DNA of 28,396 nt from a virus, in IMG/VR virus record IMGVR_UViG_3300044846_002809, positions 1-28,396 of that record. One strand, 5' to 3'. A program made the translations under genes and the position numbers. The notes beneath the pieces are model-generated. The model saw nothing but the letters and a program-made list of their open reading frames with translations, had not been told where the DNA came from and did not search any database. Numbering within the stretch: position 1 is the first letter of the stretch; each line of letters starts with the position of its first letter. Shown here one piece after another: positions 1-28,396 of the stretch.

Positions 1-63
1 GGTTCCGTAGTGCCTCCCAAACGTAGTCAGCGCAAAAAACTCGACGTATTACAAAACCCATAA
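1..63 (+). CDS. 3' end of an upstream gene (partial)
   Basis: The first frame is open from the window edge for 20 codons and stops with TAA at 61-63. The other two forward frames hit TAG early. The stop shares its last A with the ATG of the next gene (TAATG), the kind of overlap used throughout this genome, which supports a real upstream cistron in the same operon. The tail is basic (KRSQRKK). Too little is present to name a function. Confidence 0.45.
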   Translation, partial: GSVVPPKRSQRKKLDVLQNP

Positions 64-770
64 TGAAACCCAAACCATCAGCATCACCACCCCTTGCCAG
101 CGGCATCCCAGTCCACTGCGCGCACCTGCGCCTCTCGGACGTGACCAGCCTCATCCCGAATCCGCGCAACCCGAACAAGCACGGCGACACTCAGGTTGCC
201 TTGCTCGCCAAGATCATCCGGCACCAGGGCTGGCGCGCACCCATCACCATCAGCCGTCGCTCCGGCTTCGTCGTCACCGGGCACGGCAGGCTGGAAGCGG
301 CGAAGCTGCTGCAGGTTGCCGAGGTGCCGGTGGACGAGCAGGATTTCGCAACGGAAGCCGACGAGTGGGCGCACCTCATCGCCGACAACCGCATCGCGGA
401 ACTGGCCGACGCCGACCGCACCATGCTGCGCGACTTGGCGGAGGAACTGGACACGGGCGACTTCGACATGGACCTGACCGGGTTCGATCATCTAGGGCTG
501 GAAGAGCTTATGACGGCGGCACCGCCTGAACAGGGCGAGAATGATCCGAACGAAGTATGGGCCGGGATGCCTGAATTTACTCAGGAGGAAATTATGGGCG
601 GCGCACACTTCTGCACTGTGCGCTTCAAGAACGAAGCAGCGCGCCGAGACTTTGAAAAGCTTCTTGGCTACACGCTATCTCACAAGGGAAAGCTGTTTTC
701 GACGTGGTATCCGAAGGCGGACTTCGATCAACTCGGATCAGTGGACGGCGCACGATATGAGCAATCCTAG
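63..770 (+). CDS. ParB-like nuclease-domain protein of a DNA-modification cassette
   Basis: A 235-residue protein. Residues 20-115 look like a ParB/Srx fold: NPRNPNKH at 33-40, the GHGRLEAA box at 73-80 and ADNR at 107-110. The C-terminal part (about 160-225) carries WAGMPEF at 166-172 and STWYP at 213-217, a second domain I associate with phage ParB-type proteins near base-modification genes. ParB/Srx domains bind CTP or ATP and some act as nucleases; in base-modification clusters their role is poorly defined. The gene overlaps the glycosyltransferase downstream by 14 bp, so the two are probably co-translated. The DNA becomes visibly less GC-rich from about position 540, within the gene, suggesting that the C-terminal domain and the next gene arrived together. 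Fold call fairly sure; exact role inferred. Confidence 0.8.
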   Translation: MKPKPSASPPLASGIPVHCAHLRLSDVTSLIPNPRNPNKHGDTQVALLAKIIRHQGWRAPITISRRSGFVVTGHGRLEAAKLLQVAEVPVDEQDFATEADEWAHLIADNRIAELADADRTMLRDLAEELDTGDFDMDLTGFDHLGLEELMTAAPPEQGENDPNEVWAGMPEFTQEEIMGGAHFCTVRFKNEAARRDFEKLLGYTLSHKGKLFSTWYPKADFDQLGSVDGARYEQS

Positions 771-1587
771 CGCGCCAGTTTACATCATATCGAAAGGACG
801 ATGGGAGCGGCGCATGACCGCGAAGGCGTTGGATGAAATCAAAGTTCCATTCAGAATCGTCATCGAACCGCAGGAGTTTCCGCAATACTCTACGGTGATT
901 GACCCCGCAAAAATACTTGTCCTGCCGTTTTCAAATCTCGGGCAGGGTGGCATCCCGGCGCGGAATTGGGTATGGGAACACGCAAAGGCGGAAGGCCACG
1001 CTTGGCACTGGATTTTAGATGACAACATTGCGTGGTTTGCGCGAGTCCATAATAACCGAAAACTCCGCGTGACATCCGGCGTTTGTTTCCAATGTGTCGA
1101 GGACTTGGTGAACCGATATGAGAATGTCCCGCTCGCAGGGCTTCAATATGAAATGTTCACGCCGACACTCTCAAAGCTGCGACCGCTTATCATCAACACG
1201 CGGATTTATTCCTGCATTTTGATTCGGAACAATCTCCCGTTTCGCTGGCGCGGGCGCTACAATGAAGACACTGATCTGTCTCTCCGTGTGCTCAAGGCAG
1301 GATTCTGCACGATACTGTGCCAAGCATTCGTTTGCAAAAAAATCACCACGATGAAGATGAAGGGCGGCAATACTGATTCTCTTTATACCGGCGATGGTCG
1401 CCTAAAAATGGCGCAGTCATTGGAAAACCAACACCCTGACGTGGTGAAAATACGCCACAGGTTCGGGCGCTGGCAGCACGTCGTGAACATGAAGCCGTTC
1501 AAAAACAACAAGCTCATCCTGAAACCCGGCGTCGTCATTCCAGATTCGCCTGACAACTACGGCATGAAGCTAGTCAAAACCAAATGA
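757..1587 (+). CDS. TET-associated-type glycosyltransferase (TAGT-like), DNA base modification
   Basis: A 276-residue protein from the ATG at 757. The frame is open further upstream, to 541, but that part is a shadow of the ParB gene. The N-terminus YIISKGR (9-15), a central ILDDN acidic motif (86-90) and YNEDTDLSLR (168-177) fit the GT-A-like glycosyltransferases called TAGT, described by Iyer, Aravind and colleagues from phage hypermodification loci. They are predicted to attach sugars to modified bases, often hydroxymethylpyrimidines made by TET/JBP dioxygenases. The acidic residues would bind metal and nucleotide-sugar, and the EDTD motif is the likely catalytic region. Lysine-rich and less GC-rich than the packaging genes, consistent with transfer. 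No dioxygenase lies in the window, so the substrate base is unknown. The assignment rests on motif recall, not a search. Confidence 0.72.
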   Translation: MSNPSAPVYIISKGRWERRMTAKALDEIKVPFRIVIEPQEFPQYSTVIDPAKILVLPFSNLGQGGIPARNWVWEHAKAEGHAWHWILDDNIAWFARVHNNRKLRVTSGVCFQCVEDLVNRYENVPLAGLQYEMFTPTLSKLRPLIINTRIYSCILIRNNLPFRWRGRYNEDTDLSLRVLKAGFCTILCQAFVCKKITTMKMKGGNTDSLYTGDGRLKMAQSLENQHPDVVKIRHRFGRWQHVVNMKPFKNNKLILKPGVVIPDSPDNYGMKLVKTK

Positions 1588-1790
1588 GAGCACGCACAAA
1601 AGGAAGCGTTCGCTTCGATCCTTATTACAAGCTGGAGACGTGGAATCCACGCGCGCTTGCGTGGAGTCCAGTGCAGCGCAGATTTGAAACTGAGACAGCC
1701 GCAGTTTCGGCGGCGCAGCGCGGACAGTTTCGCGTGATGATTGTCACGGAGTCAGGAATTACAGCCGGAGCAAAACAAGAAAAACCATGA
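1584..1790 (+). CDS. small hypothetical protein
   Basis: A 68-residue protein whose ATG overlaps the stop of the glycosyltransferase gene (ATGA) and whose stop overlaps the ATG of the terminase small subunit in the same way. That double coupling is the main reason to accept it. The protein is basic and mixed in composition, with RFDPYYKLETWNP near the start and no membrane segment or cysteine motif. It resembles short beta-rich phage proteins but no family is recognised. It may serve either the modification cassette or packaging. Confidence 0.6.
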   Translation: MRARTKGSVRFDPYYKLETWNPRALAWSPVQRRFETETAAVSAAQRGQFRVMIVTESGITAGAKQEKP

Positions 1791-2269
1791 GCCGCCCCGC
1801 AACAACCGCCGAATGGAACGCCGACCGCACCGCGCAACTGCTCGACGTGACGCGAGAGCATCTCTACGTCCTCGCCCGCGCGGGCACGATCCCGAAGCCG
1901 ATAGACGGCGCATGGGCGGCGGTGAAGTGCAACGTCGCCTACATCCGCAGTCTGCGTGACCGGCACAGCGCGAGCAGCAAGGAGGACAAGTCGCGGAAGC
2001 TCAAGGCCGAGGCGGATATGGCCGAGATGGAAAGCGCACGCATGGAGGGCACGCTTTGCCTGCGAAGCGACTACCTGAACAACTTCGCGGATGCCATCGC
2101 GCACGGCGTCTCTCGGATATCCCGGCTCAAGACGCTGACCACGGCGCAAAAGGAATCCGTGTTCGCGGCGCTGCGCGAGTTGAAGCTGCCGGAATTGGAG
2201 CAAGAAACACCGCAAGATGACGGGAAAAATGCACCGCCGGAAGAAATTTCTTCAGACGTAAAAGGTTGA
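1787..2269 (+). CDS. terminase small subunit (Nu1-like)
   Basis: A 160-residue protein. The first 60 residues read as a winged helix-turn-helix that selects the packaging site (TAQLLDVTREHLYVLARAG, then a short wing). A charged coiled helix follows (KEDKSRKLKAEADMAEMESA), then a region with RSDYLNNFADAIAHGVSRI typical of Nu1-like or DUF1441-like small terminases. Small subunits bind the viral pac or cos site and load the large subunit. The gene starts within the stop of the previous one. The large subunit normally follows directly; here two other genes intervene. Confidence 0.75.
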   Translation: MSRPATTAEWNADRTAQLLDVTREHLYVLARAGTIPKPIDGAWAAVKCNVAYIRSLRDRHSASSKEDKSRKLKAEADMAEMESARMEGTLCLRSDYLNNFADAIAHGVSRISRLKTLTTAQKESVFAALRELKLPELEQETPQDDGKNAPPEEISSDVKG

Positions 2270-2340
2270 GTTTTAGCATTTTACGCTGGCTCATGAAAAT
2301 AAGTGTGGACACAAAGCGTTTTATGCGAAAAGGTTCACCC

Positions 2341-3045
2341 ATGAACACAACTCGCACCGCAGCCAACCCGCATCCCATATACCTCAAAGCCGCACGCGGC
2401 GAATACATTGCGCCGAAGGATCTCGCCGTCCTTGTCCGTACCGCACTCAAAGCCGAATGGCCGAGCGTGAAATTCGGAGTCACCAGCAGCCGTGGAGGTG
2501 GCTCATCCGTGAGCGTCCGATGGCAGGACGGGCCGACAAGTAGGCAGGTTCAATCCATCGCCGGTCAGTTTGAAACGAAGGGCTTTGACGGCATGATCGA
2601 CATGGCGCATTCCAACAGTCTTTGGATTTACCCTGACGGCTCGGCTCATTGCGCGCATGACAGCGGAACCGAGGGCAGCATGGGTAGCGCGCCGGAAGTG
2701 ATCGTGTCACCCAAGGACGGCACAGCCATCCTGCTACACAACGTGGCATCCTGCTACGTGATGGAATCACGCAGCATTTCCGCCGCGCCGCTCCGCCGCG
2801 CCATCGCCGAATATCGCGCTGAGAATTGGGTGGGATTTGAAGCAGTGGATTGGGACGCCATCGAAATCCGCGAGCACGCTGACGGTGACGCATACCTTGC
2901 CAACGTGCCGAGCATCCATGTGGGCGGGCCGCACTACTGGCTAGACTCCGCAATCGGTGCAAAGGCGCACAGCTATGACATGACGAAGCCGCAGCCCGAG
3001 GTTGCAAAACTGGAGCCGGTACATTCTCCGGTGCTGTGCTGGTGA
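2341..3045 (+). CDS. LPD29-domain protein between the terminase subunits
   Basis: A 234-residue protein from the ATG at 2341, chosen because AAAAGG sits 7 bases upstream; a TTG at 2266 in the same frame has no such signal. Residues 26-88 match the large polyvalent-protein-associated domain LPD29: a helix (LAVLVRTALKAEWPSVKF), then GGGSSVSVRW (52-61) and a GFDGMIDM strand (81-88). LPD29 occurs in phage and plasmid polyvalent proteins and is of unknown biochemical function. The C-terminal half is acidic with aromatic residues and no clear homology. Its position between TerS and TerL is unusual. Its stop overlaps the GTG of the next small gene. Confidence 0.7.
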   Translation: MNTTRTAANPHPIYLKAARGEYIAPKDLAVLVRTALKAEWPSVKFGVTSSRGGGSSVSVRWQDGPTSRQVQSIAGQFETKGFDGMIDMAHSNSLWIYPDGSAHCAHDSGTEGSMGSAPEVIVSPKDGTAILLHNVASCYVMESRSISAAPLRRAIAEYRAENWVGFEAVDWDAIEIREHADGDAYLANVPSIHVGGPHYWLDSAIGAKAHSYDMTKPQPEVAKLEPVHSPVLCW

Positions 3046-3188
3046 ATAGGGCGGCACAACAACTCGGAAGGCTCGGCAAGGGCAAGCCCAAGACACTCAC
3101 CTCGGCGGAACGTGAACGCCGCCGGGAGTGGGCGCGCGGGCTGGCACAGCGAAGAAAGGCAAAGCATGAAGTTCCGCCGACTCGCTGA
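3042..3188 (+). CDS. 48-residue basic protein bridging to terminase large subunit
   Basis: A GTG start at 3042 overlaps the stop of the LPD29 gene (GTGA). The frame reads 48 residues and ends 23 bp inside the terminase large-subunit gene. The protein is highly basic: LGRLGKGKPKTLTSAERERR, then a WARGLAQRRKAKH helix. This Gly-Lys plus Arg-rich helix pattern resembles other tiny DNA-associated phage proteins. Overlap at both ends suggests translational coupling that carries ribosomes into terminase. No function can be assigned. Confidence 0.5.
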   Translation: MNRAAQQLGRLGKGKPKTLTSAERERRREWARGLAQRRKAKHEVPPTR

Positions 3189-5124
3189 ACAGACCCGTCG
3201 CGACGCATACTCGCTCTGGGCCGGCTGGCATCTGCGCGAGGTTCGCAAGCCGAGCGTGTGGGCCGCGCAAGACCGCCGTATCGCTGCGGGCCAATCGCCG
3301 CTTACGCACGGCGAGGATATCCCGTATCGGCACGAAGTCATGCCGTGGTGCGTGGAGCCGATGGACACGGCGGACGATCCGACCGTCAACGTGATCGTGC
3401 TCTGGATGGCACGGCGCAGCGGCAAGACGGAAGGCGTGTGCGGCAACATCATCGGGCGCACCGTCACGGACGACCCCGGCAACATCATCAGCATGTGGCC
3501 AGTCGAGGACAGCAGCGACCGTTTTTCCCGCGACGTGATCGAGCCGATGATCGAGGCGACGCCTTCACTCACGCGCGTATTCGTGGAGCGCAAGAGCCGC
3601 GACACCGGGCGCACGATTGACTACAAGCGGTTCCACGGTGGCTCACTCTACATCATCAACGCTGGCAGCAAGAGCAAGACGCGCGGCATGGCGGCGAAGA
3701 TAGTCCTGGCGCATGAAGTGGACGCCTACCCGGTGAGCAGCCAAGGCGAGGGTGACCCCATCGCGAAACTGTTCGGGCGCACGGAAGGATTTGAGGCGAC
3801 GAAGATCATCGAATCCACTGGCACCTTCACCGCCGAGATCACGCCCGATGGCGCAAAGGTTTATCGGAGCAACATCGAGATGTGGTATGACCGGAGCGAT
3901 CAACGAAAATGGTTCTGCCCATGCCGGAAGTGTGGGCAAGGCCAGTGGCTCAAGTTCGATCAGATCAAAGCCGTCGCAAAAAAAAGCGGCTCGCTTCATT
4001 TCTACCTTTGCGAAACGTGCGACGCGGATCACGACGAAAAGCAGTGGCGTCGCATGGTGGGAGCCGGACAATGGAAACCCACGGCACCGTTTAACGGCGT
4101 GCGCGGCTACTGGATCAACGGTGCCAACTCGCTATTTCCCAAAGCGAAAGGCTACACGTCAAAGCTCCATCAGTTCCACGCCGAGAACGAAGCAGCGATG
4201 GCAGCGCAGCCGGAAGTCAAAAAGGTATGGGTGAATGAAATGCGGGCCGAGCTTTGGAACCCTGACACGGAGAAAACGCCGCCGCCACCGTATCAGCCCA
4301 TTCTCGACGGGCGCGAAGACTACGCGACCGAGGCCGCAGTGCTTGTGCCAGAGCAGGCGCTTGTGCTCACTAGCATGACCGACTTGCACGCCGACCGGCT
4401 GGAGGTGGAGTGGCGCGCGTGGGCGAAGGACGAGACGAGTTGGGGCGTCGGCCACTTCGTTCTTTTCGGCGATACAAATCGCACGGAAGTATGGGAGGAA
4501 TGGACGAAGCATCAGCAGCGCACATTCCCGCACGCGCTCGGCGTCCCGCTGCGACTGTCAATGGCGCTTGTGGACGGCGGATGGCGCGTTGATCCGGCGC
4601 TTGCGATGCTGCAACGAATCCATCACACCCCGGTACCGGGCGTGACTGGCAAGGTGCGAATCAGCAAGGGCGCACCGCAATGGCAATCCGTAATCCACAA
4701 CAGATGGGGCACCGTTAAGACGACAGCCAAGGGCATCATCATCGGGACATGGGCGGCGAAGTCACTGATTTACGAACGCCTGCGCTGGCACGGCGCGAAG
4801 GAAAAGCCGCCCGGCTTCATGCACTTCGGCAAATGCTACGGCGACGAGTTCATCCGGCAAACCGTATCCGAAGTGAGCGTGTTCAAGATTATCAACGGCG
4901 CGAATGTGGAGACGTTCAAGAACCCCGATGGCAACCGCAACGAAGCGCTGGACTTGCTTGTCGGCAACCTCGCCGCGTTCCGGCGCACGCGATGGGACTT
5001 CGAGACAATTGAGCGGACGATGCGCGACGACGCCGAAGCCCTGCGCACGCCAAACGCGAAGCCGAAACCGGAAATTGACTACGCCATTTTTGAGGGCGGG
5101 CAGACGCGGAGCGGGTGGCTGTGA
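3166..5124 (+). CDS. terminase large subunit (GpA family)
   Basis: A 652-residue packaging ATPase/nuclease. The ATG at 3166 is preceded by AAAGG at a suitable distance; an in-frame GTG at 3112 would add 18 residues without a better signal. A Walker A-like motif RRSGKT lies at 83-88 and Walker B VLAHEVDA at 181-188 with the acidic pair at 184 and 186. A cysteine-paired zinc-ribbon-like segment (CPCRKCG, later CETCDAD) precedes GQWKPTAP, as in GpA proteins. The C-terminal half should hold the RNase H-like nuclease that cuts concatemers (LVDGGW region). The length fits the family. It acts at the portal vertex during filling. Confidence 0.93.
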   Translation: MKFRRLAEQTRRDAYSLWAGWHLREVRKPSVWAAQDRRIAAGQSPLTHGEDIPYRHEVMPWCVEPMDTADDPTVNVIVLWMARRSGKTEGVCGNIIGRTVTDDPGNIISMWPVEDSSDRFSRDVIEPMIEATPSLTRVFVERKSRDTGRTIDYKRFHGGSLYIINAGSKSKTRGMAAKIVLAHEVDAYPVSSQGEGDPIAKLFGRTEGFEATKIIESTGTFTAEITPDGAKVYRSNIEMWYDRSDQRKWFCPCRKCGQGQWLKFDQIKAVAKKSGSLHFYLCETCDADHDEKQWRRMVGAGQWKPTAPFNGVRGYWINGANSLFPKAKGYTSKLHQFHAENEAAMAAQPEVKKVWVNEMRAELWNPDTEKTPPPPYQPILDGREDYATEAAVLVPEQALVLTSMTDLHADRLEVEWRAWAKDETSWGVGHFVLFGDTNRTEVWEEWTKHQQRTFPHALGVPLRLSMALVDGGWRVDPALAMLQRIHHTPVPGVTGKVRISKGAPQWQSVIHNRWGTVKTTAKGIIIGTWAAKSLIYERLRWHGAKEKPPGFMHFGKCYGDEFIRQTVSEVSVFKIINGANVETFKNPDGNRNEALDLLVGNLAAFRRTRWDFETIERTMRDDAEALRTPNAKPKPEIDYAIFEGGQTRSGWL

Positions 5125-5144
5125 AAAGAAATTAAAAATAACCC

Positions 5145-5173
5145 TTGCGTGCGGAAACGCTTTAGAGAATACT
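5145..5173 (+). promoter_or_regulatory. candidate promoter after terminase (TTGCGT-17-AATACT)
   Basis: TTGCGT at 5145-5150 and AATACT at 5168-5173 are 17 bases apart, after an A/T-rich stretch (AAAAATAA). The hexamers match sigma70 only moderately (3/6 and 4/6). The segment before and through the -35 resembles one at 27052-27068, which raises its credibility. It would drive the accessory island. Confidence 0.3.
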
Positions 5174-5181
5174 GCCCGCAC

Positions 5182-5343
5182 ATGAGCATTCAACTTCAAC
5201 AATTTTCGGCAGGGCTCGGCGCGGCGGGGCAGGGCGGGGCGGGGCAGGGCTCGGCCCGGCAGGGCGCGGCGGGGCCAGGCATGGCATGGCAGGGCAAGGC
5301 AATTACGAGACACGCGGGCGGTAACAGCGTGACAAATTTATGA
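5182..5343 (+). CDS. possible leader ORF reading through the first GGCNN array
   Basis: An ATG at 5182 opens 53 codons that cross the whole pentamer array and end at 5343, overlapping the ATG of the T5orf172-type gene (ATGA). Because the unit is five bases, translation cycles through three frames and yields a five-residue periodic Gly/Ala/Gln-rich peptide (QGGAG, QGSAR, QGAAG). No ribosome-binding site is seen. It may be translated only as a coupling leader, or not at all. The exact overlap with the next start is the one argument in its favour. Confidence 0.2.
   Translation: MSIQLQQFSAGLGAAGQGGAGQGSARQGAAGPGMAWQGKAITRHAGGNSVTNL
5208..5302 (+). repeat. degenerate pentanucleotide array (GGCNN)19
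   Basis: Nineteen consecutive five-base units, every one beginning GGC, with the last two bases varying (AG, TC, GC, GG, CC, CA, AT, AA). No unit breaks phase. The array ends with GGCAA twice. It sits between terminase and the T5orf172-type gene. It shares the 18-base core GGCGCGGCGGGGCCAGGC (5263-5280) and an AATTT...TCGGCAGGG lead-in with the array at 6184. Confidence 0.93.
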
Positions 5344-5852
5344 GCGGACACGTCTATTTTTTCCACAACGGCAGGCATTGCAAAATCGGCTACACGACGC
5401 CCGACTTGAAGCGCCGCCTTTGGGCCGCGCATGTGTGGAGTCCGCACGCGCTGAATATCGTCGGCACGATATTCTCAGAATTTCCCGATCAACTCGAAAA
5501 AGCGATACACCTACAACTGGCACATCGCAGACTCGTAAAACCAAGCGGGAACGGCGAATGGTTTGACCTGACCCTCGACGAAACAACCAAGGTCATCACA
5601 GAAAACAAAAATGGACAACTCAGACAGTATCATCACAGCGAAGCTCACGGGCATCCGGCCCATTATGTTCGACCGCTACGGCGGGGACAACAAGACCAAG
5701 CTGGAGGACTTGGACAAGATGTATTGCGACGAGCATGGGACGTGTGGAATCCCCGTGCTCAACGTGTTCAGCCTCCTGTCAGCGGAAAACACGCCATCGG
5801 TTGCGAAGCGTTTTTACGGCAAGCAGGGCCGGGACGTGGCGCAGGGTATTAA
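5340..5852 (+). CDS. T5orf172/MUG113-type (GIY-YIG-like) protein
   Basis: The ORF encodes 170 residues, of which only about the first 90 look like a folded domain. HVYFFHNGRHCKIGYTTPDL near the N-terminus is followed by an arginine pair, then a leucine-glutamate-histidine segment (QLEKAIHLQL) and GEWFDLTLDE. This is the T5orf172/MUG113 pattern, a GIY-YIG-related fold found in phage DNA-binding or nuclease proteins. After residue 90 the frame runs 242 bp into the next gene and the sequence becomes shadow-like (His/Arg/Gly-rich), so the original stop was probably lost. It starts at an ATGA overlap with the ORF crossing the repeat. Function in DNA processing is inferred. Confidence 0.6.
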   Translation: MSGHVYFFHNGRHCKIGYTTPDLKRRLWAAHVWSPHALNIVGTIFSEFPDQLEKAIHLQLAHRRLVKPSGNGEWFDLTLDETTKVITENKNGQLRQYHHSEAHGHPAHYVRPLRRGQQDQAGGLGQDVLRRAWDVWNPRAQRVQPPVSGKHAIGCEAFLRQAGPGRGAGY

Positions 5853-6171
5853 GTCGTTCTGCAACATCGAGGCGGTCGGCGGGGACGATCCGCTTTTTTC
5901 GCCGCTTCTGGACGAGGACGGAAAGCCCTACAAGAGCAACGATCCGCGCATCAAGATCATGAACCACGTCGCACGTCTCGCGAAGGGCATTCCAAACCCG
6001 AAGACGCGCCCGATGATTCCGACCGGGTGGAGCGTTTCGTTTCGCTTCGAGCTTCAACCGAGCGAGCTTTTGAACGAGGCGACGCTGCGGAAGATGATCA
6101 CGCAGGGCGGCATCCTCGGACTCGGCACGTTCCGCCCTATCTTCGGGCGATACAAGGTGACGTGGCTGTGA
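5611..6171 (+). CDS. conserved phage protein of unknown function
   Basis: A 186-residue protein. I recognise the general pattern from phages and prophages: an N-terminal 'I.P.MFDRY' segment (residues 15-24), a middle segment beginning PSVAKRFYGKQGRDVAQG, a PNPKTRP turn followed by an amphipathic strand, and a C-terminal glycine-rich GILGLGTFRPIFGRYKV. The family has no established role that I know. The terminal Gly-rich loop resembles those of RAMP/ferredoxin-like folds, but that is only an impression. Its 5' third overlaps the extended reading frame of the T5orf172-type gene. It is followed at once by the second GGCNN array. Confidence 0.65.
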   Translation: MDNSDSIITAKLTGIRPIMFDRYGGDNKTKLEDLDKMYCDEHGTCGIPVLNVFSLLSAENTPSVAKRFYGKQGRDVAQGIKSFCNIEAVGGDDPLFSPLLDEDGKPYKSNDPRIKIMNHVARLAKGIPNPKTRPMIPTGWSVSFRFELQPSELLNEATLRKMITQGGILGLGTFRPIFGRYKVTWL

Positions 6172-6183
6172 GTTAATTTCCTC

Positions 6184-6273
6184 GGCAGGGACTGGCGGGG
6201 CCGGGCACGGCGAGGCAAGGCTCGGCACGGCGCGGCGGGGCCAGGCGCGGCTTGGCGCGGCAAGGCAAGGCAA
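6184..6273 (+). repeat. degenerate pentanucleotide array (GGCNN)18
   Basis: Eighteen five-base units, 17 starting GGC and one (the second) reading GGACT, all in one phase. The array opens with GGCAG and closes with GGCAA three times. It shares the 18-base core GGCGCGGCGGGGCCAGGC (6229-6246) with the array at 5208; elsewhere the variable pairs differ. It lies 12 bp after the stop of the gene at 5611. Confidence 0.93.
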
Positions 6274-6464
6274 ACACAAGGGCGGCGCTGGCAACGGTGC
6301 CGCCCTCAGCTTTGCGCTTGCAAAGGCCGCGCGAGTGGTGCAATGTCGCGGCGTTGCCAATCATGGTGACGCGCCGGTTTCCTCCGGTGAAGCGACTTTT
6401 CTACGCCCCGCTTGTGCCGTGCTCATTCGAGCCGGGAGGAACGCAAGCGGGGCAACTTTTGTCT
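6274..6464 (+). promoter_or_regulatory. structured leader of the winged-helix gene
   Basis: This non-coding stretch holds two inverted repeats. GGGCGGC (6280-6286) pairs with GCCGCCC (6299-6305). A stronger 12-base stem pairs 6405-6416 with 6442-6453 (GCCCCGCTTG against CAAGCGGGGC plus two inner pairs, one a wobble). The second stem is followed by AACTTTTGTCT and then the ATG at 6465, which looks like a weak intrinsic terminator or attenuator. A GGAGGA lies in its loop, too far from the ATG to act as a normal ribosome site. Confidence 0.5.
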
Positions 6465-7229
6465 ATGAAATCATCCTGTATCCAACACCCCGCAAGCGAA
6501 TCCCTGCTGATCATTCGGCAGTGGCAAATCGAGGCGACCGGAACCACTTGTGCCGCCGCCCTGCTGTCTTTTTTCGAGTATTGGCATGACGTAAAGCTCG
6601 GAATGCGGGAGAAGGCGCGGCAGGCCAACGCGGTTGCGGTGAGTCACGGCGACAACGGAACCCAAGACGCGAGCCTTTACCAGTTCCACACTGCCGAGGA
6701 ACTGCACTCCGGCATCATGGCGCTCTACAATAAACGGAGCATCCGCGAAGCGATTTTGAGGCTCACCGAGATGGGGTTTATCTCTGTGCATCGTAACCCA
6801 AACAGCCGCTACAAGTTCGACAACACGCGGCACTTTCTTTTCTACCCTGAAGCGGTGAACAAATGGCTCTCCCAAAGGACATGTGGCAAAAAGGACCGAC
6901 GAGAGAACCAAAAGGCGCGACCATCGAACCAAAAGGACGGAACAATACCTAAGACTTCCTCTGAGACTTCTTCTGAGACTTCAAAGAAAGAAAAGGGTGC
7001 TTTTGCAAAGCACCGATTGTTTTTCGGAGAAAAAAAGCCATTGCATCCGTATCCGACTTCGGAGGAAGCTATGAACGAGACGCTTGAACATCACGGCATA
7101 GAACCGAATCCTGATTATGACGGCAACTTCTTCGCCGTGATGCAGAAATCCGGCTGGCTCATCCGAGGCAGGCCGGTGCATGATTGGATCGCCACGTATG
7201 CCGCGAGGCTCGCGAAAACATCACCCTAA
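6465..7229 (+). CDS. winged-helix protein, possible replication or regulatory DNA-binding protein
   Basis: A 254-residue protein from the ATG at 6465; the frame is open back to 6252 but there it reads through the repeat array. Residues 24-135 look like a winged helix: AALLSFFEYW, then FHTAEELHSGIMALYNKRSI, AILRLTEMGF and a wing NPNSRYKFDNTRHFLFYPEA. The middle (140-195) is a lysine/serine/threonine-rich linker. The C-terminus (FFAVMQKSGWLIRGRPVHDW) resembles the ends of phage replication-initiator-type proteins. No enzymatic motif is seen. Its place in the island between terminase and portal is odd for a replication gene. A strong hairpin just before the start suggests control at the leader. 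Confidence 0.55.
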   Translation: MKSSCIQHPASESLLIIRQWQIEATGTTCAAALLSFFEYWHDVKLGMREKARQANAVAVSHGDNGTQDASLYQFHTAEELHSGIMALYNKRSIREAILRLTEMGFISVHRNPNSRYKFDNTRHFLFYPEAVNKWLSQRTCGKKDRRENQKARPSNQKDGTIPKTSSETSSETSKKEKGAFAKHRLFFGEKKPLHPYPTSEEAMNETLEHHGIEPNPDYDGNFFAVMQKSGWLIRGRPVHDWIATYAARLAKTSP

Positions 7230-7239
7230 GCATTTGAGC

Positions 7240-7268
7240 TTGCAACCCCGGCGCGGCGCGGCTATACG
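7240..7268 (+). promoter_or_regulatory. candidate promoter of the head operon (TTGCAA-17-TATACG)
   Basis: TTGCAA at 7240-7245 and TATACG at 7263-7268 are 17 bases apart (4/6 matches each). A start about 7 bases on would leave only a few bases before the ATG at 7280. The spacer contains three GGCNN-like units (GGCGC, GGCGC, GGCTA, 7250-7264), perhaps by chance. Confidence 0.35.
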
Positions 7269-7279
7269 CAGCGCCAACA

Positions 7280-7834
7280 ATGGCGCTCCCGCTTCTCACC
7301 ATATTCCCGCAGTCCATCACGTCGGGGGACACGACGCGCCTGCAACTCAGCCTGCCGGAATGCCCGGCCTCGACCTACACGGCGACGCTCATCCTGAACC
7401 AGCCGGGGCAGGCGGCGGTGACGTGCGCTGGCACGGCGAGCGGCGACAACTTCCTTTTCACAATCACCGCCACGCAATCGTCGGCGATGCTTGTCGGCGC
7501 GTGGACATGGCAGGCTCGCGCAACGCAGACATCGAGCGGCGACGTGACGACCGGCGCGGCTGGCGACTTCATCGTGCTGGCAAACCCGGCCAGCACGCTC
7601 ACCAAGTCAAACGCACAGCAGCAGCTTGACGCGGCGAACGCGGCGCTCCTGTTGCTGGCAGGCAACCCCGACGCGGCGACGAATTTCAACGGGCAGAGCA
7701 TCACCAGCGTTGACATCCCGAAAATGATTGCCGTGGTGCGCAACCTCAAGGCGCTCGTTGCGGAGGAAAAAAACGAAGCGTCCGGTCTGCGCGGTGATGC
7801 GCCGTCACGTTCCATCCGCCCCTACTTTCGATGA
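7280..7834 (+). CDS. gpW-like head-tail joining protein with an N-terminal beta domain
   Basis: A 184-residue protein. Residues 8-103 form a beta-sandwich-like, Ig-like stretch rich in Thr, Ser and Val. Residues 108-165 are helical: TKSNAQQQLDAANAALLLLA, then FNGQSITSVDIPKMIAVVRN, then LKALVAEEKN. This matches the gpW pattern (helix, short hairpin with 'T-S-V', helix). gpW sits between terminase and portal in lambda, as here, and completes the connector below the portal. The extra domain is not in lambda gpW. The stop overlaps the portal ATG (ATGA). The gpW call is from helix pattern and position, not a strong motif. Confidence 0.5.
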   Translation: MALPLLTIFPQSITSGDTTRLQLSLPECPASTYTATLILNQPGQAAVTCAGTASGDNFLFTITATQSSAMLVGAWTWQARATQTSSGDVTTGAAGDFIVLANPASTLTKSNAQQQLDAANAALLLLAGNPDAATNFNGQSITSVDIPKMIAVVRNLKALVAEEKNEASGLRGDAPSRSIRPYFR

Positions 7835-9540
7835 ACTGGAAATTCTGGCAATCCACAAAGAGCGCGGCGCCGGAAACGGCGACGGTGCGGAATGACTACA
7901 CGCAACTGATTACTCAGTTGAAAAAGCTGTCACCTGACTGGCAGGTGAACCGCATCGGAGTTGACGCGGAGATTTACAGGAACCACTGGGAACTCCGCGC
8001 GTATTCGCGCAACCTCGCGCGGGAAAACCCATACGTCATCGGCTACTTTCAAGACCTCTGCGCGAACGTCATCGGGCCGAATGGCTACACGATCCGCATG
8101 ATGATTAAGGAAGAGGAAGATCGCGTGATTTACACGCCGACGGAAAAGGCAACCCTGCGCGCGGAGACGGAACGGCGAGCGCAGATTGCAGCCTACATCG
8201 AACGGACGACCGGCAAAAAACCAGCCGCGAAAAAACTTTTCCGCGAAGTCAAAGGCAAGGCCACGATACAGGTCGGCGAAATGGACGTGTTCGCCTGCCA
8301 ACTCATCGAGCGAAAGTTTCGCGAATGGCAGTTGCGCGAAAACTGCACCGTCACTGGACGACTCAGCTACAACGAAAGCCGGCAGCTTCGACTGAAATCC
8401 GCAGCGCGCGACGGCGAGCATTTTATCCGGCTCGTCCGCGATGCGCGCTATCAGCCATTCGGCTTCAAGATTCAGCACATCAACGCGGAGTGGTGCAGCT
8501 ACTACTTCACCGGCAAATGCGCGGCGACCGGCAACCCGGTGCGATTCGGCATCGAGTATGACGACAGCGGAGCGGCACCAGTCCCGGTGGCGTATCACTT
8601 CGTCAAGGCGACCGCGAGCCAATGGGGAGGCTACGCGCCCATGCCGTTCATGCAGGGCGGCGAGGAAAACTGCACGCGCATTCCAGCCGAGGACATCATT
8701 CACTACGCCAAGTTTGACGACGACGCGGACGTGACGAGGCCGGTGCCGTGGACGACGCCGATCATGAGCAACGCGCGCCAGCTTGCGAAATGGATGGAAG
8801 CTGCGGTTGTATCCGCTCGCGTCGGCGCGTGCTCCAATGTCTTTTTCGAGACGGATCTGATCGGGCCGGATGGCATGGCGGCAGCGCAGCCAGACCCCGA
8901 CATCATGAAAAAGTTCTCGCTGGAAATGAACCCTGGCGGAATGCACGGCCTGCCTCCCGGCGTGCGCGCCAAGGAGTTCAACCCGAACAACCCAAATCCT
9001 GCGACGGGCAGCTTCCGCAACGAGAGCCTGCGCGAAATGTGCGCGGGACTTCCAGCCGCGCAATTCTCGACGCTCGGCCAGAACTACTCCGAGATCAATT
9101 TCAGCGCGGGCCGACTTGAAAGACTGAGCATCACCGCGCAATGGATGATGCTGCAAGAATGGGACATCTCCACAGCGGAGCGGCGCATCTTTTCCGAATG
9201 GCTAAAGATGGCGCTCATCATGGGCGCGGTGCCGTTGCCGGTGGCGAAGTTTCGCAAGTTCAACTCGGTGAAATTCACGGGCCGCCGATGGGTAGGAGTG
9301 GACGCCGTGAAGGAAGGCGTCGCCAAGGCGCAAGACCTCGCCAACAAATTCACCAGCCTGCAAGCGATTCACGATGAGCAAGGCACCGACCTCGAACAGA
9401 CGTTGATTGAAATCGCGGAGAGCAATATGCTGATGGAAAAATTCGGCATCGAGACGGCGACCACCAAGGGGCCGATGACTCCACCGGACAAAGACGAGCC
9501 GGATGACGACGACGAACCACCCAAGAAAAAAGAAGCATGA
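7831..9540 (+). CDS. portal protein (lambda family)
   Basis: A 569-residue protein with lambda gpB-type portal features: an N-terminal arginine/asparagine-rich motif (NHWELRAYSRNLARENPYV), CANVIGPNGYTIRM, the ARDGEHFIRL strand, EDIIHYAKFDDD, and a C-terminal helical part ending in an acidic Asp/Glu/Pro/Lys tail. Portal dodecamers form the DNA channel at one capsid vertex and dock terminase, then the connector and tail. It is coupled to the gpW-like gene upstream and the protease downstream by ATGA overlaps. The length is usual for the family. Confidence 0.93.
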   Translation: MNWKFWQSTKSAAPETATVRNDYTQLITQLKKLSPDWQVNRIGVDAEIYRNHWELRAYSRNLARENPYVIGYFQDLCANVIGPNGYTIRMMIKEEEDRVIYTPTEKATLRAETERRAQIAAYIERTTGKKPAAKKLFREVKGKATIQVGEMDVFACQLIERKFREWQLRENCTVTGRLSYNESRQLRLKSAARDGEHFIRLVRDARYQPFGFKIQHINAEWCSYYFTGKCAATGNPVRFGIEYDDSGAAPVPVAYHFVKATASQWGGYAPMPFMQGGEENCTRIPAEDIIHYAKFDDDADVTRPVPWTTPIMSNARQLAKWMEAAVVSARVGACSNVFFETDLIGPDGMAAAQPDPDIMKKFSLEMNPGGMHGLPPGVRAKEFNPNNPNPATGSFRNESLREMCAGLPAAQFSTLGQNYSEINFSAGRLERLSITAQWMMLQEWDISTAERRIFSEWLKMALIMGAVPLPVAKFRKFNSVKFTGRRWVGVDAVKEGVAKAQDLANKFTSLQAIHDEQGTDLEQTLIEIAESNMLMEKFGIETATTKGPMTPPDKDEPDDDDEPPKKKEA

Positions 9541-10628
9541 AAAAGAACTGGTATTCCATCACCGCCAAATCCGACTCCGAATGCGTCGTGGATATTTTCG
9601 ACGAAATCGGAATGTGGGGAATTTCCGCAAAGGAATTTGCCGAGCAACTGCGCGCCGTTGGCAAGGTGAAAAACCTCACGCTCAATCTCGACAGCCCCGG
9701 CGGAGACTGCAATGACGGCCTCACGATTTACGATGCAATTAAAGCCAGCGGCGCGAGCGTCACGGTAAACGTCATCGGCCTCGCGGCAAGCATGGCCAGC
9801 GTCATCATGCTCGCAGCCGACGCGGGCAAGATTCGCATTTACGAAAATGCGCGCGTAATGATTCACCGCGTCACTGGCGGAGCGCACGGCAACACCGACG
9901 ACCTCGCAGCCGCAGCGCAACTCACAAAGCAATTCGAGGATCGCATCGTCGCGCTCTACGTCGCGCGCACCGGCAAGGATGAAGCCGAGATTCGCGATAT
10001 GATGAAGGCGCAACTCGGCACTTGGTTTTTCGGGCAAGAAGCAGTTGACGCAGGCTTCGCGGACAGCGTTATCAGCGGCGCGAAAGCCAAGGCATTCAAG
10101 GCGCAATGGGCGGGACTATTCACAATGCTTCCGGCTGCTCTTTTCAAAGGCGATGAAAAAGCTATTGACACCGCCGCGCAATCTGTTATAACCGCGCAAA
10201 TGGAACCTTCCACGCCCACACCCGTTGTTGCCGAGCCAGTCGCGCCGGTAGTCCCCTCGCCCGCAACTCCGATTCCCGCGCCCGTGGAAGCGCCGGCCGA
10301 TGTTGCGGCAATCTCTGCGCAGGCCGCAGCCGAAGCAATCACCGCCGAACGCGCACGCATCACGGAAATTAAAGCGTGGGCAAAGTCGGTTGAAGCCGTG
10401 CAGAAAGTCAGTTTGACCGACGCCGTGGATACCTTCACCGCAAACGGAAAGAACCTCGCCGAGTTCAAGGAGCACGTCATCCTGAATACGTTCAAAGCCT
10501 CGACCGTCGCGACCTCCACGGACGCGCAGGGAGCCGCAGGCAATACGCTAAAGCGCGCCGACTTCGACAAGCTCTCGCCGTTTAACAAAGCCGACTTTTG
10601 CAAAAAGGGCGGGAAGATCACCGACTAA
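9537..10628 (+). CDS. ClpP-like head maturation protease with C-terminal scaffold region
   Basis: A 363-residue protein. Residues 1-200 are a ClpP/S49-like serine protease: LDSPGGDCNDG (51-61), the nucleophile serine in GLAASMAS (S85) and MIHRVTGG with catalytic His110. It cleaves coat or scaffold during prohead maturation. Residues 222-363 are Pro/Ala/Val-rich then helical (AAEAITAERARITEIKAWAK), typical of a fused scaffold. An in-frame ATG at 10200 (Met222), exactly at the domain junction, could give a separate scaffold like lambda Nu3, but no ribosome site precedes it. The gene starts at an ATGA overlap with the portal stop. Confidence 0.9.
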   Translation: MKKNWYSITAKSDSECVVDIFDEIGMWGISAKEFAEQLRAVGKVKNLTLNLDSPGGDCNDGLTIYDAIKASGASVTVNVIGLAASMASVIMLAADAGKIRIYENARVMIHRVTGGAHGNTDDLAAAAQLTKQFEDRIVALYVARTGKDEAEIRDMMKAQLGTWFFGQEAVDAGFADSVISGAKAKAFKAQWAGLFTMLPAALFKGDEKAIDTAAQSVITAQMEPSTPTPVVAEPVAPVVPSPATPIPAPVEAPADVAAISAQAAAEAITAERARITEIKAWAKSVEAVQKVSLTDAVDTFTANGKNLAEFKEHVILNTFKASTVATSTDAQGAAGNTLKRADFDKLSPFNKADFCKKGGKITD

Positions 10629-10667
10629 CCAACCGCAGAAAACCTCACTTCGTAACCGCACAAATAT

Positions 10668-11849
10668 ATGGCCGCACCCACCAACAACAACACACTCACC
10701 AGCCTGATTCCCGATGCCTACGCCGCGCTTGACGTGGTGAGCCGGGAGTTGACCGGTTTCATCCCGACCGTCGCCCGCGATTCCCGCGCAGACATGGTTG
10801 CAGTCGGGCAAACGCTCCGCTCCATCGTCGCACCTGTGAACGCCTCCGGCGCTGACATCGTTCCTGCGATGGCCGTTCCTTCCGCGCTCAATCAGACCAT
10901 CGGCAACAAGTCGCTCACGATCACCAAAGCCCGCTCGTTCGGCTTTAGCTGGAGCGGCGAGGACATCATGGCGGTGGACAAAGGCCCCGGCTACCTGACC
11001 ATCCAGCAGGATCAGATCGCGCAGGCTATCCGCGCTGCCGTCAACGAAGTGGAGACTGACATCTGGACTGCCGCGAACGCTGGCGCTTCCCGCGCCTTCG
11101 GTGCGACGGCCAACACCGCGCCTGTCATCGGCGACTTCAGCAACGCGAAAAAAATCCTCGACGACAACGGCGCTCCCGGCAGCGACCGCCACGCCGTGCT
11201 TTCCACCGCCGCTGGCGTTGCGGTGCGCGGATACGCGAACCTCTACAAAGTCAACGAAGGCGGCGACAGCACGCTGCTCCGCCAAGGTCTGCTCGGCGAC
11301 CTCTACGGCTTCTCGCTGCGCGAGTCCGCAGCGGTCGGAAGTCAGACCGCTGGCACGATGGCGAGTGCCACAAGCACCAACGCCGCGTTCACGGTTGGGC
11401 AGACTGTCATCCCGCTCGCTACGGCTGGCACCGGCGTTGTTGCCGCTGGCGACATCATCACCTTCGCCAACGACACCAACAAGTATGTCGTGGCATCCGT
11501 GAGTTTCGCAGGCGCGAACCCGGCCAGCGGTGACAGCATCACGCTCGCCGCTCCCGGCCTCCGCGTTGCTCAATCCGCCGCGACTCGCGCGATCACAGTG
11601 TTCGGCACGTCCTCGCGCAACTGCGCGTTCAGCCGCAACGCCATCGTGCTTGCCACCCGCCTTCCGGCTATCCCGGCGCAGGGCGACATGGCGCTCGACC
11701 GCCAAGTGATCACCGACCCGCGCACCAACCTCAGCTTCGAGATTGCGATGTATCCCGGCTATCGCATGAACACCTACCACGTCTCGCTTGCATGGGGCGT
11801 CACGGTGTTCAAGCCGGAGCACCTCGCGATCATCATCGGCGGAGTCTAA
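10668..11849 (+). CDS. major capsid protein (P22 coat-like)
   Basis: A 393-residue protein. The N-terminus NTLTSLIPDAYAALDVVSRE and the following GFIPTVARDSRAD, together with the TIGNKSLTITKARSFGFSW segment, are characteristic of P22-type coat proteins with an HK97 fold. Residues 95-120 (GPGYLTIQQDQIAQAIRAAV) and KKILDDNGAPGSD belong to the same family. Residues of about 228-305 form a Ser/Thr/Ala/Val-rich beta stretch that looks like the inserted domain known from P22 coat. It self-assembles on the scaffold into the head shell. No Shine-Dalgarno is visible. A strong terminator follows, so capsid mRNA can end here. Confidence 0.88.
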   Translation: MAAPTNNNTLTSLIPDAYAALDVVSRELTGFIPTVARDSRADMVAVGQTLRSIVAPVNASGADIVPAMAVPSALNQTIGNKSLTITKARSFGFSWSGEDIMAVDKGPGYLTIQQDQIAQAIRAAVNEVETDIWTAANAGASRAFGATANTAPVIGDFSNAKKILDDNGAPGSDRHAVLSTAAGVAVRGYANLYKVNEGGDSTLLRQGLLGDLYGFSLRESAAVGSQTAGTMASATSTNAAFTVGQTVIPLATAGTGVVAAGDIITFANDTNKYVVASVSFAGANPASGDSITLAAPGLRVAQSAATRAITVFGTSSRNCAFSRNAIVLATRLPAIPAQGDMALDRQVITDPRTNLSFEIAMYPGYRMNTYHVSLAWGVTVFKPEHLAIIIGGV

Positions 11850-11869
11850 GCAGCTTAGTTGTTCATCTT

Positions 11870-11910
11870 AGCGCCCGGTCTGTTCACTCGGGCCGGGCGC
11901 TTTGTTTTTT
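11870..11910 (+). terminator. intrinsic terminator after the capsid gene
   Basis: AGCGCCCGG (11870-11878) pairs perfectly with CCGGGCGCT (11893-11901) around a 14-base loop, and the stem runs straight into TTTGTTTTTT (11901-11910). This is a textbook Rho-independent terminator 20 bases after the capsid stop. The next gene starts at 11914, so it needs readthrough or its own promoter. Confidence 0.92.
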
Positions 11911-11913
11911 ACA

Positions 11914-12264
11914 ATGTCACGCACCACAGACGCACACGACCGGCTAGTGACATCGCAGGCGCGATGGACGGGGCTATCGTGCGTCGCGACAATCGGCACG
12001 ATGAGCGCGATCCCGTGCATCGTCGGCATGAACGCATTCGGCGACGTGCTTTTGCCGGGTGGAGTCGGCGAATCTGGATCGCAGCTTCTCGCCATCAAAA
12101 AAAGCCTGCTCACGGACTACGCCGACACGGTGAAATTCCCGAATGGCGAGCCGCCGAAATTCACGCCAGTAACGGTGCGGGGACAGGATCACGTCATCCT
12201 CGACGTGGACGAGCGCGACGGCATTTTCTACATCACGGTCGGCGACCCGACCGCCTCTGAATAA
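11914..12264 (+). CDS. head-tail connector candidate
   Basis: A 116-residue protein. The ATG at 11914 was chosen; a TTG at 11902 lies inside the terminator's T-run. The protein has a mixed first half and an ordered second half (FTPVTVRGQDHVILDVDERD, then GIFYITVGD) resembling the beta-barrel of FII-like connectors. Its place right after the capsid fits a head completion protein that joins the portal to the tail. Its stop shares one base with the next ATG (TAATG). The family is not firmly recognised. Confidence 0.5.
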   Translation: MSRTTDAHDRLVTSQARWTGLSCVATIGTMSAIPCIVGMNAFGDVLLPGGVGESGSQLLAIKKSLLTDYADTVKFPNGEPPKFTPVTVRGQDHVILDVDERDGIFYITVGDPTASE

Positions 12265-12674
12265 TGCAACTGACCATCGGCAATAAAATCGAAGCGTGGG
12301 CAATCCAAGCACTACGCGCGTCGGCAACGCTGCCATTCGACTTGCAGGTTGAGGCGTTCAACAGCAGCGCGGAGACAGCAAAGGAGCGCATCGTGGTGAA
12401 GGCCGAGGTTGGCGAGAAAATGCTGGAAGGGCAGAAGCCCTACGCCGCGCAACTCGACGTGTCATTCCACACCGTCAACCGCGACGCGGACGAGGCAAAC
12501 GACGTGTTTGCCAAGGCCGAGGCTTCGCTGGTATCCCCGGCAACATCCGCTTACGTCACGGCGAATTTCACTTGGCTGCTCGTAATGACCGAGGCCGCAA
12601 GGACGACGATGGAAACGCGCGGAAACTTTCGCGTGTTCACACGTAGTTTGCCCTTGCAAGTCGCAACCGTTTGA
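12264..12674 (+). CDS. tail terminator or completion-like protein
   Basis: A 136-residue protein with an N-terminal helix (NKIEAWAIQALRASATLPF), a strand (ERIVVKAEVGEKM), a long amphipathic strand (YAAQLDVSFHTVNRD) and a helix (DEANDVFAKAEASL). This alpha/beta order resembles tail terminator or completion proteins (lambda gpU and relatives), which cap the tail tube before head joining. Position between connector and tube agrees. No catalytic motif is present. Assigned from order and fold impression only. Confidence 0.42.
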   Translation: MQLTIGNKIEAWAIQALRASATLPFDLQVEAFNSSAETAKERIVVKAEVGEKMLEGQKPYAAQLDVSFHTVNRDADEANDVFAKAEASLVSPATSAYVTANFTWLLVMTEAARTTMETRGNFRVFTRSLPLQVATV

Positions 12675-12691
12675 CGTAGAAGCGAACCATC

Positions 12692-12883
12692 ATGGCGCTA
12701 TCTTCACAGCAGGAAACCCAACTCCGCGAAATGGCCGCAGGATTGCGCAGTTCCATCGCCGCGCTGGAGGCGCTGAAAGACAACGTGGATCGCAGCGCGA
12801 CTATCGCCGACGAAAAACAGCAACTCGCCTCGCTGGAAAAACAACTTTCGAAACCCGCACCCGCAACACCCACCAAATCCTAA
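12692..12883 (+). CDS. small coiled-coil protein
   Basis: A 63-residue, mostly helical protein (QETQLREMAAGLRSSIAALE, later EKQQLASLEKQLSK) with a short Pro/Ala/Thr tail. The heptad-like spacing suggests a coiled coil. It sits in the tail block between the tail terminator-like and tube-like genes and follows their direction. No family is recognised; it could be a small tail assembly helper. No Shine-Dalgarno is visible. Confidence 0.55.
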   Translation: MALSSQQETQLREMAAGLRSSIAALEALKDNVDRSATIADEKQQLASLEKQLSKPAPATPTKS

Positions 12884-12885
12884 TC

Positions 12886-13266
12886 ATGGCCGTTCAACTC
12901 GTATCCTTCACCAATGGAGTCTGGGGCATCGCCTCCGAAGAACTCGGCATCAATTGCAGCAAATTTTCCGTTACCGTCTCGCCGGAAATCAACGAGTGGA
13001 TTCCCGGCATCAACGGGCAGGCTCGCGGCAAAGTCGTCGGCGACCCGCAGGGCGAACTCGACATCGAAGGCGAGACGCTGGACATCACCACGGCGAGCAG
13101 CCTTTTCGTCCACAACTTCTACACGGCGTTCGTGCCCGTCAATTCGACCACCTACTTTGGTCGCTCGGCTGGTGGATTCTACCGCGACACCGCGACCGTG
13201 GACAACGAGCGCAACGGCCTCAAGAAAGTCACGGCCAAGTATTCCAGCCGCTTCGCAGTCGCCTAA
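12886..13266 (+). CDS. major tail (tube) protein candidate
   Basis: A 126-residue, beta-rich protein. CSKFSVTVSPEINEWIPGIN, then GKVVGDPQGELDIEGETLD and a long aromatic strand (VHNFYTAFVPVNSTTYFGRS) fit the compact beta-sandwich of tail tube proteins, in which repeated subunits stack around the tape measure. It lies at the right place, upstream of the tail chaperone and tape measure. The short length suits a simple tube subunit without extra domains. Call based on pattern and order. Confidence 0.5.
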   Translation: MAVQLVSFTNGVWGIASEELGINCSKFSVTVSPEINEWIPGINGQARGKVVGDPQGELDIEGETLDITTASSLFVHNFYTAFVPVNSTTYFGRSAGGFYRDTATVDNERNGLKKVTAKYSSRFAVA

Positions 13267-13269
13267 GCT

Positions 13270-13899
13270 ATGGCCACGGACACGGCAGTATTTCCGAATG
13301 TGCAGATTCAGGGCAACCTCGCCGTTGCCGGAAACCTGCCAACGTATCCGCGCTCATCGCTCGCCACGGACACGAATCAGATTCTCCCTTTGCCATTCGA
13401 CATCTGGCGCGTGTGGGATTCAGTCGGCACCGTGCTGCCAGCGACAAGCGCAACCGACGACCTCGGCTATTACACCGGAACGCATGGCACGGCTGGCAGC
13501 TACATCGGCACCAGCGACCTCAAGGGCGCTGGCGCAACCACGCGCTACGCTCGCTGCCTCAAAGTGCTTCCGCCGTCCTACGTCGCAGCCGCGACCGTAA
13601 CGGTGCGTTTTTCCGCAGGCTGCATCACGACCATTGCCGACACCGCTGCGACGCTCATCGTGGACGTGCGCAAGGTTAGCCGCGACCGCACGGTTGGAGC
13701 GAACCTCTACGCCGGAGCCGCTGTCAGCATTCGCAGCTTGACGCTTGCCGAGACGACATTCCCGCTCACGTCCTCGGGCCTGTTGCCCGGCGACATGCTC
13801 GACATCAAAGCCGCCATTGCCGTCACCGACGCCGCTACTGGCACCGCCGTTATCGGCGCGTGGGCAGCGGCGGAGCTTTACACGTCCATCCAAGGCTAA
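13270..13899 (+). CDS. virion-associated structural protein, function unknown
   Basis: A 209-residue, beta-rich protein high in Ala, Thr and Gly, with an N-terminal PNVQIQGNLAVAGNLPTYPR segment and DIWRVWDSVGTVLP near residue 45. Such composition is common in phage structural proteins that decorate the head or tail. It starts 3 bases after the tube-like gene stop. The family is not recognised; a second tube or decoration protein is possible. Confidence 0.5.
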   Translation: MATDTAVFPNVQIQGNLAVAGNLPTYPRSSLATDTNQILPLPFDIWRVWDSVGTVLPATSATDDLGYYTGTHGTAGSYIGTSDLKGAGATTRYARCLKVLPPSYVAAATVTVRFSAGCITTIADTAATLIVDVRKVSRDRTVGANLYAGAAVSIRSLTLAETTFPLTSSGLLPGDMLDIKAAIAVTDAATGTAVIGAWAAAELYTSIQG

Positions 13900-13955
13900 C
13901 CATTCACACCGCCGAAAGGTCGGGAGACGGAACCCGCAAACGTCAATCAAACCAC

Positions 13956-14543
13956 ATGGAAATTTTCGAGACAACAGACGAGGAATTGGCGCTGGCGCTC
14001 ATCACGGCGGGCGCAAAGCTGGCAGGCAGCGACACCGGAGTCGTGCCGCCGTGCATCAACCACTACACGCCCGACCTTTGCCGCTCGCGCAGGTTGCTGC
14101 CTCAGTCGCCGGTAACGCCGCAGGTATTCGAGGCGGCTGTCATCGAAGCGCGCGAGCGGAAGATTCCCGGCATCGTGACGTGGCGCATCGTCAAGGACGC
14201 GGAATTTGCCAAGGCAATCAAAGCGTGGGACGCGATGGTTGAGGAAATGCACAAGGCCAAGGCGGAGAAGCGTGAGCCGAACCTTCCCGACATTTCGACG
14301 GAAACCGTAATGCAGGCGCTTTACATGCGCCGGCTAAACCACAAGCCGATGAAAGACCACATCTGGGTTGTCTGCCCTTCGCTATCGCTCGGAAAGGCCA
14401 GCGTGAAGGTGAAGCCGATTGACGGCGTGCCAGATGAAGTTTCCGCGCCGCTGAGTTACACCGCCGAGGGCAGCGCGGTTATCTGGAATTTAAACCTGAG
14501 CAACGAATCACGCGAAAAAATAGGAGCACCGAAAAAACCATGA
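13956..14543 (+). CDS. tail-block hypothetical protein
   Basis: A 195-residue protein from the ATG at 13956; the frame is open back to 13860 but overlaps the previous gene there. It has an acidic N-terminus (MEIFETTDEELALALITAGA), a helical middle (FAKAIKAWDAMVEEMHKAKA) and a KKP end that overlaps the next gene by ATGA. It is coupled directly to the tail chaperone. No homologue is recognised. The 56 bases before its start show no clear ribosome site or promoter. Confidence 0.5.
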   Translation: MEIFETTDEELALALITAGAKLAGSDTGVVPPCINHYTPDLCRSRRLLPQSPVTPQVFEAAVIEARERKIPGIVTWRIVKDAEFAKAIKAWDAMVEEMHKAKAEKREPNLPDISTETVMQALYMRRLNHKPMKDHIWVVCPSLSLGKASVKVKPIDGVPDEVSAPLSYTAEGSAVIWNLNLSNESREKIGAPKKP

Positions 14544-15022
14544 GCGAAGAAATCACACCCGAAGAATCATCATTCATCAACGCCAAACGAGGCTTTGAGC
14601 TATTCGGCGCGCCGCTCGCGCCATACAGCGCCAGCCGCAAAGTCGCCGCGACAAGGATGGGGATGACATGGCCGTTCATCGGCGAGGCCGCGCTTGCGCA
14701 GTTGCAGGCCACAAACATGTATCCTGATGCCATGTTTCACTCTGTAATCGTGCTGTGGCTCTGCACACTCCCAGATGCAAGCACGGCGCTGGCGCGGGGC
14801 GTGTGGACGCCTTCGCGCGCCGTGTCCAAACCGGACGAAGCTCGTGACGCCGCCATCGCATGGGCTGACAGCGAGGGTATCACCGATATGAGCGGGCCGA
14901 AGTTTGGCGAGGCGTTCCAAGTGTTCTTTGGCATCGTGACTGGCGTTGATGCCGCGCAGTTCCGCATCGAGGTGGAGAAAACGGGCGGCGGAGAATCAGG
15001 AGACGAGCCGGGAAAAGTCTAG
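14540..15022 (+). CDS. tail assembly chaperone, short form (G-like)
   Basis: A 160-residue protein occupying the position just upstream of the tape measure where lambda gpG sits. It is largely helical and ends in a Gly/Glu-rich tail (TGGGESGDEPGKV) at TAG 15020-15022. The classic slippery heptamer G GGA AAA lies at 15010-15016, two codons before this stop. Tail chaperones bind the tape measure and guide tube polymerisation, and their long form depends on the ratio set by frameshifting. The identification rests mainly on the slippery site plus position. Confidence 0.75.
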   Translation: MSEEITPEESSFINAKRGFELFGAPLAPYSASRKVAATRMGMTWPFIGEAALAQLQATNMYPDAMFHSVIVLWLCTLPDASTALARGVWTPSRAVSKPDEARDAAIAWADSEGITDMSGPKFGEAFQVFFGIVTGVDAAQFRIEVEKTGGGESGDEPGKV

Positions 15023-15246
15023 CCTCGCAGTCGCAATGGGCGCATCTCATCGCGCATGTTCACGCGGTCTGCGGGGCTTCACCGGACGAAATCTGGCACC
15101 GGATGCCACTGGCCGAGGCGCTCCAATACGATGCGATATGGTGGCAGGACTTCGACCGGCAACGCCAGATGCACGCCTTCGACAAGGTGGCGCGCATTTA
15201 CGTGCTTTCCGTGTTTGCCAAGGACGGCGGGGACGTGCTAGTTTAG
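14540..15246 (+). CDS. tail assembly chaperone, -1 frameshift long form (GT-like)
   Basis: After slipping back one base at 15010-15016, ribosomes would read 76 more codons (AGT at 15016 to GTT at 15243) to TAG at 15244-15246, giving 235 residues. The extension is a compact, clearly protein-like domain: WAHLIAHVHAVCGASPDEIW, then PLAEALQYDAIWWQDFDRQR. It has no start codon signal of its own and is not open far upstream in its frame, so it needs frameshifting. This matches the GT arrangement of many long-tailed phages. The neighbouring tape measure follows after one gene. Confidence 0.78.
15010..15016 (+). other. programmed -1 ribosomal frameshift site (GGGAAAA)
   Basis: G GGA AAA fits X XXY YYZ in the zero frame: GGA and AAA are the in-frame codons at 15011-15013 and 15014-15016. 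Both tRNAs can re-pair after a slip of one base. The lambda G/GT site is GGGAAAG. The zero-frame stop comes two codons later. Confidence 0.8.
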
Positions 15247-15251
15247 CCGAC

Positions 15252-15854
15252 ATGATCACGCTCGACACATCAGGATTGCAAAGCGCGCTCCGCTTTGTTG
15301 AGGCGACATCGAAAAGGCCGATGGCGGACTCACTTAATCGCGCGGCGCTTCACGCGATCATCGGAAGCGGCACTGGTGCGGGCGCAATGCAGCTCACGCC
15401 GAAGGCAAATAAATCGTCGATCAAGGGCGTGACCGACGCGATGATTCGCGGGCTGATCGTGAAGCGACTGCGCGCGAAAAACAAACTAAAGCGAGTGACA
15501 AGTCAGCAGCTTGACGAGTGGGTGGCCGTTGAAAAGGCGAGGCGCATTCGCGCGGCAGGCTACACTGCTTTTATCGGATGGACGCCAGCGGCCAAGGCGC
15601 TTGGAGGAACTGGCGCTCGGGGAAAAGGAAAGACAAAGGAAGACCCGGAGCAATTCAATAAATCAGAAGCAATTTACGGTCGGGCTACTAAGGCATCACC
15701 GGAAAACCTTTTTGCTGAAATTGTAAACACCGCGCCGATGGCCGAGGAAATCGGCGGCAATGCGCTTCAAAAAGCCATCGACAATGCCGCCGATGATTTG
15801 ATTGTTTACGGGCAACGGAAATTTGAGGAACAAGCCAAGAAAGGGGGTTTCTAA
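15252..15854 (+). CDS. minor tail protein candidate
   Basis: A 200-residue protein from the ATG at 15252, five bases after the stop of the chaperone extension; the frame is open to 14946 but that part is shadow. MITLDTSGLQSALRFVEATS and a C-terminal helix (ALQKAIDNAADDLIVYGQRK) are typical of small proteins of the gpZ or HK97 gp10 kind, which complete the tail near the head-proximal end. The middle is Lys/Arg-rich. Its stop overlaps the tape-measure ATG (TAATG), with AAAGGGGG upstream as ribosome site. Family only suspected. Confidence 0.45.
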   Translation: MITLDTSGLQSALRFVEATSKRPMADSLNRAALHAIIGSGTGAGAMQLTPKANKSSIKGVTDAMIRGLIVKRLRAKNKLKRVTSQQLDEWVAVEKARRIRAAGYTAFIGWTPAAKALGGTGARGKGKTKEDPEQFNKSEAIYGRATKASPENLFAEIVNTAPMAEEIGGNALQKAIDNAADDLIVYGQRKFEEQAKKGGF

Positions 15855-17857
15855 TGGCAAAAAAAGCAGAATTGAAGGCAGTATTGTCAATGGACATGAG
15901 TCCATTTTCGCGCAGCGCTGCGCGTGCGCTTGCGACCGGCAAAGCCCTCGCGCGCCAGTTCGCGCGCAACCCCGTCAAGTTGCTGGCCACGGGCGCATTT
16001 CTCGGCGCGGAGAAAGCCATCGGCGCTATCGGCGGCGCTATCGGCGGGCTGCCCAACTTGGCCGCGAAAGCCTTTGGCACGCTCGCCAAGGCTGGAGCGG
16101 TTGTCGGCGGAGTGTTTGCGGCTGGCGTTGTCCACGCATACAACTTCGGCGGGGAAATGCAGGACATGGCAGACCGCACAGGGATGCCGATTGGCAAGCT
16201 CCTTGTGCTCACTCAGGCGCTCCAAGATTGCGGTGTCGAGTTTGAGGGGCTGGTGCCAGCGGTCAAGAAGATGAACACCGCGCTTGTAGCGGCGGCGAAG
16301 TCAGGCAACGCAAGCGCATTCGAGCAAATCGGACTGAGCGTTCAGGAATTGCTGAACAAAGAACCAGCGGATCAGTTCGAGGCTGTAGCCACGGCAATCA
16401 GCAAGCTCGGAAGCACAGCCGCTCGCACGAAGGCGGCAGTGGATATTTTCGGCAAAGCCGGTGTGAACATGCTGTCATTTTTCGCAGATGGCGAGGCGAT
16501 GCAGACCGCGCGAGACAGCCTTGGAAAACAGGCTGGCATCCTCGAAAAGAACGCAGCGGCATTCGACCGAATCAGCGACCGGCTCGGCAGGGTGGGCGCG
16601 AAGATTCGCGGCTTCTTTATCGGCGCAGGCGCTGGATTGGCGGGCATCGCCGACAATATCACTGCGCAGTTTGACAAGGTTGACCTCGCGCCATTCGGCG
16701 AGAAGGTTGCCGAGAAGCTAAAGCAAGCGATGAAATGGGGCTTCGCGATCTGGGAAGACCCAATGGGAGTGATGGGTTTTTTCTGGGCGATGGCAAAAGT
16801 GAAGGCGATTGAATTGGCGAACTGGCTGCACGATGCCATCGAGCGCGCATTCCCCGGTATGGCGGTGGCGATTGAGGACGCTATCAGCAAGACGATTGCG
16901 TGGGGTAAAATCATCATTGGATACGCAACCCAGTTCGGCACGTTCCTGCTAGACGCCGCAAAAGCTTTCACGGCATGGATTAGTAACTGGTGGGAAAACA
17001 GCGGCATTCCTGAGATATGGACACTCATAAAGTCGGGAACTGCGCCGAAGGAAAAGGAAAAATACAGCAAGGGAACGAAAGCTATCGTCACGCGAGGCGG
17101 GGTAGTCCCCGGTGAACCGCCTGATTTCAACATGGATGACAGTCCGCGCGCGCGGACTGAAAGAGCCATCGCCAACGAAGAATCAAAGCGGGCAAGGCGC
17201 GAATTTATTGGGCCAGTGATTCCCAAAGACTTTGTTGCGCCAACACCAAACAAAGGCAAAGATATGGTTGCGGAGGGCATGGCGTCCCTCGCCAAGAACG
17301 CTAATGGCGCAGCCAAGGCGATGGAAGCCGCCAAGGTTGGCGCGGATCACTTTGGAGCAGCGGCGGCGCTGGCAGAAGCCCAAGCTATGCGCAAGAAAAT
17401 CGAGCCTGCCGTGAAAATGGCCGATGCGAGGATGGCCGCGATTGGAGGCGGCGGCGGGAATTTGCCTTTCACTAGGATTTTCCAGAAAGCGCAGGCGGGA
17501 TTCAATCAGTGGTTCAATGACCCGACGCGCACCAGAATCAGGAGGGAAGGCGAAACCCGCGCACGCATCGACCGCGAGCGGAACGCTGTTTATAAGGGGC
17601 CGCTTGGCCGTCGCGAGTTTGAGGCGTTCCGCAACATGGCGCAGGCGAATGGACTCAAGGAGATTGACGGCGTGCCAGTGCGCAGGGAGGGCGAGGTTAG
17701 GCGCGGAGACGCTGCGCGACGCAAGGCGTTCGAGAAAGACCAAGAGCGAAAGCGCCTCAAAGGACTGACCGAAAAAGAGACATTGGATGAACTTCTCAAC
17801 GTGGCAAAGGACGCCCGCGACGCTAACAAAAAAGTAGCCAAGGCAATCGCAGAATGA
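15854..17857 (+). CDS. tail tape measure protein
   Basis: A 667-residue, largely helical protein. The N-terminus has repeated Ala/Gly-rich hydrophobic segments (AIGAIGGAIGGLPNLAAKAF, then AGAVVGGVFAAGV), followed by DMADRTGMPIGKLLVLTQAL and DIFGKAGVNMLSFFADG, the usual signature of tape measures in long-tailed phages. The C-terminal third is charged and coiled-coil-like. At roughly 0.15 nm per residue, the tail would be about 100 nm. It is the longest gene in the tail block apart from the fibre. Ribosome site AAAGGGGG precedes the ATG. It determines tail length and is threaded in the tube. Confidence 0.88.
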   Translation: MAKKAELKAVLSMDMSPFSRSAARALATGKALARQFARNPVKLLATGAFLGAEKAIGAIGGAIGGLPNLAAKAFGTLAKAGAVVGGVFAAGVVHAYNFGGEMQDMADRTGMPIGKLLVLTQALQDCGVEFEGLVPAVKKMNTALVAAAKSGNASAFEQIGLSVQELLNKEPADQFEAVATAISKLGSTAARTKAAVDIFGKAGVNMLSFFADGEAMQTARDSLGKQAGILEKNAAAFDRISDRLGRVGAKIRGFFIGAGAGLAGIADNITAQFDKVDLAPFGEKVAEKLKQAMKWGFAIWEDPMGVMGFFWAMAKVKAIELANWLHDAIERAFPGMAVAIEDAISKTIAWGKIIIGYATQFGTFLLDAAKAFTAWISNWWENSGIPEIWTLIKSGTAPKEKEKYSKGTKAIVTRGGVVPGEPPDFNMDDSPRARTERAIANEESKRARREFIGPVIPKDFVAPTPNKGKDMVAEGMASLAKNANGAAKAMEAAKVGADHFGAAAALAEAQAMRKKIEPAVKMADARMAAIGGGGGNLPFTRIFQKAQAGFNQWFNDPTRTRIRREGETRARIDRERNAVYKGPLGRREFEAFRNMAQANGLKEIDGVPVRREGEVRRGDAARRKAFEKDQERKRLKGLTEKETLDELLNVAKDARDANKKVAKAIAE

Positions 17858-18567
17858 GCGCACTCCATTACATCGAAGATTCGACCTTCATCCAAGTCAA
17901 GCCGGCGCAGTGGAGCCGCAACTTCACCGGCGAGCTTGACACATGCACCGTCACTTATCAGGGCGCGCAGTATCGCGCGAAGGCGTTCATGGATTCGCTC
18001 GGCGCATACGCAACGCTGTCATGCACGGACGAGGCAGGCGCAAATCTGAACGATGCCAGCATGTTTCTGGACACCTGGACGAGCGATGACAACCCAGTGC
18101 TGCCAACCGTCACGCTGAACTACAAGGGACTGCGCGGCGGGGCGGCGCGTGGCGTGCTAGCCGAGGACGACACATCGCTGCAAACCGCGCAGACGACCAA
18201 GCAAATCACCGATGCAACTTCGGTGAACTACCAGAAAACAATCACCTGCTCAGTCACCTACGTAAGCTCGAGGACAACATACAAATGGGCGGCGCTTGCA
18301 AACCCCGGCTCCACGCCGACTTATTCCGCCGTGCGCAACATTCCCGTGCTAAATATGGGCAGCGCGGCGATCCGGCAAATGACATTCAGCGGAATGGTGG
18401 ATGACGCAGGGGAACCTACTGACACAATTCCAACAGGTGACGCAACCGCCGTGTTTAACACATTCTCGGCTGTCTCGCAAACGACGACCTTCACCGTGCC
18501 GGAAGTGGTGCCCGGCAAGCTATGGCAGTGTCAGAGCGTGAATGAATACATTCTGAAAGGAGCCTAA
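17854..18567 (+). CDS. distal tail protein candidate
   Basis: A 237-residue, beta-rich protein starting at an ATGA overlap with the tape measure. The start MSALHYIEDSTFIQVKPAQW leads into strands rich in Thr, Ser and Val, then LDTWTSDDNPVLPTVTLNYK and a long Thr-rich tail. Position directly after the tape measure is that of distal tail or tail-tip proteins. No large gpJ-like host-specificity protein is seen in the window, so this and the next gene may form the tip together. No family assigned. Confidence 0.5.
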   Translation: MSALHYIEDSTFIQVKPAQWSRNFTGELDTCTVTYQGAQYRAKAFMDSLGAYATLSCTDEAGANLNDASMFLDTWTSDDNPVLPTVTLNYKGLRGGAARGVLAEDDTSLQTAQTTKQITDATSVNYQKTITCSVTYVSSRTTYKWAALANPGSTPTYSAVRNIPVLNMGSAAIRQMTFSGMVDDAGEPTDTIPTGDATAVFNTFSAVSQTTTFTVPEVVPGKLWQCQSVNEYILKGA

Positions 18568-19394
18568 TGGCATTTCCAAGCAAGCCGGAGCCAGCAAAGA
18601 ACGGGTGGATTAACCGCAGCATCGAGCGGTTCAAGGCGTGGGCTTACTCGCGCCAGCCGATTCCAAACCAGCAGGATTTCGACGTGACCGAAGGCGTTGA
18701 CGGCGTGCGCTTTTCCATCAAGAAAAAGCTGCTACCGCCAGAGCCTAAGCGCGAGCATCGGCAGTTTCACATCGAAGCGGCTGGCAGCAAAAAGCTGCGC
18801 GTTTTCAACGGCACGCTATTCGGTCAACTGCCAACCGGGTTCTCAGCGAATGACGACCCGGTGTTTGAGATAACGGCGCGCGTGGATGGTTCGCCCTTGC
18901 AAAGCGGTGACAAGATTTACGCCAAGGCGACGTGGGACAGAACAGTCAGTGCGTTTGGTAACATCGCAAGCACCATCACCACCCGCACGGTGGAGGCGGC
19001 GGCAACGGTGCCAACAAATGATTACCTGACCGCGACAAGGCACTACCTACTTGCCACGATCACGCTGCCAGCCTCGAACGTTCCGGTTGTTAGTCAAAGC
19101 CGATGGGGGCCGATTGACGACCTGCCGGGGACGGCCTCCGATAACTACACGCTCCGCTACGGTGCAACCGGCACGGCTGATACCGCATACTACGATTTAC
19201 TTTACACAAGCAAAGGGCACAAGTCGGACGGCTCAGACATCGCGCCAAGCTATAATTCGATTCAGACCTATCAAAGCGGCCTTTGCAGAGTCTATAACGA
19301 TGCGGGAACGATGAAGATTTTCATCGCGCCGATCACGGTGAACTCAATCGGCCAAATCACATGGATCGGCCCCGAGGCGCAGGCGTGGCCGTAA
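18567..19394 (+). CDS. tail tip-associated protein, unknown family
   Basis: A 275-residue protein with a good ribosome site (AAAGGAG just upstream) and a start that overlaps the previous stop (TAATG). An N-terminal helix (NGWINRSIERFKAWAYSRQP) precedes a beta-rich body with TVSAFGNIASTITTRTVEAA and ends in FIAPITVNSIGQITWIGPEA. The strand-rich, Thr/Asp-rich character suits an adsorption-apparatus protein. No catalytic motif is present. Confidence 0.5.
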   Translation: MAFPSKPEPAKNGWINRSIERFKAWAYSRQPIPNQQDFDVTEGVDGVRFSIKKKLLPPEPKREHRQFHIEAAGSKKLRVFNGTLFGQLPTGFSANDDPVFEITARVDGSPLQSGDKIYAKATWDRTVSAFGNIASTITTRTVEAAATVPTNDYLTATRHYLLATITLPASNVPVVSQSRWGPIDDLPGTASDNYTLRYGATGTADTAYYDLLYTSKGHKSDGSDIAPSYNSIQTYQSGLCRVYNDAGTMKIFIAPITVNSIGQITWIGPEAQAWP

Positions 19395-19397
19395 AAC

Positions 19398-19426
19398 TTG
19401 ACGCACGCCCGAAAATCCGCTACAAC
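19398..19426 (+). promoter_or_regulatory. candidate promoter of the tail fibre gene (TTGACG-17-TACAAC)
   Basis: TTGACG (5/6) at 19398-19403 and TACAAC (4/6) at 19421-19426 are separated by exactly 17 bases. A transcription start 7 bases downstream would fall two bases before the fibre ATG at 19435, giving an almost leaderless message. No Shine-Dalgarno precedes that ATG, consistent with such a start. Confidence 0.5.
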
Positions 19427-19434
19427 CCAACATC

Positions 19435-21834
19435 ATGCCGCGCGACCTTGACCTGACATTCGACATCTCCACCGGGGCGCTCACACTCGACCGCGTTGTT
19501 GGCAACTACGTCAAACGCTCGGAAACGCTCACGCTATCTGTGACCATCGTGAGCAACGGCGCATCGGCTACCATCCCGGCAGGGCTTGTCGGCACGCTCA
19601 AACCCGTCAACACCTACGGCACCACGCTCGCGCAGTGGACGACGTTTTCCCAAGTTGGCGCAACAAACGTCTATACGGCCTCGACCACGATCAACGCCGC
19701 CGCCGTCACGACGCTGCTCGGCACGACCACGGAACAAGCTAACTGCGTGTTCGACTTTGCTGGCGCAGGCGTGGTGGAAAGCGACACGCTCGCGCTTGTC
19801 CTCAAGAACAACGTGACGCGCGACGATGACACCGCCCCGACCGCGCTGCTCAACCGCAACGATTTCCTAGTCACGAACGGCACCGGCCTGCTCGTCAACG
19901 TCGCAGCGGGCTACGCAGCCAACGGCGCATTTGTGGCAGCGCAGGCATCGCTGGCAATCACCAACGCAACGAACTACATCGAGGTGACAGCGGCAGGCGT
20001 GGCCAGCGTCAACACCACGGCATTCACGGCTGGCAGCTACCCGCTGGCAACGGTTGTCGCATCAGCCGGCGCAATCACGGCCAACACCGACTTGCGCGCG
20101 TGGATTACGCCGAAGCCCGCAGCGGTTGGCGGAGTAACCTCCATCACCGGCACAGCGAACGAGATCACCGTGACCGGCACGACGACGCCGACGCTCTCGC
20201 TGCCGAGCGCGCTGACATTCACCGGCAAGACGGTGACGGGCGGGACGTTCAATTCGCCGACGCTATTCGAGCCTAGTTCCATAAATTACAGGATTCTCAA
20301 TACCCAAGACGGAACCATGAAAGGCCGTCTTACTAACGATTTTACGCACGTATATTTAGACGCCGGTGGTGATGTATTTTTGCGGTCATCCGATTTCGTA
20401 AGCAGCTATCTCATCCTCGCTCATTTCTCCGCTTCAACGGGGCGCATGTCATTAGGCCACTCAGCATTTTTATCCGGGAAAATCGGATTCAAGAACGCTA
20501 CATCGACGGGAACTACAACCCTCGACTCCGCAAACGCTTCTGCAAACGACTACACGGTTACACTGCAAGCTGCGACAGGCACGCTCGCGCTAACAACCGA
20601 CATCACAGGCGGCACACTCGCGGGCAGCTTCACCACGCTGTCGGCAAGCTCCACCACGTCCCTCCTCCTCGGCACCGCAGGCAGCGCCGTTGGCAACGTG
20701 GGCTTCCGCAACGCCACCTCTGGCACCACGACGCTTGCGCCTGCGACGGGCGCGCTCGGCACGGGCACGGTTACGCTGCCGCTGAGTGGCACGCTGGCGA
20801 CGCTGGAGGGGAGCAACACCTACACCGGCACGACGAACACCTTCACGCTGCCAACCACGACCGGCAGCACCACGACCAGCGGCATCGCGGTTGCGGCGAA
20901 CAGCCTCACGACCGGCACCGGCATCTACGCGGCAAGCTCGTCACTGACCAGCGGCAAGCTCCTTGACCTGCAAGTAAGCGGCACGGCGGCGGCGGCGTCG
21001 CAGACCGCGCTGAACGTCGCCACTGCGGGCGCGAATGGCACCAGCGGCATCACCACCAAGGGTGCGGTGATCTCCAACACGCACACCGGGACGACCTCGA
21101 CTAATGTGGCGTTGGAATTGACGGCGAGCGGCGCGACGACGAACACGGCGCTGAATGTGACGGCGGGAGCCGCCGTGTTTGCAGCAGGTGTTTATTTTGG
21201 CGGATTTGCGTCTGCGGACAGGCAGCTAAAAAAAGGATCAAGTGGACCGCTTGTGCTCACGAACGGCACAAACAGCCAGCTACAAGTACTTGCTTGCGCA
21301 AATATCTATTGCGGAGGCGACTTGAACGGTGGTTCTCAGCCCACGGATTTAAGTTCAACTGGCGTAACGGTTGGCAGCACTGGGTTTCATGCTTGGACAA
21401 ATACTGCTAATCAGGCATATCAAACCAAGGACTTGTATGCGAGCCGATACGCAGCGGGAGTTTTGCAAATTGGCACAAGTAGCGCAAATGACGCAGGTTC
21501 GATCCGACTTACAAACATCACCGCACTTGGCACGCTCGCCGTGACCGGCGCGAGCACGCTTACAGGGCTTCTCACAGCTAACGGCGGAATCACGTTAGGA
21601 GATGGCCAGAACATCGCTTTCAACACGACGACCGGCACTAAGATTGGCGCGGCAACAACGCAGAAACTCAGCTTCTGGAACGCCACGCCAATCGTTCAGC
21701 CGACAACGGCAGTTTCCAGCGCAACCTTTGCAAGCCCCGGCGGGGGGGTAAATATCAAAACGGACGACACTTTCGACGGCTACACGATTGCACAAGTAGT
21801 CAAAGCGCTGCGAAACGCCGGACTTTTAGCATAA
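19435..21834 (+). CDS. tail fibre protein
   Basis: A 799-residue, Thr/Ala/Gly/Ser-rich protein. The N-terminal 200 residues are ordered (TFDISTGALTLDRVVGNYVK) and should anchor to the tail tip. The rest is a long repetitive beta stretch with 'TGT.ANEITVTGTTTPTLSL' phrases and repeated TLASxT motifs typical of fibre shafts. The C-terminus FDGYTIAQVVKALRNAGLLA is a familiar fibre ending. It likely binds the host surface. Two segments, roughly 20275-20520 and 21190-21520, have a less GC-rich composition and more varied residues than the flanks, suggesting exchanged receptor-binding or loop domains. Confidence 0.82.
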   Translation: MPRDLDLTFDISTGALTLDRVVGNYVKRSETLTLSVTIVSNGASATIPAGLVGTLKPVNTYGTTLAQWTTFSQVGATNVYTASTTINAAAVTTLLGTTTEQANCVFDFAGAGVVESDTLALVLKNNVTRDDDTAPTALLNRNDFLVTNGTGLLVNVAAGYAANGAFVAAQASLAITNATNYIEVTAAGVASVNTTAFTAGSYPLATVVASAGAITANTDLRAWITPKPAAVGGVTSITGTANEITVTGTTTPTLSLPSALTFTGKTVTGGTFNSPTLFEPSSINYRILNTQDGTMKGRLTNDFTHVYLDAGGDVFLRSSDFVSSYLILAHFSASTGRMSLGHSAFLSGKIGFKNATSTGTTTLDSANASANDYTVTLQAATGTLALTTDITGGTLAGSFTTLSASSTTSLLLGTAGSAVGNVGFRNATSGTTTLAPATGALGTGTVTLPLSGTLATLEGSNTYTGTTNTFTLPTTTGSTTTSGIAVAANSLTTGTGIYAASSSLTSGKLLDLQVSGTAAAASQTALNVATAGANGTSGITTKGAVISNTHTGTTSTNVALELTASGATTNTALNVTAGAAVFAAGVYFGGFASADRQLKKGSSGPLVLTNGTNSQLQVLACANIYCGGDLNGGSQPTDLSSTGVTVGSTGFHAWTNTANQAYQTKDLYASRYAAGVLQIGTSSANDAGSIRLTNITALGTLAVTGASTLTGLLTANGGITLGDGQNIAFNTTTGTKIGAATTQKLSFWNATPIVQPTTAVSSATFASPGGGVNIKTDDTFDGYTIAQVVKALRNAGLLA

Positions 21835-21853
21835 CCCAAACCACAAAACACCC

Positions 21854-22306
21854 ATGACACTCAAAGACATCCAAGACAAAGGCGAGCCGCTATGGTTCGA
21901 GATTCAAGCCGCTATCACCGAAGCCGCGCAGTCGGCAGCGAAGGTATCTTCGGAAGCACTCGCCAAGGCACAGGCCACGGCGAAAGAAGCCGCCGACAAA
22001 GCAGCCGCCGAACTCGCCACGGCCAACGCAGCGCGCGACAAGGCCACCTCGGAACTCGCCGCGATGACCGCGCAAGACCAGAAGCACGCCGCCGAATTGC
22101 TCGCCGCGCTGGACTGGACGGCGATTGACGCGGAATACGCCGACTTGCAATCCAAGTTCGCAGCCAACAGCGCGAAGTATGACGCCGCACGCGCTACGCT
22201 GGCAACGCTAGCCGCAGCCATCAATGCGCCGTTCGCCGAGCGCGAAGCCGCTGCCAAAGCCGCGCGTGTGAAGGAACTTGAAGCGCAACTCGCCGCCGTG
22301 AAATGA
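21854..22306 (+). CDS. Ala-rich coiled-coil protein
   Basis: A 150-residue, almost entirely helical protein: AAQSAAKVSSEALAKAQATA followed by KEAADKAAAELATANAARDK. The strong Ala/Lys/Glu heptads suggest an extended coiled coil. It follows the fibre gene and overlaps the PAS gene by ATGA. It could be a fibre chaperone, a structural spike element or a lysis accessory protein; none can be shown. No signal peptide or membrane segment is visible. Confidence 0.6.
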   Translation: MTLKDIQDKGEPLWFEIQAAITEAAQSAAKVSSEALAKAQATAKEAADKAAAELATANAARDKATSELAAMTAQDQKHAAELLAALDWTAIDAEYADLQSKFAANSAKYDAARATLATLAAAINAPFAEREAAAKAARVKELEAQLAAVK

Positions 22307-22923
22307 AGCACGACGCCCCAGATTGGCTGGCTGAATCACTCGCGCTCATCGGCGCGTTCATCCTATTCGTCACGCAGGCGAAGCGAATCTGGGGCTGGCT
22401 TCGCATCCTCGGGGCTTGGTGGCAGCGCAGGGCCAATGCTATCTCCGACCTCGCCGCGCACGTCGGCGAAGTTGCTCACTCGCTGCAAGAAATCGTGCGT
22501 GTGAACGAGGCGCGATTCTCGCACGTTGAAAGCAAGGTGAAGGAATTGCACTGCCGGGCCATCGTGAATCACCAGCAGACCATGATGATGCTGGATGAGT
22601 CTCCCGTCCCGCAGTGGCAATGCTCGCTCCCGTCAGGCGCGTGCGAATGGGTGAACCCAGCCTGCGCGGAGCTTTTCCGAATGGAGTCTCACGACATGCT
22701 CGTTTGGGGCTGGCTCTCGGCAATCCACGCGGACGACCTCGCGCGAACCCAGAACGATTTCCTCGAAACAATCCGCAACGGACGCCCATACAAGGTGCGC
22801 TACCGTGTCATGCAAGACGGCCAGCCGATCACGGTTGAGGCTACTGGCAGAATCGTCAAAAACGATGACGGCACGCCGCTCGCGCTCATCGGCAAAGTAA
22901 TCCCTGTCCCTGTCCACTTATGA
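22303..22923 (+). CDS. membrane-anchored PAS-domain protein
   Basis: A 206-residue protein. Residues 9-25 are one hydrophobic segment (LAESLALIGAFILFVTQ) followed by an aromatic, basic amphipathic stretch (IWGWLRILGAWWQRR), then a helix to about 85. Residues 90-203 read as a PAS_3-type fold: ECH-like strand QWQCSLPSG, WVNPA (116-120), a helix with FRMESHDMLVWGW, HADD (142-145), then IRNGRPYKVRYRVM and a final strand ending GKVIPVP. PAS domains sense small ligands, redox or light, or mediate contacts. It is coupled by ATGA overlaps to a coiled-coil gene and a holin candidate. No kinase or output domain is attached. A sensor in a lysis block is unusual. Confidence 0.75.
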   Translation: MKHDAPDWLAESLALIGAFILFVTQAKRIWGWLRILGAWWQRRANAISDLAAHVGEVAHSLQEIVRVNEARFSHVESKVKELHCRAIVNHQQTMMMLDESPVPQWQCSLPSGACEWVNPACAELFRMESHDMLVWGWLSAIHADDLARTQNDFLETIRNGRPYKVRYRVMQDGQPITVEATGRIVKNDDGTPLALIGKVIPVPVHL

Positions 22924-23168
22924 ACACAAAACTCAAAGTCATCCTCGCATCCAGCGGCACCGGAATCTTCGGCTTCATCAACTGGCTGGCAACCGTCCCG
23001 CCTGAACAACAAAGCGGATGGCTCGCCGCGCTTGTCGAACTCACGCCGCTTCACTGGAGGCCCAACGTGGGCCTGTTCACTCGCTTCCTGACCCTGTTCC
23101 TCGGCATTTACGCGACCTATCTGGCAGCGCGCAGCGGGCCGACACCTCCAACCCAACCCAACCCATGA
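22920..23168 (+). CDS. holin candidate (two membrane segments)
   Basis: An 82-residue protein with two hydrophobic segments, roughly residues 6-26 (VILASSGTGIFGFINWLATV) and 52-71 (FTRFLTLFLGIYATYLAARS), a short polar loop and a Pro-rich C-terminus. Size, topology and position just before a lipoprotein and an M15 endolysin fit a class II-type holin that permits endolysin release. It is coupled by ATGA overlaps at both ends. Holins lack conserved motifs, so the call rests on topology and context. Confidence 0.62.
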   Translation: MNTKLKVILASSGTGIFGFINWLATVPPEQQSGWLAALVELTPLHWRPNVGLFTRFLTLFLGIYATYLAARSGPTPPTQPNP

Positions 23169-23545
23169 AAAAGCAACTCATCATCCTCGCCATTGTCGCC
23201 ACGCTCATCCATGCCCTGACCGGATGCGCGGGCACCGACTGGCGCGCGGTGCGCCGTGACGCGGCAACCATCCTCGGCAAAGTGGCAGTGGCGCAACTCC
23301 GCACGCTTGTCGCGGGCAACCTCGGCAGCGACTACGGGCACGCCGCAGCGCAGGCCGCGTGGGGCGCGGTGGACGTGGCCGACATTGGCCAGCTTGTCCG
23401 CAGCGCGACGGGGCATCCTATCGCCGGACGCGCCGTCGAGAGCATCGCGGCGGAGGCTCTGGCGAAGGGCAGCGTGAGCAAATCCACGGTGATTAACGCG
23501 GTGGCGACGGCACTCAGCGAGGCGGCGTTTGCCGGTGGGAAGTGA
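23165..23545 (+). CDS. lipoprotein, spanin-like or lysis accessory
   Basis: A 126-residue protein with a signal peptide (KKQLIILAIVATLIHALTGC) whose LTGC lipobox puts the lipidated cysteine at 21. The mature part is Ala-rich and helical (QLRTLVAGNLGSDYGHAAAQ). In lambda-like phages an outer-membrane lipoprotein (Rz1) joins an inner-membrane partner to fuse membranes. This protein is longer than Rz1, so o-spanin identity is a guess; it could be another lysis or exclusion lipoprotein. Coupled to the endolysin by a GTGA overlap. Confidence 0.6.
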   Translation: MKKQLIILAIVATLIHALTGCAGTDWRAVRRDAATILGKVAVAQLRTLVAGNLGSDYGHAAAQAAWGAVDVADIGQLVRSATGHPIAGRAVESIAAEALAKGSVSKSTVINAVATALSEAAFAGGK

Positions 23546-24099
23546 ACTCCACCGAAATCAAAGCGATTCAGTCGAAAATCGGCGTCGTGCCGGATAGCTT
23601 TTGGGGGCCGAAATCCATCGCGGCTTGCCAGAAGTATCTACGCGCTCTCATGCCATCGCCGAACCCTTGGCCGAAGTCCGACCAAGCCAGCCTGACGAAG
23701 TTCTACGGCGCAGCCGGTGACGAGTCGCAGCTTGTGAATCTCCCCGCGCCCGTGCCGATGTTCTATGAGGGCAAGCGCATCAAGACCATTCGCTGCCATG
23801 CCAAGGTTGCTGACAGCCTCGCCCGCGCGCTCACAGCGGCATACGCCGTCGCGCCGGACGTGGTGAAAATCTATGACGGCTGCTACAACAACCGCCCGAT
23901 GCGCGGAGGATCTCTGCCGTCGCTACACGCTCGCGGTGCTGCGATTGACCTCGACGCGGGCAACAACGGCAATCACGTCGCATGGCCAGTCCGCGCGACG
24001 ATGCCATTTGCGGTGATGGAAGCATTCGCGCGCGAGGGCTGGCTGAGTGCCGGGGCTTTCTGGGGCAGGGATTCCATGCACGCACAGGCGACGCAATGA
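23542..24099 (+). CDS. endolysin, M15-type L,D/D,D-peptidase with peptidoglycan-binding domain
   Basis: A 185-residue protein starting with GTG in the overlap with the lipoprotein stop. Residues 5-35 (IKAIQSKIGVVPDSFWGPKS) look like a peptidoglycan-binding domain. The peptidase part has SLHARGAAIDLD with the zinc ligands His129 and Asp136 and WGRDSMH with His180, matching the M15 zinc peptidase pattern. It cuts peptide cross-links or stems in the cell wall. No signal peptide, so it needs the holin. The next stop overlaps a tiny gene. A Glu catalytic base is not placed with certainty. Confidence 0.88.
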   Translation: MNSTEIKAIQSKIGVVPDSFWGPKSIAACQKYLRALMPSPNPWPKSDQASLTKFYGAAGDESQLVNLPAPVPMFYEGKRIKTIRCHAKVADSLARALTAAYAVAPDVVKIYDGCYNNRPMRGGSLPSLHARGAAIDLDAGNNGNHVAWPVRATMPFAVMEAFAREGWLSAGAFWGRDSMHAQATQ

Positions 24100-24179
24100 G
24101 CCTCGCCATCGGCATCGCCGCCGTGCTCATCCTCGCTGGCATCGTCGTGATCTGCGCGGGCATCGGCGGGAAGCGGTAA
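24096..24179 (+). CDS. 27-residue single-pass membrane peptide
   Basis: The ATG at 24096 overlaps the endolysin stop (ATGA). The peptide is almost entirely hydrophobic: MSLAIGIAAVLILAGIVVIC, then AGIGGKR, with a basic C-terminus. Its exact coupling to the lysis operon and membrane-only sequence suggest a small holin or anti-holin partner, though this cannot be shown. It is too short to be found by usual gene callers. Confidence 0.5.
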   Translation: MSLAIGIAAVLILAGIVVICAGIGGKR

Positions 24180-24284
24180 TTGTTTTTGCCGCTAGGCTGC
24201 GGCCTGTAAGCGTTTTACCAGCGCGGTAATTGAAAATTCGCTAAACTCGGAGCGGACGATACACGCGGCAAGTTTAGTGTCCGC
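24173..24284 (+). other. convergent intergenic region with inverted and direct repeats
   Basis: Between the lysis operon and the minus-strand operon. GCGGTAATTG occurs at 24173-24182 and again at 24223-24232. GCCGC/GCGGC (24188-24203), TTACC/GGTAA (24215-24229), CTAAACT/AGTTTAG (24241-24277) and GCGGAC/GTCCGC (24252-24284) are inverted repeats. Some may act as weak terminators for the two converging operons, since no strong T-tract hairpin is present. No gene is seen. Confidence 0.45.
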
Positions 24285-24297
24285 GCCTCGGAAAGCC

Positions 24298-24459
24298 CTA
24301 TTTCAGCTCGCGCAAAACTTTCGTGGCGAGGGCCAGCACGTCCTCGCGGCGGAACTCATCCAACTCGCGCATCCGTTCAAGCTGCGCGGGCGTCATCGGC
24401 TCAGAGCAGTTCCAGAGGTTTATCAGGTGGGCGTGCTCCGCGTGTTCTTCGGCTGTCAT
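24298..24459 (-). CDS. small helical protein ending the minus-strand operon
   Basis: A 53-residue protein from the ATG at 24459 (ATGA overlap with the PP-loop gene stop); a longer frame to 24480 exists. It is acidic and helical (MTAEEHAEHAHLINLWNCSE, then QLERMRELDEFRREDVLALA). No family is recognised. It is the last gene of the operon, before the repeat-rich convergent region. Confidence 0.55.
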   Translation of the reverse strand: MTAEEHAEHAHLINLWNCSEPMTPAQLERMRELDEFRREDVLALATKVLRELK

Positions 24460-25322
24460 ACTCCGCAAAGCCCGGTGCATTCCGCCCCAAACATTTCCAG
24501 TTGTTGCTTTTCTTTCGCGCCGTGAAAATCCACCACGGAAAGCGGTTCGCAGGATGCGTGCAAAAACGGCACTCCACGCAATGTTTCCTGAGACGACTGC
24601 GCCGCGTGCATCTTCTTCTCGAACTGCACCGCCCGCTGAAATTCCTCCGGCTCATCATCCTTTAACCGCTTCCATTCCGCGTCACCATGAAACGGGCAGA
24701 ACACGCACGCGCTGCGCGGAGGCTCTGGGTAGCCAGCCGACTTCATCCACGCCAAGCAATCGCGACGCGACATGCCCGCATCTATCAGCGGCCATGTATT
24801 TTCGATGTAGTCCACGCGGCTTGGCTTCATGCGGTGGCATTCGTCCATAGAAATTCCGATCCACATTTTCGCATACACGATTTTCTTGCCAGCCCTTTTA
24901 ATCCCTACCAGTTCTCGCACCTTCCGTTGAAGCGGAACGATTTTGTAATCCGCCGTGCATTTGCGTCCGAGTAGCCCCTTAGTGCCGTCTGGATTCAGCA
25001 CGAACGCCGGGATTGAGCCTTTCATGTATCGCTTGCCGGATTTCCCGCTCACGCGCACGCGCGTTTCGTCATCCTCCAACGAGCCTGCACTGACTCTGTG
25101 AATCGGGAACGGATTTGGGAGCGTGGCAATTTCTTTTTCCAGCCAGTCCAGCCATTTCATCACCGATGCAGGCTCAGCCTTCGTGTCCGAAAAGATTGCG
25201 TGAGAGACGCGCGTAACTTGACCGTTCAAGTCTTGAAAGTCTCCCCGCGCAGCCATGAGTGCCATTGTGGAGCTTTGCACGCCCGCGCCGAGTGAGATTA
25301 TGTGGGTTGGTTCGTGTGTCAT
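24456..25322 (-). CDS. PP-loop ATPase, PAPS-reductase-like family
   Basis: A 288-residue protein from the ATG at 25322; a TTG three codons earlier has no better signal. The N-terminus IISLGAGVQSSTMALMAARG holds the PP-loop (SLGAGVQSS, 10-18) of adenine-nucleotide alpha-hydrolase-like enzymes. GISMDE (156-161), a CTADYK cysteine (122) and a CVFCPFHG pair (206 and 209) agree with phage members of this family that have extra cysteines, possibly an Fe-S or zinc site. Such enzymes activate a carbonyl or sulfate through adenylation. In phages their role is unproven: thiolation or base modification is possible. It may work with the DNA-modification genes at the left end, which is inference. Confidence 0.8.
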   Translation of the reverse strand: MTHEPTHIISLGAGVQSSTMALMAARGDFQDLNGQVTRVSHAIFSDTKAEPASVMKWLDWLEKEIATLPNPFPIHRVSAGSLEDDETRVRVSGKSGKRYMKGSIPAFVLNPDGTKGLLGRKCTADYKIVPLQRKVRELVGIKRAGKKIVYAKMWIGISMDECHRMKPSRVDYIENTWPLIDAGMSRRDCLAWMKSAGYPEPPRSACVFCPFHGDAEWKRLKDDEPEEFQRAVQFEKKMHAAQSSQETLRGVPFLHASCEPLSVVDFHGAKEKQQLEMFGAECTGLCGV

Positions 25323-25332
25323 AAAAAGCAAT

Positions 25333-25548
25333 TCATTCCGGCGCGTGCCCTGCCTTGCGCCATTGCTGCGGAGGCACAGGCCGCACAGCGCGCGAGCAGG
25401 TGCGGCATTTCCGCGCCCGCTTGTCAGGCACGCCCGTTGCGCCGTGGGCTGCGTAGCCGCAGGGCGTGAGGTGCATCGGGCCGCTCATGCCGGTGACGAC
25501 GTGCGCGCGTTCGGAAGCTCGGAATCGCAGCCAATTCTGCGCGCTCAT
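25333..25548 (-). CDS. small cysteine-containing protein
   Basis: A 71-residue protein from the ATG at 25548; the frame is open to 25650 but overlaps the next gene there. NWLRFRASERAHVVTGMSGP and CGYAAHGATG lead to a CRTC pair near the C-terminus (KRARKCRTCSRAVRPVPPQQ). A single CxxC could form half a zinc site. It lies 10 bases before the PP-loop gene. No family recognised. Confidence 0.45.
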   Translation of the reverse strand: MSAQNWLRFRASERAHVVTGMSGPMHLTPCGYAAHGATGVPDKRARKCRTCSRAVRPVPPQQWRKAGHAPE

Positions 25549-25591
25549 TGTTTGGGTAATACCGAATGGCGCGGCTTCGATTCGTGGCGTT

Positions 25592-25792
25592 TCATCCCCG
25601 CCCCTCCCCCGCCGGATGCTTCGGTATGCTCGCGTCGTGCAGCCAGTCACTCAGTCGGCGCAGTCCCACGAGATACGCGAGTTCACTGAGTGGGTGCGCC
25701 ACGAGATTGTGCAGCGACCACCGGAAGTGCTCGCGTGTTGCCTCGCGCATCTTCCGGCAGAGTCCATTAAGTTTGCAGCGTTCGCACCTCAT
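25592..25792 (-). CDS. small phage protein with N-terminal zinc-like CxxC
   Basis: A 66-residue protein: MRCERCKLNGLCRK followed by WSLHNLVAHPLSELAYLVGL and DWLHDASIPKH. The pattern 'W..HN..AHP..EL..L.G......LHD....P' recurs in small proteins of many phages, whose function is unknown to me. The start overlaps the stop of the preceding gene by ATGA, showing translational coupling. Confidence 0.65.
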   Translation of the reverse strand: MRCERCKLNGLCRKMREATREHFRWSLHNLVAHPLSELAYLVGLRRLSDWLHDASIPKHPAGEGRG

Positions 25793-26121
25793 GGCCTGCC
25801 CCCCACTCCGCTCCGCGCCGCATGACGCTCGACGGTCGGCTCTTGTCTGAGTTTCCCAGAACCATGCGCTGCCCGGTCAACTGCCGGGGAGCTATCTGTT
25901 AGTCCGCACTGCGCGGGTCTCGCCTCGACCATGCGCTGGCCAAGTCGTCCGCATTTCGGGCACATGAAGTGGCCGTCTTTGTCCACCTCGCGCTCGGAAA
26001 ATAACATGCACAGAATCTCATCGTCGCAGGTGATGACGAGGGAGCCGGTGGCGTCGCGGACGTGGCCGCGCTCGGCGCGCTGGAATGGCGGGCGGGCTAG
26101 TTGGGTGATTGTGTCGCTCAT
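25789..26121 (-). CDS. hypothetical protein, zinc-ribbon-like
   Basis: A 110-residue protein. Its ATG overlaps the stop of the RusA-region gene (ATGA) and its stop overlaps the next ATG in the same way. The first 60 residues look ordered (MSDTITQLARPPFQRAERGH, RDATGSLVITCDDEI) and a CPKCGRLG pair follows. The C-terminal half is Ala/Arg/Gly-rich and less protein-like. No family recognised. Confidence 0.55.
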   Translation of the reverse strand: MSDTITQLARPPFQRAERGHVRDATGSLVITCDDEILCMLFSEREVDKDGHFMCPKCGRLGQRMVEARPAQCGLTDSSPAVDRAAHGSGKLRQEPTVERHAARSGVGGRP

Positions 26122-26416
26122 GTGGTGATTTCGATTATCGTGTGCTCCGCTTCGTCTTTCGCAGCCTTGCGCTGGCAGACTTCAATTTTCGTTTGGTCAG
26201 GCGAGTCTGCATGTATGAGGCCAGCGTATCGGCAGCAGTCCACATGATACTTTTCGGCGAGGTTGTCCTCGTCAATGAGTCGCTTTCGCACGCTCGTAAC
26301 GCGGACAAGAACGCGCTCTGGATTTCCTTTTTCAGCTTCGCTCTTTGCCAGTGACCCATTCCCAGAATTGCGTTCCAGCTTGGCAGCTTCCCCGGCACGG
26401 TCAGTGTGATTGTCAT
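26118..26416 (-). other. RusA-like resolvase split over two frames
   Basis: From the ATG at 26416 another frame reads MTITLTVPGKLPSWNAILGM then GHWQRAKLKK, the normal RusA start. The catalytic part lies in the overlapping ORF. Joining them by a -1 shift at CTGAAAAAGG (26335-26326) gives 99 residues with PSWN and DEDNL in one chain, close to RusA in layout but shorter. The first frame alone continues to 26135 but loses RusA character. Whether this is programmed frameshifting, a mutation, or dual coding is open. Confidence 0.5.
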
Positions 26417-26537
26417 AAGAGCTTGGAGCCGCTGGCGGGGCGCTAGCGAGCGCAGGCGGGCACTTCGGGCACGCGCGGCCAATGTAGTGTTCGCCGCAGC
26501 GGTGGCACAGCTTCGCGTTGGCAGGGAGCGCAGTCAT
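26118..26537 (-). CDS. zinc-ribbon plus RusA-like C-terminal reading frame
   Basis: A 139-residue ORF whose ATG overlaps the stop of the 51-residue gene (ATGA). The start has a zinc ribbon: CHRCGEHYIGRACPKCPP. The end is RusA-like: TSVRKRLIDEDNLAEKYHVD, with the DEDN acidic cluster and following Lys/Asp expected at a Holliday-junction resolvase active site, then AGLIHADSPDQ. The middle (about 35-72) is less ordered because the same DNA encodes the RusA N-terminus in another frame. As written, this ORF lacks the RusA start region (PSWN). The active resolvase may need a frame change at about 26327. Confidence 0.6.
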   Translation of the reverse strand: MTALPANAKLCHRCGEHYIGRACPKCPPALASAPPAAPSSYDNHTDRAGEAAKLERNSGNGSLAKSEAEKGNPERVLVRVTSVRKRLIDEDNLAEKYHVDCCRYAGLIHADSPDQTKIEVCQRKAAKDEAEHTIIEITT

Positions 26538-26689
26538 TTCGCACCGCCCCCTTTTTTCGGTGCTGATTTCCGCAGGTGAAATTCGCACTTTCCGGGCGCG
26601 CTCCATCCAAGCGCAGCCGTTAGCGCGCCTGCCGCGTGCGCGCGGCCCATGTCGGTTTTTACGACGACGGTAAAGCGGTGTTTTTTCAT
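26534..26689 (-). CDS. 51-residue protein, first gene of the minus-strand operon
   Basis: The ATG at 26689 opens 51 codons: MKKHRFTVVVKTDMGRAHAA, then GALTAALGWSAPGKCEFHLR and a Lys/Gly tail. The stop (26536-26534) overlaps the next ATG as ATGA. Composition is natural for a small basic protein, unlike the other frames over the same stretch. No ribosome site is visible. It follows the candidate minus-strand promoter almost without a leader. Function unknown. Confidence 0.55.
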   Translation of the reverse strand: MKKHRFTVVVKTDMGRAHAAGALTAALGWSAPGKCEFHLRKSAPKKGGGAK

Positions 26690-26695
26690 GCAGTC

Positions 26696-26724
26696 TTGAC
26701 AAAAGCACATCGGCGAAATAAAGT
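26696..26724 (+). promoter_or_regulatory. candidate promoter for the helix-turn-helix gene (TTGACA-17-TAAAGT)
   Basis: TTGACA (6/6) at 26696-26701 and TAAAGT (4/6) at 26719-26724 with 17-base spacing. A start 7 bases on falls two or three bases before the ATG at 26734, so the mRNA would be almost leaderless. It overlaps the opposing candidate at 26699-26727. Confidence 0.65.
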
Positions 26725-26727
26725 CAA
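26699..26727 (-). promoter_or_regulatory. candidate divergent promoter for the minus-strand operon (TTGACT-17-TTTTGT)
   Basis: On the minus strand TTGACT (26727-26722; 5/6) and TTTTGT (26704-26699; 3/6) are 17 bases apart. A start would lie about three bases before the ATG at 26689. Each -35 overlaps the -10 of the opposite promoter, so both cannot be bound at once. Confidence 0.45.
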
Positions 26728-26733
26728 TAAATT

Positions 26734-27048
26734 ATGACATGGCAAAAATACATCACCGACCCTTCGACGAACCGCCCCAAGCGAGGCGCAATCAGCCGCA
26801 TCGCCGCGCTGCTCGGCACGCATTACGGCAACGTGCGCCGCATGTTCGATGGCGTATGGACGCCCACGGAGCAGGAGGCGGAATCACTGCGCGCAATCGT
26901 GGAATCGCGGACGAATCTCGCGCCGAAAAAGCGCAGCGACGCTGGCAAAAAGCGCGGGCAATACAGAAAAAGAGCGGTGGCGAAAACCGGCGCAGTTCCC
27001 CCGCAACTCAAGGGTTTACGAAGTGCTGGAAAAGCTGCACTAAAATAA
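26734..27048 (+). CDS. helix-turn-helix protein, possible switch regulator
   Basis: A 104-residue protein. Residues 19-40 (AISRIAALLGTHYGNVRRMF) form a recognisable helix-turn-helix with a following PTEQEAESLRAIVES helix; the C-terminal half is Lys/Arg-rich (KKRSDAGKKRGQYRKRAVAK). This fits a small DNA-binding regulator that might act on the overlapping divergent promoters beside it. An ATG five bases downstream opens a different frame that reads as shadow. The leader is nearly absent. There is no dimerisation or protease domain, so it is not a typical CI; a Cro-like or activator role is possible. Confidence 0.6.
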   Translation: MTWQKYITDPSTNRPKRGAISRIAALLGTHYGNVRRMFDGVWTPTEQEAESLRAIVESRTNLAPKKRSDAGKKRGQYRKRAVAKTGAVPPQLKGLRSAGKAALK

Positions 27049-27061
27049 TTGAAAATAATTC

Positions 27062-27090
27062 TTGCGCGATTCGGCGGCGTGCGCTTAAGT
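27062..27090 (+). promoter_or_regulatory. candidate promoter (TTGCGC-17-TTAAGT)
   Basis: TTGCGC and TTAAGT (3/6 each) are 17 bases apart, preceded by an A/T-rich stretch. The -35 and its upstream bases match those of the candidate at 5145 at most positions. It would drive the small genes from 27144 and leave a leader that includes the repeat at 27124. Confidence 0.3.
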
Positions 27091-27123
27091 GGTTTCAAGC
27101 AAGGCAACCAGCCGAGCGAAACC

Positions 27124-27148
27124 AAACCAAATCATCCGACAAAATGAA
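27124..27148 (+). repeat. 25-bp direct repeat across a start codon, copy 1
   Basis: Starts AAACCAAATCATCCGACAAA and ends with ATGAA, including the ATG of the gene at 27144. An identical copy lies at 27378-27402 across the next gene's start. No Shine-Dalgarno is present in it. Confidence 0.85.
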
Positions 27149-27362
27149 AACTCAGACCATCGCAGTAAACGGCCAAACCTACCGCCTCACGGCAGATGAC
27201 GGCAAGATCGTTGCAGAACAGCACAACACCGCCCCGGCGCTCGGCGCGGAATGGCAGACAGTGGCCCGCGCTAAATTCGCAGACGGTAAAATCACCAGCC
27301 TGCGCGGAATGGCATGGGACAACGCGGAACTTCTCGCCGTCGCTGACGCACTCGCCGCCTAA
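27144..27362 (+). CDS. small hypothetical protein
   Basis: A 72-residue protein from the ATG at 27144, inside the first direct repeat. It has short strands (KTQTIAVNGQTYRLTADDGK, EWQTVARAKFADGKITSLRG) and a C-terminal helix (NAELLAVADALAA). The frame is open far upstream, but that part is shadow of the regulator gene. No family is recognised. Its C-terminal AALAA-like end resembles that of the next gene, which hints at shared ancestry or fusion partners but proves nothing. Confidence 0.55.
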   Translation: MKTQTIAVNGQTYRLTADDGKIVAEQHNTAPALGAEWQTVARAKFADGKITSLRGMAWDNAELLAVADALAA

Positions 27363-27377
27363 CTACACATCCCGACA

Positions 27378-27402
27378 AAACCAAATCATCCGACAAAATG
27401 AA
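27378..27402 (+). repeat. 25-bp direct repeat across a start codon, copy 2
   Basis: Identical to 27124-27148 and placed the same way, with the ATG at 27398 inside it. The identity stops within the first two or three codons of both genes. Confidence 0.85.
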
Positions 27403-27583
27403 CTACAAAATCTGCAACAGCATCACCGGCGAAACTCTCATCAAGTCCATCGAGCTTCCGGCAACGAATGTCGAAAACCTCAGCAGCGACAGCGCGGAGG
27501 GCCACTTTCGCGCTGGCTCGCTCGACGAGCTTGTGGCCGCTGGGATTGATGCCAATCAATCTGTGTTTGCCCTCGCCGCCTAA
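27398..27583 (+). CDS. small hypothetical protein
   Basis: A 61-residue protein: MNYKICNSITGETLIKSIEL, then PATNVENLSSDSAEGHFRAG and a C-terminal ANQSVFALAA. Mixed alpha/beta, acidic. It starts inside the second direct repeat. The first residues and the ALAA end resemble short proteins that sit in accessory regions, but no family is recognised. Confidence 0.55.
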   Translation: MNYKICNSITGETLIKSIELPATNVENLSSDSAEGHFRAGSLDELVAAGIDANQSVFALAA

Positions 27584-27649
27584 CCACTCACCTTGTCGGG
27601 TGCGCTCGCCTCGGCAACGGGGCGGGCGATACCCGGCGAGACTCCTACC

Positions 27650-27790
27650 ATGCGTTACCTACCCACCCCCTGCAACTGCGCGGAATGTCGCGCCACTCGC
27701 CGCCGCAATGCGCGGCTCACCATGCGCCTCGCGCCGCTGCTCGTCGCAACTGCCGCCGTTGTTGGCTGGCTCATTCTTCGCTCCAAATAA
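27650..27790 (+). CDS. 46-residue cysteine-motif membrane protein
   Basis: From the ATG at 27650: MRYLPTPCNCAECRATRRRN, then ARLTMRLAPLLVATAAVVGW and LILRSK. CNCAEC could bind metal, and the C-terminal 20 residues form one membrane segment. A TTG at 27593 would extend it by 19 residues without a ribosome site. Small membrane-anchored cysteine proteins like this occur in phage accessory regions; the function is unknown. Confidence 0.5.
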   Translation: MRYLPTPCNCAECRATRRRNARLTMRLAPLLVATAAVVGWLILRSK

Positions 27791-27797
27791 TCACACC

Positions 27798-28199
27798 ATG
27801 CTCATAACCAAAAAGAAACACGCAGCCGTCGTCGCCGGACTCAACGCCGAAATCGTGCGCCTCGGCACGCTGCTGACAGACCAGCGCGAAGTGAAGGACT
27901 TGATGCGCTCATCAACCGCTCGCACTGACTTGCTGCTGGAGCGGCTGGTGGACAAGACCGTTGCAGGCTCGCTATTCGTATCGAGCGCAGGCACAAACTT
28001 TTGTGGCAGCAAACTCACCCTGCCCGACAACGTGCCCGTCTATGTGGACGACCACTTCGGCGGCAAGGTAATCAAGCAGGAGGCTACCAAGGTGATCGAG
28101 ATCAGCGCAGACGGCGACATCAAGACCGGCCTGACTAAGCGCACCGCCGATGACGGCTACGGCTACGTGCTAGTGCTTAACCGGAGGGACGCGAAGTGA
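27798..28199 (+). CDS. hypothetical protein
   Basis: A 133-residue protein from the ATG at 27798. An N-terminal helix (AAVVAGLNAEIVRLGTLLTD, then RTDLLLERLVDKTVAG) is followed by a beta-rich C-terminal half (LTLPDNVPVYVDDHFGGKVI). No ribosome site is clear. The stop overlaps the GTG of the next gene. No family is recognised. Confidence 0.6.
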   Translation: MLITKKKHAAVVAGLNAEIVRLGTLLTDQREVKDLMRSSTARTDLLLERLVDKTVAGSLFVSSAGTNFCGSKLTLPDNVPVYVDDHFGGKVIKQEATKVIEISADGDIKTGLTKRTADDGYGYVLVLNRRDAK

Positions 28200-28387
28200 A
28201 CCCCATACGCATCAACTCCCGCGCCATCCAATGTCGCGCAGACTCAGACGGCGCGACGGAATACGCCATTCGCAGCAACGGGCGCGACTTCCTCGTCACC
28301 GCGCACTCACGCCTAGAGGCTGACATTGCCGTAGAGTATTACCGCGCACCGGAAGCCGACGAATCACAACCCGACCTATTAAAATAA
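28196..28387 (+). CDS. small hypothetical protein
   Basis: A 63-residue protein whose GTG overlaps the previous stop (GTGA), with GGAGGG a few bases upstream as ribosome site. RINSRAIQCRADSDGATEYA and LVTAHSRLEADIAVEYYRAP suggest a short alpha/beta fold. An ATG at 28389 just after its stop may open another gene beyond the window. Confidence 0.55.
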   Translation: MNPIRINSRAIQCRADSDGATEYAIRSNGRDFLVTAHSRLEADIAVEYYRAPEADESQPDLLK

Positions 28388-28396
28388 CATGCCCAC

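Follow-up and report, generated by a model that had tools for sequence, protein, structure and literature searches.

The question raised by this locus is what a tailed phage does with two arrays of a pentamer in which three bases are fixed and two vary. The window analyzed, by which we mean the whole stretch of 28,396 nucleotides (IMG/VR record IMGVR_UViG_3300044846_002809), is a fragment of such a phage. As stated in the initial annotation, two phase-perfect GGCNN arrays with one nonconforming unit were counted, both on the forward strand. The first (5208-5302) has 19 perfect units by direct count, with the dinucleotides in the order NN = AG TC GC GG AG GG GG AG TC CC AG GC GG CA AT AT AG AA AA. 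The second (6184-6273) has 18 in-phase units, of which unit 2 is deviant (GGACT) and the 16 from 6194 onward are perfect, with NN = AG CT GG CG AC GA AA TC AC GC GG CA GC TT GC AA AA AA. The 18-mer GGCGCGGCGGGGCCAGGC reported as common to both arrays was located at 5263-5280 and 6229-6246; once the fixed GGC is set aside, what the arrays share there is the dinucleotides GC GG CA, three in all, which by our estimate is close to chance for two arrays of such lengths. The similar lead-in was also found again, as AATTTTC/AATTTCCTC 5' of the window arrays and as AATTTYAC before arrays in relatives. Neither array falls within a main gene: array 1 comes after terL and array 2 after the stop codon at 6171, and they flank the gene of a 186-aa protein (5611-6171).

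Chance does not produce such arrays at this composition: 200 surrogates drawn from a first-order Markov model of the window had longest GGCNN runs of 2-4 units. When all fixed triplets at periods 4-9 were scanned in the real window, only the two GGCNN arrays reached 7 or more units. A coding-repeat reading was rejected. Recombination sites flanking a mobile cassette were also considered. The window arrays do bracket genes, but other loci carry several arrays solely downstream or solely upstream, so flanking is not the rule.

The association of the arrays with the 186-aa protein was examined from both directions. A query of eight GGCNN units, holding no protein information, matched at least 119 contigs in IMG/VR, at loci of 39-76% G+C. 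A homologue profile seeded with the window protein and run on these pattern-selected contigs found a homologue in 82 of 119 among the matches listed. Among the same matches, with the window's own included, 234 of the 235 arrays of at least 7 units near a homologue gene were on the strand of that gene (172 downstream and 63 upstream of it), and several of the 37 contigs without a homologue were true microsatellites or truncated. Thus the proposed search of viral contigs led to arrays that adjoin one protein family, although some matches elsewhere (L037, L046, L093 and L101) are true microsatellites. Conversely, the window protein as sole query retrieved 10 contigs at 76-97% identity, all with co-oriented arrays, and a nine-sequence protein alignment as query yielded 80 loci, the ten contigs included. 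Arrays of 7 or more units were present within 2 kb at 73 of these 80 loci, with 193 arrays on the same strand as the gene and none on the opposite strand; of the remaining seven loci, five had shorter arrays and two were at contig ends. No arrays of that kind were found in 54 unrelated viral control loci (491 kb). The background frequency that the initial annotation had named as the refuting outcome was therefore seen neither in the control loci nor in the surrogates, which gave at most 4 units.

Array architecture varied among the relatives. Thirty percent of the 193 arrays in protein-selected relatives exceeded 16 units, with a maximum of 53, and a few arrays of L229-L308 terminated in long GGCAA runs. 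In L121, L134 and L054 about a dozen short arrays lie near the protein gene, tens of bases apart, which is a multi-guide architecture unlike that of the window. Four relatives were found on genome contigs, namely a Patescibacteria MAG, a Methylococcaceae MAG, Paraburkholderia phenoliruptrix and Candidimonas nitroreducens. The array beside the homologue gene in P. phenoliruptrix (L159:9840-9930) contains many deviant units (GGA, AGC, TGC), and either this array is decayed or the consensus is looser.

The 186-aa protein (5611-6171, forward strand) matched no Pfam or NCBIfam model, and its sole match was phrog_4652, annotated as 'unknown function'. An AlphaFold2 model (pLDDT 93.5, pTM 0.87) predicted, with confidence, a Cas7/Csm3-like RAMP fold. 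The best structural matches in the PDB were Csm3-type subunits (Z 12.8, 159 residues, rmsd 3.5), and among the matches listed all 50 entries were CRISPR Cas7-like/RAMP proteins. W140, G170, G172, R175 and G179 were invariant in a 24-row family alignment, and the G-loop of the window protein reads GGILGLGTFRPIFGRY. The family HMM, although built without SUSP1, matched the Vipr protein (agp039) of Escherichia phage SUSP1 (NC_028808) at 5.4e-30; hhalign of the window family against the SUSP1 protein gave 2.5e-20, and the sole PDB match of the family profile was 36pp, 'SUSP1 Vipr protein' (E 2e-23). The 195-aa SUSP1 protein likewise belongs to phrog_4652, and GGYNN arrays adjoin its gene in the SUSP1 genome. 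By these profile comparisons the window protein is homologous, at low sequence identity, to SUSP1 Vipr, whose structure is solved, and its gene is referred to below as vipr. No match to vipr was found among isolated phages, and TerL had no close match there (best under 60% identity).

VIPR was described in a 2026 preprint as a small phage RAMP protein (Vipr), with an RRM core and a G-loop, together with vrRNAs composed of GGY/NN pentamers and a 3' tail, whose genes occupy the intergenic regions on either side of vipr and share its strand (PMC13142463). The system was studied experimentally in SUSP1 and P. fulva, and the SUSP1 homologue targets DNA (PMC13142463). It reads double-stranded DNA via the NN pairs, skipping one base, and is aimed at competing phages; the NN are hypervariable, the GGY is conserved, and a structured, conserved 3' tail follows the repeats (PMC13142463). 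Taking together the linkage from pattern to protein and from protein to pattern, the RAMP fold, the homology to SUSP1, the random NN, the covarying tail described below and the published description, we consider that the window locus is very probably a VIPR locus, that is, a phage-encoded RNA-guided system, and that its GGCNN arrays are almost certainly VIPR guide-RNA genes. By homology to what was studied in SUSP1 and P. fulva (PMC13142463), transcription of each array would yield a vrRNA; this RNA would be covered by Vipr subunits that hold every GGC and leave the two N bases free; the NN pairs would base-pair with double-stranded DNA in a one-base-skip code, (xNN)n; and the Vipr-vrRNA complex would block competing phages or satellites. 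The earlier suggestion of a fixed GGC with free spacers accordingly needs amending in its second half, the GGC being fixed while the NN pairs, by homology to VIPR, would carry targeting information.

With SUSP1 the window shares a homologous RAMP protein of about 190 aa, co-oriented arrays on both sides of vipr, a 3' tail after the array and a small gene in the locus that in the window is a candidate accessory. The window GGC is nearly invariant, whereas SUSP1 has mostly GGT. Its guides have 18-19 units, as against the 9-16 repeats per vrRNA published for the clades of SUSP1 and P. fulva, a range that the preprint does not make a condition for all seven types (PMC13142463). The tail in the window branch is a short covarying hairpin with the loop GGGCGG-N-AACA, unlike that of SUSP1. 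The small gene of the window encodes a GIY-YIG protein and precedes vipr, whereas the small gene of SUSP1 (agp038) is unrelated to it and lies downstream of vipr. The discoverers proposed that VIPR is older than CRISPR (PMC13142463). Compared with the Cas7-family RAMPs of CRISPR types III and VII (Csm3 and relatives), the window protein has in common the fold, a glycine-rich loop and a guide-coating backbone in regular register, but sequence identity in structural alignments is about 8-16%, and the window offers a single small phage protein without cas genes, CRISPR repeats and spacers or a contiguous guide. Neither a CRISPR array with contiguous spacers nor a cas operon was found in the window, where the neighbors are phage structural genes. 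TIGR-Tas (tandem interspaced guide RNA), which has been reported in phages, is likewise RNA-guided and has tandem arrays, but its units are longer and its protein has a Nop5 domain; no domain of that type was seen in the window locus.

Between array 1 and vipr lies a GIY-YIG family ORF (5340-5852, forward strand) with a T5orf172/MUG113 domain at residues 3-91 (Pfam PF13455, 2.8e-12; PF10544, 5.8e-9). Of the 80 loci selected by protein, 45 carry a GIY-YIG gene immediately 5' of vipr; they are the closest of the set, filling ranks 1-45 except for one contig end, with one more further down. The window locus thus belongs to a VIPR subclade in which a GIY-YIG gene adjoins vipr on its 5' side. The 3' part of this ORF overlaps vipr out of frame, over 242 nt in the window; the overlap is open in all 11 close relatives (224-242 nt), the other frame being open too. 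The minimal VIPR locus includes an accessory gene (vap, numbered vap1-6), and predicted enzymes, nucleases or helicases among them, are found in types III-V (PMC13142463). Judging from its domain, the GIY-YIG protein is probably a candidate Vipr accessory that binds or cuts DNA, which is a guess. It is conceivable, although we regard it as unlikely, that the GIY-YIG branch is a distinct, undescribed VIPR type in which the nuclease of the overlapping ORF would cut the DNA addressed by guides of 18-50 units, with cleavage and not repression alone as the outcome.

The arrays of this branch are followed by structured tails. On the forward strand, array 1 is trailed at 5303-5334 by ACGAG, a stem CACGC (5311-5315), the loop GGGCGGTAACA (5316-5326) and the opposing stem GCGTG (5327-5331). 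The motif ACGAG-stem-GGGCGG(N)AACA-stem' trails arrays preceding the GIY-YIG gene and also internal arrays. Across 13 tails the stem occurred as CACGC/GCGTG, TCGAC/GTCGA, GCACC/GGTGC, ACCTC/GAGGT, GAACC/GGTTC and GTCGC/GCGAC; pairing was complete in all 63 cells, compared with 13-38% in slid controls, and compensatory changes were present at four of the five stem pairs. The covariation score was 1.010 versus 0.173 ± 0.058 in shuffles. Array 2 is followed by a strong 12-bp hairpin (6279-6306, forward strand; -26.7 kcal/mol, z -3.2), which is kept in relatives L147, L148, L149 and L151-L153 and has 3' of it TCAGTTTT in the relatives and TCAGCTTTG in the window; it may be the tail, possibly a terminator. 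Rfam gave no match at the gathering score. Since the arrays show strand biases of 234:1 and 193:0 and are followed by a covarying hairpin, they most likely function as RNA, transcribed together with the protein gene beside them, and not as a bare DNA site. The annotation had offered selection on GGC, for example within a repeating protein- or RNA-binding site; the selected GGC and the bound array agree with these data, and a bare DNA site does not. The partner gene between the two arrays had escaped the annotation.

Unit content was compared, as had been proposed, using the last upstream array across nine relatives whose vipr nucleotide identity averaged 0.82 (range 74-95%). NN identity between relatives was 0.31, versus 0.27 expected by composition, and GGC identity was 1.0, a value which is partly a consequence of how arrays were defined. 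The last three units were mostly AA across relatives (0.66 identity) and therefore may belong to the constant part. The position of array 1, 309-310 nt before vipr, was the same in most relatives. In L151-L153 related arrays differed by whole units, so slippage or recombination contributes to array turnover. In the guide at L108:620-729 a four-unit block (AT AG CT TC) is repeated exactly, which is evidence that arrays change by unit duplication.

Searches for natural targets were negative. Four exact 8-unit xNN scans of IMG/VR with both guides gave matches whose flanks agreed at chance level only, and 300 guides against 2.4 Mb of DNA showed no skip-1 excess over shuffled guides. A weak skip-1 excess in one local all-versus-all comparison (skips 0-3) was gone under a proper shuffled null, and the guides of two bacterial relatives found no target in 268 and 119 genomes of the relatives' family and genus. 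As no natural target was found in these searches, the one-base-skip rule for the window member is inferred from SUSP1.

The module occupies an accessory insertion (5128-7213, forward strand) that separates the following head gene from terL (3112-5124; PF05876/PF20454), which encodes the large terminase subunit. In L162, L163 and L168, whose TerL is 96-99% identical, the interval 5128-7213 is missing, and TerL relatives at 94-99% identity (L161-L164 and L168) have neither vipr nor arrays in the stretch that runs from terL to the following head gene. L161 retains only the lead-in as far as 5199 and, from 6293 onward, the tail (L161:3940-3970), edges that look like a deletion scar. A DnaD-like helicase-loader gene (about 6365-7225) is absent in L149 and in L148 lies on the opposite side of the module, upstream of the arrays. 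This gene is a separate insertion. Because the system is absent in relatives with near-identical TerL, VIPR is accessory cargo, an optional cassette beside terL in this phage group. Elsewhere in the window (63-1587) a MTase/ParB-like protein gene is followed by one for a TET-associated glycosyltransferase (TAGT, PF20691, 1.6e-41), a pair suggesting that the phage DNA is hypermodified.

These results bear on several other explanations. The arrays could be RNA scaffolds that a Vipr-like protein binds for another job, such as sequestering RNA or serving the phage's own packaging or regulation, without guided DNA targeting. The site between terL and portal-side genes would suit this, as would the failure to find a target for any guide of the clade in the searches run. 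A fixed scaffold would not, however, need NN at random identity among phages with 74-95% identical vipr; the cassette is absent from relatives with 96-99% identical TerL and is therefore not needed for packaging; and the SUSP1 homologue has been shown to target DNA (PMC13142463). We consider the scaffold very improbable. A different skip length or contiguous pairing in the GIY-YIG branch we rate as improbable: the authors' test of the one-base rule concerned the SUSP1 clade (PMC13142463) and no skip-1 excess was seen in window-clade guides, but the fold, the GGC/NN period and the G-loop invariants (W140, G170, G172, R175, G179) are the same.

It is highly improbable that the arrays act at the DNA level, either as spaced GGC protein-binding sites or as a GpC modification hotspot for the phage's DNA-modifying enzymes. 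GGC does contain GpC, and the window does encode the TET-associated glycosyltransferase and the MTase/ParB-like protein, but strand biases of 234:1 (among the matches listed) and 193:0, a covarying RNA hairpin and the company of vipr in loci of 39-76% G+C all argue against it. The whole-unit differences in L151-L153 and the few pattern matches elsewhere that are truly microsatellites would fit a functionless microsatellite or slippage product. Such a product would be expected at background rate away from vipr, whereas control loci gave 0 of 54, and the arrays consist of non-identical units, hold GGC constant against random NN and are closely tied to a single gene family. We give this explanation practically no weight, and the original judgment that the arrays are neither microsatellite nor coding repeat is upheld.

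The preferred reading remains a VIPR locus with two guide-RNA genes. VIPR, a new way of recognizing DNA by means of an RNA guide, has been known since the 2026 preprint (PMC13142463). What the window branch adds is a GIY-YIG gene as its candidate accessory, guides of greater length and a tail whose hairpin covaries. The present locus was picked from raw sequence by a reader that had neither tools nor annotation. The clean empty sites indicate gain and loss of the system among phages that are otherwise nearly identical, and the 80 loci provide a comparative set for guide length, tail and nuclease function.
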